This document shows positions 1 through 64,000 of a stretch of DNA of 64,000 nt, in pieces. Under the pieces are notes generated by a model. It worked only from the letters and a program-made list of their open reading frames with translations, made no database searches and was not told the DNA's origin. The DNA comes from Woeseia oceani (GTDB lineage: Bacteria > Pseudomonadota > Gammaproteobacteria > Steroidobacterales > Woeseiaceae): contig NZ_CP016268.1 in assembly GCF_001677435.1 (NCBI RefSeq), forward strand, positions 2,345,001 to 2,409,000, read 5' to 3'. How positions within the stretch are numbered: position 1 is the stretch's first letter; the number at the start of each line of letters is the position of its first letter. The position numbers and the translations under genes are program-made.

Positions 1-531
1 AGCAACTTCTTTGACAACCTGGGCACGCCAGCTGTGGCGCTGAACAACTTCCTGCAAGGCAAAGGTCGTGATGGTTTCGTCGATATCGGACGATTCCTGA
101 TGAACAGCACGGTGGGTATCGGCGGACTCATCGATGTCGGCACGGAATTCGGACTGACTGAACACGACGAAGACTTCGGCCAAACACTGGCGGTCTGGGG
201 CGTCGGCGACGGCCCTTACGTCGTCATTCCATTCTTTGGGCCCAGCACCTTGCGCGATGCACTGGCCCGGCCGGTCGACATACTCAGTGGCCCGCTGCAC
301 TACTACGAGAACTCGTCAGTGCGCGACAAATTGCGCGTGCTGCAGGCAATTGACTTGCGAACCCGTCTCTTGACCGCCGAGCGCTTCCTCGAGGATTCGA
401 ACGACCGTTACATCACGTTGCGGGAATCGTACTTGCAGAATCGCAATTACAAAATCTATGACGGCGACCCGCCAATGGACGACGACTTTTACGACGACAT
501 TTATGACGACATGCTGGACGAAGAGCCTTAA
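1..531 (+). CDS. mlaA: MlaA (VacJ) outer-membrane lipoprotein, 3' part
   Basis: The frame is open from base 1, so the start and lipoprotein signal lie outside the window; 176 residues remain. MlaA sits in the outer membrane with porins and removes mislocalised phospholipids from the outer leaflet, passing them to MlaC. The visible part shows the family core: FFDNLGTPAVALNNFLQGK, then GFVDIGRFLMNSTVGIGGL, FGQTLAVWGVGDGPYVVIPFFGPSTLRDA-type segments and the PVD/Y tail. The last 23 residues are very acidic (DDDFYDDIYDD), an unusual C-terminal tail. It ends one base before the end of mlaB on the other strand, so the pathway's outer-membrane and inner-membrane parts are adjacent here, unlike in E. 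coli. Confidence 0.95.
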   Translation, partial: SNFFDNLGTPAVALNNFLQGKGRDGFVDIGRFLMNSTVGIGGLIDVGTEFGLTEHDEDFGQTLAVWGVGDGPYVVIPFFGPSTLRDALARPVDILSGPLHYYENSSVRDKLRVLQAIDLRTRLLTAERFLEDSNDRYITLRESYLQNRNYKIYDGDPPMDDDFYDDIYDDMLDEEP

Positions 532-532
532 T

Positions 533-877
533 TCAGTCGTCTTCGTCGTTGGGGGCCTCGATGAAGCCCGACCAACGCTCTCCTCGCTTCAGCAAGCCAT
601 CCACTTCAGTCGTACGCGCGATAGCCGTGATTTTATCCGGCGTGTTGAGAAACCGAATTTCACGCACGGTGTGGTTGGCCCAGGTGATCCACTCAAGCAA
701 TAATGCAAGGCCCGCCGAATCCGTCTTGTCGACCCCCTGCAGATCGACCTCGATCCGCGTGTGCTCGTCGAACAATGCTTCACTGGCACGCAGTATCTGG
801 TCAGCCGAGCGAAAACCCATTTCGCCGGAGAGCGCAAAGCGACCTTCGCCCAGGTCCGCCAACTTGAAATTACTCAT
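533..877 (-). CDS. mlaB: MlaB, STAS-domain subunit of the Mla ABC transporter
   Basis: A 114-residue single STAS domain. In the MlaFEDB inner-membrane complex, MlaB binds the MlaF ATPase and is needed for its assembly and activity. The typical segment DKTDSAGLALLLEW (about residues 50-63) carries the conserved D-S-A of STAS proteins. Its start overlaps the mlaC stop by 4 bases, so it is the last gene of the mlaFEDCB operon. The C-terminus is acidic (NDEDD). Identity rests on the STAS motif plus position. Confidence 0.9.
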   Translation of the reverse strand: MSNFKLADLGEGRFALSGEMGFRSADQILRASEALFDEHTRIEVDLQGVDKTDSAGLALLLEWITWANHTVREIRFLNTPDKITAIARTTEVDGLLKRGERWSGFIEAPNDEDD

Positions 878-1479
878 GACGCGTCGTTTGCTGCCGCTTC
901 AGCCTCGAGGCGTTCTATAACCGCTTCCAGGCCTTTCTCGTTGATCTCCGAATTCATCTCGGCACGAAAGTTTCTTACGTAGGAAATACCTTCAATCGTA
1001 ACGTCAAACATCAACCATTTGCCGTCACGGTTAACCAATGCATAGTTGACCGGAACCCGCGTGCCATCGTCGAGCGTGACGAACGTCCGCACCGTCGTGC
1101 GCTTGTCATCGTCGCCGCCGCGGTACGGCAGAATTTCGATCTTCGATTGATCAAATTCAAGCACGCCATCCGCGTAGCGGTGCAGCAAGGCGCGGTAAAA
1201 TGCATCAACAAATCGCTTGCGCTGAGCAGCGCTGGCGGTACGCCAGGTACGCCCCAGAACCAGTTGTGCTGCGTAGTCGCGATCGAAACGCGGCAGCAAT
1301 ATGTCGTCAATCATCTGGTATAACGCGGCGCGATTCTGACGAAATTCATCCTTGCGGCCATCGATACGTTGCGCCAACGTGTCCGCTGCTCCTTCAATAA
1401 GGTCGGTCGGCGACTGTGCATGCGCATTGAGCGCAAAAACCGCGAACAGTATCGTTACCAGGTATTTTTTGATCTTCAT
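874..1479 (-). CDS. mlaC: MlaC, periplasmic phospholipid-binding protein
   Basis: 201 residues starting MKIKKYLVTILFAVFALNAHAQ, a clear Sec signal peptide with cleavage after AHA. MlaC shuttles phospholipid between MlaA at the outer membrane and MlaFEDB at the inner membrane. The mature part has the family pattern: RAALYQMIDDILLPRFD, AAQLVLGRTWRTASAAQRKRFVDAFYRALL, then a beta-rich half ending NFRAEMNSEI. This ATG was chosen because an AGTAAGG ribosome site lies 8 bases upstream; longer starts at 1497 or 1509 would overlap mlaD. The stop overlaps mlaB. Confidence 0.93.
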   Translation of the reverse strand: MKIKKYLVTILFAVFALNAHAQSPTDLIEGAADTLAQRIDGRKDEFRQNRAALYQMIDDILLPRFDRDYAAQLVLGRTWRTASAAQRKRFVDAFYRALLHRYADGVLEFDQSKIEILPYRGGDDDKRTTVRTFVTLDDGTRVPVNYALVNRDGKWLMFDVTIEGISYVRNFRAEMNSEINEKGLEAVIERLEAEAAANDAS

Positions 1480-1489
1480 ATCGTAAGCC

Positions 1490-1954
1490 TTACTCATTGC
1501 TGCCCGCACTGAACAAATACTTGCTGATCAGGTTCTCCAGAACCACGGCGGACTGCGTGAATTGAATTTCGCTACCGTCTTCAAGATACATATCCGAGCC
1601 ACCCGGTTGCAGTCCGATGTACTGACTGCCCAGGAGGCCCGCAGTAAGAATGCTGGCGTCCGAATCTTCCGGGATCATGCTGTAACGCTGATCAATCACG
1701 AAAGTCACTTCAGCGTTTAATTGTTCGGGATCAAAACGTACCCCGGTTACCCGCCCGATAGTGACGCCGGACATTGCGACCGGTGCACGGTTCTTCAGGC
1801 TCCCTACGTTTTCAAAGCGCGCGGTTACCTCATAGGTGTTTTCGCCGGAAAACGCGTCCGTGCCCGTGGTCTGAGTCGTGAGAAAAAACAGCGCACCCAT
1901 GCCCAGCAGAACAAACAGGCCGGTGCCAAGCTCAACGGAACGTGTCTGTTGCAT
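1490..1954 (-). CDS. mlaD: MlaD, MCE-domain lipid-binding subunit
   Basis: 154 residues, the usual size for MlaD. One N-terminal membrane anchor (about 10-27, GTGLFVLLGMGALFFLTT) is followed by an MCE domain (about 40-118) with the hallmark VAMSGVTIGRVTGVRFD and LTAGLLGSQYIGLQPGG. In known complexes MlaD forms a hexameric ring on MlaE and carries lipid through a central hydrophobic pore. The C-terminal helix (VVLENLISKYLFSA) matches the pore-lining helix region. It lies 9 bases after mlaE and just before mlaC. Confidence 0.95.
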   Translation of the reverse strand: MQQTRSVELGTGLFVLLGMGALFFLTTQTTGTDAFSGENTYEVTARFENVGSLKNRAPVAMSGVTIGRVTGVRFDPEQLNAEVTFVIDQRYSMIPEDSDASILTAGLLGSQYIGLQPGGSDMYLEDGSEIQFTQSAVVLENLISKYLFSAGSNE

Positions 1955-1963
1955 TGTTATTCC

Positions 1964-2728
1964 TTACATCGCAATTGCGGTAATCATGAAATCAAGGATC
2001 AGGACGGTTATTGCCGTAATGACCACTGTCCGTGTAGTGGCGCGGCCAACCCCTTCCGCGGTGGGAATCGCATTATAGCCCTCCCATACCGCGAACAGAC
2101 TGGCGGCAATGCCAAATACAAAACTCTTGATGATGCCCTCGTAGACATCACCGGGGCTCACGGAGTTCTGTATTTGTTGCCAGAAGGCGCCGGCATCGAC
2201 GCCCAGCAGGTTAACGCCGACCACGTGTGCGCCAAACAAGCCCACCATCGTAAACACGGCGGTCAGCAGTGGCATTGAAATCACCCCACCGAGAAAGCGC
2301 GGCACCAGGACCCGTCGTACCGGATTGATCGCCATCATTTCCATGGCCGAAAGCTGATCGGTCGCTCGCATCAGGCCAATTTCCGATGCCAGCGAGGTGC
2401 CTGCACGGCCAGCAAACAGCAATGCGGTAATGACCGGGCCCAGCTCCTTCAATAACGAGAAAGCCGCGAAGGTGCCGACAGAATCTTCCGCATTGAAGCG
2501 GGCCAGATTCGAATAGCCCTGCAAGCCGAGAACACCGCCAACGAACAAGCCACAGACCATGATAATGACCAATGACAATGCGCCGGTGTTGTAGACCTGC
2601 TGGACAACCAGCCTGAAGCGTCGCACGAAGACCGTTGGCGAATTGCGCACCAGTTGCAAAAAGAATAACTGCAATGCGCCAAACGTACGCAGAAATTCTA
2701 AGAACGTGTAATAGATTTCTCGGAACAT
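1964..2728 (-). CDS. mlaE: MlaE, permease of the Mla phospholipid transporter
   Basis: 254 residues with about five to six hydrophobic segments. The diagnostic MlaE/YrbE signature is present: ELGPVITALLFAGRAGTSLASEIGLMRATDQLSAMEMMAINPVRRVLVPR (about 95-145), the region that contacts MlaF. It forms the membrane core of MlaFEDB. It lies 26 bases after mlaF and upstream of mlaD, inside the operon. No unusual feature was seen. Confidence 0.96.
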   Translation of the reverse strand: MFREIYYTFLEFLRTFGALQLFFLQLVRNSPTVFVRRFRLVVQQVYNTGALSLVIIMVCGLFVGGVLGLQGYSNLARFNAEDSVGTFAAFSLLKELGPVITALLFAGRAGTSLASEIGLMRATDQLSAMEMMAINPVRRVLVPRFLGGVISMPLLTAVFTMVGLFGAHVVGVNLLGVDAGAFWQQIQNSVSPGDVYEGIIKSFVFGIAASLFAVWEGYNAIPTAEGVGRATTRTVVITAITVLILDFMITAIAM

Positions 2729-2754
2729 GTTCTATACCGCCGGGCCGTTGAGCG

Positions 2755-3570
2755 TCACTCGGTATCCCGCCCAAGCAGTTGCTCGGCGTAGTTGGGCGCC
2801 GAATAGTGGAACGCTACAGGACCGTCAGCCATCCCGTGCATGAATTGCCGGACCAGTTCCGAGGACGTCTGATTCAGTTCAGCAGGACTGCCTGATGCGG
2901 CGACCTGACCGTCGGAAATCAGGTAACTGATATCCGCCACCGTCGACACCTCCTGTACGTCGTGGCTTACGATGATGCTGGAAATGCCAAGCGCATCGTT
3001 CATTTTTCGTACCAGTCGAACGATGACCCCCATGGATATCGGGTCCAGTCCCACAAACGGCTCGTCGTAAATCAGGATCTCCGGGTCCATGACCATGGCG
3101 CGCGCCAGGGCAACCCGCCGCGCCATGCCGCCGGACATCTCTGAGGGCATCATGTCCGCTGCCCCGCGCAAGCCCACCGCATGCAACTTGGTCAGGACAA
3201 TGTGCCGGATCAAACGATTGGTCAGCCGCGTATGTTCGCGCAACGGAAAGGCGACGTTCTCAAACACTGACAGGTCGGTCAGCAGCGCACCGTTCTGGAA
3301 CAGCATGCCGAAACGCTTGCGCAGCTTGAACAGCTCCCGTTCTTTGAGATGGGAAATATCCACGCCGTCCACGAGCACACAACCGCGGTCCGGAACCAGT
3401 TGCCGCGTTATCAAACGCAGCAACGTGGTCTTGCCGGTGCCGCTGGGTCCCATGACCGCAGTGACCTTGCCAGGAGCAATCGTGATATTCAGATTCTTGA
3501 ATATCTGCTTTTGCCCGCGGGAGTAATCGAGATCGCGAATCTCGATTAAGGCGTCAGTGTTTTTATCCAT
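2755..3570 (-). CDS. mlaF: MlaF, ATPase of the Mla phospholipid transporter
   Basis: 271-residue ABC ATPase. Walker A GPSGTGKTT at 41-49, Q-loop FQNG at 91-94, signature MSGGMARR at 145-152, Walker B ILIYDEP at 165-171, H-loop SHD at 202-204. The methionine-containing signature and the C-terminal extension after about residue 245 are typical of MlaF. It powers lipid movement through MlaE/MlaD. It is the first mla gene and lies 39 bases after the aldolase gene on the same strand; read-through from that gene cannot be excluded. Confidence 0.96.
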   Translation of the reverse strand: MDKNTDALIEIRDLDYSRGQKQIFKNLNITIAPGKVTAVMGPSGTGKTTLLRLITRQLVPDRGCVLVDGVDISHLKERELFKLRKRFGMLFQNGALLTDLSVFENVAFPLREHTRLTNRLIRHIVLTKLHAVGLRGAADMMPSEMSGGMARRVALARAMVMDPEILIYDEPFVGLDPISMGVIVRLVRKMNDALGISSIIVSHDVQEVSTVADISYLISDGQVAASGSPAELNQTSSELVRQFMHGMADGPVAFHYSAPNYAEQLLGRDTE

Positions 3571-3609
3571 GTCGGTTTCGACTTGCGCGGCATTCGCCGC
3601 CCGGCGGTC

Positions 3610-4629
3610 TCAGGCTGCCGCTTCCATGCTGCTGTCGTATTTTCCAAGGTGTGCGAGGCTGTTCAGCTTCGCGCGCTTGATCAAGGCGTCCTGACCGGCT
3701 TTGTAGTTTTCTTCCTTGCCGCGCCAGGCGTCCAGCGCCGGAGCCTGCAACGCGCGACCGTACGAGAAAGACAACTCCCACGGCAGGTCGCCTGCCGCGT
3801 TCATCAGGCTCAGGTGTTCGGTCGCCTCTTCCGCTGTCTGGCCGCCTGACAGGAACGCAATGCCTGGGACGCTGGCCGGTACGTGGGCTTTCAGGCAACG
3901 CAAGGTCGCCTCGGCCACTTCCTGAGTCCCGGCGCGATTACTCGCTTCGGTACCGGAAATAACCATGTTCGGCTTCAGGATTATGCCCTCGAGCGCCACC
4001 TTGTGAGCCGCCAACTCCGCGAACAGCGCTTGCAGCGCAGCCGATGTCACCTCTGCACAACGACCGATGCTGTGATCACCGTCCATCAGCACTTCAGGTT
4101 CTACGATCGGCACGATGTTCGCTTCCTGGCACAGAGCCGCGTAGCGAGCCAGCGCATGTGCATTGGCCTGCAAGCAAAATTCGCTCGGCAGACCTTTGCC
4201 AATGGTGATGACCGCACGCCACTTGGCGAAGCGGGCACCCAGCTTGTAGTACTCTTCGAGCCGGCCGCGCAGACCATCAAGGCCTTCTGTGATGGTTTCG
4301 CCGGGGAAACCCGCCAGCGGCTTGGCGCCCATGTCGACCTTGATGCCGGGGATCATGCCGAGATCGGCCATGTACTTCGCGAACGGCACGCCATCACTGG
4401 TTGCCTGACGCAAGGTCTCGTCATACATGATTACGCCACCAATGTATTTCTCGACGCCCGGCGTCGTAATCAGCATTTCGCGATAGCGACGACGGCTTTC
4501 CTCGGTGGATTCAGTATCAATCGTGTCGAATCGCTTCTTGATCGTGGGCGAGCTTTCGTCGGCCGCCAGAATACCTTTGCCATCGGCGACCATCGCCTTC
4601 GCCACTACGTTCAATTGCTTGAGAACCAT
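3610..4629 (-). CDS. Class I fructose-bisphosphate aldolase
   Basis: 339 residues. It cleaves fructose 1,6-bisphosphate to dihydroxyacetone phosphate and glyceraldehyde 3-phosphate by a Schiff-base mechanism, without metal. Family motifs are clear: GKGILAADES (18-27), KVDMGAKPL (97-105), KWRAV (136-140), VEPEVLMDGDH (177-187) and ILKPNMV (217-223), where K219 should be the Schiff-base lysine; SGGQ follows at 261-264. It resembles the animal/plant-type enzyme rather than E. coli FbaB. The ATG at 4629 was chosen for the GGAG 8 bases upstream; the frame is open further upstream, but that part shows no aldolase homology. Confidence 0.93.
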   Translation of the reverse strand: MVLKQLNVVAKAMVADGKGILAADESSPTIKKRFDTIDTESTEESRRRYREMLITTPGVEKYIGGVIMYDETLRQATSDGVPFAKYMADLGMIPGIKVDMGAKPLAGFPGETITEGLDGLRGRLEEYYKLGARFAKWRAVITIGKGLPSEFCLQANAHALARYAALCQEANIVPIVEPEVLMDGDHSIGRCAEVTSAALQALFAELAAHKVALEGIILKPNMVISGTEASNRAGTQEVAEATLRCLKAHVPASVPGIAFLSGGQTAEEATEHLSLMNAAGDLPWELSFSYGRALQAPALDAWRGKEENYKAGQDALIKRAKLNSLAHLGKYDSSMEAAA

Positions 4630-4706
4630 GCCACCGTCTCCAAATTCCAGTTTGCTGATGTGAATGTGAGCAGGGGCATTGGTCTGCGGCCCCTTTGCGA
4701 CGGCGT

Positions 4707-4733
4707 AGCATAGCAAATATCGGTGGCAGGCAA
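4707..4733 (-). promoter_or_regulatory. Candidate promoter of the aldolase gene (extended -10)
   Basis: On the minus strand TTGCCT (4733-4728) is followed after 15 bases by TATGCT (4712-4707), preceded by TGC, which gives an extended -10. The predicted transcription start is near 4700, about 70 bases before the ATG. The spacer is short, so the call rests mainly on the extended -10. Confidence 0.4.
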
Positions 4734-4777
4734 TGCCTGTAAGGCTTGTTGTCCGGGCTGGTCTCTGCCTGCAAATA

Positions 4778-4792
4778 GGACTAAAATAGTCC
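4778..4792. promoter_or_regulatory. IscR-like operator upstream of the suf operon
   Basis: GGACTAAAATAGTCC is a perfect inverted repeat (6-base arms, 3-base centre). Its inner GACTAAAATAGTC fits the central 13 bases of the published IscR type 1 consensus (GACTRWWWYAGTC) at every position; the outer flanks fit poorly. It lies 23 bases before the GTG of the regulator gene and contains TAAAAT (4782-4787), a possible -10. Binding would then block the operon's own promoter, suggesting autorepression by the Fe-S-loaded regulator. Confidence 0.7.
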
Positions 4793-4815
4793 GCTTTCAG
4801 CTTTGAGGTGATTTC

Positions 4816-5280
4816 GTGCTGCGAATCAGCAAACTGACCGACTACGGTACCGTTGTTCTGGGCCATCTCGCGCACAGCGAAACGGCACTGGTCAGCTCGG
4901 CCGATATTGCCGCAGCCACCGGGCTCGGCCTGGCGACCGTGAGTAAGATATTGAAATCATTAAATAAAGCGGAGCTTGTCGTGTCCAGCCGCGGTGCCCA
5001 GGGGGGCTACCGGCTGGCCCGCGAGCCGGGTTCAATCAGCGCCGCGGATGTCATCGATGCGCTGGAGGGCCCCGTGTCCATTACAGAGTGCAGCGGCCAT
5101 GAAAGCCATTGCGAACTTGAGGCGGTATGCAGCGTTGGCGGCGCCTGGCAGCGCGTCAATGTCGCCATTCGCCGTGCTCTCGACGATATCAGTCTCGCGG
5201 ACCTGGTCCGCGCCAATGCGCCGCTCCCCCAATTCAAATTTGCCGGCATGCCCGTCAATGTCGAACGGAAAGAGAAATAA
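4816..5280 (+). CDS. IscR/SufR-type Rrf2 regulator of the suf operon
   Basis: 154-residue Rrf2-family repressor: an N-terminal winged helix (about 1-75; [45 protein letters not shown]) and three cysteines, C92, C99 and C105, placed like the Fe-S ligands of IscR (92/98/104). It should sense Fe-S cluster status and repress the operon when clusters are plentiful. It starts with GTG behind GAGGTG, and its stop overlaps the sufB start by one base (TAATG). The first-gene position and the operator just upstream support autoregulation. It matches the SUF-associated branch rather than a second IscR of an isc operon, none of which is in the window. Confidence 0.92.
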
Positions 5281-6728
5281 TGTCTACTGAATCGCAGGAC
5301 ATCGAGTCCTTCGTCAATCGCCGCTATCAACACGGTTTCATTACCGACATTGATACCGACAGCCTCCCACCCGGTCTGAACGAAGACGTCGTACGGGCCA
5401 TATCCGCACGCAAGCAGGAACCCGAGTTCATGCTGGAATGGCGGCTCAAAGCCTACCGCCACTGGCTAACCATGAAAGAGCCGGAATGGGCACATGTGCA
5501 CTATCCGCCGATCGACTATCAGGAAATTTCCTACTTTTCCGCACCCAAGTCTGAAGCGGACAAGCCACAGAGCCTCGACGACGTCGATCCGAAGCTGCTC
5601 GAGACCTACGACAAGCTCGGCATACCGTTGCACGAACGCGCGCGCCTTGCGGGTGTTGCCGTCGATGCCGTGTTTGACAGTGTGTCCGTCGCCACAACGT
5701 TCAAGTCGAAGCTGGCCGAAGCCGGGGTAATCTTCTGCTCGTTCTCCGAAGCGGCCCGCAATCATCCGGAACTGGTCAAAAAGTATCTGGGCACCGTTGT
5801 CCCCTACCGGGATAACTTTTTTGCGACGCTGAACTCGGCGGTATTCAGCGACGGCTCGTTTGTTTACATTCCGAAGGGTGTCCGTTGTCCTATGGAACTG
5901 TCGACTTACTTCCGCATCAATGCTGCCAATACCGGCCAGTTCGAAAGGACGCTGATTATCGCCGAAGAAGGCAGCCACGTGAGCTACCTCGAAGGCTGCA
6001 CCGCGCCAATGCGCGATGAGAACCAGCTGCACGCGGCGGTTGTCGAGCTCGTTGCATTGAAGGACGCGGAGATCAAATACTCAACCGTCCAGAACTGGTA
6101 CCCGGGCGATGAAGACGGCAAAGGCGGCATTTATAACTTTGTCACCAAACGCGGTGATTGCCGCGGCGACAACTCCAAAATTTCCTGGACACAAGTTGAA
6201 ACCGGCTCTGCGATTACCTGGAAGTACCCGAGCTGCATACTGCGCGGCGAGAATTCCGTTGGCGAGTTTTACTCGGTCGCGGTTGCCAACAATATGCAGC
6301 AGGCCGATACCGGCACAAAGATGATTCACATTGGGCGTAACAGCCGCAGCACGATCGTCTCCAAAGGTATTTCGGCCGGCCGCGCACAGAATGCCTACCG
6401 CGGCCTGGTAAAGATTATGCCGCAGGCGGAGAACGCCAGAAATCATACCCAGTGCGATTCACTGTTGATCGGAAAAGAATGCGGTGCGCATACATTTCCG
6501 TACATGGAAATCCGCAATCCGAGCGCAAAAGTCGAGCATGAAGCAACGACCTCGAAGATCTCGGAGAATCAACTGTTCTATTGCCGACAACGCGGTATAT
6601 CGGAAGAAGACGCGGTCAACATGATCGTCAATGGCTTCTGCAAGGAAGTGTTCAAGGAATTGCCCATGGAGTTTGCCGTCGAAGCGCAGGCGTTGTTGAA
6701 CGTCAGCCTCGAAGGCGCCGTTGGTTAG
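5280..6728 (+). CDS. sufB: SufB, Fe-S cluster scaffold subunit
   Basis: 482 residues. It is the scaffold subunit of SufBC2D on which Fe-S clusters are built. The beta-helix core ([35 protein letters not shown], then [19 protein letters not shown]) is followed by [11 protein letters not shown], with the conserved cysteine near residue 392, and [13 protein letters not shown] with the conserved glutamates. The ATG at 5280 overlaps the regulator's stop. The frame is open upstream inside the regulator gene, but that part has no SufB homology. Confidence 0.97.
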
Positions 6729-6744
6729 TCAGGAAGAAATGAAA

Positions 6745-7497
6745 ATGCTAGAGATCAAAGACCTAAAAGCCAGCATCGGCGAAACCGAAATCCTTCGCGG
6801 CCTGAGTCTGAACGTAAACGCCGGCGAAGTGCATGCCATAATGGGACCCAATGGTTCCGGCAAGAGCACGCTCGCGCAGGTCATTGCCGGTCACCAGGAC
6901 TACCTGGTTACCGGCGGCAGCGTGCGTTTTAACGGCAAAGACCTGCTCGATCTGGATCCGGAAATTCGCGCCCGTGAAGGCGTTTTCCTTGGCTTCCAGT
7001 ACCCGGTGGAAATACCCGGCGTCAACAATGCGTATTTATTGAAAGCCGCTGTCAATGCTCGCCGCAAACACAACGGTGAGAACGAAATCGACGCTTTCGA
7101 GTTCATGCAGCTGGCCAAAGCGAAGATGAAGCTGATGGACATGGATCCCAGCTTCCTGAAACGCGGCGTTAACGAAGGCTTTTCCGGCGGTGAGAAAAAG
7201 CGCAATGAAATTCTGCAGATGGCGATGCTGGAACCCCAGCTCGCCATACTGGATGAAACCGATTCCGGTCTCGATATCGACGCGTTGAAAGCCGTGGCCG
7301 GCGGGGTCAATGCGCTACGCAACCCCGAGCGCGCAATCATCCTCGTCACCCACTACCAACGCCTGCTTGACTACATAGAACCCGACTTCGTGCACGTGCT
7401 TTCGCAAGGCAAGATCGTGCGCTCCGGCGACAAATCGCTGGCATTGAAACTCGAAGAACAAGGGTACGACTGGGTCCGTGAGGCTGCCAGCGCATGA
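6745..7497 (+). CDS. sufC: SufC, ATPase of the SufBCD complex
   Basis: 250-residue ABC-type ATPase: Walker [10 protein letters not shown], signature [11 protein letters not shown] and Walker [13 protein letters not shown], the last diagnostic for SufC. It drives conformational change in SufBC2D during cluster assembly in the cytoplasm. The ATG giving MLEIKDL was chosen because AGGAAG ends 8 bases upstream; an ATG at 6739 has only 2 bases of spacing. The stop overlaps the sufD start by 4 bases. Confidence 0.97.
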
Positions 7498-8771
7498 ACG
7501 AGCTCCAGTTAAATCGGGCCTTGCTCGAAAAAGCGCAATCGGCGTTGCCCGATGATGCGCTGCGAGCAGTGCGCGAGAACGCGCTGAGCGAATTTGTGCG
7601 TCAGGGGATTCCCACCACGCGAGACGAAGACTGGCGTTACACCAACCTGAGCAACGCCACGAAACTCAGTGAGCAATGGCTCGAATCGATCGCTGCCAAT
7701 GCCGCAACCGGCGTGCATGGCAAGGCGGAATTGCCGGCCATAGACGCCTATCCATTGCTGGTCAGCAACGGGCAAGTGGATGACGCCATGTTCGCGGCGG
7801 TACAAAGCGCGACCAACGGCGTGCTGCAATTGCGCCGACTGCGCGACGCCGCTGACCAAGTCTCCGCCGACGGGCCGATGGATGCCTTTAACGCGGCATT
7901 GCTGCAGGATGGTTTGCATATCACGGTTGCTGCCGGCCAGACGCTCGACAAGCCATTGGCTATTTTCATTGCGGATGGCGGACCCGCTGCAAGCCAGACC
8001 CGTCTCGTCATTCAGGTTGCGGACAATGCCAGCATCGATATCGTCGAGTACCATACCAACGGCACGCCTGACGAACACTTTGCGAACACAGTGACGCAGT
8101 TGGGGCTGGCCGCAGGCGCGCGTGCGAACATTGTCAGGGTACAGAACCGCAACAGCGCGCAGTCACAGGTTGGCAAGTTGAACGCGAAAGTGCAGCGGGA
8201 CGCGACGCTCGACTACGCCTCTGTCGATCTGGGTGGCAGCATGATTCGCCAGGACGTGGTCGCTGACATTACCGGCACCGGCGCTTTGGTCAGTCTGCAC
8301 GGCCTCTATCTCGCGACCGACAAGCAGTTCATCGACAATCACACGCGAGTTGACCATCGAGTCGGCCCGGCAAACAGCCGGGAGGAATACCGCGGGATTC
8401 TGAATGGACGCGCGCGCTGCGTATTCAATGGCAAGGCTGTCGTCCACAAGGGTGCTGACGGCACGGACGCACAGCAGGCCAACCACAACCTGCTCTTGTC
8501 CGACAAAGCGGAAGTGGATACCAAGCCGGAGCTCGAAATCTACGCCGAAGATGTCAAATGCAGTCACGGTGCGACGGTCGGTCAACTGGACAAGACAGCC
8601 CTGTTCTATATGCAATCGCGGGGCCTGGATCGCGAGCAAGCAGCGCACTTGCTAACCCGGGCGTTCGCCGCACAAATTCTCGCAAAGCTGCCGATCAAGT
8701 CGCTGCATGCGCACATTGAAACTCTGGTCGACGCAAAACTGGATGTTTTGCTGGAGGATGCAAGCCAGTGA
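7494..8771 (+). CDS. sufD: SufD, Fe-S cluster assembly subunit
   Basis: 425 residues, paralogous to SufB. An N-terminal helical part ([11 protein letters not shown]) precedes the beta-helix core with [20 protein letters not shown] and [26 protein letters not shown], the SufD signature including the conserved C and H near the interface with SufB. It ends with the SufB/SufD-type helices ([23 protein letters not shown]). It overlaps sufC and sufS by 4 bases each, indicating translational coupling. Confidence 0.96.
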
Positions 8772-10027
8772 GTGCTACCAGTCCTGTAGGCAATACCGCT
8801 GCCGATTCGCGCCCTATGACCGACTATCGGGCGGATTTCCCGGCGCTGACGCAGAACATCAATGGCCACCCGTTGGTGTATCTCGACAGTGCGGCATCAT
8901 CGCAGCAACCCGCCGTCAGCATAGACGCCATGACGGAATACCAGCGATACAGCCATGCCAACGTACACCGTGGTGTACACACGCTGAGTCACCGTGCCAC
9001 AGACATTTACGAGGGTGCCCGCGACGCCGTCAAAGCGTTCATCAACGCCCGCAGCCGCAGTGAAATTGTCTATACGAGCGGCACAACGGAAGCGATCAAC
9101 CTGGTTGCACAGAGTTACGCCCGACCGGACTTGCAAGCAGGAGACCGGATTGTAATAAGCCATCTCGAGCACCACTCCAACATCGTTCCGTGGCAGATGG
9201 TTTGCGAACAGACCGGCGCTGAACTGGTTGTTGCGCCGATTAACGAACGCGGCGAAGTGATACTCGAGCAACTCTACGCGCTGCTTGATGAGCGGGTCAA
9301 ACTGCTGGCGATCAGCTACGTTTCAAACGCACTGGGCACGGTCAATCCCGTCCAGGAAATCATCGCAGAAGCACATCGCCGGGAGATACCCGTGCTGATC
9401 GACGGCGCGCAGGCAGTACCGCACGTCGCGCTCGATATGCAGGCTCTGGACGCTGACTTTTTCGCGTTCTCGGGGCACAAGATGTTCGCCCCGACCGGCA
9501 TCGGCATCTTGTACGCGAAAGAACGCCTGCTGGAAAAAATGCCGCCGTGGAAAGGCGGCGGCGACATGATCCTTGAGGTCAGTTTCGACGGCACCAGCTA
9601 CAACGAACTGCCGTATAAATTTGAAGCAGGCACGCCCAACATCGCGGCTGCAGCCGGCCTTGGTGCAAGTATTAGCTACCTGCAGTCAATTGGTATGCAG
9701 CGCATTGCCGAATACGAAGCGCGTCTGTTGGACTACATGACGACGGCCCTGCAAGACATCGAAGGCATCCGGCTGATCGGAACAGCCGCGAACAAAGCCA
9801 GTGTTCAATCGTTCTTGCTGGATGACATTCACCCGCACGATCTCGGCACTATCCTTGATCATCAGGGCGTTGCGATCCGCACCGGCCACCATTGCGCCAT
9901 GCCGGTCATGCAACTGTACGGTATACCGGGAACCGCTCGCGCATCGCTTGGCTTTTACAACAATCAGGACGATATAGACCGGCTCGCGGAGGGATTGCTG
10001 AAAGCTCGGGAGATGTTTGCAGGGTGA
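8768..10027 (+). CDS. sufS: SufS-type cysteine desulfurase
   Basis: 419 residues, group II PLP cysteine desulfurase. It takes sulfur from cysteine for cluster assembly. K238 in FSGHKMFAP should hold PLP, and C376 in RTGHHCAMP should carry the persulfide. Other motifs are TSGTTEAINLVA (103-114), SHLEHHSN and DGAQAVPH. The GTG overlapping the sufD stop is used, with GGAGG upstream; the ATG at 8816 (MTDYRADFPAL) is a plausible alternative, since the first 16 residues are not conserved. The sulfur acceptor is probably the next gene, sufU, because no sufE is present. Confidence 0.96.
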   Translation: MSATSPVGNTAADSRPMTDYRADFPALTQNINGHPLVYLDSAASSQQPAVSIDAMTEYQRYSHANVHRGVHTLSHRATDIYEGARDAVKAFINARSRSEIVYTSGTTEAINLVAQSYARPDLQAGDRIVISHLEHHSNIVPWQMVCEQTGAELVVAPINERGEVILEQLYALLDERVKLLAISYVSNALGTVNPVQEIIAEAHRREIPVLIDGAQAVPHVALDMQALDADFFAFSGHKMFAPTGIGILYAKERLLEKMPPWKGGGDMILEVSFDGTSYNELPYKFEAGTPNIAAAAGLGASISYLQSIGMQRIAEYEARLLDYMTTALQDIEGIRLIGTAANKASVQSFLLDDIHPHDLGTILDHQGVAIRTGHHCAMPVMQLYGIPGTARASLGFYNNQDDIDRLAEGLLKAREMFAG

Positions 10028-10494
10028 CCAGCGACAGCAGCGAACTGCGCGACCTTTACCGTGAACTGATCCTGGATCACGCGCGGAATCCCCGGCATTT
10101 CGGTGAACTACCAAACGCCACGCACCAGGCTGACGGGGTCAATCCGTTGTGCGGCGACAAGCTGCACCTGTACATGGAAATTCTCGATGACGGGATAATC
10201 GGCAATGCGGCGTTTAACGGCACGGGCTGTGCCATTTCAATGGCTTCAGCCTCGTTATTGACCGACACCGTCGTCGGACTCGACAAGAATACGGCGCTTG
10301 CGTACTTTGCAACGCTCGTTAGTCGCCTGACCGGCGATGGCAAGCAATCGACAGACGCCACTATAGACCTTGGCAAGCTGCGTGCATTGGAAGGCGTGCG
10401 TGATTATCCCTCTCGGGTAAAATGCGCCACGCTGGCATGGCACGCATTGCACTCCGCGCTTAACAGCGAAACGCAGACAGTAACAACCGAGTAG
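10024..10494 (+). CDS. sufU: SufU, zinc-dependent sulfur-transfer protein
   Basis: 156 residues of the NifU-N/IscU fold. The ligands C43 and D45 (NPLCGDKL), C69 (GTGCAIS) and C134 (VKCATLAW) match the zinc site of SufU. In Firmicutes SufU accepts sulfur from SufS by ligand exchange; here the same gene pair and the absence of sufE suggest the same role. It starts with GTG overlapping the sufS stop by 3 bases. It could instead act as an IscU-like scaffold, but the spacing between D45 and C69 is SufU-like. Confidence 0.92.
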   Translation: MTSDSSELRDLYRELILDHARNPRHFGELPNATHQADGVNPLCGDKLHLYMEILDDGIIGNAAFNGTGCAISMASASLLTDTVVGLDKNTALAYFATLVSRLTGDGKQSTDATIDLGKLRALEGVRDYPSRVKCATLAWHALHSALNSETQTVTTE

Positions 10495-10501
10495 CCGCAG
10501 A

Positions 10502-11053
10502 ATGTTTGGACACACCAATGAGCCCTTCACGCTCGAAAGAGACGTCAACGCCATCATCATTCCGGCTGGCGAGACGATAATCCTGCGCGAAACCACTACA
10601 GGTTTCATCACCCAGGCTTTGGGTGGCAGCTTCACAGTTTATGTTGAAGGCAACCTGTTCCGTATCGCCGGCATAGATGCCGATGCGCTGGGCAAAGAAC
10701 CGGTCGAACCTCCCTCAGTACCTGCCGACGCCACAGACAAAGACATAGAAGATGTCATTTGGCAGCAACTGCGAACCTGCTACGATCCGGAAATTCCGGT
10801 GGACATCGTCAACCTTGGCCTCGTCTATCGCTGTGAAGTCAGCAAGCGGCCCGATGGCCAACGTTCGGTTGCTGTCGACATGACCCTGACCGCACCTGGC
10901 TGCGGCATGGGCGAGGTACTCGTGCAGGATGCTCAGGATAAAATCGCCATAATCCCGACGGTAGCGGACGTTCATGTCGAGCTGGTTTTTGATCCGCCGT
11001 GGAATCAAAGCATGATGTCCGACGAAGCTCGTCTGCAAACAGGTTTGATGTAG
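10502..11053 (+). CDS. sufT: SufT, MIP18/DUF59-type Fe-S maturation factor
   Basis: 183 residues. The N-terminal part (about 1-70) is the small beta domain seen in SufT; the C-terminal MIP18/DUF59 domain has YDPEIPVDIVNLGLVY (about 97-112) and LTAPGCGMGEVL with its conserved cysteine. SufT proteins help load Fe-S clusters onto targets when demand is high. It lies 7 bases after sufU and is part of the same operon. Confidence 0.92.
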   Translation: MFGHTNEPFTLERDVNAIIIPAGETIILRETTTGFITQALGGSFTVYVEGNLFRIAGIDADALGKEPVEPPSVPADATDKDIEDVIWQQLRTCYDPEIPVDIVNLGLVYRCEVSKRPDGQRSVAVDMTLTAPGCGMGEVLVQDAQDKIAIIPTVADVHVELVFDPPWNQSMMSDEARLQTGLM

Positions 11054-11069
11054 GGAAAAGTCAGTCGCA

Positions 11070-11567
11070 ATGAAGACGCTTACGATACTGCGCCATGCCA
11101 AATCCAGCTGGGAATCAAACAGCGTCGCCGACAGCGACCGGCCGCTCGATCCGCGCGGCGAACGCGATGCGCCCATGATGGCGAAGCGTATTCAGGACGC
11201 CGGAATCCGCCCGTCCCTGATGATCAGCAGCCCTGCCGTACGCGCATGGAGCACAGCGAAAGTCGTCGCACGTAAACTGAATTACCCGCTGGAGTTCCTG
11301 CAACGGGAGCACGATCTCTACCTCGCGTCGAAAAGCCGCTTGCTGGAAGTCATTGCCAAACAGGATGAAGGCTTCAACAACATGATGCTGGTCGGCCACA
11401 ATCCGGGGCTGACGGACCTTGCCAATTACCTCATTCCCGATCTCACCGGCAATTTGCCGACTTGTGCTGTCGTATCGATAAGCATCGATATCGAACACTG
11501 GGACTTGCGAGCCGAATGCAGCAAGGAACTGTTGATCTACGATTACCCTAAAAAATCACGCCGCTAG
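11070..11567 (+). CDS. sixA: SixA-like histidine phosphatase
   Basis: 165 residues, a short member of the histidine phosphatase superfamily. The catalytic LRHAKSSW motif places the phospho-accepting histidine at residue 9, and GHNPGL carries the second histidine. SixA enzymes remove phosphate from histidine phosphotransfer proteins in E. coli. It lies 16 bases after sufT on the same strand, so it is probably the last gene of the suf operon; no functional link to Fe-S assembly is known to me. The substrate cannot be read from sequence. Confidence 0.85.
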   Translation: MKTLTILRHAKSSWESNSVADSDRPLDPRGERDAPMMAKRIQDAGIRPSLMISSPAVRAWSTAKVVARKLNYPLEFLQREHDLYLASKSRLLEVIAKQDEGFNNMMLVGHNPGLTDLANYLIPDLTGNLPTCAVVSISIDIEHWDLRAECSKELLIYDYPKKSRR

Positions 11568-11587
11568 ACTGCTGCACCAAACGCACA

Positions 11588-12946
11588 TCAGCACTCCGGC
11601 ACATTGACCGCAAGACCGCCGCGTGAGGTTTCCTTGTAAATGGTCGACATATCGATACCGGTCTGCCGCATCGTGGCAATCACCTGATCGAGCGAGACCT
11701 TGTGCGTGCCATCACCGTGTTTGGCCAAACGTGCCGCATTAATGGCCTTTAGCGCGCCCATGGCGTTGCGTTCGATACACGGGATCTGCACCAGGCCACC
11801 GATCGGATCACAGGTAAGGCCCAGGTTGTGCTCCATACCGATCTCGGCAGCGTTCTCGATCTGCTGATTGCTGCCGTTCAGCGCGGCTACCAGGCCGCCT
11901 GCCGCCATTGAGCAGGCAACCCCTACCTCGCCCTGGCAACCCATCTCCGCACCCGATATCGACGCGTTGATTTTGTACAGAATCCCGATCGCGCCGGCCG
12001 TCAACAAGAAGCGTTCAATGCCCGCATGTGTCGCGCTCGGCACCAGCTCATTGTAGTAATGCAAAACTGCAGGGATGATGCCGGCGGCACCGTTGGTCGG
12101 TGACGTAACCACCCGGCCACCGGCCGCGTTCTCTTCATTGACAGCGATGGCCCAGGCATTGATCCAGTCCATCGTGTCAAGGCCACCGCCGTCGCTGCGT
12201 TCCTGCAGCGTGCGATGCAACTTTGGCGCGCGCCGCAGCACGGACATCTTGCCCGGCAACACACCTTCTGTGATCAGGCCGCGTTGCACACAACTGCGCA
12301 TTGCCTGCCATATTGCTTCAAGACGTTCCTTGATTTCCTGCTCGGAGCGCCAGTGCCGTTCGTTCCGCAGCATCAGCTCGGGAATGCTGATTCCGGCATC
12401 GGCGGCGAGCCCGAGCAAGGTTGCGGCATCGGTAAACGGATAAGGAGGCTCACCTTCCTGCGCGGTTGATTCCGGTTCATCGCCACGAACGACGAACCCG
12501 CCACCGACCGAGTACCAGTCTTCACTTAATCGTTGCGTACCCGCTTGATCGCAGGCAGTGAAGCGCATGCCATTCGTATGCCGCGGCAGTTCGTCTTCGA
12601 AATCAAAAACGAGGTCCTTCTCCGGATCAAAATCGAGCGCACCGACACCCGGCACATGCAGGCGCCGCTTGGCATGAATATGCCGCAGCGTCGGTTCCAT
12701 GGTATCCGGGTCTATGCTGGCCGGATGCTCGCCGCTCAGTCCCAGCAGCACAGCCGAGTCAGTGCCGTGCCCGCGGCCGGTGTAAGCCAATGAACCGTAC
12801 AAACGCACATTGATGCTTGTCACCTCAAAGGAAGCGGCAGCCAGCGTTTGCGCAAACTCAAACGCCGCTTTCATTGGACCGACCGTGTGCGAGCTGGAAG
12901 GCCCTACACCTATCTTGAAAATATCGAAAACACTGATTTCAGCCAT
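11588..12946 (-). CDS. sdaA: L-serine ammonia-lyase (Fe-S serine dehydratase)
   Basis: 452 residues, single-chain type. It deaminates L-serine to pyruvate using a 4Fe-4S cluster. The N-terminal beta domain carries the [12 protein letters not shown] motif. The C-terminal catalytic domain has [15 protein letters not shown] and [17 protein letters not shown], which supply cluster cysteines. The protein ends in cysteine (NVPEC), as in the Legionella enzyme, where the terminal cysteine reaches into the active site as a removable iron ligand. It lies 21 bases after putA on the same strand, and its end faces sixA. Confidence 0.95.
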
Positions 12947-12967
12947 GAGGCTCGCCTTTTGTTTCGT

Positions 12968-15900
12968 TCAGGACTCTGACAGTGACAACAAACCCGCGTT
13001 GCCGCCAACGGCGGCAACGTTGTTGCTAACCGCGTACTCGGTGCCGAACCGTGGTAAATAGTTGGGCCCGCCCGCCTTCGGCCCCGTGCCGGACAGACCA
13101 CGCCCACCGAACGGCTGCGAACCGACAATGGCGCCGATCATATTGCGATTGATGTAAATATTGCCTGCGCCGGATTGCTTCACGAAAGCCTTTGCGCGGG
13201 CACCGATCCTACTGTGCAGCCCCATCGTCAAACCGAATCCGGTCGCATTGACGGCCGCGATCGTTTCCGCCAGCTTGCGGCGCGGATAGCGATAAACATG
13301 CAGCACGGGCCCGAACACTTCTTTTTTTAGTTGATCGATGCTGCTTATCTCGATAGCCACCGGTGCGAAATAGGTGCCTGAACTTGCCGCAGCGGGCAAT
13401 CGACACTGACGTATCACTGACGCTACATGACTGATGTCGTCAAGATGAGCCTGCAGTCCTGCACGCGCGGCATCATCGATGGTCGGTCCAATATCAGTTG
13501 CCAGGTCGCCGGGATCGCCAATCACCAACTCCTGCATGGCACCTTGCAGGAGCGCGATGACTCGCGGTGCGATATCTTCCTGCACACATAGAATACGCAA
13601 CGCGGAACAACGCTGACCGGCAGCGTTGAAGGCGGACGCCACGCAATCATCAACAACCTGTTCCGGCAAAGCGGAGCTGTCTACAAACATCGCGTTCTGA
13701 CCACCCGTCTCAGCGATCAGCACGGCAATCGGACCCTCGCGCTGTGCAAGCGTACGGTTGATCAATCGCGCCGTATCCGTCGAGCCGGTAAAGGCGACGC
13801 CAGCAACCCGCGGATCGGCAACAGCGTGCCCTCCTATCCCGGCACCATCGCCCGGCAGAAAATGCAGAATGTCGTGCGGCACGCCCGCTTCCAGCAACAA
13901 CTGCACCGCCTTGAACGCGATCAGCGGGGTCTGTTCGGCCGGCTTCGCCAAGACCGCATTACCGGCCGCCAGTGCCGCAGCCACCTGCCCGGTAAAGATG
14001 GCCAGCGGGAAATTCCAGGGACTGATACAAACGAACACGCCGCGCCCGCGCATACCTAGCTCGTTGCTTTCACCCGTCGGGCCGGGCAACACCTGGGTTG
14101 CGCCAAAGTGTTGCCGCGCCTGCTGTGCGTAGTAACGCAGAAAATCGACGGCTTCACGCAATTCCGAGATTGAATCCGGAATGGTCTTGCCGGCCTCGCG
14201 TACGCACAAGGCCAGCAATTGCGCCGTATCGCGTTCATAGAGGTCGGCAGCACGCTCCAGTATCGCCGCACGTTGCTCGATGTTCATCGCATCCCACGCA
14301 GGCTGTGCGGCCACCGCGAGATCGAGCGCCTTGTCGACCGCCGCTGGCGTCGCCTGCTTGCAATGCCCGACAACCTGGGCGTTGTTGGCCGGATTAACTG
14401 AAACAACCGGTACCCCATCCTGCAGCTGGCCGCCAACCATGGCGGCCGCGGACATCGGTGCTGACTCCTCCGCTTGCATTGCCTTCAGCAATGCCGAGGT
14501 GGCATCGCGATCTGCCAGATTGTGTCCGGCGGAATTACGGCGCTTATCACCAAACAAGCCACTGGGTGACGGTATCCCGGAATGCGGCTGGAACCCTTTT
14601 GCCTGCGCCAGTGCCACCGGGTCGGTAACAATATCCTCGACCGCGACGCTCTCGTCGACTATCCGGTTGACGAAAGAGGTATTCGCGCCGTTTTCCAACA
14701 GGCGGCGTACAAGGTAGGGCAACAGGTCTTCATGACTGCCGACCGGCGCATACACCCGGCAGGGCTTGTTGTACTTGTCGGGGTCGGTAACTTCGTCATA
14801 CAGCTCTTCACCCATGCCGTGTAAACGTTGAAACTCAAAATCACCACGATCACCGGCAATATGCAGAATGCTCGCAAGCGTGTGCGCATTGTGCGTTGCA
14901 AACTGCGAGTAGAGTTGCGTACCCGCTGCGAACATCTGCCGGGCGCAGGCAAGATAGGAGACATCAGTGTGCGACTTGCGGGTAAATACCGGGTAGCTGC
15001 CAAGACCCAGTTCCTGTGCGCGCTTTATCTCCGTGTCCCAATAAGCGCCCTTGACCAGCCGCACCGGAATACGTCGTCCATGTTCTCCGGCGAGACCGGC
15101 AACGAACCGTAATACGTCCGTTGCGCGTCGTTGGTAAGCCTGCACGGCAAGACCCAGCCCTTGATAGTCGGTCAGACGTTTGTCGCGATACACCGCGGCA
15201 AAAACATCCAGCGACAATTCGAGCCGATCCGCTTCCTCGGCATCGACAGTTAACGCAATGCCTGCCTGACGCGCTTTCGTCGCGAGTTCGGCAAGCACCG
15301 GCACCAACTCGTTCATTACCCGTTTGTGCTGAGTGTATTCGTAACGCGGGTGAAGTGCCGACAGCTTCACCGAAATACTCGGCGCGCTGAAAATGTTTTC
15401 GTCCGCTGTACTCTCGCCAATTGTTGCAATAGCCCTGCTGTACGATTCGAAATAACGTTCAGCATCAATGGCGGTCAACGCCGCCTCCCCTAGCATGTCA
15501 AACGAATACCGGTAGCGGGCATTGTCTTTCTTGAGCGACCGTTTGATCGCCTCAGTGATACTGCGACCCATTACGAACTGATGTCCCATGATGCGCATCG
15601 CCTGACGCATGGCAGCCCGCACCACCGGCTCACCGGCACTACTCGCCAACTTGCCCAGATAGTGAGCCGGATTGCGCTTCGCGGCGTCTTCGACTTTCAG
15701 TATCTTGCCCGTCAGCATCAAGCCCCAGGTCGATGCGTTGACGAACAGCGAGTCGCTGGCACCAATATGATCTTGCCAGCGCGCCGCGGTAATTTTATCG
15801 GCGATCAACCGATCTGCAGTATCGGCATCGGGAATGCGCAGCAACGCCTCTGCGATACACATCAGCAACACGCCTTCCTCGGACGACAAATCGTACTGCT

Positions 15901-16114
15901 GAAGAAAGGCATCAATCCCGCCGTCATTGGCTGAATGCCGACGCACGGCTTCGACCAGAGTGGTTGCTGTTGCCTGAATCTGAGCGCGACCCGCCTCACC
16001 GGCGTCGGCCTCCGCCGCCAATCGATTGAGCAGCGCCGCCTCGTCTGCGAGGTACAACTTGCTGACCTTGCCAAGCGGATGCGTACTGGCCGAACCTTGT
16101 TCAGTGAACTTCAT
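12968..16114 (-). CDS. putA: Bifunctional proline dehydrogenase / P5C dehydrogenase PutA
   Basis: 1048 residues. It oxidises proline to glutamate in two coupled steps, at the membrane. The N-terminal half is the FAD-dependent PRODH barrel (PSISVKLSALHPRYE, IALTVDAEEADRLELSLDVF, VRLVKGAYWDTEIKRAQ). The C-terminal half is the aldehyde dehydrogenase (CISPWNFPLAIFTGQ, GSTDTA, AETGGQNAM with the general base, FNAAGQRCSALR with the catalytic cysteine). It lacks the N-terminal ribbon-helix-helix domain of E. coli PutA, so it should not repress its own gene. This is a normal shorter form, not a truncation. Confidence 0.97.
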   Translation of the reverse strand: MKFTEQGSASTHPLGKVSKLYLADEAALLNRLAAEADAGEAGRAQIQATATTLVEAVRRHSANDGGIDAFLQQYDLSSEEGVLLMCIAEALLRIPDADTADRLIADKITAARWQDHIGASDSLFVNASTWGLMLTGKILKVEDAAKRNPAHYLGKLASSAGEPVVRAAMRQAMRIMGHQFVMGRSITEAIKRSLKKDNARYRYSFDMLGEAALTAIDAERYFESYSRAIATIGESTADENIFSAPSISVKLSALHPRYEYTQHKRVMNELVPVLAELATKARQAGIALTVDAEEADRLELSLDVFAAVYRDKRLTDYQGLGLAVQAYQRRATDVLRFVAGLAGEHGRRIPVRLVKGAYWDTEIKRAQELGLGSYPVFTRKSHTDVSYLACARQMFAAGTQLYSQFATHNAHTLASILHIAGDRGDFEFQRLHGMGEELYDEVTDPDKYNKPCRVYAPVGSHEDLLPYLVRRLLENGANTSFVNRIVDESVAVEDIVTDPVALAQAKGFQPHSGIPSPSGLFGDKRRNSAGHNLADRDATSALLKAMQAEESAPMSAAAMVGGQLQDGVPVVSVNPANNAQVVGHCKQATPAAVDKALDLAVAAQPAWDAMNIEQRAAILERAADLYERDTAQLLALCVREAGKTIPDSISELREAVDFLRYYAQQARQHFGATQVLPGPTGESNELGMRGRGVFVCISPWNFPLAIFTGQVAAALAAGNAVLAKPAEQTPLIAFKAVQLLLEAGVPHDILHFLPGDGAGIGGHAVADPRVAGVAFTGSTDTARLINRTLAQREGPIAVLIAETGGQNAMFVDSSALPEQVVDDCVASAFNAAGQRCSALRILCVQEDIAPRVIALLQGAMQELVIGDPGDLATDIGPTIDDAARAGLQAHLDDISHVASVIRQCRLPAAASSGTYFAPVAIEISSIDQLKKEVFGPVLHVYRYPRRKLAETIAAVNATGFGLTMGLHSRIGARAKAFVKQSGAGNIYINRNMIGAIVGSQPFGGRGLSGTGPKAGGPNYLPRFGTEYAVSNNVAAVGGNAGLLSLSES

Positions 16115-16169
16115 AGCGTGATCGTCCGTGGCAACAAAATGTCATTGCTAAGCGGGTGAAGGATGCCCA

Positions 16170-16196
16170 GAGCGGCACACCTGAGTGTAGCCGCTC
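16170..16196 (-). terminator. Hairpin between hslR and putA
   Basis: GAGCGGC-ACAC on one side and GTGT-A-GCCGCTC on the other pair as 11 base pairs with one bulged base and a 4-base loop. It lies after the hslR stop and before putA on the minus strand. No T-run follows, so it may be a weak terminator or an mRNA-stabilising or leader element rather than a classical intrinsic terminator. Confidence 0.45.
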
Positions 16197-16225
16197 GATA
16201 CTGCGCATAAAAGTGACTGCAATGT

Positions 16226-16621
16226 TTACTCGCCACGGTTGCGCTGCCGTAGCAATCGCCGTGTGTGCTTGTCGGGTCTGCCATCTGTCACAGGCATCTG
16301 GCGCCGGTCGCTGCTGATCTGGCGTCGCAATGCGTCACGTTGCGCCACCACGTCGGAATCCTCGCTATAGCAGGCGGACATTTCGCTGGCCGGACCGCGG
16401 CGCGCCGGAATGGCGACCACCTCAAACTTCCAAGGCAGCTGGTTCTTGACGAGCTCAATACTGTCTCCAGCCGCTGCTTTTTGGCCTGGTCGCGCCCGTA
16501 CACCGTTGATGCGCACGTGCCCGCCCGCGACCGCCTGCCCTGCCAGCGTGCGGGTTTTGTAGAAGCGTGTGAACCAGAGCCAACGGTCAATTCGTAGCCC
16601 TGCCCGCGTATTCGTCTGCAT
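16226..16621 (-). CDS. hslR: Hsp15-like S4-domain RNA-binding protein
   Basis: 131 residues. An N-terminal S4 domain (about 9-70: RIDRWLWFTRFYKTRTLAGQAVAGGHVRINGVRARPGQ) is followed by a basic C-terminal tail rich in arginine (DKHTRRLLRQRNRGE). Hsp15 binds stalled 50S subunits that carry peptidyl-tRNA and helps recycle them. Its start diverges from the kbl promoter. Size and domain order match the family. Confidence 0.9.
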   Translation of the reverse strand: MQTNTRAGLRIDRWLWFTRFYKTRTLAGQAVAGGHVRINGVRARPGQKAAAGDSIELVKNQLPWKFEVVAIPARRGPASEMSACYSEDSDVVAQRDALRRQISSDRRQMPVTDGRPDKHTRRLLRQRNRGE

Positions 16622-16648
16622 TAGCGGCTCTGTACCATGGTTGCGCCC

Positions 16649-16657
16649 TGATATACT
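16649..16657 (+). promoter_or_regulatory. Candidate extended -10 promoter of kbl-tdh
   Basis: TGATATACT contains the TATACT hexamer (16652-16657) preceded by TGn, an extended -10. The predicted start near 16664 gives a leader of about 24 bases before the GTG of kbl. No good -35 was seen, as is common for extended -10 promoters. Confidence 0.45.
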
Positions 16658-16687
16658 TTGCTGCCTTTGGCGAAAGAGAGCAATCCC

Positions 16688-17896
16688 GTGTCAATTACCT
16701 TGCTGGACCAACTGGCGACACAGACTGAAGCCCTCAAAGGCGAGGGCCTGTACAAACAGGAACGGTACATTACCGGACCGCAACAAGCCGACATCAAAGT
16801 CGCGCTCAACGGCAGCGAAGCAGAAGTCATAAATCTGTGCGCGAACAACTACCTCGGCCTTGCCAATCACCCCGCCATCATCGAAGCCGCTCACAAGGCA
16901 CTGGACGAGTTTGGCTACGGTATGGCATCCGTACGGTTTATTTGCGGCACGCAGACGATACACAAGGAGCTGGAACGCCGAATCAGCGCGTACCTCGGTA
17001 CCGAAGACACCATACTGTACCCGTCCTGTTTCGATGCCAATGGCGGTTTGTTTGAAACCCTGCTGGACGACAAAGATGCCGTTATCAGCGACGCACTGAA
17101 TCACGCCAGCATTATTGACGGTATCCGGCTCAGCAAGGCCAGCCGCTTCCGTTACCAGAACAACGACATGGACGACCTTGAGTCGCAGCTGAAAAGCGCG
17201 GCTGGCAGCCGGCATCGCCTGATCGTCAGCGACGGCGTGTTTTCGATGGACGGAACCATTGCCAACCTGAAAGGTATTTGTGACCTCGCCGACAAATACA
17301 ACGCGGTTACCATGATTGACGATTGCCATGCGACCGGGTTTCTGGGCGCCACCGGTCGCGGCACGCATGAACACTGCGACGTAATGGGCCGTGTCGACAT
17401 CATTACCGGCACACTCGGCAAGGCATTGGGCGGCGCATCCGGTGGCTACACCTCCGGCCGCAAGGAAATTATCGGCTGGCTGCGGCAGCGTTCGCGCCCG
17501 TACCTGTTCTCGAATTCCGTTGCACCGGCCATCGCCGCCACCTCCATTGCTGTGCTGGATCTCCTTGAAAAGGACGACAGCCTGCGACGCCGACTGCACG
17601 ACAACGCGCGTTACTTCCGACAGGAAATGTCGGCACTCGGCTTTGATCTCAAACCCGGGGAACACCCCATCGTTCCGGTGATGCTTGGCGATGCAAAACT
17701 CGCAACAACCATGGCCGACAAGCTCCTGGAGCACGGTGTCTACGTGGTCGGTTTTGCGTTCCCCGTCGTACCCAGAGGCCAGGCCAGGATCCGCACTCAG
17801 ATGTCAGCAGGCCTGGAGCGTTCGCACCTGGAGAAAGCCGTTGCTGCTTTTGCAACGGTCGGCCGCGAACTTGGCGTAATCGAACAGGGACAATGA
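16688..17896 (+). CDS. kbl: 2-amino-3-ketobutyrate CoA ligase (glycine C-acetyltransferase)
   Basis: 402 residues, very close to E. coli Kbl along its length. It is a PLP enzyme that splits 2-amino-3-ketobutyrate with CoA into glycine and acetyl-CoA, the second step of threonine breakdown. Motifs include [36 protein letters not shown] and [14 protein letters not shown], where K is the PLP lysine. The GTG at 16688 (MSITLLDQL) gives the family's usual length and has GAGAG upstream; a start at 16658 would add ten non-conserved residues. It overlaps tdh by 4 bases. Confidence 0.96.
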
Positions 17897-18924
17897 TGAA
17901 AGCACTGGTCAAGGCAAGAGCTGAACGGGGTATCTGGATGGAAGACATTCAGAAACCAGAGATTGGCCACAACGATGTCCTGATTCGGGTGCGACGCACC
18001 GCGATCTGCGGCACCGACATTCATATATTTCAGTGGGACGACTGGGCCCGCAAGACCATTCCGGTACCTATTGCGGTAGGCCATGAATTCTGTGGCGAGG
18101 TTGTCGAATTCGGCAGCGAGGTCGTGGGCTTCGAGGCCGGTGACCGGGTTTCCGCGGAAGGCCACATCACCTGCGGCGTCTGTCGCAATTGCCGCGCCGG
18201 CCGACGACACTTGTGCATGAATACCAGCGGAGTGGGCGTTAATCGAGCAGGCGCCTTTGCGGAGTATATTGCCGTCCCCGCCTTCAATGTCTTCAAGCTG
18301 TCCGATGCCATTACCGATGACATGGCCGCTGTGCTGGACCCTTTGGGCAATGCAACCCATACCGCGTTGTCTTTTGATCTGGTCGGCGAAGACGTCCTGA
18401 TCACGGGTGCGGGCCCGATCGGCATAATGGCGGTCGCTATCGCCCGCTACGCCGGCGCTCGTCACGTGGTGATTACCGACATCAACGACTACCGCCTTGA
18501 ACTGGCAAGCAAGCTGGGCGCCACCCGGGCCTTGAATGTCACCCGTGATTCGCTGGACGACGCCATGCGGGAACTTGGCATGACCGAGGGCTTTGACATC
18601 GGCATGGAGATGTCCGGCAACCCGCTCGCGTTTACTGATCTGCTGCGAACCATGCACCACGGTGGCAAGGTCGCCCTCCTCGGCATCCCGCCCGAGAAAA
18701 CCGCGATAGACTGGAATCAGGTCATATTCAAAGGGCTGGTCCTTAAAGGCATCTATGGCCGCGAGATGTTCGAAACCTGGTACAAGATGTCGAGCATGCT
18801 GCAAAGCGGCCTGAGCATCGAACCGATCATCACTCATCGCTACGCGGCCGATGACTATCAGGAAGCATTCGAGCTGATGGAATCCGGCCAGTCCGGAAAA
18901 ATCATTCTTGACTGGACCACCTGA
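17893..18924 (+). CDS. tdh: L-threonine 3-dehydrogenase
   Basis: 343 residues, a zinc medium-chain dehydrogenase. It oxidises threonine to 2-amino-3-ketobutyrate with NAD+ and feeds Kbl. Seen: the catalytic zinc region [13 protein letters not shown] and GHEFCGEV, the structural zinc cysteines [15 protein letters not shown], and the NAD-binding [10 protein letters not shown]. The start ATGATG overlaps the kbl stop, so the two are translationally coupled. A start one codon later is equally likely. Confidence 0.97.
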
Positions 18925-18939
18925 ACCGCCTGGTCGCTA

Positions 18940-19500
18940 GTGGCTGTGCTGCCTGTACTGGAAACACCGCGGCTCATCCTGCGCAGCTTTGTGCCTGAGG
19001 ATGCCGCCGCGGTAACCGAGCTTGCTGCCGACCGCAGGATCGCCGACACCACCCTGAACATTCCTCACCCGTACGATCTGCGTATGGCGGAAGAGTGGAT
19101 AGGCACGCATGCGCAACGACTGGCCAACGGCGAGCAAGCGGCCTTCGCGGTGACACTCAAGAGCAATCTTGCACTGATCGGCGCCGTTAGCCTCGGTATC
19201 GAGCGGCGCTTTCGGCGCGCCAATCTGGGCTACTGGATTGGTGTTCCCTGGTGGCATCAGGGCTACGCCACGGAAGCCGCACGCGTTGTGGTTGACTTCG
19301 GATTTGCGGAGTGCCGGCTGCACCGGGTGCACGCTGTCCACCTGCCACGCAACCCGGCATCCGGCAGGGTCCTGCAAAAAATAGGCATGCAACAGGAAGG
19401 TGTGCAGCGCGAGCACACCTGCAAAAATGATGTTTACGAAGATCTCGTCTTATACGGTGTGTTGCAACGGCAATGGCAAACCGACAAAGACTACAGCTGA
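18940..19500 (+). CDS. GNAT N-acetyltransferase, RimJ/RimL-like
   Basis: 186 residues starting with GTG, 15 bases after tdh. It has the RimJ-like pattern: ETPRLILRSFVPEDAAAVTELA at the N-terminus, then LGYWIGVPWWHQGYATEAARVVVDFGF (the acetyl-CoA loop) and HAVHLPRNPASGRVLQKIGMQQEG near the end. Members acetylate ribosomal-protein N-termini, amino groups of small molecules or antibiotics; the substrate here is unknown. It may be co-transcribed with kbl-tdh. Confidence 0.85.
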   Translation: MAVLPVLETPRLILRSFVPEDAAAVTELAADRRIADTTLNIPHPYDLRMAEEWIGTHAQRLANGEQAAFAVTLKSNLALIGAVSLGIERRFRRANLGYWIGVPWWHQGYATEAARVVVDFGFAECRLHRVHAVHLPRNPASGRVLQKIGMQQEGVQREHTCKNDVYEDLVLYGVLQRQWQTDKDYS

Positions 19501-19507
19501 CTGCGGC

Positions 19508-21379
19508 CTAGTCGAACCTGCAAAGGCAGTGCGCGTACACGCCGCGCGGGTCGTTGAATCGCGTCAACGGTCGCAGCGTGGACTCGACCAGCGTAGCAAG
19601 ACGGCGCACCGCCGTTGGCTCACTCCGGAAGTCAGCAATATCCACTCCTATCGCCTGGGCGCCGCCCAGAAACTGCAACGCCAGCATTTCCGCAGGGCTT
19701 AGATCCGGTTCATAGAACTGCAGGCTGTAGTCACCTTCCGCCAGGGACGCAAGTTCCGCGGCAACGGATACCGCGTATTCAAAGTCGCCGATTTCGTCAA
19801 TCAGTCCATTGTCCAGGGCATCGCGCCCGGTCCATATCTGGCCCTGGGCAACGCGGTCGACTGCTTCTTTACGCATGCCACGGTGGTCTGCAACGTAGCC
19901 AATGAACTGGTCATAACCGTCATCGACAGTTGCTTGCGCAATACGTTTCGACTCGTCGGTCATTTCCCGGTCAGCTCTCGAGGTTCCGGCCAACGCACTG
20001 GTCCCCACGCCATCGGTGTAAATGCCCAAGGCGGCCAGCGAACGCTGAAACGTCGGGTACATGCCGAAAATGCCGATTGACCCGGTAATGGTCGCTTCAG
20101 AGGCGACGATCCGGTCTGCGGCCATCGATATCCAGTAGCCACCCGACGCCGCGGAGCTACTAAGCGACGCCACCACCGGCTTGCCGGCGGCCTTCAGCGC
20201 CAGCACTTCGTGCCGGATGATTTCTGAAGCGAAGCTGCTACCGCCAGGGCTGTCCACCCGCAGCAGCACGGCTTTGATTTCGTCATCCAAGCGCGCGCGC
20301 ATCAGCAGTTCGGCAGTAGACTCGCCGCCGATGGTACCGGGCGGCTGATAGCCATTAAGTATTTCTCCGGAGGCCACAACGACCGCAATCTTGTTCGCCG
20401 AATCATTCACCGAATCCAGCAAGCGCATCTGCGCGACATAGTCTCCGAGTCCCGCGGCCTGGTAGCCCAGCGCACTCTCGTCATCGCGTCCGGCTAACGA
20501 TGCAATCCGTTCGCGCAATTGTTGTCGTGTCAGCTGAGCGTCCACCAGTCCGGCAGCCACTGCGAGGCTCGCGACGGTGTTGCCCGGTTGCTCCAGATCC
20601 TCTGCAAGACTGGCCACCCACTCATCCAGGCCATCCGCCGGTATACCGCGAGCCGTGCTTACCCCGTCTTTGTAGAGCCCCCAGAGCTGGCCAAGAATCC
20701 GGCTCATCGAACTGCGGTCCTCGTCAGACATATCGTTCCGCGTATACGGTTCAACGAACGACTTGTGGGTACCTACCCGGAATACGTTCCAGTCGATCTT
20801 CAGTTTGTCGATGGCGTCTTTGAAATAGTTGCTGTACACACCATATCCTTGCAGGCCGAGGTAGCCCTGTGGGTGTATGTACACCTCATCAGCATGTGCT
20901 GCGAGGTAATAGGCCGTCTGACTGAAATAGTCCGCGTGGGCGATTACCAGCTTGCCTGACTCGCGAAACGTCACCAATGCATCAGCAATCCGCCGTGCTT
21001 TACTAAGCCCGCCACCACCGAGTCCGCCCAGGTCAAGAACCACCACTTTGATTCGTGGGTCATCCGCAGCGTAGTCGAGAGCGGCAACCACATCGCGAAC
21101 CAGAACCTGCGGTGCCACGTCATCCATCAGTTCCGCAAGAGCGCGATCAAACGGATCGCCCTCAAGCTGCTCAACCAGATTACCGTACAACGGAATTTGC
21201 AGGGCCGCCTTGGCCGGCAATGACGGTGCACTCGAGGTCAATGCGGCGACAATTATGGAAAAGACAAACAGCAGCACAATCAAGTGCAGGACTTTGCGCA
21301 CGCCATCGATGGCACGCCAGATTGCAGCAAGACCCCGTACCAGTACGTTGCGATCAGACACGGAAAATTCTCCTGACAC
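19508..21379 (-). CDS. sppA: Signal peptide peptidase SppA (67K type)
   Basis: 623 residues, the long form with two tandem ClpP-like domains, as in E. coli. One N-terminal membrane segment (about 31-51) anchors it with the body in the periplasm. The N-terminal domain carries the catalytic lysine in RVGTHKSFVEPY; the C-terminal domain carries the nucleophile serine in SLSSSAASGGYWISMAADRI. It digests cleaved signal peptides in the membrane. It lies 33 bases after dctM on the same strand, so it may be read from the TRAP operon. Confidence 0.94.
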   Translation of the reverse strand: MSGEFSVSDRNVLVRGLAAIWRAIDGVRKVLHLIVLLFVFSIIVAALTSSAPSLPAKAALQIPLYGNLVEQLEGDPFDRALAELMDDVAPQVLVRDVVAALDYAADDPRIKVVVLDLGGLGGGGLSKARRIADALVTFRESGKLVIAHADYFSQTAYYLAAHADEVYIHPQGYLGLQGYGVYSNYFKDAIDKLKIDWNVFRVGTHKSFVEPYTRNDMSDEDRSSMSRILGQLWGLYKDGVSTARGIPADGLDEWVASLAEDLEQPGNTVASLAVAAGLVDAQLTRQQLRERIASLAGRDDESALGYQAAGLGDYVAQMRLLDSVNDSANKIAVVVASGEILNGYQPPGTIGGESTAELLMRARLDDEIKAVLLRVDSPGGSSFASEIIRHEVLALKAAGKPVVASLSSSAASGGYWISMAADRIVASEATITGSIGIFGMYPTFQRSLAALGIYTDGVGTSALAGTSRADREMTDESKRIAQATVDDGYDQFIGYVADHRGMRKEAVDRVAQGQIWTGRDALDNGLIDEIGDFEYAVSVAAELASLAEGDYSLQFYEPDLSPAEMLALQFLGGAQAIGVDIADFRSEPTAVRRLATLVESTLRPLTRFNDPRGVYAHCLCRFD

Positions 21380-21412
21380 TCAATATTGCCGACCCTGCGA
21401 ACAGTGCTCGAA

Positions 21413-22666
21413 TCAAAGAAGCAACAACGACAGATCGGACCAGTAAGTAATGATGAGCACCGACAGCATGAGGATCAGCAGGAACGGAAAGGTCGCTGCA
21501 TAGACCGTCATAATCGGCTTTTCGAAACGATAGCTGGCGATGAACAGGTTCAAACCCACGGGTGGCGTCAGGTAACCCAGCTGCATCGCCGCAAGAAAGA
21601 CAATACCAAGATGCACTTCATTGATGCCGTACTGCGACGCTATAGGCAGTATCAGCGGCACTACCAGAACAATCGCTGAAAAGATGTCGAGTATGGCCCC
21701 GAGTACCAGCAGGAATACCAGTAGCAATGCGAGAAAGCTGGCCGGACTCGACACGAGTTCGGTCACTATCGACAACAGTTTCTGCGGCACGCCTGCATCG
21801 ATCATGTAATTGGTTGAGGCCAGCGATACGCCCAGAATGATAAGGATACCGCCTACCAGCAGCATCGATTCGCGCATGACTTCAGGCAATTTTCCGAACG
21901 AAATTTCGCGCAGAATGAGAACTTCCACGATCAGTACATACAGTGCCGTAATTGCAGCGGCTTCCGACACGGCAAAGTAGCCCGAATAAATGCCGCCGAG
22001 CACAACCACCGGTAACGGCAGCTCCCATTTGGACTCCCATAATGCGCCGCCAACTTCCTTCATGGAGAACGATGCCAATGGTTTGCGATTGGCGCGGTTT
22101 ACCCACAGGCTCCAGCCGGACAACATGGCGAGCATTAGCAACCCCGGCAAGACTCCGGCGCGAAACAGATCATCAATCGATACTTCGGCGACGATGCCGT
22201 ACAGAATCAATGGTAACGACGGTGCGAACAGGAGCCCCAGACTGCCAGAGGTTGTCACCAGCCCCAGGTTGAAATTGTCAGGGTAGCCGTCCTGACGCAA
22301 TGCCGGATAAAGAATGGCACCGAGTGCGATGATCGTCACGCCGGACGCCCCTGTAAACGCCGTAAAGAACGCACAAGCCGCGAGTGACACCAGTGCAAGA
22401 CCACCGGGCATCCAGCCCAACAAGGCGCCTGTAAGTCGAACCAGTCGCCGAGGCGCATTGCTCTCGCTCAACAGATAACCGGCAAATGTGAACAAGGGGA
22501 TTGCCGACAGAAACGGCATGCTCGCAATGCCGAGCACTTCGATGGCAATCGCCATCAGGTCGATACCTTCGCGATAATAGCCAAGCATGGCACTGCCCGC
22601 GATCACCGCGAACAACGGCGCGCCAATGACCGCAAGTATCACCAGCAATACGCTTAACGCCATCAT
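21413..22666 (-). CDS. dctM: TRAP transporter large permease (DctM)
   Basis: 417 residues, almost entirely hydrophobic, with about twelve membrane segments. Family motifs: FAGYLLSESNAPRRLVRLTGALLGWMPGGLALVSLAACAFFTAFTGASGVT, and LGLVTTSGSLGLLFAPSLPLILYG. It is the transport subunit that moves substrate by a sodium or proton gradient. It overlaps dctQ by 4 bases. The strand order TatT-P-Q-M marks this as a TatT-associated (TRAP-T) system. Confidence 0.93.
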   Translation of the reverse strand: MMALSVLLVILAVIGAPLFAVIAGSAMLGYYREGIDLMAIAIEVLGIASMPFLSAIPLFTFAGYLLSESNAPRRLVRLTGALLGWMPGGLALVSLAACAFFTAFTGASGVTIIALGAILYPALRQDGYPDNFNLGLVTTSGSLGLLFAPSLPLILYGIVAEVSIDDLFRAGVLPGLLMLAMLSGWSLWVNRANRKPLASFSMKEVGGALWESKWELPLPVVVLGGIYSGYFAVSEAAAITALYVLIVEVLILREISFGKLPEVMRESMLLVGGILIILGVSLASTNYMIDAGVPQKLLSIVTELVSSPASFLALLLVFLLVLGAILDIFSAIVLVVPLILPIASQYGINEVHLGIVFLAAMQLGYLTPPVGLNLFIASYRFEKPIMTVYAATFPFLLILMLSVLIITYWSDLSLLLL

Positions 22667-23187
22667 TGTTGGGGACTCGCGACAAGCATGGCACGTATGA
22701 GTTGTAGCGCTTCGTGCAACATCGACAACAGAAAGCGGTAACTCATCAGGCCGAACGCAATCGGTACTATGCTGTGCGCAACCCAGGCGGGCGTATCCAC
22801 CAGAACGGTATCGCCAAATTCATGCGACAGTTGCACGAAACGAAACGACTGCCATGCCAGCAGGCCACAAATGCCAGCCGCAAAGCCTTCGGCGATGAAC
22901 ATCGGCAGTCGCGCCAAACGTTTCGGCATGAAGTGTGAAAGAACATCAATGCGCAGATGGCGCCCGCTGCGGCTGGCCGCTATAGACGCAATGAGCGCAA
23001 TCCACAAGACCATCAGCTTCAACAGTTCGTCTACCCAGACGAAACCAGCGCTGAAGAATATCCGCATGATGATCTGGCCGACGGCCAGCAACATCAGGCC
23101 ACCCAACAACAACACCAAAGCGGCGTTTTCAGCTGCAGTGCCCCAGCGCTCCAGCCGCCCAAGCAGGGCGCGCGGTCGATCAGGCAT
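22663..23187 (-). CDS. dctQ: TRAP transporter small permease (DctQ)
   Basis: 174 residues with four membrane segments (about 18-37, 48-68, 95-113, 135-155), the standard DctQ topology. The family motif FVWVDELLKLMVLWIALIASIAASRSGRHLRIDVL is present. It pairs with DctM to form the membrane unit. It overlaps dctP by one base (TGATG) and dctM by four. Confidence 0.92.
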   Translation of the reverse strand: MPDRPRALLGRLERWGTAAENAALVLLLGGLMLLAVGQIIMRIFFSAGFVWVDELLKLMVLWIALIASIAASRSGRHLRIDVLSHFMPKRLARLPMFIAEGFAAGICGLLAWQSFRFVQLSHEFGDTVLVDTPAWVAHSIVPIAFGLMSYRFLLSMLHEALQLIRAMLVASPQQ

Positions 23188-24260
23188 CAGCGCGACCCGA
23201 TGCTCGCTGTACCCGATTCTTCGGTGCTGCTATCGGAAGACATACCTGCGGCTTCGCCATTTTTCTCCCGGTAATCACGTAAGTGTTGCTGCATCTCATC
23301 CAGCAATTCCGTGGAGAACATGCCGCGTTCCGCCATGTCGCGATTATTCTCGCGCATAATCGCGCGGATCTTTTCGAACTCACCATCGCGCGGCTCGACA
23401 TTTTCCAGACCGACGTTTAACAATGCGTCGAGTGCGTTTTCTGAATCGGCAGCGCTTGCATCGTCCACAGTTGCGTAAATGCGTGTCAGGACATCGTCGA
23501 CGACTTGCCGGTCATCCGCAGACAACTTGGCCAATGCCCGATCACTGATAGCCATGAAGCCCATCGCGTACAGAACCGGCAACTGGGTTACGAACTTGAC
23601 TTTGGTATGCCACTGCAACGCAAGAGCAACCACCGGTGGGATCGCCACGATATCGATCAGGCCGGTTTGCAGACCGGTCAGAACGTCCGTCATTGGCAAC
23701 GCTACCGGCGACAGCTGCAAAGCCTTCATCGCCTCGTAACTGATCAGATCACCTTCGGGTAACCAGACTTTCTTGCCTTTCAGATCGTCGTAACTGCTCA
23801 CCGGTGTGTTGGACATGACAATCGCAAAACCACCGCTGGCAAACCCGAATGTATCGAAGCCCAATTTATCGAAACCGGACGCCAGCTTCTCGTCCATGAA
23901 ACCGCGCACGTAGGCAACTTCATCTGCGGTCTTGAACACGAACGGCAAACCGTAAATATTCAGATCCGGGAAACGTTTTTGAAAATCAGTTGGTGCGAAT
24001 GTGCCGCCGTGTAACTGACCGATTTGAATCTTGCGGAGCACTTTGCTCTCGTTGCCCTGCACACCGCCGGAGTAGAACTTCAGCTGGACCCGGCCTTCAG
24101 TGCGTTCACGAATTTCTTTGGCCCCGGCGCGGAATTCGCTCATCCATTGCGAGTTTTCCGGCGCCAGCGTTGCGATTTTGATCTGCGTGGTTTGCGCAGT
24201 AGCAGCAGTGCCGACCATCAAGGCCAGTATGGCTAACAATTTGGCCATCGGGTTACGCAT
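23187..24260 (-). CDS. dctP: TRAP transporter solute-binding protein (DctP)
   Basis: 357 residues with a Sec signal (MRNPMAKLLAILALMVGTAATA, cleavage near AQT). Typical DctP segments: IKIATLAPENSQWMSEFRAGAKEIRERTEGRVQLKFYSGGV and PLPFVFKTADEV-type hinge sequences; the ligand-binding arginine region is not certain. The ATG at 24260 was chosen for a strong GGAGGAAG upstream; a longer frame starting at 24281 adds a stretch that breaks the signal peptide. The ligand is unknown; the TatT partner suggests a hydrophobic or unusual substrate rather than C4-dicarboxylate. Confidence 0.92.
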   Translation of the reverse strand: MRNPMAKLLAILALMVGTAATAQTTQIKIATLAPENSQWMSEFRAGAKEIRERTEGRVQLKFYSGGVQGNESKVLRKIQIGQLHGGTFAPTDFQKRFPDLNIYGLPFVFKTADEVAYVRGFMDEKLASGFDKLGFDTFGFASGGFAIVMSNTPVSSYDDLKGKKVWLPEGDLISYEAMKALQLSPVALPMTDVLTGLQTGLIDIVAIPPVVALALQWHTKVKFVTQLPVLYAMGFMAISDRALAKLSADDRQVVDDVLTRIYATVDDASAADSENALDALLNVGLENVEPRDGEFEKIRAIMRENNRDMAERGMFSTELLDEMQQHLRDYREKNGEAAGMSSDSSTEESGTASIGSR

Positions 24261-24302
24261 CAGCTTCCTCCGTTGCGGCAACTGTGTATCGATCGTTGCC
24301 GA

Positions 24303-25169
24303 TTAAAAATAGTCGTCAGCGCTTTCGAGCAGCGCCGCAGCATCCTGCTGTGCCAACACATTCGTTAGTGTAAATCCATCGACCACAGGATCCGCTGCCA
24401 GGACTTCCTGCAGCAATCGATCATGCAGGTCGCGATCGTACATCAGTCGCGCATAGCCCCGCGCGAATTCGAGTTTAACCCCAAGATCCGCGCCGCCGGT
24501 CAGTTCCACAGCACGTTCGAAATACGCCCGGCCCTCTTCCGGCTTGCCGCCCAGAGCGGGGGGCCGCAAGGTCGCCAGAATGCCCAGGTAACTGTAGACC
24601 GACGCAGCCGCCGTCGGTTCGCCAATATCGAGGTAGCGGGTCAGCATTGCCTCCATGTGCGGCAGCTCCGCCAGCGCATTCCAGTCGTCGCTGTGCGCAC
24701 GTATCCAGGCAAGCGATGCCACCGAGTAGGCCAGCAGGTATTCCGCGTTGCGCGGCTTCAGCTCGTCCAGAGTCTGTTCAAAGGCCTCAAAGTCCATCTC
24801 CCGCCAATTGCAGGACGGTGCGAAGCTCAGGCAGAGGGCTTTGCCGCCATAACTGCGTGCCCGTTCGGTCAGGCGGGCTGAGCGGCCCGGCTCGGTCGCG
24901 AACACAGCGCCGTACGAGGCATACAACTGCGCGGCAGCGGCCAGTACATCGGGATTCTCAGGGTTGCCCTCGATGAAGCTGTCGAGCAACAACAGGTAGG
25001 ACGGTGCGCCATCGCGCACGGTTTGCGGGTCGTTTTGATTGAGAACGGCGGCGCTGAGATTGTCAGAAAAATTGCTCGCGGCTGAAGAAACCAGCGATGC
25101 ACAACCCGCCAGCGACAAGGTCAGCGAGAGCAGCAGGCCGCGAAGATAGAGTGACGATTGATTGATCAT
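24303..25169 (-). CDS. TatT, TRAP-T-associated periplasmic lipoprotein
   Basis: 288 residues beginning with a lipoprotein signal; the lipobox is LAGC (about residues 20-23). The rest is helical, with the TatT pattern YLLLLDSFIEGNPENPDVLAAAAQLYASYGAVF and LCLSFAPSCNWREMDFEAFEQTLDEL. In Treponema, the TatT homologue TP0956 forms a trimer with cryptic TPR repeats and binds the DctP homologue TP0957. It lies directly upstream of dctP, supporting co-function. The lipoprotein may hand substrate to DctP. Confidence 0.88.
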   Translation of the reverse strand: MINQSSLYLRGLLLSLTLSLAGCASLVSSAASNFSDNLSAAVLNQNDPQTVRDGAPSYLLLLDSFIEGNPENPDVLAAAAQLYASYGAVFATEPGRSARLTERARSYGGKALCLSFAPSCNWREMDFEAFEQTLDELKPRNAEYLLAYSVASLAWIRAHSDDWNALAELPHMEAMLTRYLDIGEPTAAASVYSYLGILATLRPPALGGKPEEGRAYFERAVELTGGADLGVKLEFARGYARLMYDRDLHDRLLQEVLAADPVVDGFTLTNVLAQQDAAALLESADDYF

Positions 25170-25256
25170 GGCTCGATTGACCTCATTGGCAGGAATGAGT
25201 TCGGGTCATCAACCCCGGGCCACCATGATGCCGGTTGCCAGCGAGGCCGGGATACA

Positions 25257-25284
25257 CCGTGCTATGGCTGAAACCACAGCACGG
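25257..25284 (-). terminator. Hairpin after rplS
   Basis: On the minus strand CCGTGCTGTGG and CCATAGCACGG pair over 11 positions around a 6-base loop, with one G-U pair that is a pair only in the minus-strand RNA (it would be A-C in the plus-strand RNA). It lies 25 bases after the rplS stop, at the end of the rpsP operon. There is no strong T-run afterwards, so termination may need Rho, or the stem protects the 3' end. Confidence 0.6.
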
Positions 25285-25308
25285 CGATAACTCCGGTCGC
25301 AAAGCGAA

Positions 25309-25653
25309 CTAGATCTTTTCCTTGATACGCGCAGCCTTGCCAGTGCGTCCGCGCAGGTAGTAGAGCTTCGCGCGACGTACGTCACCACGACGCTTCACTT
25401 CGATCGCGTTTACCACCGGGCTGTAGGTCTGGAATACGCGCTCGACGCCTTCACCATGAGAGATCTTGCGAACCGTGAATGACGAGTTGAGACCACGATT
25501 GCGCTTGGCAATGACGATGCCTTCAAACGCCTGCAGACGCTCACGCTCGCCCTCTTTAACCCGTACTTGAACGACTACGGTATCGCCCGGTGCAAAATCA
25601 GGGATTTCCCGGGTGATCTGTTCGTTTTCGATCGCTTCGATTACTTTGCTCAT
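25309..25653 (-). CDS. rplS: 50S ribosomal protein L19
   Basis: 114 residues, the usual length. Conserved segments: [46 protein letters not shown] and [11 protein letters not shown]. It sits at the 30S-50S interface. It is the last gene of rpsP-rimM-trmD-rplS, the standard proteobacterial order. Confidence 0.98.
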
Positions 25654-25709
25654 CGTTCTCTACCTGCCGGCTTCAACGCCGCGTGTTTATTTTCAACAGA
25701 AACCGGACA

Positions 25710-26459
25710 TTAATCGTCCGCTGTGTCCTGCTGCCGTAAATACTCATCGAGCAATGTTTGTTGCTCGTCCGTTAACTTCAGCCTCGCCAATAAGTCAGGC
25801 CGTCTGATATAGCTGCGCCCGAGTGCCTGCTGGTGTCGCCAGCGCGCGATACGGGCATGGTCGCCAGACAGCAGTACCTCCGGTACTCGTCGCCCATCGA
25901 CCTGTTCGGGTCTCGTGTAATGAGGACAATCCAGCAAGCCCTCCATAAACGAGTCCTGTGCCGCTGACTCGTCATCCCCCAACACGCCGGGCAACAACCT
26001 GACAACCGCATCAATCACTGCCATGGCAGCGATTTCACCACCACTCAGCACGAAATCACCGAGCGACAGCTCTTCATCAACACAAGCATCGACTACTCGC
26101 TCGTCGATGCCCTCGTAGCGCCCTGCCAGCAATACCATGCCAGGCAAAGCTGCCAGCCTGCTTGCTACGGCCTGATCAAAGACCTGACCTTGCGGCGACA
26201 ACCCGATAACAGGACTGTCGGCCGGCAATGCGGCTTTGGCCGCACCAATGGCCGCAGCCAGTGGCCCAAACTTCATCACCATGCCGGGACCGCCGCCGTA
26301 AGGGCGATCATCGACAGTGCGGTGTGTGTCGTCGGCAAAGTCCCGCGGGTTCTGCAGCCCCAGCGACAAAAGCCCCCGGGTCGCTGCCCGGCCCACCACG
26401 CCGTACTCCGACACTGTATTCACCATCTCGGGAAACAAACTGACGACCTGTATCTGCAC
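25710..26459 (-). CDS. trmD: tRNA (guanine-N1)-methyltransferase TrmD
   Basis: 249 residues. It methylates G37 of tRNAs with G at position 36, preventing frameshifts. SPOUT trefoil-knot motifs: [13 protein letters not shown] and [16 protein letters not shown], with [13 protein letters not shown] near the N-terminus and [20 protein letters not shown] in the linker. It lies 3 bases after rimM, indicating tight coupling. Confidence 0.98.
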
Positions 26460-26462
26460 CGT

Positions 26463-26993
26463 TCAGTCCCATTCCCAATCGACGCTGATCAGCTTCTTAT
26501 CCAGATCAACATCGAGTACAAATTTTCGCATTACGAACGGGATCAAAGTTTCCCGCTCACCGCGCACGACCATGACGTCGTGTTCGCCGGTCGCCAGCAT
26601 GTAGGCGACCTGACCCAGCACTTTGCCATCCAGCCGCTGTACCGTCAGACCCTCCAGGTCAGACCAGTAATAGTGTCCATCACCGGGGTCCGGCATTTGC
26701 TCGCGCGGAACACCCATTTCGGCACCGCGGTACAGCAACGCTTCATCGCGGTCCGTCACCCCTTCAAGACGTGCTACCAGGGATTTCCCCTGTGGCCGTC
26801 CTTCTGCCAACCGCGCAGCTCGCCATTCACCGTCCTGCCGCAGATAAAAGTCGCGGTAGTCCAGCAGCGCATCACGCGGCTCCGTGTAGGAATTTAGCCT
26901 GACCCAGCCACGCACTCCCCAGGGGGCGCCGATCTGGCCAAGAACGATCAGTTGCCGGTCCTGCACGTGGCTACTGCTCTGTGCACCGGCCAT
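26463..26993 (-). CDS. rimM: Ribosome maturation factor RimM
   Basis: 176 residues: an N-terminal RimM domain (LGQIGAPWGVRGWVRLNSYTEP) and a C-terminal PRC-barrel (GHYYWSDLEGLTV to the end, IPFVMRKFVLDVDLDKKLISVDW). It assists 30S head assembly by binding S19. It lies between rpsP and trmD as usual. Confidence 0.97.
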   Translation of the reverse strand: MAGAQSSSHVQDRQLIVLGQIGAPWGVRGWVRLNSYTEPRDALLDYRDFYLRQDGEWRAARLAEGRPQGKSLVARLEGVTDRDEALLYRGAEMGVPREQMPDPGDGHYYWSDLEGLTVQRLDGKVLGQVAYMLATGEHDVMVVRGERETLIPFVMRKFVLDVDLDKKLISVDWEWD

Positions 26994-27020
26994 TACCCGA
27001 CCAGCGTGCCGGGCAATGCC

Positions 27021-27278
27021 TTAGCTAGCGGCCAGTGCCTTGCGGCTGGCCTTGAGCAGCGCTGCAACGCGCTCCGACGGCTTCGCGCCTTGTCCCAGCC
27101 AGAAGTCCACGCGCTCGAGATCGATGCGCAGGTTCTCTTCTTTTTCGGTACCGACCGGATTGAAAAACCCGACCCGCTCGATGTAGCGGCCATCCCGACG
27201 GTTGCGGCTGTCGGTGACTACGAGGTGATAAAACGGCCGTTTTTTCGCACCAGCGCGTGAAAGTCGAATACTTACCAT
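27021..27278 (-). CDS. rpsP: 30S ribosomal protein S16
   Basis: 85 residues with the S16 signature [23 protein letters not shown] and [12 protein letters not shown]. It is the first gene of the rpsP-rimM-trmD-rplS operon. A good promoter lies about 70 bases upstream, with two hairpins in the leader. Confidence 0.98.
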
Positions 27279-27303
27279 TACAATTCCGTTAAAAGTTCAA
27301 GAC

Positions 27304-27337
27304 AGGCAGACATGCCTACGCTCGGGCCCGGCCCGAG
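27304..27337 (-). promoter_or_regulatory. Tandem hairpins in the rpsP leader
   Basis: On the minus strand CTCGGG-CCGGG-CCCGAG (27337-27321) is followed by AGGCA-TGTC-TGCCT (27317-27304). If the promoter at 27375-27348 is used, both lie inside the 5' leader of rpsP mRNA. They could instead end the ffh transcript. No T-run directly follows the first; GTCTTGAACTTTT follows the second. Confidence 0.5.
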
Positions 27338-27347
27338 TAAAGCGCGC

Positions 27348-27375
27348 ATTGTACGCATTTCAGCGGGAATGTGAA
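27348..27375 (-). promoter_or_regulatory. Candidate sigma-70 promoter of the rpsP operon
   Basis: TTCACA (27375-27370), 16-base spacer, TACAAT (27353-27348): five of six matches in each box. The predicted start near 27341 gives a leader of about 63 bases. It is among the two best promoter matches read in the window. Confidence 0.6.
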
Positions 27376-27474
27376 GCAATTCTGGCGCTTACGGCGCTGC
27401 AGACGGCGACTCGTGCGCAGCGCTGTGCCGGGCGTTCGGGAAGCCATCCAATTTCTTTAAAAATCAATCAGATA

Positions 27475-28845
27475 CTATCTTGGCGGCCGCATACCTGGGG
27501 GCAGGCCTCCGCCACCCATGCCGCGCATCATTTTCTGCATCCCGCCGCGCGACATCTTTTTCATCATTTTCTCCATCTGCTGATGCTGCTTCAGGAGGCG
27601 GTTGACGTCCTGCACCTGCAGGCCACAGCCGCTGGCAATCCGCCGTTTGCGGGAGCCGTTAATGGTTTTGGGGAAGCGCCGTTCGCCGGGCGTCATGGAA
27701 TTGATGATGGCGACCTGGCGCTTCAGCTGTTTTTCGTCAGCCCCCCCTTTCAGGGCCGCCGTATTGACCGAGCCCGGTATCGGCAACTTGTCCAGCAAGG
27801 CTGCCATTCCGCCCATATTCATCATTTGTTGCAACTGGTCACGCAAATCCGCCAGGTCGAAGCCCTTGCCCTTCTTGAGCTTGCCCGCCAGCTTGCTCGC
27901 TTGTTCGCGATCGACTTTGCCCTCGATTTCTTCGACCAGCGACAGCACGTCGCCCATCCCAAGAATTCTCGAGGCCATGCGGTCGGGATGAAAAACCTCC
28001 AGCGCGTCGGTCTTTTCGCCGACGCCAATGAACCTGATCGGCTTGCCAGTGACTTCGCTGACCGATAACGCGACACCGCCTTTGGCGTCACCGTCGGTCT
28101 TGGTCAGAATGACGCCGGTCAGCGGCAGACGCTCGTTAAACACGCGTGCCGAATTGACCGCATCCTGACCGGCCATGCTGTCGATCACGAAGAACGTTTC
28201 GTGTGGTTTGGCGCGTTCGTGCACCGCCACAACTTCGTTCATCATGTCGTCGTCAACGTGCAAGCGACCAGCGGTATCAACCAGCAAGACGTCGACGTGA
28301 GTACGACGACTCTCGTCCAGCGCGCGGTCGACGATGGCGCGCGGATCTTCCGAACTCTGACTCTCAATGAAATTTGCGCCAACTTCGCCGGCGAGCGTTT
28401 GCAATTGCAGTATGGCCGCCGGGCGATGCACGTCGACACTGACCATCGCGACGCGCTTTTTGTCTTTTTCGATAAGCCGCCGCGCCAGCTTTGCGGCCGT
28501 GGTCGTCTTGCCCGCGCCTTGCAGACCGGCAAGAAACAGCACCACCGGCGGTTGCGCACGTAAATCCAGCGGCGCGGTTTCGCTCCCCAGCAGCGTGACC
28601 AACTCCGCATGGATGATTTTGACCAGTTCCTGCCCCGGGGTCAGGCTGCGCCCGACAACCTCGCCTACCGCCTGTTCACGAATTCGTTCGATAAACGTCT
28701 TGACGACCGGCAACGCAACGTCGGCCTCCAGCAAGGCCAGCCGGACCTGCCGCAAGGTGTCTTTGATATTGGATTCTGTCAGCCGGCCTTTGCCGGTGAG
28801 GCTGCGTGCCGCTTCGGCAAGACGCCCGGATAGATTGTCAAACAT
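27475..28845 (-). CDS. ffh: Signal recognition particle protein Ffh
   Basis: 456 residues: N domain (about 1-85), GTPase G domain with GLQGAGKTTT (G1), DTAGRLHVD (G3) and TKTDGDAKGG (G4), then a methionine-rich M domain (about 300-456; QQMMNMGGMAALLDKLP, HQQMEKMMKKM, GGMQKMMRGMGGGG). It binds signal sequences and 4.5S RNA to target membrane proteins. It lies upstream of the rpsP operon on the same strand, with a gap of about 200 bases holding a separate promoter. Confidence 0.98.
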   Translation of the reverse strand: MFDNLSGRLAEAARSLTGKGRLTESNIKDTLRQVRLALLEADVALPVVKTFIERIREQAVGEVVGRSLTPGQELVKIIHAELVTLLGSETAPLDLRAQPPVVLFLAGLQGAGKTTTAAKLARRLIEKDKKRVAMVSVDVHRPAAILQLQTLAGEVGANFIESQSSEDPRAIVDRALDESRRTHVDVLLVDTAGRLHVDDDMMNEVVAVHERAKPHETFFVIDSMAGQDAVNSARVFNERLPLTGVILTKTDGDAKGGVALSVSEVTGKPIRFIGVGEKTDALEVFHPDRMASRILGMGDVLSLVEEIEGKVDREQASKLAGKLKKGKGFDLADLRDQLQQMMNMGGMAALLDKLPIPGSVNTAALKGGADEKQLKRQVAIINSMTPGERRFPKTINGSRKRRIASGCGLQVQDVNRLLKQHQQMEKMMKKMSRGGMQKMMRGMGGGGLPPGMRPPR

Positions 28846-28971
28846 GGGTAAGAGGCCCGATCCTGCAGTGGGTGCAGCCGCGCATCAGTGCGGCACGAAA
28901 TACCCCGCTAACGAGGCACAGGGAAGTGTAACGCGAAATACCGTCGCTGAACTATGCCAACACTACCAGAC

Positions 28972-29004
28972 CCGGACGAAGGCCGAATGGCCCCAGCCGT
29001 CCGG
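28972..29004 (-). terminator. Two-tier hairpin abutting the stop of the MBL hydrolase gene
   Basis: Outer arms CCGGACG and CGTCCGG (7 bases) enclose inner arms GGCC and GGCC around GAAT. It begins directly after the TAG of the metallo-hydrolase gene on the minus strand. No T-run follows, so it is a 3'-end structure or a Rho-assisted terminator candidate. Confidence 0.45.
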
Positions 29005-29772
29005 CTATACGGTAATCGTCACACCGCTGGACAGCATCCGAACCCGCCTGCCGGGCATTTGCTGCCGGACTTCACGGAAAATGACCTCTTCGTCACCCGG
29101 CTTCATCCCGGTCAGCCAGATGTCCGGGTCATGGTGCAGTTTGTCGAGATCGCGGCTGAGCGTGCTGGGGCAATAATGACCAGCGATGTCGGCCAGCTTG
29201 GCGCGCTCATCGGGAAAGGAAACTTCGATAACCAACGCTTTCAGATTGGTACTGGCGTTAAGCACTGGCCACAGGGTCCGGTTCGTCTTGGTGTCTCCAC
29301 TGACCGCAAATACACCGCCCGGAGTTTCTACCGTATAGCCAATCGAAGGCACTGTATGCGCCACGCTGACCGCATGGAAATTGCGATTACCCACCGCAAT
29401 CGTGTCGCCCGGATTGCATTCTCGATAACGCAAGACCGGCTTTTCGGCGGTAGGCAGCTCGGCAAAGTCCGGCCAGATGACCCAGTTGAAAATATGCGTT
29501 TGTAACGCCTCGATGGTTTCCTGCCGGCCATAGACCGTTAGCGGCTGATCCAGGTTCTCGGAAAAAATGGCATCCACCAGCAAGGGCAAGCCAGCGATGT
29601 GATCGAGGTGAGCGTGGGTAAGGAATACGTGCCGGATAAGCCGGACCTCATCCAGGTCCAGGTCACCGACACCGGTGCCGGCATCAATGAGTACGTCGGA
29701 GTCGATAAGCATCGCCGAGGTTCGCGAACCACCGCCAATGCCGCCACTACATCCTAGAATTCGTATTTGCAT
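29005..29772 (-). CDS. Metallo-beta-lactamase-fold hydrolase, class II cAMP phosphodiesterase-like
   Basis: 255 residues. The HxHxDH motif is present as THAHLDHIAGLPLLVD (about 52-67). Further metal ligands are likely VAHTVPSIGY (H) and AVSGDTKTNRTLW (D), with WLTGMKPGDEE near the end. The N-terminal glycine-rich ILGCSGGIGGGSRTSAMLID matches class II 3',5'-cyclic nucleotide phosphodiesterases of the PDE1/CpdP kind. Hydrolysis of cAMP is an inference; other MBL-fold activities are possible. It is monocistronic, between ffh and the divergent CcsA-like gene. Confidence 0.75.
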   Translation of the reverse strand: MQIRILGCSGGIGGGSRTSAMLIDSDVLIDAGTGVGDLDLDEVRLIRHVFLTHAHLDHIAGLPLLVDAIFSENLDQPLTVYGRQETIEALQTHIFNWVIWPDFAELPTAEKPVLRYRECNPGDTIAVGNRNFHAVSVAHTVPSIGYTVETPGGVFAVSGDTKTNRTLWPVLNASTNLKALVIEVSFPDERAKLADIAGHYCPSTLSRDLDKLHHDPDIWLTGMKPGDEEVIFREVRQQMPGRRVRMLSSGVTITV

Positions 29773-29933
29773 GTTCGTTCATGATCACACCAGCCTCGTT
29801 GCGGTGAGGCGTGCATGTCATTTTCAGCCCTTGATTACTATTGCCAGGCGCATTGTGAATCCAGGGTTCTAATGAACTGCACCATGTGGGATGATTCTTC
29901 GACGCAAACTAGGGTATCGCCTGTCGGGATTCT

Positions 29934-30737
29934 GTGTTTCAAATCACAATTCCATTGTTGTACATCATTGCCGGTACCGGCCTTGCACTGTCGCGCCTGC
30001 CGCGCTTTGCCTCCCGTTCCCGGGTGCTGGCATTGGTCGCTTTTCTGCTGGCGTTTATAGCCCTTCTTGCCCATGCCCGTTTGCTCTATACCATGATCGT
30101 CGTCGGCGGCGGCCTGCAACTGACCTTGGGCAACAGCGCATCGATCATCGGCGTGCAGTTAGCCGTCATCAGTTTGCTCGGTTCACTGGAAGAGCGGCTG
30201 CGCGGACTTTGCGGTGGCCTGTTGCTATTGGCTGCATTGCTGGCCGCCCTCACCGGCATGAGCACGGCCAATACCGAGATTGCCAGTGGCTGGCAATTGC
30301 AGGCGCACATCCTGATTTCCCTGTTCGCCTATGGCCTGCTCGCCGTTGGTGCCATCGTCGCCGTATTCGGATTGATTCAGGAGCGGCGTCTGCATTCTGC
30401 CCAACTGTCCGGCATCAATCAGTTGTTCGCGCCGCTGGAAACCACTGAACGACTCTTGTTTGGCATATGTGCCGCTGGCTTCGCGAGTCTGCTGCTGGGC
30501 GTACTCTCCGGATTTCTGTTCGTCGACAACCTGTTCGCGCAGCACCTGGTGCACAAGACAGTGTTGTCCATCGTGGCGCTCGTATTGTTCGGCGTCTTGC
30601 TGGCTGGCCGCTGGCTGGCAGGCTGGCGAGGCCGTCGCGCCGTGTGGCTGTACCTATGGGGCTTCATCGTGCTGTGCCTCGCCTACTTTGGCAGCCGTTA
30701 CGTGCTCGAGATCGTGCTGGGCCGTCAATGGGGCTGA
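29934..30737 (+). CDS. CcsA/YpjD-like cytochrome c assembly membrane protein
   Basis: 267 residues starting with GTG, with about eight membrane segments. It belongs to the cytochrome c assembly (CcsA/CcmC-like) family found next to ffh in many gammaproteobacteria, where the E. coli relative is YpjD. Family hints: WQLQAHILISLFAYGLLAVGAIVAVFGLIQERRL and NLFAQHLVHKTVLSIVALVLFG, with histidines that may face heme. Its direct role in heme handling has not been shown for this branch. An intrinsic terminator follows. Confidence 0.85.
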   Translation: MFQITIPLLYIIAGTGLALSRLPRFASRSRVLALVAFLLAFIALLAHARLLYTMIVVGGGLQLTLGNSASIIGVQLAVISLLGSLEERLRGLCGGLLLLAALLAALTGMSTANTEIASGWQLQAHILISLFAYGLLAVGAIVAVFGLIQERRLHSAQLSGINQLFAPLETTERLLFGICAAGFASLLLGVLSGFLFVDNLFAQHLVHKTVLSIVALVLFGVLLAGRWLAGWRGRRAVWLYLWGFIVLCLAYFGSRYVLEIVLGRQWG

Positions 30738-30742
30738 TCACG

Positions 30743-30767
30743 CGCCGCCCATCGGGCGGCGTTTCTT
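30743..30767 (+). terminator. Intrinsic terminator after the CcsA/YpjD-like gene
   Basis: CGCCGCCC-ATC-GGGCGGCG is a perfect 8-base-pair stem with a 3-base loop, followed at once by TTTCTT. It starts 5 bases after the stop codon. Its T-run shares bases with the -35 box of the next promoter. Confidence 0.8.
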
Positions 30768-30794
30768 GACAGCTGTGGACCGGCCTGATGAACT
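30766..30794 (+). promoter_or_regulatory. Candidate promoter of the CNNM/CorC-like gene
   Basis: A perfect TTGACA (30766-30771) with a 17-base spacer to TGAACT (30789-30794), only three of six matches. The -35 begins within the T-run of the preceding terminator. The predicted start near 30801 leaves a leader of about 28 bases. Confidence 0.4.
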
Positions 30795-30828
30795 TCCTGC
30801 TTGCCCTGACTGCTGAGGTGCTCATTCG

Positions 30829-32118
30829 TTGAGCAATGACGTTCCGCTAGGTGGCCTGATTGGGCTGCTTATTCTGCTGTTGCTGCTTTCCGCGTTTTTC
30901 TCCGGCTCGGAAACCGCCCTGATGAGCCTCAATCGCTACCGCATGCGCCACAAAGCGCGTGGCGGGCACCGCGGTGCGGTGTTGGCCGAACGGTTGCTGG
31001 CTCGTCCGGATCGTCTGATCGGGCTGATCCTGCTCGGCAACAACCTGGTCAACTTCACCGCGGTTGCACTGGTTACACTCATAGCGCTGCGCATTGGCGG
31101 CGAACCTGCGGTTGCGATCGGCACCGTGTTGCTAACGATCGTCGTCCTGATATTTTCAGAAGCAGCCCCCAAAACGCTGGCGGCGCTGCACCCCGAGCGG
31201 ATCGCCTACCCCGCTTCTTTCGTTTATTACCCGCTGTTGATGATCACCTACCCGTTTGTCTGGCTGGTGAACGTAGCCTCGAATGCGTTGCTCTGGCTGC
31301 TTGGCGTACGTGACTCCGACAGCAAAATGAATTCCCTGACCAGCGAGGAATTGCGCACCGTGGTGTTCGAAGCGGGTTCACTGATCTCGCGCAAGTACCG
31401 CAACATGTTGATCAACATTCTCGATCTGGAAAAGGTGTCGGTCGACGATGTCATGGTCCCGCACAATGAAATTGTCGGCATCGATCTGGACGATGATCTC
31501 GACGAGATAACAGCCGCGCTGAGCAACAGCGAACACACTCGCATGCCGGTGTACCGCGACGATATCGACAACGTAATCGGCTTGTTGCACCTGCGTCGAC
31601 TGGCCGGCTTGTTGAAGAAGCCGTCGTTCTCCAAAGACGATATAGAAGCGGCGGTCGTTGAACCGTATTTTGTTCCCGAGGGCACACCGCTGAGTACGCA
31701 GCTGGTGCAGTTTCAAAAAAGCAAACAGCGCTTCGCGCTGGTTGTTGATGAGTACGGCGATATCCAGGGTATCGTTACGCTCGAGGACATCCTCGAAGAA
31801 ATCGTCGGTGAATTCACAACGGACCCGGCCTCCGGCACGGATGAACACATCGTGCGTGAGACCGCCACCAGCTTTCTGGTCAGTGGTGCCGCCAACATCC
31901 GTGACATGAACCGCGTGATGGACTGGAACCTGCCAACGGACGGGCCAAAGACACTCAATGGCCTTATCCTGGAATACCTCGAAACCATTCCGGAAAAAGG
32001 CACGGGGCTGAAGATTCAGGGCTACCCTATCGAAATTGTGCACTCCGACGACAACCGGGTCCAAACGGCACGCATACACGCTCGTCGCAGCAGCGATCAG
32101 CCCTCAGCAACGAACTAG
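30829..32118 (+). CDS. CNNM/CorC-family membrane protein with CBS pair (YfjD-like)
   Basis: 429 residues starting with TTG behind GAGGTG. DUF21/CNNM membrane domain (about 1-190, four hydrophobic segments; FFSGSETALMSLNRYRMRHKA), then two CBS domains (about 200-330; DDVMVPHNEIVGIDL, RFALVVDEYGDIQGIVTLEDILEEIVGEF) and a CorC_HlyC domain to the end. Such proteins are linked to Mg2+/Co2+ homeostasis, probably as exporters regulated by nucleotide binding at the CBS pair. The exact ion is not visible. It converges with radA, 4 bases apart. Confidence 0.92.
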   Translation: MSNDVPLGGLIGLLILLLLLSAFFSGSETALMSLNRYRMRHKARGGHRGAVLAERLLARPDRLIGLILLGNNLVNFTAVALVTLIALRIGGEPAVAIGTVLLTIVVLIFSEAAPKTLAALHPERIAYPASFVYYPLLMITYPFVWLVNVASNALLWLLGVRDSDSKMNSLTSEELRTVVFEAGSLISRKYRNMLINILDLEKVSVDDVMVPHNEIVGIDLDDDLDEITAALSNSEHTRMPVYRDDIDNVIGLLHLRRLAGLLKKPSFSKDDIEAAVVEPYFVPEGTPLSTQLVQFQKSKQRFALVVDEYGDIQGIVTLEDILEEIVGEFTTDPASGTDEHIVRETATSFLVSGAANIRDMNRVMDWNLPTDGPKTLNGLILEYLETIPEKGTGLKIQGYPIEIVHSDDNRVQTARIHARRSSDQPSATN

Positions 32119-32122
32119 CCCG

Positions 32123-33469
32123 TCAATCGAAGGCGTGTTCCAACGCGTCGGTAATGCGGCTGACTGCAATGATGTCCATGCCCGCGGGCGCTCTCTTTGG
32201 CACGTTGGCTTTCGAGACGATGGCTTTGGTGTAGCCCTGCTTCCCGGCTTCCGCCAGCCGCTCCGTGCCGAATCGGACTGGGCGGACTTCGCCGGCCAGT
32301 CCGACCTCGCCAAACGCGACCAGGCGCTCGCTGCACGCCCTGTCACGCAGGCTCGAAACAACGGACAACAGGACCGGCAAGTCAGCCGCCGTTTCACTGA
32401 TTCTGAGCCCGCCGACCACATTGACGAAAATGTCGTCGTTGGCCAGTGATATGCCCGCGTGCCGCTGCATCACGGCAACCAGCAACGCGAGGCGGCTCTG
32501 GTCGAATCCCTGCGCAACCCGTTTCGGGTAATTACTCGCGCCATCGGCCACCAGCGCCTGAATTTCCACCAGCAACGGTCGGCTGCCTTCCCAGGCGACT
32601 GATACCAGGCTGCCGGGATTCTGCTGGAGTTCGCCCGTCAAGAATATGGCTGATGGATTTCGCACTTCGCGAAACCCGTTTTCCGTCATCGCAAACACAC
32701 CCATCTCACTGCTGGCGCCAAACCGATTCTTTACAGCGCGCACGATGGTGTATCGGCTCGCAGGATCGTTCTCAAAATACAGCACGGTATCCACCATGTG
32801 CTCGACGACCCGCGGCCCTGCAATGGCACCTTCTTTGGTGACATGCCCTATCAGGAACACAGCGACGTCGCGTTGCTTGGCAAACTGCACAATACGGCCA
32901 ACGCATTCGCGCAGTTGCGCGACGGACCCCGGTGCCGAACTCAGTGCTTCGTTGACCATGGTCTGGATCGAGTCGATAACGACTACGCGTGCGGCGGCGA
33001 TCGCGATCTGCTCGAGTATGTTATCGAGCGAGGTATCAGCCAACAGACGCAATCCGGATTCACCCAGCCCCAGTCGCCTCGAGCGCTCCGCTATTTGGCG
33101 CAATGATTCCTCGCCGCTCGCGTAACAGACAGCCAGTTCGCCCGGAAGCCGTGCCGCGACCTGCTGCAACAGGGTCGACTTGCCGACGCCCGGATCGCCA
33201 CCCAGCAGCACAACGGAACCAGGCACGAGGCCGCCGCCAAGCACCCTGTCAAACTCGCCGAAGCCGGTGGGGAACCGCAGTTCTTCATCGTCGGTCACCT
33301 GTGCCACGAAGGCCGGCGCGGCCTGACCCGCTGGTCGCTCCCGCCCGCCCGCCGGGATGCTGAGCATTTCCAGGGTATTCCACGCATCGCAGTCCGGGCA
33401 TTGCCCTTGCCACTTCACGCTTTGCGCGCCACAGGACGCACACACATAGGCGATTTTCGGTTTAGCCAT
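32123..33469 (-). CDS. radA: DNA repair protein RadA
   Basis: 448 residues. An N-terminal C4 zinc motif (CASCGAQSVKWQGQCPDC), a RecA-like core with Walker A GGDPGVGKSTLLQQ, the RadA-specific KNRFG motif, and a C-terminal Lon-protease-like domain without the protease serine context (GEVGLAGEVRPV). It acts in branch migration during recombination. The ATG at 33469 (MAKPKIAYVC) matches the family start; an upstream start would add 16 non-conserved residues. Confidence 0.97.
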   Translation of the reverse strand: MAKPKIAYVCASCGAQSVKWQGQCPDCDAWNTLEMLSIPAGGRERPAGQAAPAFVAQVTDDEELRFPTGFGEFDRVLGGGLVPGSVVLLGGDPGVGKSTLLQQVAARLPGELAVCYASGEESLRQIAERSRRLGLGESGLRLLADTSLDNILEQIAIAAARVVVIDSIQTMVNEALSSAPGSVAQLRECVGRIVQFAKQRDVAVFLIGHVTKEGAIAGPRVVEHMVDTVLYFENDPASRYTIVRAVKNRFGASSEMGVFAMTENGFREVRNPSAIFLTGELQQNPGSLVSVAWEGSRPLLVEIQALVADGASNYPKRVAQGFDQSRLALLVAVMQRHAGISLANDDIFVNVVGGLRISETAADLPVLLSVVSSLRDRACSERLVAFGEVGLAGEVRPVRFGTERLAEAGKQGYTKAIVSKANVPKRAPAGMDIIAVSRITDALEHAFD

Positions 33470-33645
33470 AGACCTGTTCAGCCACTCGATTTCGGGGGGA
33501 CGACAAGGGTAATGCATATCAGCCCGAATTGGGCCCGCGAAATCCGCCGAATCAGCCGTGCTGCGTGCGAGGGCGAAACCTGCTGGATGCCGCCTAGAGT
33601 CTCAAAAATGCCAACCCTATCTCACTAATTTCCTTTGCTATTTTC

Positions 33646-33651
33646 TATACT
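33646..33651 (+). promoter_or_regulatory. Candidate -10 element for the kinase cassette
   Basis: TATACT sits 25 bases before the TTG start of the CHASE2 kinase gene, in an AT-rich stretch between two divergent genes. The predicted start near 33658 leaves a leader of about 19 bases. No convincing -35 was found. Confidence 0.35.
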
Positions 33652-33676
33652 CGCCCAGACAACACGAGAGCCGAAA

Positions 33677-35773
33677 TTGGACAAAGAGCAAAAAGACCAC
33701 CGCGATCGACTGATTGCCCTAGGATTCGTCAGCCTGTTGCTGATCGTCATCTATGGACCGGCGTCCGCCTGGTTCGTCGCCGCGGATCGCTTTGTTTACG
33801 ACCAATTGGCGTCGCACGTCAGTCAACCGTCACCCGCCAACAGCGTCATCGTCTCGATCGACCCGCAGGGCCAGTCGGCGACCGAGACAGCGGCTGACTA
33901 TCAGCAACTGTTGAAACTGACCGGCCAATACAATGCCTCCCGGGTGGTCATGGCCAATCCGCCAGCCATCAAGACTGAAGCGGAACTGGCAGGCTGGGAA
34001 CCGTTGCTCAGGAACGGGCCGCCGGTTTTTCTCCCTAGCCACCATCCGTTGGCACCGAACGCGAGCCGCAGTGGTTACCTTGATCTCAAGCAGGACCCGG
34101 ATGGCATCCTGCGCCGGTCCAACCTCTGGTACCTCAACGACGGGGTGATGTCGCCGTCGTTGCCACTTGCGATCGCTCTCGCGAACCTCGACAACCTGCC
34201 GGCTACCGACATGGTGCGCAATGACGCAATCATGTTCGTCGCCAATTACGAACCAGCCGCCCGGATCTCTGCAAAAGAACTGCTCGCATCCCGCGAACCC
34301 GCTCTGCACATCGCCGGCAAGACCGTCTTTATCGATTCCGACCCGCCATTGGTGTCGGCTGCGGCGCAGCTGCCATCGCGCCAGTACGTCACGCTGTCGG
34401 AAATCACCGCAGCGATGCTCGGCAGCATCGAAAGCGGGCGCGCAATTACAGCCCCCAGTTGGTCCGGCATGATGGAATTGCTGGCCCCGGCCGTGCTTGC
34501 GGTCCTTGCCATACTGTTATTGCCCGGACATAGCCGACGGCAAATCGTCCTGGCGACCGTCATCTCGATCACTGCGTTACTCGCGCTCGAGGCCTTGTTG
34601 CTGGCCGTCGCCCACACCCGCTTTGACCTGGGACGCCCGATCGTTGTTCTGACCAGCGCCTCGCTGGTCAGCGCGTGGCTTGCCGGTGCGGTCCGTGATG
34701 CGGCCCGGGACGCTTTTCAGCGCGGCAGTGACTTCCTGTCGGCCGGCCGTCTGGAGCCCGCATTCGCAGAATTCCGTCGTTGCCCGCCCACCGAATCCCT
34801 TGCCAACGCCATGTACAAACTGTCGCTGGCGTTTGAAGAACAGGCTCAGCCGGAACGCGCCGAAGCCGTGCTTGGCTGGATGAAAGAGACTCAGGGAGCG
34901 ACCCCCACGTCGACGCAGAAACTGAACGTCACTACGGGCGCACCACGTCAACTGGGGCGCTATGTCATTGAAAAGAAGCTTGGCCGCGGCGCCATGGGCG
35001 CGGTTTACCTGGCACGCGACCCGCGCATCAACCGGGCTGTTGCGCTCAAGGTCATCCCGATTGAGAAAGAATTCGAGGACGAGGAACTGAAGGAAGCTCG
35101 GCTCAGGTTCTTTCGGGAAGCCGAATCGGCTGGCCGACTGACTCACCCGAATATCATCACCGTCTTCGACTGTGGGGAGGACAAACACCTCGCCTACATC
35201 GCGATGGAGTATTTGCAGGGCACCTCCCTGACCTACTTCAAAGACCCGAAGAAATTACTGGCCCCGCGCAAGGCACTGGAGCTGTGTGCGCGGACGGCAG
35301 ATGCACTGGACTACGCGCACAACGCCGGCGTTATTCACCGGGACATCAAACCCGCCAATCTGCTCTACAATGCCCGCGATGACGTACTCAAGATCAGCGA
35401 TTTCGGGGTCGCCAGGCTGACCGACAACAACCGGACCAAGACCGGTATAGTGCTGGGCACACCGATGTATATGTCCCCTGAACAATTGGGTGCAGAAACA
35501 CTTACCGGACATTCGGACTTATTTTCGCTTGGTGTTACTCTATACGAGCTGCTGACTGGCGAAGTGCCTTTTAAGGCTACGAATATTGCACTGTTGATGA
35601 AAAAAATTACGAGCGAGGACCCCGCACCGGTCTCCAACCGACGGCCAGGGGTACCACCCAGTGTTGATACAGTATTGTTCAAGGCATTGGCGAAACGTCC
35701 CGAGGACCGCTTCGCCAATGGCGCCGATTTGGCGATGGCCTTGAGAAACTGTGCTAAGTACGCGTCGACCTGA
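33677..35773 (+). CDS. CHASE2-domain transmembrane Ser/Thr protein kinase
   Basis: 698 residues. A membrane segment (11-31) is followed by a periplasmic CHASE2 sensor domain (about 32-260; RVVMANPPAI, SGYLDLKQDPDGILRRS, AGKTVFIDSDPP), three membrane segments (about 265-283, 289-311, 318-336), a helical linker with a TPR-like stretch (345-405), and a cytoplasmic Hanks-type kinase (about 428-690). Kinase residues: GRGAMGAVY (436-444), K458, HRDIKPAN (554-561, catalytic D556), DFG (575-577), GTPMYMSPEQ (594-603). All catalytic residues are kept, so it should be active. The TTG start has GAGAG upstream; an earlier TTG at 33635 would add 14 residues. It is followed by a PP2C phosphatase and an FHA protein, a full signalling set. 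Confidence 0.93.
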   Translation: MDKEQKDHRDRLIALGFVSLLLIVIYGPASAWFVAADRFVYDQLASHVSQPSPANSVIVSIDPQGQSATETAADYQQLLKLTGQYNASRVVMANPPAIKTEAELAGWEPLLRNGPPVFLPSHHPLAPNASRSGYLDLKQDPDGILRRSNLWYLNDGVMSPSLPLAIALANLDNLPATDMVRNDAIMFVANYEPAARISAKELLASREPALHIAGKTVFIDSDPPLVSAAAQLPSRQYVTLSEITAAMLGSIESGRAITAPSWSGMMELLAPAVLAVLAILLLPGHSRRQIVLATVISITALLALEALLLAVAHTRFDLGRPIVVLTSASLVSAWLAGAVRDAARDAFQRGSDFLSAGRLEPAFAEFRRCPPTESLANAMYKLSLAFEEQAQPERAEAVLGWMKETQGATPTSTQKLNVTTGAPRQLGRYVIEKKLGRGAMGAVYLARDPRINRAVALKVIPIEKEFEDEELKEARLRFFREAESAGRLTHPNIITVFDCGEDKHLAYIAMEYLQGTSLTYFKDPKKLLAPRKALELCARTADALDYAHNAGVIHRDIKPANLLYNARDDVLKISDFGVARLTDNNRTKTGIVLGTPMYMSPEQLGAETLTGHSDLFSLGVTLYELLTGEVPFKATNIALLMKKITSEDPAPVSNRRPGVPPSVDTVLFKALAKRPEDRFANGADLAMALRNCAKYAST

Positions 35774-35798
35774 GACGCGGTAGAAAAATAAGGCAACT

Positions 35799-36626
35799 AT
35801 GACCCTTCGCGGCAAGATCAAATTGGCCGAGATTTCCGATACCGGCAAGGTGCGAGAGCACAATGAAGACGCCATCGGCTCGAATGCCGATATCGGCCTC
35901 ATGGTGCTAGCCGATGGCATGGGCGGCTACAATGCCGGCGAAGTTGCCAGCGGCATCGCGGTTCAGACGATCACTGAGCTCACGGCCGAAGGTGCCGTTC
36001 GCGAAGAGCGCAATGCCGTGGACCCAAGTACCGGGCTGATGCGCCAGACCATCGTCTTGCGGGATGCCGTTGCGCGCGCCAACAAGATCATTTACCAGAC
36101 TGCCCAGAGCCAGACCCATTGTGAGGGCATGGGCACGACCCTCGTCGCCGCCATGTTCTATGACAACCGGGTGTCCATCGCGCACGTCGGCGATTCGCGC
36201 GCTTACCGGCTGCGGAAAGACAAGTTTCAGCAACTCACGCTGGACCATTCCTTGCTGCAAGAACTGGTGGATCGTGGCTTCTACTCTGAAGAAGAGGCCC
36301 AGCGCTCCACGAACCGCAACTATGTGACCCGGGCGCTCGGCGTCGAGCCAACGGTTGATGTTGAGGTCCAGGAATTCGACGTCCTGCCCGGAGACGTCTA
36401 TTTACTGTGTTCGGACGGCTTGCCAGACATGGTCGAAGATGAAGATATTCACTTAACTATCAGCACGTTTAATGCTAGCCTTGATGTGGTAGGTCAACAG
36501 TTGGTGCAGCTTTCGAACGAACACGGCGGGCGCGACAATATTTCCGTCATGCTCGCAGAAGTTGTCGACTCGTTTGCGGCAAAGCGTGGACTCATGGATC
36601 GTATCTCCAAGCTGTTTCGCTCGTAG
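35799..36626 (+). CDS. PP2C-family Ser/Thr protein phosphatase
   Basis: 275 residues, PPM/PP2C (Stp1-like). Metal-binding motifs are complete: REHNEDAIG (19-27), LVLADGMGGYNAGEVAS (33-50), GTTLVAAMF, HVGDSRAYRLR, LCSDGLPDMVED and GGRDNISVML. It should reverse phosphorylation by the kinase encoded 25 bases upstream. No membrane segment; cytoplasmic. Its third position codon use is like its neighbours. Confidence 0.95.
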   Translation: MTLRGKIKLAEISDTGKVREHNEDAIGSNADIGLMVLADGMGGYNAGEVASGIAVQTITELTAEGAVREERNAVDPSTGLMRQTIVLRDAVARANKIIYQTAQSQTHCEGMGTTLVAAMFYDNRVSIAHVGDSRAYRLRKDKFQQLTLDHSLLQELVDRGFYSEEEAQRSTNRNYVTRALGVEPTVDVEVQEFDVLPGDVYLLCSDGLPDMVEDEDIHLTISTFNASLDVVGQQLVQLSNEHGGRDNISVMLAEVVDSFAAKRGLMDRISKLFRS

Positions 36627-36688
36627 GTAGGCAGGGGTTTCCGGTGGCTCCCATCAGGTATCGGTCAAAAAAGGAACGGCAATAAAAA

Positions 36689-37486
36689 ATGGCACGTTTA
36701 ATCCTCAGTCTCGACAGTCAGGTTCTCGCTGAATACAACATGTCCAAGGAGCGGTACACGATTGGCCGTCTTCCGGACAATGATGTTCGTATCGACAACC
36801 CGGCTGTTAGCGGGCACCACTCATTGATCATCAATATTCTGAATGATTCGTTCCTGGAAGACCTGAACAGCACCAATGGCACCTACGTCAATGGCAAGCT
36901 GATCAAGAAACACGCCTTGCAACACGGCGATGTGATCACGATTGGTCACCATCAGCTGCGATTTGCCGATCAACAGGTGAATGAGCCAGAGCAGGACGAG
37001 TTTGAAAAAACCATGGTTATCCCTGCCGGGCAGCAGAATGCCGAACAGCTCGCACGGGCCGAGCAGGCTGCAGAAGCAGCTGCCGCCGAACGCCAGGAAA
37101 AAGCGGCTACCGACAAGGTCGACGTCAAGGTCGACATCCCCAAACCCAGACCTGAACCTGCACGACACGACCAGACAGCCGCTGGCCTCGACCCGGCATT
37201 GGCTCCAAGCGCCCTGCCGATGGCCAAATTGCAGGTACTGAGCGGATCGTTCGCCGGACGTGAGCTCGAGCTGACCAAGGCGTTGACGACTTTGGGCCGG
37301 CCCGGCATTCAGGTTGCGGCAATTACCCGCCGCGCCGAGGGTTACTTCGTCGTGCACGTCGAAAGTGGCAAAGACGGCGACTACCCGCTGGTCAATGGCC
37401 AAGCGATTGGTCCACAGGCTCGCAAGCTGCATGATAACGATGTATTGCAGCTTGCCGGCGTCAAAATGGGCTTCTTCAACGCCTGA
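36689..37486 (+). CDS. Double FHA-domain phosphothreonine-binding protein
   Basis: 265 residues. A canonical FHA domain (about 20-95) carries the phospho-binding residues: YTIGRLPDNDVRIDN, VSGHHSLI and LNSTNGTYVNG. A linker (about 100-185) contains EFEKTMVIPAG, a threonine-bearing segment that could be phosphorylated, then an Ala/Glu-rich helix and a proline-rich part. A second FHA-like domain (about 186-265; LSGSFAGRELELTKALTTLGR, DYPLVNGQAIGPQARKLHDNDVLQLAGVKMGFF) lacks the SxxH binding motif, so it is probably degenerate. Likely the output or substrate of the upstream kinase. It converges with alr. Confidence 0.88.
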   Translation: MARLILSLDSQVLAEYNMSKERYTIGRLPDNDVRIDNPAVSGHHSLIINILNDSFLEDLNSTNGTYVNGKLIKKHALQHGDVITIGHHQLRFADQQVNEPEQDEFEKTMVIPAGQQNAEQLARAEQAAEAAAAERQEKAATDKVDVKVDIPKPRPEPARHDQTAAGLDPALAPSALPMAKLQVLSGSFAGRELELTKALTTLGRPGIQVAAITRRAEGYFVVHVESGKDGDYPLVNGQAIGPQARKLHDNDVLQLAGVKMGFFNA

Positions 37487-37512
37487 GCGACAAGGCGCGA
37501 CTCAGCAAGACA

Positions 37513-38619
37513 CTACTCTCCAATCAGCGGAGGTTCCCGGTGCATTACGCCGGTGACCAGCTGATAGGGTATTGTGGCGGCCGCTCGCGCGACCTCTTCA
37601 ACCGGTAATTCCGGACCCCACAGGGTGACGCGGTCGCCGACTTTGTCGGTAGCGCCGGCACCCAGATCAACCACGGCCATGTCCATGGACACCGTGCCCG
37701 CCAAAGGCACACGGCGGCCATTGATCAGCACCGGCGTAGCCGATGGCAGGAAACGTGTGTAGCCGTCAGCGTAGCCCGCTGCGATGACCCCTATGACCGT
37801 ATCCCGGGGTGCGGACCAACGCCCGCCGTAGCCCACTCTTTGACCCGCAGGCAATCCTCTGACATCGATGAGCTGGGTCTCGAAGGTCATCGCTGGCCGC
37901 AAACCAAGATCAGCACCTGAGCCACTGGCGAACGGCGAAATGCCGTACAGCGACAGTCCAGGCCGTACCCATGTTGCGCCCAGATTGCCCCAGTGCCGAC
38001 TGTCGGCAACACTGGCGGTAATACTGAATAATGCGGGGGAATTCGCCGCGCTGACGTCGCCGTCAAAGCCTTTGCAGACTCGCTGGAAACGGGCCTGCTG
38101 CGCTGTCGTCAGTGGATCAGACGGATCGTCAGCACACGCGAAATGGGTCATCAAGCGAATGTCAGCAACCTGCGGGGAAGCCCGCAAGCGGGCAAGAACA
38201 GCCGCTACTTCCTCAGGCTGAAACCCAAGTCGGTGCATGCCGGTATCGACTTTCAGCCAGACAACGAACGTCGCCCCCGAACCCCGACCGTCCAGAAGTG
38301 ACAGCTGCGCATGGCTGTGCACGACAATCTCACATTGGCAAGCAGCGGCGAGTGCGCGCTCACTCTGGCTGGAGGGCCCCGCCAGCAGCACGAGCCGTTG
38401 GTCGATTCCAGCGGATCGCAGCGTTTCTGCCTCACTGAGACGGGCGATGGCCAGACCGTCAGCCGCGGCCAGCGCCTTCGCCGCCGTCAGCAAGCCGTGG
38501 CCGTAGGCATTGCCTTTGATCGCCGCCAGAACCCGTGCGGCAGGCGCCATTGTCTGAACGAGCTTAAGATTGTGGCTCAGCGCACTCGGGGAAATGTGCG
38601 CCCGGGCACCTTGGGTCAC
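37513..38619 (-). CDS. alr: Alanine racemase
   Basis: 368 residues. PLP enzyme that makes D-alanine for the cell wall. The PLP lysine is K35 in AAIKGNAYGHG; the catalytic tyrosine lies in WVRPGLSLYGISP; substrate region VSMDMAVVDLG. The GTG start (MTQGARAHISP) was chosen because it has CAGGG 7 bases upstream, gives the normal family length and begins after dnaB ends; the frame is open further upstream only as an overlap with dnaB. The gene order dnaB-alr is the usual one. Confidence 0.94.
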   Translation of the reverse strand: MTQGARAHISPSALSHNLKLVQTMAPAARVLAAIKGNAYGHGLLTAAKALAAADGLAIARLSEAETLRSAGIDQRLVLLAGPSSQSERALAAACQCEIVVHSHAQLSLLDGRGSGATFVVWLKVDTGMHRLGFQPEEVAAVLARLRASPQVADIRLMTHFACADDPSDPLTTAQQARFQRVCKGFDGDVSAANSPALFSITASVADSRHWGNLGATWVRPGLSLYGISPFASGSGADLGLRPAMTFETQLIDVRGLPAGQRVGYGGRWSAPRDTVIGVIAAGYADGYTRFLPSATPVLINGRRVPLAGTVSMDMAVVDLGAGATDKVGDRVTLWGPELPVEEVARAAATIPYQLVTGVMHREPPLIGE

Positions 38620-38656
38620 GAATGAACCCTGCCCGGTCGTCGCATACTGGGTTGCA

Positions 38657-40054
38657 TCAGGAGTAACCGTCGTCCATGTAATGTTCCGGCACCCAGTTCT
38701 CGAACTTGGTAAAGCGGCCGACGAACGTGAGCGGGAAATCGCCAATTGGACCGTTACGTTGTTTCGCTATACAAATATCGGCAATACCTTTGCGCGGCGT
38801 GTCCTGGTTGTAGACCTCTTCGCGGTAGATAAAGATGATCAGATCAGCATCCTGCTCGATGGCTCCCGACTCACGTAAATCGGACATCACCGGCCGCTTG
38901 TCGGTCCGTTGTTCGACGCTTCGATTGAGCTGCGACAGAGCGATAACCGGCAATTCCAGCTCTTTCGCCAGTGCTTTAAGCGAACGGGATATTTCCGAAA
39001 TCTCAGTAGCCCTGTTCTCCGCAATACCGGCAACCTGCATCAACTGCAGATAATCAATGACGATCAGGCCAAGTCCGTGCTCACGCTTCAAGCGCCGCGC
39101 ACGCGCACGAATCTCGGTGGGGGTCAGTGCCGGAGTGTCATCAATGTAAATCGGGGCATCGGACATCAATTGCACGGCAGTGTTGATCCGCGACCAATCT
39201 TCATCCGGGAAATTACCGGTTCTGAGATGGGATTGATCAACCCGGCCGAGCGAGGAAATCATACGAAATGCCAGCTGTTCGGAAGGCATCTCCATCGAGA
39301 ATATCGCCGTCGGTACCTTGCCACCGATCGCCGCATTTTCGGCAATGTTAACGGCAAAGGTTGTTTTACCCATTGAAGGTCGGCCGGCAATGATGACGAG
39401 GTCGCCCTTTTGCAGACCGGCCGTCATCTTGTCGAACTCGTTGTAACCCGTCGATATGCCGGTGACATCGCCATCTGACTGATGCAGCAGATCGATACGA
39501 TCAACCGTGGCAGGCAGGATGTCTTTCAGCGCCTGAAACCCGGCTTTCCCTCGCGCACCTTTCTCCGCGATCTGGTAAACCATGCGCTCGGCTTCGTCCA
39601 CCAGTGCCGAAGCACTACGGCCGTCTGTCGTGTAGGCATTACCGCTGATCTCATTGCCGACATTGATCAGCGCGCGTAACGTCGCCCGTTCGCGCAAGAT
39701 ACCCGCGTACGCTCGTACGTTGGCGGCACCGGGGGTCTCGTTAGTCAGGGTCGCCAGGTATTCCAGGCCGCCGGCCGACTCCAGCTCGCCGCGGTTGTCG
39801 AGAAACTCGGAGACGGTGACCACATCGCAGGGCTGGCCCTGCTCGACCAGGTTGGCAATCGCGGCAAAGATCAGGCGATGATCCTTGCGGTAAAACTCAT
39901 CGGCAACAACCAGATCGGCTATCTTGTCCCACGCAAGATTGTCGAGCATCAGGCCGCCAATCAATGACTGTTCGGCCTCAATGGAATGAGGCGGCATCCG
40001 CAAACGCTGCTCGATTTCATCAACCGGCATGCCGTCATCCAGCGCTCGCACCAT
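38657..40054 (-). CDS. dnaB: Replicative DNA helicase DnaB
   Basis: 465 residues: N-terminal domain (MPPHSIEAEQSLIGGLMLDN, about 20-120), linker, and RecA-like helicase core with Walker A GRPSMGKTTFAVN, IYIDDTPALTPTEIRARARRLKRE and LIVIDYLQLM (Walker B). No intein is inserted in the core. The ATG at 40054 was chosen for GGAGGG 9 bases upstream; the frame extends 14 codons further, into a glycine-rich stretch without homology. Confidence 0.97.
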   Translation of the reverse strand: MVRALDDGMPVDEIEQRLRMPPHSIEAEQSLIGGLMLDNLAWDKIADLVVADEFYRKDHRLIFAAIANLVEQGQPCDVVTVSEFLDNRGELESAGGLEYLATLTNETPGAANVRAYAGILRERATLRALINVGNEISGNAYTTDGRSASALVDEAERMVYQIAEKGARGKAGFQALKDILPATVDRIDLLHQSDGDVTGISTGYNEFDKMTAGLQKGDLVIIAGRPSMGKTTFAVNIAENAAIGGKVPTAIFSMEMPSEQLAFRMISSLGRVDQSHLRTGNFPDEDWSRINTAVQLMSDAPIYIDDTPALTPTEIRARARRLKREHGLGLIVIDYLQLMQVAGIAENRATEISEISRSLKALAKELELPVIALSQLNRSVEQRTDKRPVMSDLRESGAIEQDADLIIFIYREEVYNQDTPRKGIADICIAKQRNGPIGDFPLTFVGRFTKFENWVPEHYMDDGYS

Positions 40055-40175
40055 CGACCCGTACCCTCCTGCCACCGCGCCACAGCCTCCGGCCATCGCG
40101 ACGGAATTACCCGCGTAAGTCGTCTACCAAAGGTATCACAGAGCGCCGCAGTACTGGGGCGCCCACGGGTACGGC

Positions 40176-40625
40176 TTATTCGTCGCCGACAACCCGGACT
40201 GTGATTTCGACATTAACCTTGGTGTGGAAATGCAGGCCGACAGTATGTTCACCAACATCGTGGATCGGGCCATCCGGCATGCGAACTTCGGCGCGGGTAA
40301 CTTCGATATTGAGTTTCTCGAAAGCTTGTTCGATGTCGATCGGGCCAACTGATCCGAACAGCTTGCCTTCCGAGCCCACATTGGCCTGAATGACCAACTC
40401 CATGCCTTTGACCAGGTCCGCGCGCTTCTGCGCCGCGGCAAGTTCTTTCGCCGCCGCTGCTTCAAGCTCGGCCCGACGCGATTCGAACTCGGCCATATTT
40501 TGCTTGGTCGCTAACGCCGCCTTGCCCTTCGGCAGCAGAAAATTGCGACCATAGCCTGGCTTCACGGTGACCAGGTCGCCGATGCTGCCCAGATTCTCAA
40601 CATTGTCCAGCAAGATTACGTTCAT
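40176..40625 (-). CDS. rplI: 50S ribosomal protein L9
   Basis: 149 residues with the L9 signature at the N-terminus (MNVILLDNVENLGSIGDLVTVKPGYGRNFLLPKGKA), a long connecting helix (about 40-75) and the C-terminal domain (GKLFGSVGPIDIEQAF). It is in the rpsF-rpsR-DUF2232-rplI operon. No unusual feature. Confidence 0.98.
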   Translation of the reverse strand: MNVILLDNVENLGSIGDLVTVKPGYGRNFLLPKGKAALATKQNMAEFESRRAELEAAAAKELAAAQKRADLVKGMELVIQANVGSEGKLFGSVGPIDIEQAFEKLNIEVTRAEVRMPDGPIHDVGEHTVGLHFHTKVNVEITVRVVGDE

Positions 40626-40667
40626 CGTTCAAACCCTGTATTTAACTATTCAAAAGTCCGCCTGGCC

Positions 40668-41570
40668 CTACCGACGTGCACGCCTTGCGGCTATGCGCTG
40701 ACGGTAATTGAACCAGGCATCGCTGTATCCCAACACTGCCAATCCGAGGATCAGCAGTACATGCAAAAACGGCAACAGCGCATAAACTGCGATGATTGCC
40801 AGATTTGGCAAAACACCTTCCGCGTGCAACCAGTGCATCACCGCAAGGCCCTGCAACCAGAATACGGCAAACAAAACAAATGCCAAATCCTGCAAACTCG
40901 CGGCACTGACTGCAGCGGCGGCCAGAGAGGTCAGCGCCATGCTTGCCGCCAGTACCTTGCCCAGCTGCAGATCACTAAACCGTCCGAACCGACCAACTTG
41001 CTCCGGCAATTGCTGAAACAATGCATATCCCAGAACCACTGCCAGTGCCAGCATTGACCACGGCACGAATACCGAGACCATCGTCATCTGTCGCGCGATG
41101 ATCTCCCGGTTACTGGCCAGCGTCGCGACATCCTGTTCATTCCAACCGACTTCGCGCAACACCGCGATAGACTGGTCGATGACAGTGCCCCACAGAGCAA
41201 CCGGGTCCCCGCTTAGAACGTGGATGCCGATTACCGCCATAACTGCAACGATAACCGAGACCTGCATCGTGAACGACAGTGATCGTGTACGTTGGATCAA
41301 CATCGCCAGCAGCAAGCCGGGAACACACACGATGGCCGCGTTCGACAGCATCGGCCAACCGGAACCACCCAGCAAGGTCGCCAAACCGCTGGCGATAGCC
41401 ACCGCCGCTATTCCTTGCAACAGCGCTACACGAACTCCGTGCGCAAGGACCAGCATAACGATGACCGCGCCGCTGGCGATCGACGCCAACAGTGGCACAA
41501 CCAACGCGAACGCCAGCCCGATAATGCCGTTCCATGGCTTCGCCTGAAGCCACAACGCTACCGGACGCAC
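40668..41570 (-). CDS. DUF2232 (YybS-like) integral membrane protein
   Basis: 300 residues with about eight hydrophobic segments and a basic C-terminus (RQRIAARRARR). It belongs to the DUF2232/YybS group, often found between rpsR and rplI in gammaproteobacteria and next to rplI in Bacillus. Function unknown. One soluble stretch (about 120-160, REVGWNEQDVATLASNREIIARQ) lies between the hydrophobic halves. Assignment rests on topology and position. Confidence 0.8.
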   Translation of the reverse strand: MRPVALWLQAKPWNGIIGLAFALVVPLLASIASGAVIVMLVLAHGVRVALLQGIAAVAIASGLATLLGGSGWPMLSNAAIVCVPGLLLAMLIQRTRSLSFTMQVSVIVAVMAVIGIHVLSGDPVALWGTVIDQSIAVLREVGWNEQDVATLASNREIIARQMTMVSVFVPWSMLALAVVLGYALFQQLPEQVGRFGRFSDLQLGKVLAASMALTSLAAAAVSAASLQDLAFVLFAVFWLQGLAVMHWLHAEGVLPNLAIIAVYALLPFLHVLLILGLAVLGYSDAWFNYRQRIAARRARR

Positions 41571-41591
41571 GTTGTTATGCCTTGTTGCTGC

Positions 41592-41816
41592 TCAGTGTCG
41601 ATCTGTGTACGGCAGCAATGCCAGAAAGCGCGCCCGTTTCACCGCGCTCGCCAACTGGCGCTGGTAATGTGCCTTCGTGCCGGTAATCCGGCTCGGTACA
41701 ATTTTGCCCGTCTCGGTGACGTACGCTTTCAGCAGGGTGAGATCCTTGTAATCAATCTCGGTAATGCCCTCGGCTGTAAAACGGCAATATTTGCGTCTGC
41801 GTGAATATCGACTCAT
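41592..41816 (-). CDS. rpsR: 30S ribosomal protein S18
   Basis: 74 residues: [71 protein letters not shown]-type sequence with the conserved CRFT and YKD motifs. It pairs with S6 on the 30S platform. It lies 14 bases after rpsF. No priB gene lies between rpsF and rpsR, unlike in E. coli. Confidence 0.98.
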
Positions 41817-41830
41817 CTCTAACTACTCCG

Positions 41831-42364
41831 TCACGCGCTGTCAGCTGCTGCAGCCGGTTTCTCGGCAGCAACAACGTCGTCGTTGTCATTATTGTCCGGT
41901 GCCGCATCCGCTTTCTCTGCAGAAGCACTTTCGTCGGTCGCTGCAGCGTCATCGGAGCTTGATTCTTCGGCGGCCATCGCGGCTTCAGCAGCGGCTTTGG
42001 CGTCGCGGCGGCGCTGCGCCTCTTTCTCTTTAACCTTCTCTTCTTCAACCGCGACGGCCATCGGTGATGCTTCAGTGATGGCTTCTTTACGGTTGATAAC
42101 CAAGTGGCGCAGAACGGCGTCGTTAAAACGGAACGCGCTGGTGATCTCGTCAACGATCGCGTGATCGCATTCGACATTCAGCAGGACGTAGTGGGCTTTG
42201 TGCGCTTTGTTGATCGGGTGTGCCAGCTGACGCCGACCCCAGTCTTCATTGCGGTGGACGGTGCCGCCAGAGGCAGTAACCATGCCCTGGTAACGTTCCA
42301 CCATGGCAGGCACTTGTTCGCTCTGATCCGGATGGACCAGAAACACGATTTCGTAATGTCTCAT
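41831..42364 (-). CDS. rpsF: 30S ribosomal protein S6 with long acidic tail
   Basis: 177 residues; the globular S6 domain is about 1-99 ([56 protein letters not shown]). Residues 100-177 form an Ala/Asp/Glu-rich, low-complexity tail, first a charged helix ([17 protein letters not shown]), then disordered sequence. E. coli S6 is about 131-135 residues, with a short tail extended by RimK with glutamates; here the tail is encoded. It is the first gene of the operon. Confidence 0.96.
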
Positions 42365-42385
42365 TGTATCCCCTTACGGATAATA

Positions 42386-42408
42386 GCCTCCCGGTCATCC
42401 GGTGAGGC
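42386..42408 (-). promoter_or_regulatory. Leader hairpin upstream of rpsF, possible S6:S18 binding site
   Basis: On the minus strand GCCTC-A-CCGG-ATGA-CCGG-GAGGC folds into a 9-base-pair stem with one bulged A, ending 21 bases before the rpsF start. In many bacteria the S6:S18 complex represses its operon through a leader structure with a CCG element. The position and CCG are suggestive; I could not match the full consensus. Confidence 0.35.
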
Positions 42409-42476
42409 AAGAGGTACGGCGGTGACCCAGCGCGTGCGCGCAGCCATCCACCGCCCGCCAGTCAAGCGGGAGGCGC

Positions 42477-42505
42477 ATCCTACCTAAGGCGATGCGGGTC
42501 TGCAA
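42477..42505 (-). promoter_or_regulatory. Candidate promoter of the rpsF operon
   Basis: TTGCAG (42505-42500), 17-base spacer, TAGGAT (42482-42477) on the minus strand, four of six matches in each box. The predicted start near 42470 gives a leader of about 105 bases, which would contain the hairpin at 42386-42408 and a second GC-rich stem near 42451-42475. Confidence 0.4.
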
Positions 42506-42549
42506 GCAAAGGCCTGCAAAATCACGGATTTCCGCCGATCCGCGCCGGC

Positions 42550-43323
42550 CTATTCGGTGGTCGGGCTGGCCTGACGCTGGCGCAAGGCTTCGTAGAGGCA
42601 GATTCCGGTGGCCACCGAAACATTGAGGCTGGAGACCGAACCCAGCATCGGCAGATGCACCAGGCGATCACAGCGCTGCATCACGTTCTGCTTGAGGCCG
42701 CTGTGTTCACGTCCCATCACCAATGCCAACGGGCCGTCCATGGGCGTCACAAACAGACTCTCGCTGCCGCCGTCGCTGGTGCCGACAATGCTGATACCGT
42801 AATCCGACAGCCAGCCCAAGGTCCGTCCGATATTGGCTACGGAGGCAAACGGCAGCGATTCTGCGGCACCTGCCGCTACTTTGCTGACGGTAGGACCGAG
42901 TCCCGCTGCGCCGTGTTTTGAAACGATGACCGCATCCACCCCTGCCGCATCGGCGGTACGCAAACAGGCGCCCAGATTGTGCGGGTCCTGCAAACCCTCC
43001 AGGACCAGCAGCAAAATGGGCTCCGGCCGTTCAGACGTCAGCCGCTGCTCGACGAAATCGCGCAAGGCTCCCTCATCCATGGTCGTGCTGCGCTGGATTT
43101 CGGCGACAACTCCCTGGTGACGCGATTCACCGCTCATTTGCTCGAGGCGCGAGCGATTTGCTGACTGCACCTCCACGCCATGCCGATTGGCGGCAGCAAT
43201 CAACGCCTCTACCCTGGGATTCGCCGTCCGGTATTCGGCATAGAGTTTTCGTACCGTGGCCGAACTGCTTGCCAATAGTTGTTCGACGGCACGCAGGCCG
43301 GTCACGTAGCGCGCTTTACTCAT
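42550..43323 (-). CDS. rlmB: 23S rRNA 2'-O-ribose methyltransferase RlmB (G2251)
   Basis: 257 residues. An N-terminal substrate-binding domain (about 1-75; GLRAVEQLL) and a SpoU-type SPOUT domain: LVLEGLQDPHNLGACLRTADAAGVDAVI, ALVMGREHSGL and HLPMLGSVSSLNVSVATGI. It methylates G2251 of 23S rRNA. It overlaps rnr by 4 bases, the usual rnr-rlmB pair. Confidence 0.95.
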   Translation of the reverse strand: MSKARYVTGLRAVEQLLASSSATVRKLYAEYRTANPRVEALIAAANRHGVEVQSANRSRLEQMSGESRHQGVVAEIQRSTTMDEGALRDFVEQRLTSERPEPILLLVLEGLQDPHNLGACLRTADAAGVDAVIVSKHGAAGLGPTVSKVAAGAAESLPFASVANIGRTLGWLSDYGISIVGTSDGGSESLFVTPMDGPLALVMGREHSGLKQNVMQRCDRLVHLPMLGSVSSLNVSVATGICLYEALRQRQASPTTE

Positions 43324-45545
43324 CGTTTGCTTCGTCTCTTGCTGCCCGACCCGGCGCGCTTGCGCCCGGTCTGCGGTTCAGATTCATCTTCCATGGGCCT
43401 GAAATCGATACGCTTCGACTCCATGTCCACTCGTTGTACCTGCACGCTCATCGCGTCGCCCAGGCGGTAGCGTTTGCCGCCCCGATCACCCACCAGCTCC
43501 AGCCTGCTTGCATCAAACTGGTAGTAATCGTTCTTCAGACTGGTTACGTGCACCAGCCCGTCAATCTGAAATTCTGACAACTGCACGAAGACACCAAAAT
43601 TGGTCACTCCGGTAATCACGCCGGCGAACGTTTCCCCAACTTTATCTTCCATGAATTCGCACTTCAGCCACGCCTCGACCTCGCGTGTAGCGTCTTCGGC
43701 ACATCGTTCATGGGCTGAGCAGACCTGGCCGAGGTGGTCCATCGCCGCACGATCATAGTCGTGGTTACCGGCTTTGCCGCCACGCACGATGTGGCGGATT
43801 GCACGGTGCACCAGCAGATCCGGGTAACGACGGATTGGCGAAGTGAAATGCGCGTACGCATCAAGCGCAAGTCCGAAGTGGCCGATATTCTCCGGCGTGT
43901 ATTCCGCGTGTTTCAATGACCGCAACATCGCCATCGAGATGGCCTGACTGTCCGGCCGGTCTTTAACCTGCTGTAACAACTTGTTGAATTGACGTGGCTC
44001 GACGTGGTCCGGGTGCGGCACCTGTAACCCCAGACTCAACAGGTACTGGCGAAGATCTTCGAAGCGTTCGGGATCGGGTTTCGCGTGTACACGATACAGT
44101 CCGGCAATCTTGTGTTTGCGCAAAAACTTTGCTGCCTGAACATTGGCCGCGATCATGCACTCTTCGATCAGACGATGCGCATCATTGCGCGGCACCGTAA
44201 TAATTTTTTCCACCGTGCCATCGTCACCGAGTTCGATGCGCGCCTGTGGAATATCAAGCTCTATCGCACCTCGGCGATTGCGATTATTGGCAAACGCTTG
44301 GTACAGATCGTGCAGGTGCTGTATCGGTTCATGCACGACCGCGGGAACCGACTTGGGCGTTTCGCCGCTAAGAAAACCGCTGACCTCGGTATAAGTAAGG
44401 CGCGCATGAGAACGCATGAGCCCTTCGAAAAAGCGGGATTTTGAAACTTTGCCGTCTGCACCCACCCGCATTTCGCAGACCATGCACAGCCTGTCTACCT
44501 TCGGGTTGAGGGAACACAGGCCGTTAGAAAGCGCCTCCGGCAGCATCGGCACAACACGGTCTGCAAAATACACTGAGGTACCGCGTCGAATCGCTTCCTT
44601 GTCCAGCGGCGAATGCACGTCAACGTAGTGCGCGACGTCAGCAATGGCCACCAGCAGACGCCAACCCTTGCCGGATGGCTCGCAATAGACCGCATCATCA
44701 AAGTCCCGGGCATCAGCGCCGTCAATGGTGAGCAGCGGAATATCGCGCAAATCCTCGCGGCCCTTCTTGGCAGCTGCGGGTACGCTGCTGCCAAACTTCC
44801 CGGCCTGATCGGTAACGTTTTTCGGCCACACGTTCGGGATGCTGTGTGCGTGAATAGCAAGATCGGTGGCGATCCCCTTTTTGTCGGGCGCGCCGAGGAC
44901 ACGGACGACTCGTCCCGTTGCCTGTTCGTTGCCACTCGGGTAATCCAGAATTTCGGCAACCACGATCTGGCCATGTTTCGCCGAACCGTCTTCGCCCGCG
45001 GGAACGAGAATACGATGGGCGATCTTCGGGTTGTCGGGAATGACGATTCCGATTCCCCGCTCGCGTATAAACTGACCCGCCGTTTCGCGAAAGCCGCGCT
45101 CGAGCACTTCGACTACCCGGCCTTCCTCGCGGCCGCGTCGGTCCTTGCCGGTAACTTTGACCACAGCCCGGTCGCCGTCGAACAATCGTTGCATTTCGCG
45201 CGCGGACAAGTACACGTCGTCCGCGCCATCGTCTCGCCGCATGAAGCCGAAGCCGTCTGCGTGGCCGATAACGGTGCCCGCAACCAATTGCAGTTTCTCG
45301 GTGAGGCAGTACTCACCACGACGGTTCTCGATGATCTGGCCAGCCCGTACCATTTTGTCCAGTTTTTCGACCAACAGCGCACGCATGCGCTGCCCTTTCA
45401 GGTTGAAGTCTTTGAGAATCGCATCGGCCGGGCGCGGCTTGCCAACCTCCCGGAGATACTCCAGCACGGCATTGCGGTCCGGCAAAGGATGCTGGTACTT
45501 CTTGCCTCCCTTGGCGTCATCATTGGTCTTGGCTTTTTTGGACAA
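43320..45545 (-). CDS. rnr: Ribonuclease R
   Basis: 741 residues: N-terminal winged-helix part (about 20-75), cold-shock domains (about 80-230), RNB catalytic domain with PLLTIDGADARDFDDAVYC (metal-binding aspartates), S1 domain (about 635-720) and a short basic tail (KRAGSGSKRRSKR). It degrades structured RNA 3' to 5' and works with tmRNA. The TTG start at 45545 (MSKKAKTNDD) is preferred because AAGGAG lies 9 bases upstream; an in-frame TTG 30 bases earlier has no ribosome site and its codons include the AAGGAG itself. Confidence 0.95.
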   Translation of the reverse strand: MSKKAKTNDDAKGGKKYQHPLPDRNAVLEYLREVGKPRPADAILKDFNLKGQRMRALLVEKLDKMVRAGQIIENRRGEYCLTEKLQLVAGTVIGHADGFGFMRRDDGADDVYLSAREMQRLFDGDRAVVKVTGKDRRGREEGRVVEVLERGFRETAGQFIRERGIGIVIPDNPKIAHRILVPAGEDGSAKHGQIVVAEILDYPSGNEQATGRVVRVLGAPDKKGIATDLAIHAHSIPNVWPKNVTDQAGKFGSSVPAAAKKGREDLRDIPLLTIDGADARDFDDAVYCEPSGKGWRLLVAIADVAHYVDVHSPLDKEAIRRGTSVYFADRVVPMLPEALSNGLCSLNPKVDRLCMVCEMRVGADGKVSKSRFFEGLMRSHARLTYTEVSGFLSGETPKSVPAVVHEPIQHLHDLYQAFANNRNRRGAIELDIPQARIELGDDGTVEKIITVPRNDAHRLIEECMIAANVQAAKFLRKHKIAGLYRVHAKPDPERFEDLRQYLLSLGLQVPHPDHVEPRQFNKLLQQVKDRPDSQAISMAMLRSLKHAEYTPENIGHFGLALDAYAHFTSPIRRYPDLLVHRAIRHIVRGGKAGNHDYDRAAMDHLGQVCSAHERCAEDATREVEAWLKCEFMEDKVGETFAGVITGVTNFGVFVQLSEFQIDGLVHVTSLKNDYYQFDASRLELVGDRGGKRYRLGDAMSVQVQRVDMESKRIDFRPMEDESEPQTGRKRAGSGSKRRSKR

Positions 45546-45575
45546 TCGTCGCTGCTCCTTGTAGCTGATTGGCAA

Positions 45576-45605
45576 TTGACAGGATACGGGAGGTTTGAGT
45601 ACAGT
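45576..45605 (+). promoter_or_regulatory. Strong tRNA-type promoter
   Basis: Perfect TTGACA (45576-45581), 18-base spacer, TACAGT (45600-45605), then a G/C discriminator GCGCCCCCC, typical of stable-RNA promoters under stringent control. The predicted start near 45612 is about 33 bases before the broken tRNA-Leu. It lies in the short space between rnr and the tRNA genes. Confidence 0.7.
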
Positions 45606-45644
45606 GCGCCCCCCGCAATGGGCGCAATTGTACGCGTCCCGCCT

Positions 45645-45689
45645 GCAGAGGTGGCGGAATTGGTGGACACGCCGGCTTCAGGGGCTGGT
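45645..45689 (+). pseudogene. 5' fragment of a tRNA-Leu(CAG)
   Basis: Starting with GCAGAGG, the acceptor strand, D-arm and complete anticodon arm of a tRNA-Leu are present: D-loop GGCGGAATTGGTGGACAC, anticodon stem CCGGC/GCTGG around loop TTCAGGG, anticodon CAG. It matches the intact tRNA-Leu downstream at 39 of 45 positions. After GCTGGT the resemblance stops: no variable arm, no T-arm and no CCTCTGC to pair with the acceptor were found before the next tRNA. It keeps a strong promoter. Confidence 0.8.
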
Positions 45690-45832
45690 GGGCCAAGTAA
45701 CAAGTGATGAATACTCACCGAAGAATCACGCGGTTACAAAGCCAGGTCGACCACGGTCTGTACGGCCAACATGGGTTTTGTAGCACCCGTGGTTTGACAG
45801 TAAGATTGAAAATCCTGATTGGATAGAGAATT

Positions 45833-45919
45833 GCCCAGGTGGCGGAATTGGTAGACGCGCCAGCTTCAGGTGCTGGTTATCGCAAGGTAGTGGAGGTTCA
45901 AGTCCTCTCCTGGGCACCA
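45833..45919 (+). tRNA. tRNA-Leu(CAG)
   Basis: 87 bases including encoded CCA. Acceptor GCCCAGG pairs with CCTGGGC; D-arm GGCGGAATTGGTAGACGC; anticodon stem CCAGC/GCTGG with loop TTCAGGT, anticodon CAG (codon CUG); long class II variable arm TTATCGCAAGGTAGT; T-arm with GTTCAAGTCC. All arms are intact. It is probably co-transcribed with the upstream fragment. Confidence 0.97.
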
Positions 45920-45935
45920 TTCAAATAGTCGCAGG

Positions 45936-46478
45936 TCATTCAGACGGCGACAGCAACACTGCAGAACCCAGTCGTTCGTACGTATCGTTACGCAGCCCAA
46001 TCAAGACTGCCTCACCGTTATCAGCGACCCGAAGCTCGCCGAATCGCGCCCTCTCATAGACCTCCCACTGCCCTTCCTCGAAGAAGAAGGCGTCGCTTGC
46101 CAAGCGGACTGACTCGCCCCGCAGCCGGAACCTGAGCAACCGTTGCGTATCAGCCAATGCCTGGCCGTCGTAAATGGCCACAAAGCCGGCTTCACCACTT
46201 TCGGCCAACTCGACGACAATCAAACCATCCCTAATGTCAGCGTCTCGTGCTTTCCCGGCCACCGTCTCGGCCAGCGTATAACGCAGAGCCATATAGTCGC
46301 CCTGTAACAACGAGCGCGGGTCACGCGGAGCAATTCGCAACAAAACGGTCGAGCCGTCTGCGATGATTGCTTCTTTCTTGCTGATCTCCAGATTAATGGC
46401 CCCGACGATAACAATAGCGGTCCCCGCGAGCACGGCGGTGCGTATCTTGTTCAATCGTTTGTCGATTGCCTCACGCAT
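45936..46478 (-). CDS. GDYXXLXY-domain protein
   Basis: 180 residues. One N-terminal membrane segment (about 13-31) and a periplasmic part with GDYMALRY at 60-67, the family's naming motif. A second conserved block lies near the end (YERARFGELRVADNGEAVLIGLRND). Function unknown. It overlaps the DUF4401 gene by 8 bases and is the third gene of a DUF2157-DUF4401-GDYXXLXY operon, a recurrent set in proteobacteria. Confidence 0.88.
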   Translation of the reverse strand: MREAIDKRLNKIRTAVLAGTAIVIVGAINLEISKKEAIIADGSTVLLRIAPRDPRSLLQGDYMALRYTLAETVAGKARDADIRDGLIVVELAESGEAGFVAIYDGQALADTQRLLRFRLRGESVRLASDAFFFEEGQWEVYERARFGELRVADNGEAVLIGLRNDTYERLGSAVLLSPSE

Positions 46479-47574
46479 TCTGTCGGCCTCCCTGATCGTT
46501 GCCAGCCAAGATCCTTAGCACCAACCATCGAGCCAGCAAGATACTCACTCCGGTAGCAACCAGGGTCATCGACTTCGTTCTGAGTGTCACCTCAATGCCG
46601 TAGAAATACGTCGCCAGAAACACAACAAAAAACGCAATGCCTGCACCCATTAACGCCTTATGACCATTTGCCACCCCGAGCGTGACCACAATCAGGGCAA
46701 GTATCAGCCCGGGCGCAAACCAGCTGGCGCCAATGACGGCAAACATGAGTAGTGTGATCACAAGGCGACTCGCTCGGTTGATCGAGTCAGCAAGACTCGC
46801 TCCAATTTTTGCGCCAACTCCCAGAAATATCGCACCAAACAATACGGTCGAAAGCCACGGCCGCGGGTAGATCTGAGGTTCGATGGTGCCCAGCTCCGGG
46901 AGTATGTACACCGTCGATAAAAGCAATACGCCGAATGCGCTGAGCACGAGCCCGTTCATCAGCGGTCGGACGTAGTGCCCAAACCCTCGGGCAATCAGGA
47001 AGGATTGCTGACTGTGCAAATACACAGCAGCGGCTGTGAGTAGCGGACCCACCAACGGCACTACCGCGTTGAGCTCCCAGGAATACAAGAGTGCGGTCGT
47101 CGAGACTGCAGCAAACAACACCATAAGCGTGCGGTGAATTCGATCCGGAAATACGCCGAACATCACGCTGCACAAGACAATTGCCAGCGAGAGGACAATA
47201 TTGTGATTGTTGCTGCCGAACGCTTCGACGATTCCCCATGACAGGAGAGCCTGCCCGGCCAGGCTTACTGCCATGGAGGCTTGCACAAGAAAATCACTAT
47301 CGTTGTTACGGCGAACGACTACGGCGGCAAGTACCAGTGCGAGACCGACGAAAGCGTAGCCCCCTTCAAACGCCAGCGTGAAACCGGTGACGAAACTGAT
47401 CAGTAGCAGGCTCGCAAGCCACGCACCGATTGCCACCATCGTTCTTATGTACCAGGGCTGGGAAAACGACCTGCTTGCTACGAACGCGTCGGCACGCGCC
47501 TTGCCGTCTTCGTCCAGCAGCCCTTCTGTCGCCAGCTGGCTGACAACGTCCAATAATGAGATTCTGGTGGTCAT
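46471..47574 (-). CDS. DUF4401 integral membrane protein
   Basis: 367 residues with a short N-terminal soluble part (about 1-45; LLDVVSQLATEGLLDEDGKARADAF) and about ten membrane segments. It matches the DUF4401 pattern, which resembles DUF2157 in layout. The ATG overlaps the upstream stop by 4 bases (ATGA), and MTTRISLLD fits family starts. Function unknown; probably forms a complex with the two neighbours. Confidence 0.83.
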   Translation of the reverse strand: MTTRISLLDVVSQLATEGLLDEDGKARADAFVASRSFSQPWYIRTMVAIGAWLASLLLISFVTGFTLAFEGGYAFVGLALVLAAVVVRRNNDSDFLVQASMAVSLAGQALLSWGIVEAFGSNNHNIVLSLAIVLCSVMFGVFPDRIHRTLMVLFAAVSTTALLYSWELNAVVPLVGPLLTAAAVYLHSQQSFLIARGFGHYVRPLMNGLVLSAFGVLLLSTVYILPELGTIEPQIYPRPWLSTVLFGAIFLGVGAKIGASLADSINRASRLVITLLMFAVIGASWFAPGLILALIVVTLGVANGHKALMGAGIAFFVVFLATYFYGIEVTLRTKSMTLVATGVSILLARWLVLRILAGNDQGGRQNA

Positions 47575-48617
47575 GATTGAGACGCCCAACGTTGGGCAAC
47601 TGTCTTTAGCCACCAGGCGGCACCAGCAACCTCCGCAATGATCAGGAGGGCGAGAAACAACAGGCTGCCGCTGCCCGATACCAACTCACGGATCGCGAAC
47701 GACGTCACCACGAATATCGCAGCCAGCAAGCACAACGTTAGAATCAGCAAATCCTGCTGCTTGTACTGGTAGTACCAGAGTCCGCCGGCCGTTGTAATTG
47801 CCAGCAACAGCGGCGATATGAAATGAAGGTTGGCCTGATCGCCAAAACTGGCACTCAAAATCATGACCAGCGTCGAAGGCAATACCGCACTGAAAGCGCC
47901 GAAGGCGATCAAGCGCGGATAGGCCCTGTTTTGCATCCAGGGCACACCCCGACTGGTACCCAGTTCCCACGCAACGAGCCCAATGGCATTCGCCAAGTAA
48001 AGCGCACTCCCCAGTGTCGAGTCCAACACGGTAGCGCCAAGCCACACCAACGGTCCGACCAGCTGAGCGAGTTGCCACCATCCTTCCGGCGGATGTAACA
48101 CCTGCGTGTAGTACATGATCACGGTCAGGATCAACAAGATGTGGAACAACAACCACAGCGCCGCCTGACGACCAATGATGCACAGCGGCAAGATGAGTAT
48201 TGCCCAGCTCAGGAACAGGCCATAGGGATCAGCACCGGTCTGGTACACCTGGCCGAAGAGCGCGAGTAAAATTCCTGTCAGAAAAGCCACGACGAACAAG
48301 CTGCTCTGGCCGGCGATCGAGTCGAAACCAAACCGCCAGGCTAAAACTGCGGATACCAGTATGCCGCCCTGCAATACCGCGAACTTTGCAAAACGATCCA
48401 GCTCCGCCCAATTCCATGCGATAAATGCGGCAATACCCGCGGCTATCAAGGCGATGCCGACAACCATCAGAAATCGATCAAGATATCGCCGCCAGTCCGC
48501 CTGCTCGGGCTGCAGGCATGCGATTTCGATTGATCGATCACAGGCAGCTTCGGAGAATCGGGCGGCGATCGCCATCTCGGTAACCGCCGTGTAGCTGGCT
48601 GTCTGCTCCTGGCTCAT
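47571..48617 (-). CDS. DUF2157 integral membrane protein
   Basis: 348 residues. An N-terminal soluble helix region (about 1-50; ACLQPEQADWRRYLDRF) is followed by about ten membrane segments; the family core is VGIALIAAGIAAFIAWNWAELDRFAKFAVLQ (about 52-82) and FGQVYQTGADPYGLFLSWAILILPL. First gene of the three-gene operon. Function unknown. Confidence 0.87.
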   Translation of the reverse strand: MSQEQTASYTAVTEMAIAARFSEAACDRSIEIACLQPEQADWRRYLDRFLMVVGIALIAAGIAAFIAWNWAELDRFAKFAVLQGGILVSAVLAWRFGFDSIAGQSSLFVVAFLTGILLALFGQVYQTGADPYGLFLSWAILILPLCIIGRQAALWLLFHILLILTVIMYYTQVLHPPEGWWQLAQLVGPLVWLGATVLDSTLGSALYLANAIGLVAWELGTSRGVPWMQNRAYPRLIAFGAFSAVLPSTLVMILSASFGDQANLHFISPLLLAITTAGGLWYYQYKQQDLLILTLCLLAAIFVVTSFAIRELVSGSGSLLFLALLIIAEVAGAAWWLKTVAQRWASQS

Positions 48618-49117
48618 TCAGGCCTCCGCCGAATCAGTGGGTCGGCTGGATTGTAGACCCTGCAAGCACACCACCGCACCAGCTGTTACGAACCAGCCAC
48701 AAGCGCCGCAACCTCCGTTGTACCGCTTTGACCGCCGATACCGCCCTCCTTGTGGTCACCAACGGCTTGCAACCGAAAATACCTAACCCCCTGTTTTACC
48801 AGTCTTTTAAAGGCCGTATAACGAGTCAAACTGTGCAATATTGTTGGCCCTCGCCAAGCGTACGCGAGTCAATATCCCGCCGCCGCAGCGGCGACACAAT
48901 TATTGCTCGCCCCAGCGCCCGGATTTTTTGCATGGATTGCCAACCTACACAGCCACGCGCCCCCATCGCCCCGGGGGGCTGCTGTACCTGGCGGTGTTCC
49001 ATAGCCAGCCACAGGCTGCCACGGGCAAGCGAATCATGGATATGGAATAGCCAGGCTGGCCAAATCGGTTAGACTGTGCCGCTTGCGACCCACAACCAAG
49101 ATCCGGAAAGGGCAAAC
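48618..49117. other. 500-base intergenic region between divergent genes
   Basis: No convincing coding sequence. A possible plus-strand promoter is TTTACC (48795-48800), 16 bases, TATAAC (48817-48822), about 295 bases before the symporter gene. A small GC-rich hairpin (CGCCG-CAG-CGGCG, 48881-48893) lies downstream of it, and GCGTACGC is a palindrome nearby. The long leader could hold a regulator, but I saw no glycine-riboswitch core. Confidence 0.5.
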
Positions 49118-50599
49118 ATGCAAGCAATCGTCGACCAGTTAAACGCCATCATCTGGAGCCCGGTACTCGTCTACCTTGCGCTCGGTGCAGGGCTCTTCTT
49201 TTCATACCAGACGCGTTTTGTACAGGTCCGCATGTTTCGCGAGATGCTGTCGCTGCTGACCTCCGGCAAGAGCTCTGATCAGGGCATTTCGACATTCCAG
49301 GCGCTCGCGGTATCACTGTCCGGCAGGGTCGGCACAGGCAATATTGCAGGTGTGGCCGCTGCCATCGGCTTCGGCGGACCTGGCGCCGTATTCTGGATGT
49401 GGATCGTCGCATTTCTCGGCGCTTCGACAGCGTACGTGGAATCGGCCCTGGGCCAGATCTACAAAGAAGTCGACGAAGGCCAGTACCGCGGCGGTCCGGC
49501 CTATTTCATCGAGAAAGCACTGGGTCAAAAATGGTACGGCTGGCTGTTTGCGCTCACCACCATCCTGGCCACCGGCTTCCTGCTCCCCGGTGTGCAATCC
49601 AACAGTATTTCGTCGGCCGCTGAAGTTGCTTTCGGTGCCGATACCATGGTCGTAACAACCTTCGGCACGATCAGTGTCACCAAGATCGTGACCGCGATCG
49701 GCATCGTGATGGTGCTCGGTTTCATTATTTTCGGTGGCGTCAAACGCATCGCGCACTTTACCCAGTTTGTCGTGCCGTTCATGGCCCTGGCCTACATCAT
49801 CACCGCCTGTGCCGTCGTGGCATTGAATATTTCGGAATTGCCGCGCGTGATCAGTCTGATCTTTACGGATGCATTCACTCCAATGGCAGGCTTTGGTGCC
49901 GCAATCGGTTGGGGCGTCAAACGCGGCATATACTCCAACGAGGCAGGACAAGGCACTGGTCCGCACGCAGCCGCCGCGGCCGAAGTGGATCATCCGGCCC
50001 AGCAAGGCCTGGTGCAGGCGTTCTCAGTCTATATCGACACGCTGTTTGTGTGCTCCGCCACCGCGTTTATGATCCTCATCACCGGCGCTTACAATGTTCA
50101 CGACCCGGCCGGCGGCTTCCTGATTCAGAACGTCCCTGCCACGCTTGACCCCAACAGCCCCGCCTTTACCCAGTTCGCGGTAGACAGTGTCGCGACCGGT
50201 ATCGGCAAGCCGTTCGTAGCGATTGCCCTGTTCTTCTTCGCATTCACGACATTGTTGGCCTACTACTACATTGCCGAAACCAACGTCGCCTATATCCGTC
50301 GCACGTTTCGCTTCCCTGGCATGATTTTCCTGTTGAAAATCGGTCTCATGACGTCCGTGTTCTACGGCGCTGTACGAACCGCGAGCCTTGCGTGGGGCCT
50401 CGGTGACATCGGCGTAGGTCTGATGGCCTGGCTCAACATATTGGCCATTCTGATCATATTTTTCGTATCCAAACCCGCGCTTAAAGCTCTACGGGATTAC
50501 GAGGATCAAAAGAAACGGAACGTCGCAAAGTATCAATTTGATCCCGAAGCACTGGGTATCAAGAATGCCGGCTTTTGGGTGGAGCGCAATAAACGTTGA
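49118..50599 (+). CDS. Alanine/glycine:cation symporter (AGCS family)
   Basis: 493 residues, about eleven membrane segments. Family motifs: FFSYQTRFVQVRMFREML, STFQALAVSLSGRVGTGNIAGVAAAIGFGGPGAVFWMWIVAFLGASTAYVESALGQIYK and GWGVKRGIYSNEAGQGTGPHAAAAAEVDHPAQQG. It imports alanine or glycine with sodium. The ATG at 49118 follows GGAAAGGG. The link to kbl-tdh (glycine production) elsewhere in the window is only thematic. Confidence 0.95.
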   Translation: MQAIVDQLNAIIWSPVLVYLALGAGLFFSYQTRFVQVRMFREMLSLLTSGKSSDQGISTFQALAVSLSGRVGTGNIAGVAAAIGFGGPGAVFWMWIVAFLGASTAYVESALGQIYKEVDEGQYRGGPAYFIEKALGQKWYGWLFALTTILATGFLLPGVQSNSISSAAEVAFGADTMVVTTFGTISVTKIVTAIGIVMVLGFIIFGGVKRIAHFTQFVVPFMALAYIITACAVVALNISELPRVISLIFTDAFTPMAGFGAAIGWGVKRGIYSNEAGQGTGPHAAAAAEVDHPAQQGLVQAFSVYIDTLFVCSATAFMILITGAYNVHDPAGGFLIQNVPATLDPNSPAFTQFAVDSVATGIGKPFVAIALFFFAFTTLLAYYYIAETNVAYIRRTFRFPGMIFLLKIGLMTSVFYGAVRTASLAWGLGDIGVGLMAWLNILAILIIFFVSKPALKALRDYEDQKKRNVAKYQFDPEALGIKNAGFWVERNKR

Positions 50600-50617
50600 T
50601 ACCGATAAGCTCGAATC

Positions 50618-50650
50618 CGTCACGTTCGCAGGCAATTACAAAGCGTGACG
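50618..50650 (+). repeat. Inverted repeat after the symporter gene
   Basis: CGTCACG (50618-50624) and CGTGACG (50644-50650) are perfect 7-base arms separated by 19 bases, starting 18 bases after the stop codon; TTTACATC follows. It may be a weak terminator or a protein-binding site. Confidence 0.3.
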
Positions 50651-50835
50651 TTTACATCAATCGCGTTTAAAGTACGGCTGAATAATAACAATCTCACATT
50701 TGAAGAGAGACCCCGCGAGCGAACTGGAAACGCTGGCCAACCGGCCTTCTGCATGAAGACAAGTGAAATCGTGACGGCAAGGCTGCCAGGCGAACTGCTT
50801 CATCGCGTTTCGATAGCGGGCCAAAGGAGAAGCCT

Positions 50836-51258
50836 GTGATAGTACATACTGGCATCGTGGCGGCGCTGGTTTGTGTGGTACTTGTTCTGGCCTTGCGACT
50901 TCGGCGACGTACTGAGGCGCCCGAATCGAACACGGCAGAAACGTTGGATAGCAATCTCGATGGCAGCGGCCGGTTTCATGCTGTCTCAATTCGATTCGGC
51001 GCCGGTGCATGTACCGCGTCGCGCGAGTTGCACGGCCGGCGCTTTCTGGCGGGTACCGCGCCGGAGTTGCCGTTGGCCGATTGCAGTCATGACGATTGCC
51101 AATGCCGTTTCGTGCATTTTGCCGACCGCCGGGGCGGCGACGATCGACGTCATCCGTTCCAAAAAGGCTTTGGCGGTTCAGCACCCCGCCGCGATAAAGA
51201 TCGGCGCCACCTGTCCGATCGCCGGGCAGACGGCTCGCCCAGGACGCCAAACGATTAA
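50836..51258 (+). CDS. Small membrane-anchored Cys/DRR-motif protein of unknown function
   Basis: 140 residues starting with GTG behind AAGGAG. A membrane anchor (about 6-21) is followed by a variable linker and a conserved-looking core (48-110): FHAVSIRFGAGACTASRELHGRRFLAGTAPELPLADC. C59, C83, C88 and C90 (C-x4-C-x-C) could bind metal or form disulfides. DRR occurs four times, at 97-99, 103-105, 122-124 and 128-130, as two pairs with the same 6-residue spacing. It resembles uncharacterised gammaproteobacterial proteins with a C..C.C.YVH..DRR pattern. Function unknown. Confidence 0.72.
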   Translation: MIVHTGIVAALVCVVLVLALRLRRRTEAPESNTAETLDSNLDGSGRFHAVSIRFGAGACTASRELHGRRFLAGTAPELPLADCSHDDCQCRFVHFADRRGGDDRRHPFQKGFGGSAPRRDKDRRHLSDRRADGSPRTPND

Positions 51259-51273
51259 GGCGGGCCGGCCTGG

Positions 51274-51906
51274 CTAGTAGCCGGAATCGGCGAGTACAGC
51301 TTCGTAGTTGGCCAGCTCGTGTTGGTGATCGGCTCGTTCTTCGATCAGATCGACAATTTCCGCCTCCAGCCTGCCGGCCTCCTCCGACAGTTCTTTCAGG
51401 TCAGCCAGTAGCAGTATCCGGTTCTCGGTCGTTGTCTCCCGACTGATAAGTGCGGCCTCGGTATCGCGTATCTGATTCCGTACCCGTTCCAGCTCCGCTT
51501 CACGGGAGCGAATGGAACTGTTGGCCGAGTTCACGTTGCTACGCAATGTATAAAGGTGCTGACCGCGGCGATACGCATCCAGAAAATAAGGTTCCTGATC
51601 GCTCGCACAAACACCATAGTATTGCCCACCGCCGGAGCCAAGGCTGAAACCTCTGGACGGCTGGCAGAATTCCCGCAATCCTTCGTCGCGGCCGCTGCGG
51701 TAGTCATCGAGGTCAGGCGCATAGCCATGCTTGGCACATGCTTTGCGATGCTGACCCAGCCTGTCCGCTGTGTAGCCACGCGCACCGTCTTCATAGCCGA
51801 TGGCTCGCCAGTCACTAACGGCACATTCGTCGGCGCTCATGGATGCACAGGCACTCATGAGCGCCATGCTGACGACAAGTGTCGAACTAATAAGAATTCG
51901 CTGCAT
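51274..51906 (-). CDS. DUF2799 lipoprotein with C-terminal coiled coil
   Basis: 210 residues. Signal MQRILISSTLVVSMALMSAC with lipobox MSAC; then a DUF2799 domain (about 25-125: CAVSDWRAIGYEDGARG, LGQHRKACAKHGYAPDLDDYRSGRDEGLREFC, DAYRRGQHLY) and a long charged coiled coil (about 130-205). The ATG at 51906 follows GGAG by 8 bases. Function unknown. It is divergent from the NERD-like gene, and a CRP-like site lies about 84 bases upstream of its start. Confidence 0.86.
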   Translation of the reverse strand: MQRILISSTLVVSMALMSACASMSADECAVSDWRAIGYEDGARGYTADRLGQHRKACAKHGYAPDLDDYRSGRDEGLREFCQPSRGFSLGSGGGQYYGVCASDQEPYFLDAYRRGQHLYTLRSNVNSANSSIRSREAELERVRNQIRDTEAALISRETTTENRILLLADLKELSEEAGRLEAEIVDLIEERADHQHELANYEAVLADSGY

Positions 51907-51982
51907 AACCCAATCTCCATCGACGCTCGCGTCGCACAATCTGGCGTATTGATCCAACATACAAGTCGATCCCGGCAGCCAC

Positions 51983-51998
51983 CGTGACCTGACTCACA
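51983..51998 (-). promoter_or_regulatory. CRP-like binding site 1 (upstream of the DUF2799 gene)
   Basis: On the plus strand the site is CGTGA-N6-TCACA, one mismatch to the CRP consensus TGTGA-N6-TCACA. Its centre (51990.5) is 41.5 bases from the start predicted from a -10 TATGTT (51961-51956, minus strand). That is the class II position, where CRP overlaps the -35 box. Confidence 0.6.
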
Positions 51999-52046
51999 GA
52001 TAGTTTCACCGTCGCCGGTACCACCATAGGCGAGCATTCCGGTCAC

Positions 52047-52062
52047 TGTGACCTGCATCACA
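52047..52062 (+). promoter_or_regulatory. CRP-like binding site 2 (upstream of the NERD-like gene)
   Basis: TGTGACCTGCATCACA matches both CRP half-sites perfectly. The centre (52054.5) is about 42.5 bases before the start predicted from a -10-like TACTCT (52085-52090), again class II. It is 64 bases from site 1, about six helical turns, on the same face of the DNA. Confidence 0.7.
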
Positions 52063-52124
52063 GTTAGCCCGTCGTGCCCACCGCTACTCTGTCTGCAGTT
52101 TTCCCGTGACGAGCAACGACTGGC

Positions 52125-53003
52125 ATGAACCTGGCTGTCATCAGTTCCACCTCCGCCCTGGCGATGGCAGGTACGCTGGTATTCACGGCACTACTGATCC
52201 TGGGACGAAAACTGCCTTGGATACTCCGACGGCGGACCCGGTTCCACAGTTCGGCGACCAACAACCCGGCTGAAAACCTGCGAACCGAATGGGAGCGTCT
52301 TGGCCAACGCCGATCACTGTATCTGACCCCGATCCTGTTCTTTATCGTATGCGCCCTAACCTTACTGTTAGCTGAACCGACCAGCTCCGGTTTCAACCTG
52401 GCCGGCTGGCAACAGGTTGGTGTGCTCGCGATAGTTGGCATAGCGCTGGCGGGGGCGCTATATCGTGGCATTCAGTATTCACTGCGACGACAACAATTGC
52501 AGTTCAAGATCGAGGCGAGCCAGACCATAGGCCACGCATTGCGTCAGATCACGGCCAACCACAATCGTACTTTTCACGACGTTCCCTGCGCATTGGGTAT
52601 CGTCGATCATGTGCTAGTCGGAATACACGGCATCTACGCCATCAAAGTCATTGCGCGCCGCGCAGGCAAGAGCAACCTGCTGACACTCAGTGAGCAAACA
52701 CTGGATTTCGCGGACGGCCGTTATTCTGTGCCACTGGCAGAAACGCGCAAGATTGTTGATCGCTTTGCCCGTGAATGCGGCAAGGTCGTCGGGCATGAGG
52801 TGCACGTACGATTGGTTGTCGCTGTGCCCGGCTGGGAAATCAATACTCAATCAGATGACAACATTTTGATCACGAATGAACGCAACCTGGCAATGCTTAC
52901 CGGCTGGAAAGATCAAAGAGACCATTTGCTGAATGAGGATGCCGAAGCATTGCAACAATACCTCGACGAACGTTGCGCCCGATCCGCCGTTCCCGGCGCA
53001 TAG
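52125..53003 (+). CDS. Membrane protein with degenerate NERD-like domain
   Basis: 292 residues. Three membrane segments (about 8-26, 64-83, 98-114), then a cytoplasmic domain (about 128-260) resembling NERD (nuclease-related): QTIGHALRQI, then IVDHVLVGIHGIYAIKVIARR at 159-179. Canonical NERD has IDH...G-[VI]-[FY]-x-I-E-x-K; D161 is kept, but the E and K of the ExK catalytic pair appear as K174 and I176. If the alignment is right, nuclease activity is lost. A GTGACGAGC upstream is a weak ribosome site. A perfect CRP-type site precedes it. Confidence 0.65.
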   Translation: MNLAVISSTSALAMAGTLVFTALLILGRKLPWILRRRTRFHSSATNNPAENLRTEWERLGQRRSLYLTPILFFIVCALTLLLAEPTSSGFNLAGWQQVGVLAIVGIALAGALYRGIQYSLRRQQLQFKIEASQTIGHALRQITANHNRTFHDVPCALGIVDHVLVGIHGIYAIKVIARRAGKSNLLTLSEQTLDFADGRYSVPLAETRKIVDRFARECGKVVGHEVHVRLVVAVPGWEINTQSDDNILITNERNLAMLTGWKDQRDHLLNEDAEALQQYLDERCARSAVPGA

Positions 53004-53014
53004 ATCATCCACCT

Positions 53015-54520
53015 TCAGCTGATACTCGCAGATTCCGCACTGCCGTTATTACCAGCCCTCTTCACCGCACGTTTAGGTCGCGCTTTGTTCTTCGGCTTTG
53101 GCGTCTGCGACCCTGCGGTTGCCGCGTACAACTCGTCAAATGATGCTTGTAGACAATCACTGTAGAACGCTGGATCCGGCATCATGTCGCGATCTGCGAT
53201 CGCGCTGATCGTGATTGTTCCGTTGTAACTCAGCACTGGCTGAAACAGGCCCAGCCCATGCACTACAGGCCCCAGCCCCCAGCTCGCAACCAGCTTGGAG
53301 CCCATGGAGTACAAGGGCATGTTCACGCCCGGCACATTGGTAATGACCGTGTTGAACAACGGTGGCAATCGCGACGCCAACTGAGTATCGGCGAACACTC
53401 TGGCCAGCAACCCGGAAACGGTCGATGGCAAAAGTTCGGCGGCGTCCGCAGCCAGATCCGGGCCCATCGTATAAGTCAGCTTCTTGGCTTGTTGGCTTTC
53501 TTTGCTGACGGCGTTCAAGCGCGCTACCGGATCGGCAATATCACTGCGTACCGGGAGGCTCATCGCCGTTATCCGGTTGCCCGCAGAGCCATGATGCTGT
53601 TCAGCCCGCACCGACATGGGTGCCATCGCGACCAGTGAGTCGGCTGGCAGCTCATTGCGCGATTCCAGATAACGCCGCAATGCCCCACCACAAATCGTGA
53701 CTATCACGTCGTTGACGGTCGTTCCCGGGAACTGATTCTTAATCGCTTTGATCTGCTCAAGATCAAATACCCGACCATCGAATACCCTGTGGGGCGTAAC
53801 GTTTCGATTGAATCGCGTGCGCGGTACGCGCACAGGAATTTTCAGTTGCCGTGTCCACACCCCTGCAGCCACTTTGAGCAACGCGGGTGCGGAGCGCCGA
53901 ATCATGTTGCTGATCCTGACCGGCGCCGTAACACTGCGTGCGGCGCTGCGAGTCAGCAACTCGATGCCCGTTGGGATGCGTTCCGGTCGCCACTCGGTAG
54001 CGGCTTCGTCGGCGTCTGCGAGCGGGCTGAGATCGTGAATCGCTTCGGCAATCTCAGCACCGGAAACCCCGTCAATTGCTGCATGGTGGACTTTTAACAG
54101 CAATGCGAAACTGCCTTTCGGCAGTTGCTTTACATTGTCCAGGCCTTCGATGACCCACGCTTCCCACAACGGTTTGCGCATGTCGAGCGGGCGCGAATGT
54201 ATGCGTGCTGTCTCAATACACAGTTGCCGCCAATCACCGGGCTTAGGCAGCGCTATATGCCGTACGTGAAACTCAAGATCAAAGTCCGGGTCCTCTATCC
54301 AGTAAGGATGGTCCAGACTCAGCGGTACCCGTATCAACCGCTGGCGGAAGGCGCGTGCCTTGTGCAATCGTTGTTCGAAAAAATGCAGAATCTGTTTAAA
54401 AGTGACATGGCCATCCGGCGCCGTGCTCTGGTCGTAAACCGCCAGTGACCCGATGTGCATGGGCGTTGAACCGGTTTCCATATGGAGAAACGACGAATCC
54501 AGTCCGGTCAGCTGCTGCAT
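53015..54520 (-). CDS. Wax ester synthase / diacylglycerol acyltransferase (WS/DGAT)
   Basis: 501 residues. The active-site motif HHxxxDG is HHAAIDG at 145-151; start MQQLTGLDSSFLHMET and the later PLYSMGSKLVASWGLGPVVHGLG and NGTITISAIADRDMMPD segments are typical. It esterifies fatty alcohols or diacylglycerol with acyl-CoA to make storage wax esters or triacylglycerol. The ATG at 54520 matches family starts. It is preceded on the same strand by an alpha/beta hydrolase, 54 bases away. The C-terminus is basic (KPKNKARPKRAVKRAG). Confidence 0.94.
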   Translation of the reverse strand: MQQLTGLDSSFLHMETGSTPMHIGSLAVYDQSTAPDGHVTFKQILHFFEQRLHKARAFRQRLIRVPLSLDHPYWIEDPDFDLEFHVRHIALPKPGDWRQLCIETARIHSRPLDMRKPLWEAWVIEGLDNVKQLPKGSFALLLKVHHAAIDGVSGAEIAEAIHDLSPLADADEAATEWRPERIPTGIELLTRSAARSVTAPVRISNMIRRSAPALLKVAAGVWTRQLKIPVRVPRTRFNRNVTPHRVFDGRVFDLEQIKAIKNQFPGTTVNDVIVTICGGALRRYLESRNELPADSLVAMAPMSVRAEQHHGSAGNRITAMSLPVRSDIADPVARLNAVSKESQQAKKLTYTMGPDLAADAAELLPSTVSGLLARVFADTQLASRLPPLFNTVITNVPGVNMPLYSMGSKLVASWGLGPVVHGLGLFQPVLSYNGTITISAIADRDMMPDPAFYSDCLQASFDELYAATAGSQTPKPKNKARPKRAVKRAGNNGSAESASIS

Positions 54521-54574
54521 GGAACCATTCCTCACAAAGCCCGCGCTATCATTGCGCTCGGTATTGAAATCAAT

Positions 54575-55375
54575 TTAACGAAAGAAGAAGCGACGGACTC
54601 CACTGTTGTCAAACGGCAGCCAGTCCGCTTCCACCTGCCGCAGCCTGTCCGCGATGGCGTACAGCACGGCCGGATTAAAACCCATTCCCAAGTGGCTCGC
54701 ATCGACACCGATGCTCTCTACCATGTCGCAATCTGGCAGTTGCGCGATCTTCCAGGAGACTACGGCATCCGAACGACTGTATATGGCAGTGACCGGCACA
54801 TCCGCTATGGGTTGTCGTAATTGCAGAATACGCTCGCGCACTTCATCGCTGGTTACTTGCTGCCCGGTCAAAAGCTCGTAGAGGCGCCAGAGGTTGGTCG
54901 CTTTGGGATCACCCAATGGACTGCCCAGTGAGATGACGCTACGGACGATCGATGAATTCCGGCGAGCCGCTTCCAGTGCCAGCAAACCGCCGAGGCTCCA
55001 GCCTACCAGGCTGACTTTGCGTCCCGATTGCTGATACAGCTTAAGCAGGCGTTCGTCCAGGGCGTCATCAAGGTGCTCGCCGTTTCGAACACCGAAATTT
55101 CTGCCCAGATCCCAAGGATGTGCGCCGTAGCCCCAGCTGCGCAGGTAACGACGCAAGGTACGGGTCGAATTGTCTGACGCCATGAAGCCCGGCAAAGTCA
55201 TGACGGCGTGGCCATCACCCGGTTCAAGGTTTCGCAGAAATCGGCCGCTGGGCCACAAGGCACTGGCTTCGGTCAACGCCCGGGGCGCTTCCAGCAAGGC
55301 GAGAAACAGTGGTGGGGGCGTTACCGCGTGACTGTCCATATCCGGTGCATCAGGCTGCCGCCGCTTCGTCAACAC
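54575..55375 (-). CDS. Alpha/beta hydrolase
   Basis: 266 residues starting with GTG. The nucleophile elbow is LVGWSLGG with S127; the acid is probably D in IYSRSDAVV and the histidine H in VDASHLGMG. An oxyanion-type LPGFMASDNSTRTLRRYLRSWGY precedes it. It looks like a lipase/esterase of the kind often found with WS/DGAT genes. The substrate is unknown. The start is uncertain: an ATG at 55339 is also possible and neither has a strong ribosome site. Confidence 0.85.
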   Translation of the reverse strand: MLTKRRQPDAPDMDSHAVTPPPLFLALLEAPRALTEASALWPSGRFLRNLEPGDGHAVMTLPGFMASDNSTRTLRRYLRSWGYGAHPWDLGRNFGVRNGEHLDDALDERLLKLYQQSGRKVSLVGWSLGGLLALEAARRNSSIVRSVISLGSPLGDPKATNLWRLYELLTGQQVTSDEVRERILQLRQPIADVPVTAIYSRSDAVVSWKIAQLPDCDMVESIGVDASHLGMGFNPAVLYAIADRLRQVEADWLPFDNSGVRRFFFR

Positions 55376-55480
55376 CGGTCGATCTTACCCTAATTGCCGG
55401 AGAATCAGCGCCATTCCAGGACACTTCGGGCCGCGCTGCTGAAAAGCATGCGCCAATCCACGGGGATCGTTCGGTCTAAC

Positions 55481-56017
55481 TCACGCCGCCGCTCGCTCAG
55501 CCTGTTGCAATTGCTCGTTCGCATCGCGAAATTGCTGAATAGCCCGCTCTAAATAGTCACTGGCTTCCTTGTCATAGCCGTCCGCCGATGCCGACCATAC
55601 CCGGTTCACATAACGCTCCCCAGCAGCGAATTCGCTCATGATGTTGGCGTAGATCTGCATGCCAAAGAGATGAATCAGGCTTTCTCTGGCATCGGCAAAT
55701 CGCTGCAAATCCAGCCGTACGCGATCGTCGATTCCATCGCGAAGCTCCACCGATGCGAACTGCCCTTGACCGATCAACTCATCAAGTGACGTTACAATGT
55801 TTTGCAGTGAGCTCGTAAGTTCAGCCTTGTTGGCTGTCAACACTTCCTCGGAGCGGGCCTCGCTGCTCGACTGCCGCTTGATCATGACTACGCCACAGAC
55901 TGCGAGCAATGCGGCTGGCACAAAAATGAGCCAATTCGTCTCGTACACGTGCAGTGCCGTGGCAAATGCAGATGCCAGAAAGCCCGCAATCAGGAACGTT
56001 CTGCCCAATGACTTCAT
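55481..56017 (-). CDS. Small membrane protein of unknown function
   Basis: 178 residues. Two adjacent membrane segments (about 5-22 and 28-46) form a hairpin anchor, followed by a helical cytoplasmic part with charged helices (about 50-178; VRLDLQRFADARESLIHLFGMQIYANIMSEFAAGERYVNRVWSA, and a final helix). The ATG follows GAGGTG. I do not recognise the family. It lies between the hydrolase and the OPT transporter on the same strand. Confidence 0.8.
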   Translation of the reverse strand: MKSLGRTFLIAGFLASAFATALHVYETNWLIFVPAALLAVCGVVMIKRQSSSEARSEEVLTANKAELTSSLQNIVTSLDELIGQGQFASVELRDGIDDRVRLDLQRFADARESLIHLFGMQIYANIMSEFAAGERYVNRVWSASADGYDKEASDYLERAIQQFRDANEQLQQAERAAA

Positions 56018-56062
56018 GCGTAACACCTCGTATCCGTAGCGAGCATAGTGGGGAGCACAGAT

Positions 56063-57784
56063 TCAGCTCGCCGTGACAACGTAGACAATGGCATAGCCTA
56101 CGCCAACGAGCGCTTCGCCGACGATCAGGCCGGCAGCAACGGGTATTCCGACGTTCTCACTCCAGGATTTGCCGCGGAAGCGATCACACAATTCGCGAGC
56201 TAAAGTGCCAAGTGAATACGTCAGCACGATATTGAAAGGCAGATAAAAACCAAGGCCGACCGTGATACCGAGGCCGCCGATGACCGCTGAAAGTATGCCG
56301 CCAAGAATGGCGCCGGCCATGTATTTTTCGGTGGGTACGTCTCCGCCCATGATTCCTTCGATCATCGATGCAAGGGCCTGCCCCTGCGGAGCCGGCAGGC
56401 GATCACTGCCCAGCGTAAACGCTTCGTGCAATACAAAGATCACGCCAATAACCACAATCGGTCCCAGCCACGCACCGATAAACTGACCGAACTGTTGCAT
56501 CCGGGGAGTCGCGCCGACCAGGTAGCCGGTCTTCAGGTCGAGCATCAGGTCCGTCGCCTGCGACATGGCGACGCAAGTCGCAGCGCCCACCATGATCGCC
56601 GCCACTATGGAATCGCCACGCTCCATGCCGTGGGTAAGAATGATCAGCAAGGTGATGCCGACCAGCGTCATGCCGGACAACGGTGACCAGTTGGTCCGGC
56701 CGATAGCCTCCGACAAAATAATGCCCGACATCCAGATCCATAACGTGCCCAATAAGGCCATGCCGATGCCGCGAACGAGGCCTACGCTCTCTACGGAAGT
56801 CACTGAGATATACGTCAGCAGTACCGCCGCACCCACGATACCTACGTACAGTAGTTTGATCGGCATCTCATCGGCAGCAACTTTACTGCCGGATGATGCG
56901 GATTTTTGCATCGAACGAACCGCACTGATGATCAATGGCAAGGCGATCGCCACGCCCATCATCGCACCACCAATCAACATGCCAATACCCAACGGCCGGT
57001 ACAACAATGACCGCAGCTGGTTCGGATCGCTGATCGCCGCACCCAGCTGATCCAGCGGGAAGTTACCGCTGAGCGACAGCATCGGCGACAAGAACCAGTA
57101 CGCCACGAAACCACCAATGATAAATGCCACACCGCCGCGACCGGCGATAAAGCCAGTGCCGATCGTCAGTAACGACAGGTACCAGATGCCGTTCATGTAC
57201 GAGGGCATGCCTATCAGCTCGCCGAAGTTCCAGTTGGAAACCCCGGTTTGCTGCGACACGATATGCACGGCGGCGCTGACCGCCGCCGCTGCCAGCAGAA
57301 TAACGGCTTTATGGACGCCAGCGCCTGGCGATTTCAGAATCGTGGCCACAGCGACGCCACCCGGATAGGTCAGTCGCTCGAAATCGATCATGTGTTTGCG
57401 CAGCGGGATGATGAACGCTATGCCAAGAAAAGCCCCGGCGATGCAGCCGAAGGTCAGGAGCACCGGATCAAAACGGTCACCGTAGCCAAGAATGAATATG
57501 GCCGGCACGGAAAACATCATGCCTGACGACGCCCCGTTCACACCGCTCGCTATCGTCTGCACGATGTTGTTTTCAATGATGCTTTTGCGCCGCAGAATGC
57601 CGCGCAGAATGCCGAAGCCGAGTATCGCCGCGAGTTCCGAGCCCTCAATGGAGAAGCCCAGTATCAGAGCCGCATAGCCAATCGAAATGGCGATGATGAC
57701 ACCGAGAAACCAGCCAACTATGACCGCCGGCCAGGTGAGTTCCGGGTACTCCCGGCTATTGGAAAACGTCGATCCTACTGCCAT
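56063..57784 (-). CDS. OPT-family oligopeptide transporter
   Basis: 573 residues, about fourteen membrane segments. OPT family features: ELTWPAVIVGWFLGVIIAISIGYAALILG at the N-terminus, RLTYPGGVAVATILKSP, TGYLVGATPRMQQFGQFIGAW and GVGYAIVYV near the end. Bacterial members take up oligopeptides or metal chelates; the substrate here is unknown. Start ATG, no overlap with neighbours. Confidence 0.92.
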   Translation of the reverse strand: MAVGSTFSNSREYPELTWPAVIVGWFLGVIIAISIGYAALILGFSIEGSELAAILGFGILRGILRRKSIIENNIVQTIASGVNGASSGMMFSVPAIFILGYGDRFDPVLLTFGCIAGAFLGIAFIIPLRKHMIDFERLTYPGGVAVATILKSPGAGVHKAVILLAAAAVSAAVHIVSQQTGVSNWNFGELIGMPSYMNGIWYLSLLTIGTGFIAGRGGVAFIIGGFVAYWFLSPMLSLSGNFPLDQLGAAISDPNQLRSLLYRPLGIGMLIGGAMMGVAIALPLIISAVRSMQKSASSGSKVAADEMPIKLLYVGIVGAAVLLTYISVTSVESVGLVRGIGMALLGTLWIWMSGIILSEAIGRTNWSPLSGMTLVGITLLIILTHGMERGDSIVAAIMVGAATCVAMSQATDLMLDLKTGYLVGATPRMQQFGQFIGAWLGPIVVIGVIFVLHEAFTLGSDRLPAPQGQALASMIEGIMGGDVPTEKYMAGAILGGILSAVIGGLGITVGLGFYLPFNIVLTYSLGTLARELCDRFRGKSWSENVGIPVAAGLIVGEALVGVGYAIVYVVTAS

Positions 57785-57890
57785 GCACTATCCCCGATGC
57801 AATGTGACGCAGCCGCCACGGCTGACCGCAGCAATGGCGGACCGCATTATTCTTTTCAGCAAAGAGGCCCGTGATGTCCGCGAAAGCCTA

Positions 57891-58961
57891 TCACAATGGT
57901 TGCAGCTTCGCCGCCAGCGCATCCCGCTCCAGAGTATCGTGCAGCTCATCGGCGAGTTGCTTGCAGGCGACAACCACCTGACGCCAGTTCCGCTCACGTT
58001 CAGCCGTCGAAAAATTCTGAAAATCGTGACGATCCGGCACCTTGCCATGTGGAAGTCTGGCGATAAATTCCGGCGACGGGCAGACAAGCACGGTACGGTC
58101 CAGCGCTTCGGCGCTGTGACGACGGTACGGCAACCGCTTGTCGAACCAGCCTGGGATCAAGCGCTCAAAGAAATGCGGAAACAATGTGAGCCGGTCAGGA
58201 TCACTCAACGGCATGTCGAGGTGGTAATCGATAACGCCACCGTCGCGGTAGGTGCCTGGCGGTGCACCGGGAATGTCGCGCACACCGTTTAGCACCATGG
58301 GAATCGAGCCAGAAGCCAGAACGGCTTTCGGCAAATTTTCTTTGCTCAGCGGCACCCGCTCCAACGGAAAACCGCCCGCGTTGTAGAACGGCGGTAAATC
58401 GCGGTTGTCGTAAAACAGTGCGCGGGAAAAAAACCGTCCCAGCATACGTCGGCTGAACAAGTTCCCGACTGCTGCCAATAGCAGGCCGCTACCCTGCAAG
58501 GCACGTCGGTCACTGGCCGTCAGGCGTCCGCACAGGACAGTCAGAATATGCAACCGACACGAAGCATGGCTGACAATCTCTTCTGCCCCACTCTCGCCCA
58601 ACATCTCATGGAGTATCTCGGTGCTCTTGGCGGTGATTTCGTTCGAATCCGGTCGTTCCGAGTAGGACTGCTCGAGGTATGCCCGCTCAAACCGCTCTAT
58701 GGCGGCAAGTGGCTCCGCCTGCGCGTAACAGGCGAAACGCCACGCCCCGATCGATGAACCGAGCAAATGCACAGGACCCGGCAACGCGGGCACAACATGC
58801 TCGACTATCACCCGATCAAGCTGACTGAGGACCAACCACTTCGCCCCGCCTGATGCGCCGGCTATCGTGCCAATACGTTCGACTGAAAAGCCGCGTTTGC
58901 GAATATCCGCATAAGCACCCGGTCCTGCCTTGAAGAGCAGCGCGCCTTCCGTGTTGTGCAA
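57891..58961 (-). CDS. Patatin-like phospholipase
   Basis: 356 residues. The nucleophile motif is GASGGAKW with S37, preceded by the glycine-rich start; the catalytic aspartate lies in YRDGGVIDYH. No signal peptide, so it is probably cytoplasmic or secreted by another route. It should hydrolyse acyl esters of phospholipids. It stands alone, 107 bases after the OPT gene start, divergent from the choice-of-anchor B gene. Confidence 0.88.
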   Translation of the reverse strand: MHNTEGALLFKAGPGAYADIRKRGFSVERIGTIAGASGGAKWLVLSQLDRVIVEHVVPALPGPVHLLGSSIGAWRFACYAQAEPLAAIERFERAYLEQSYSERPDSNEITAKSTEILHEMLGESGAEEIVSHASCRLHILTVLCGRLTASDRRALQGSGLLLAAVGNLFSRRMLGRFFSRALFYDNRDLPPFYNAGGFPLERVPLSKENLPKAVLASGSIPMVLNGVRDIPGAPPGTYRDGGVIDYHLDMPLSDPDRLTLFPHFFERLIPGWFDKRLPYRRHSAEALDRTVLVCPSPEFIARLPHGKVPDRHDFQNFSTAERERNWRQVVVACKQLADELHDTLERDALAAKLQPL

Positions 58962-59106
58962 ATCCCTTTCCCGCTGTAGTGCCTGATCCGGGGATTCTGC
59001 CGCACTATGCTGCCAACGTCAGCATCAATGCGGAACCTTCGCCTGTACCTGGCTATCGAAGCAGGGTATAGAATCGTTCACTGGACAACCGGAAACCGAG
59101 TCCGCC

Positions 59107-63351
<4,245 letters not shown>

Positions 63352-63401
63352 GATCGTATTCGTTCAGTACAGTATCGTGATTGGCGCCGCACCCGCTATC
63401 C

Positions 63402-63440
63402 GAAAAATGGACGATCAGAGCTAACCCCTGATCGTCCATT
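63402..63440 (-). terminator. Intrinsic terminator after hflC
   Basis: AATGGACGATCAG (63406-63418) and CTGATCGTCCATT (63428-63440) are perfect 13-base arms around a 9-base loop. On the minus strand the stem is followed by a T-run (ATTTTTC), so it ends the hflKC transcript. It is the strongest terminator seen in the window. Confidence 0.9.
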
Positions 63441-63480
63441 GTCACACCGGATGCCGTGTGCCGCAGGCGAACGTCACTCT

Positions 63481-64000
63481 TTAACGAGCGCCATTCTTGT
63501 TGTTCAAATAACGGAAGAAGTCATTCTTCGGATCCAGCACGAGCAAGTCGCCTGATTGTCCGATTGAGTTTCGATAGGCATCGATACTGCGGTAGAACGC
63601 GTAAAACTCGGGGTCCCGATTGTAAGCGTCGGCGTAAATTTCCGCGGCTCTTGCATCACCCTCACCACGCAGCTTCTGACTGTCCCGGTAAGCTTCTGCC
63701 AGGATAATCGTCCGTTCACGATCGGCGGTCGAACGCAGTTGCTCGGCGATCTCGCCGCCCTGCGCCCGGCGTTCGGCCGCAACGCGAGCACGTTCTTCAC
63801 GCATCTGACGGTACACCGAATTGCGCACGTCGTCCGGGAACTCAACCTGTTTGACCCGCACGTCTATCAGTTCAACACCCAGCCCCTGAGCTGCCGATTT
63901 TGCAGTCTCGAGCATGTCGCGCATCAACTCGGCACGTTCAACCGAAATGGCTTCACTGACCGAACGTTGGCCGAACTCGGTCACAATCGCGTTCTTGATG
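63481..64000 (-). CDS. hflC: HflC, FtsH protease regulator, C-terminal part
   Basis: The frame runs through the window end, so the start and the N-terminal membrane anchor are missing; 172 residues remain. The visible part is the end of the SPFH/band-7 domain and the long helical region: TEFGQRSVSEAISVERAELMRDML, GVELIDVRVKQVEFPDDVRNSVYRQMREERARVAAERRAQG and AEIYADAYNRDPEFYAFYRSIDAYRNSI. HflC forms a periplasmic complex with HflK around FtsH. Confidence 0.96.
   Translation of the reverse strand, partial: IKNAIVTEFGQRSVSEAISVERAELMRDMLETAKSAAQGLGVELIDVRVKQVEFPDDVRNSVYRQMREERARVAAERRAQGGEIAEQLRSTADRERTIILAEAYRDSQKLRGEGDARAAEIYADAYNRDPEFYAFYRSIDAYRNSIGQSGDLLVLDPKNDFFRYLNNKNGAR

Follow-up and report, generated by a model that had tools for sequence, protein, structure and literature searches.

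Does one intergenic region of Woeseia oceani carry two divergent promoters, each activated by its own dimer of the cAMP receptor protein (CRP)? The question was raised by a first-pass annotation of a 64,000-nucleotide stretch of contig NZ_CP016268.1 (the window), which pointed out two CRP-type palindromes, each at the class II distance from a -10-like hexamer, in the gap between a DUF2799 lipoprotein gene (transcribed leftward) and a NERD-like gene (transcribed rightward). The annotation regarded this coincidence as unlikely by chance and as a tie of both genes to cAMP control.

The intergenic region and its two genes

The window sequence bears out both CRP-type sites, 64 bp apart, and on each side a -10-like hexamer at the class II distance, with offsets of 41.5 and 42.5 bp between the site centre and the predicted start (Table 1). 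Both palindromes are located within the 218 bp that separate the two genes. The hexamers TATGTT and TACTCT are weak, and a scan of positions 51850-52200 found neither a sigma-70 promoter with both hexamers nor a terminator-like site. The predicted 5' untranslated regions comprise 43 nt for DUF2799 and 28 nt for the NERD-like gene. For DUF2799, we consider the ATG at 51906 as the start, and not the beginning of the open reading frame at 51960, because the latter is upstream of the predicted transcript start.

Table 1. Positions of the CRP-type sites, -10-like hexamers and genes in the window
Feature	Position	Strand	Description
CRP-type site 1, DUF2799-facing	51983..51998	-	CGTGACCTGACTCACA on the plus strand, CGTGA-N6-TCACA, centre 51990.5
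-10 hexamer TATGTT, DUF2799 promoter	51956..51961	-	predicted start 51949; site 1 at -41.5
DUF2799 lipoprotein gene	51274..51906	-	PF10973; lipobox MSAC; likely start ATG 51906-51904
CRP-type site 2, NERD-facing	52047..52062	+	TGTGACCTGCATCACA, TGTGA-N6-TCACA, centre 52054.5
-10 hexamer TACTCT, NERD-like promoter	52085..52090	+	predicted start 52097; site 2 at -42.5
NERD-like membrane protein gene	52125..53003	+	292 aa; Pfam NERD match, predicted structure

The leftward gene product matches PF10973 with an E value of 2.1e-22, scored on the longer open reading frame 51274-51960, and a lipobox-like match is present in 63 of 66 DUF2799 orthologues. The best of five structural models reached a mean pLDDT of 89 (range 70 to 89) and has two long C-terminal helices (105-154 and 160-208). 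Foldseek returned no match to this model at E <= 0.001, and a literature search on DUF2799 found nothing. The rightward gene product falls just under the Pfam NERD cut-off (E 0.0011, 20 bits versus 22.1), and 16 of 16 family members match this profile at E <= 1, the best with 1.1e-6. Its model, with a mean pLDDT of 76, shows three long N-terminal helices, the first two of low confidence, followed by an alpha/beta NERD-like domain. Foldseek gave only weak matches (best E 0.0075), including SfsA, AF1548, and an archaeal Holliday junction resolvase, some of which we take to be PD-(D/E)XK-type nucleases. PDB sequence searches with both gene products yielded nothing credible.

The number of motifs in the window does not, by itself, speak against chance. 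We counted three matches with at most one mismatch versus 1.54 expected in shuffled sequences, and 19 of 100 shuffles contained three or more. The complete genome (4.06 Mb) is modestly enriched, with 77 sites at no more than one mismatch versus 48 for a reversed control pattern. Nine of its sites are exact (L029-L037). In three of these (L031, L032, and L035), one side shows a TANNNT placed at the class II offset, whereas approximately 0.17 would be expected from the TANNNT frequency of the window, 0.0046 for each position and strand. L035 is the locus that holds site 2 itself. The sites L031:1501-1516 and L032:1501-1516 are further exact TGTGA-N6-TCACA sequences of this type, and a 220-aa protein with a signal-peptide-like start adjoins the one in L031. 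The same genome harbours another close pair of CRP-type sites, each with one mismatch and 39 bp apart, at G000:C1:1342940-1342994. The claim that the arrangement is unlikely by chance holds through its conservation in place across orthologous loci, described below.

Conservation of the sites and of the class II distance

A first search revealed NERD matches in 23 of 60 genomes, that of the window included. After orientation of the loci, all 18 of L003-L020, one from the own genome and the others from 17 relatives, showed the NERD-facing site. L021, L022, and L023 have a one-mismatch site at a greater distance, and none was found in L024 and L025, whose match covers part of the NERD query only. 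L021 and L022 belong to the neighbouring family f9; each carries a single one-mismatch site with TANNNT at 30.5, and their DUF2799 genes reside on other contigs, with no site there. A search of a named genome collection yielded 73 NERD loci under the labels Woeseiaceae, Woeseia, Gammaproteobacteria, Proteobacteria, Chromatiales, and, in one case, Desulfobulbaceae. Six loci were set aside, two without upstream DNA and four as partial or distant NERD homologues (L142, L143, L145, and L147), for which neither a DUF2799 neighbour nor a site at no more than one mismatch was found. The scored set (n = 68) consisted of the other 67 of the 73 fetched loci and the window.

The first-pass annotation had made its reading depend on conservation of the two sites in orthologous intergenic regions, and this check came out in its favour. 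All 68 scored loci have the NERD-facing site (59 exact, nine with one mismatch); its DUF2799-facing counterpart was found in 42 of 68 (three exact, 37 with one mismatch, two with two mismatches). The latter site was absent from the other 26 loci, for example, L085, L089, and L095. Elsewhere in the 67 loci, the background amounted to eight sites at no more than one mismatch in 412,864 bases, that is, 0.0039 per 200 bp. A divergent DUF2799 gene is present in 66 of 67 loci; the exception, L084, has just 221 bp of upstream sequence. Since the sites were picked by pattern, the invariance of the half-site letters is partly built in, whereas the -10 test described below is free of this effect. On a NERD tree of 69 rows, calculated with a quick method, the one-site state accounts for four changes, at least three of which are forced by well-supported branches; this count cannot tell gain from loss. 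In one two-site locus, L099, the NERD reading frame hits a stop after 91 residues.

Class II geometry was scored as a TANNNT starting 29.5 or 30.5 bp from the site centre, with the other two-position windows serving as controls. On the NERD side, 66 of 68 loci had the hexamer in place, compared with a mean of 0.42 and a maximum of 2 in 48 control windows. The DUF2799 side gave 39 of 42 (control mean 0.42, maximum 3, 48 windows). When four-position windows were used, the counts were 67 on the NERD side and 39 on the DUF2799 side versus control means of 0.88 and 0.81, respectively. TANNNT was missing from its place in L077 and L078 on the NERD side and in L078, L131, and L138 on the DUF2799 side. 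Representatives with less than 60% NERD identity retained both the site and the -10 in 14 of 14 cases on the NERD side; on the DUF2799 side, the site was found in 11 of 14 and the -10 in 9 of these 11. On both sides, the mean column identity was 0.32 in the spacer between site and hexamer and 0.27 downstream, and base composition alone would give 0.25-0.30. The surrounding DNA is therefore nearly saturated, and the motifs are conspicuous against it.

The best match to TTGACA at a spacing of 16-18 did not exceed two of six positions in 64 of 68 loci on the NERD side and in 34 of 42 on the DUF2799 side. The -10 is of the extended type (TGn) in 19 of 42 loci on the DUF2799 side and in 0 of 68 on the NERD side. 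Both promoters thus have the features of class II, with a CRP site approximately 41.5 bp from the predicted start and a -35 that is absent or replaced. In the 26 one-site loci, the TANNNT offsets towards DUF2799 showed no peak, the most frequent one being found in three of 26. A single CRP site serving both promoters does not fit the window or the 42 of 68 loci that hold two.

The spacing between the two sites is less constant. It measured 61, 64, 71, 72 (six loci), 78, 80 (two), 81 (15), 82 (14), and 83 bp, with 81-82 bp in most loci and 64 bp in the window only. Of the spacings whose retention in related genomes the first-pass annotation had proposed to check, the distance from site to -10 is kept (66/68 and 39/42), but the site-to-site distance of 64 bp is not. 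The description as "about six helical turns" is correct for the window, where 64 bp corresponds to 6.1 turns at 10.5 bp, but does not extend to the relatives with their 61-83 bp.

Several loci deviate from this arrangement. The same-genus genome G001 (89% complete) gave no NERD match, and its single site is displaced and lacks a class II -10 in the direction of DUF2799. Seven DUF2799 loci of the family are devoid of an intact divergent NERD gene. Six of these seven retain the DUF2799-facing site, four of the six together with its -10, and the NERD-facing site is retained in three of seven (L055, L058, and L062), which keep both CRP sites and have lost the NERD-side -10 in all three cases. Among seven DUF2799 loci outside the family (L045, L046, L048, L064, L068, L072, and L074), five showed no site; L074 carries an exact site with no -10 in place, and L072 a one-mismatch site with TANNNT at 31.5. 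A second DUF2799 copy is present in G029.

The candidate regulator and competing readings

The Crp HTH family (PF00325) matches two proteins encoded in the own genome, a CRP/Vfr orthologue and an FNR-like protein whose N-terminus contains a cysteine cluster. Three further open frames contain cNMP-binding domains. The CRP/Vfr orthologue (L001:1000-1647; 215 aa) matches E. coli CRP (catabolite gene activator chain) with an E value of 1e-78 and Vfr with 3.7e-77; the adjoining gene is, judging from its translation, presumably coq7-like. Alignment with E. coli CRP revealed an identical AR1 stretch, DAMTHPDGMQ, and the exchanges H19R, H21R, and K101R in AR2, which keep the positive charge. A glutamate occupies the position of Lys52 of E. 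coli CRP, and R180, E181, and R185 of the recognition helix are retained. We assume that the residue numbering and the roles of AR1, AR2, AR3, and the recognition helix apply to the orthologue. In that case, the glutamate at the Lys52 position should expose AR3 and, together with arginine for His19 and His21, presumably predicts strong class II activation. According to this alignment and the assumed roles, the genome encodes a CRP with the activating regions and the recognition helix that belong to class II activation. Two class III cyclase domains represent a putative cAMP source; a class I adenylate cyclase was not found in the own genome.

On the strength of the conserved sites and class II offsets, we consider it highly likely that the intergenic region comprises two divergent class II promoters activated by cAMP-CRP, one for each gene. 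A CRP dimer centred at 51990.5 would replace the -35 of the leftward DUF2799 promoter (-10 TATGTT, start at approximately 51949), and a second dimer at 52054.5 would take this role at the NERD-like promoter, which points rightward (-10 TACTCT, start at approximately 52097). With cAMP supplied by a class III cyclase, the CRP/Vfr orthologue would make contact with RNA polymerase at each of the two promoters, and both genes would therefore be expected to rise together with cAMP. We infer the binding, the transcription starts, the activation, the cyclase activity, and the cAMP signal. As a reading, the proposed tie of two envelope genes to cAMP control is supported by the same conserved sites and offsets.

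A joint action of the two dimers seems rather unlikely to us. Both promoters would then be of class III, with their own site at about -42 and the site of the other gene, at about -106 in the window or -123 in most relatives, as an upstream helper, and neither gene would be regulated independently. The spacings do cluster roughly one helical turn apart (61-64, 71-72, and 80-83 bp), but they range from 61 to 83 bp and include one value of 78, and 26 of 68 loci possess the NERD-facing site without the DUF2799-facing one. The three loci that retain the NERD-facing site without an intact NERD gene, its -10 being lost, are the best hint that the NERD-side dimer may also help the DUF2799 promoter, although these NERD losses may be recent. 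Much less probable is repression of one or both genes by CRP covering the promoter. The sites do cover the -35 region, and the DUF2799-facing site of the relatives additionally overlaps a second -10-like TAT; however, the poor -35 match combined with a class II offset on both sides fits promoters in need of an activator, and a repressor site need not hold a 1-bp tolerance to a weak -10.

We give slightly less credit still to the use of the sites by another member of the CRP/FNR family. Candidates exist in the own genome, namely, the FNR-like protein with its cysteine cluster and the three frames with cNMP-binding domains. Yet the half-sites TGTGA/TCACA with N6 are unlike the FNR consensus, TTGAT-N4-ATCAA, and an FNR-like regulator was rejected on this site sequence. 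Moreover, the Crp HTH family finds two genes only, of which the Vfr-like one keeps R180, E181, and R185. It is hardly credible that the inverted repeats form RNA hairpins or arose as chance palindromes and are no protein sites at all. The motif count of a single window is near chance, and the window alone does not exclude chance palindromes; it is the conservation, far over the local background, that excludes them. RNA hairpins or terminators are unlikely, as the sites are upstream of the predicted starts and the interval 51850-52200 contains no terminator-like site. A hairpin preserved by compensating changes would also depart from the fixed pattern, whereas a match in all ten letters is seen for 59 of the 68 NERD-facing sites, an agreement that is partly built in by the pattern search.

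Two divergent class II promoters, as favoured here, would resemble the galP1-type promoters of E. coli, which have a CRP site centred at -41.5 that replaces the -35 (PMC6301791; PMC5449483). The window differs in that two such promoters, with predicted starts, are placed back to back with one site each and have DUF2799 and NERD-like genes as targets. In H. influenzae, CRP controls the divergent siaPT and nan units from one intergenic region, as predicted for the window; there, one CRP operator and SiaR serve both units from -59 to -80 relative to each start (PMC2946308). In the window, by contrast, the two promoters have one site apiece, placed at the class II distance, and no known partner regulator. 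The divergent rhaSR-rhaBAD operons of E. coli, as portrayed in the same paper (PMC2946308), likewise contain several CRP sites, but the separate regulators RhaR and RhaS act on them. Class III promoters such as acsP2 share with the window the availability of more than one CRP site per promoter (PMC5449483); here, the two sites may or may not act jointly, and their spacing is not fixed. Literature searches on CRP with divergent class II, class III, or paired-site promoters, on Vfr class II activation, and on a Woeseia cAMP receptor protein gave nothing on this locus among the matches listed.

A direct repeat in relatives and the meaning of the locus

Read towards DUF2799, the direct repeat TTCAG-N6-TTCAG is located between the two CRP sites in 29 of 42 two-site loci (0-1 mismatches; for example, L088, L096, and L133). 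It occurs with 0-1 mismatches in 24 of 26 one-site loci as well (for example, L089 and L119), and single-base shuffles gave approximately 0.1 loci in each set. The repeat is absent from the window. Its distance to CRP site 1 is identical in 29 of 29 two-site loci (39 by index), independent of the site-to-site spacing. In all 29, a TA follows the beginning of the second repeat at 16-17 bases and runs into CRP site 1 as TATnTGTGA. The one-site loci have largely kept the TAT (T 0.88, A 0.88, T 0.79; n = 24). Genome-wide, the exact pattern TTCAG-N6-TTCAG-N11-TAT was found at most once per g10 genome (six of eight have one), twice in G017 (g12), and not at all in G000, the genome of the window, and G009. 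With the exact pattern, no wider regulon of the repeat was seen in the genomes searched, and a literature search on the repeat gave no obvious regulator among the matches listed.

The simplest reading of the repeat is a second, CRP-independent DUF2799 promoter, probably served by a direct-repeat activator of the OmpR/PhoB kind, whose -10 would be covered by CRP site 1. We tentatively extend this to a possible switch: in much of the family, two alternative DUF2799 promoters might be fused at one CRP site, where cAMP-CRP would shut the upstream, repeat-driven promoter (-10 in TATnTGTGA) and open the downstream class II promoter. One-site lineages would use the repeat promoter only, and the genome of the window would represent the CRP-only form. 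The relatives resemble the switching between galP1 and galP2 in that their second DUF2799 -10-like element begins in an overlap with CRP site 1. They differ by the TTCAG-N6-TTCAG that precedes this element, and the window does so by having no repeat.

The orthologue group is, as inferred from the record names, probably the Woeseiaceae, a widespread family of marine sediments. For this group, the two divergent class II promoters proposed here would tie two uncharacterised envelope-associated genes to cAMP, and their geometry is so precise that both transcription starts can be predicted to approximately one base. The DUF2799-facing site, present in 42 and absent from 26 loci, versus the NERD-facing site in 68 of 68, provides a natural series for the rewiring of a divergent promoter pair. 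Given that the sites and the site-to-promoter distances are largely retained in the relatives, cAMP very probably switches on both genes, by a mechanism that is otherwise well known.
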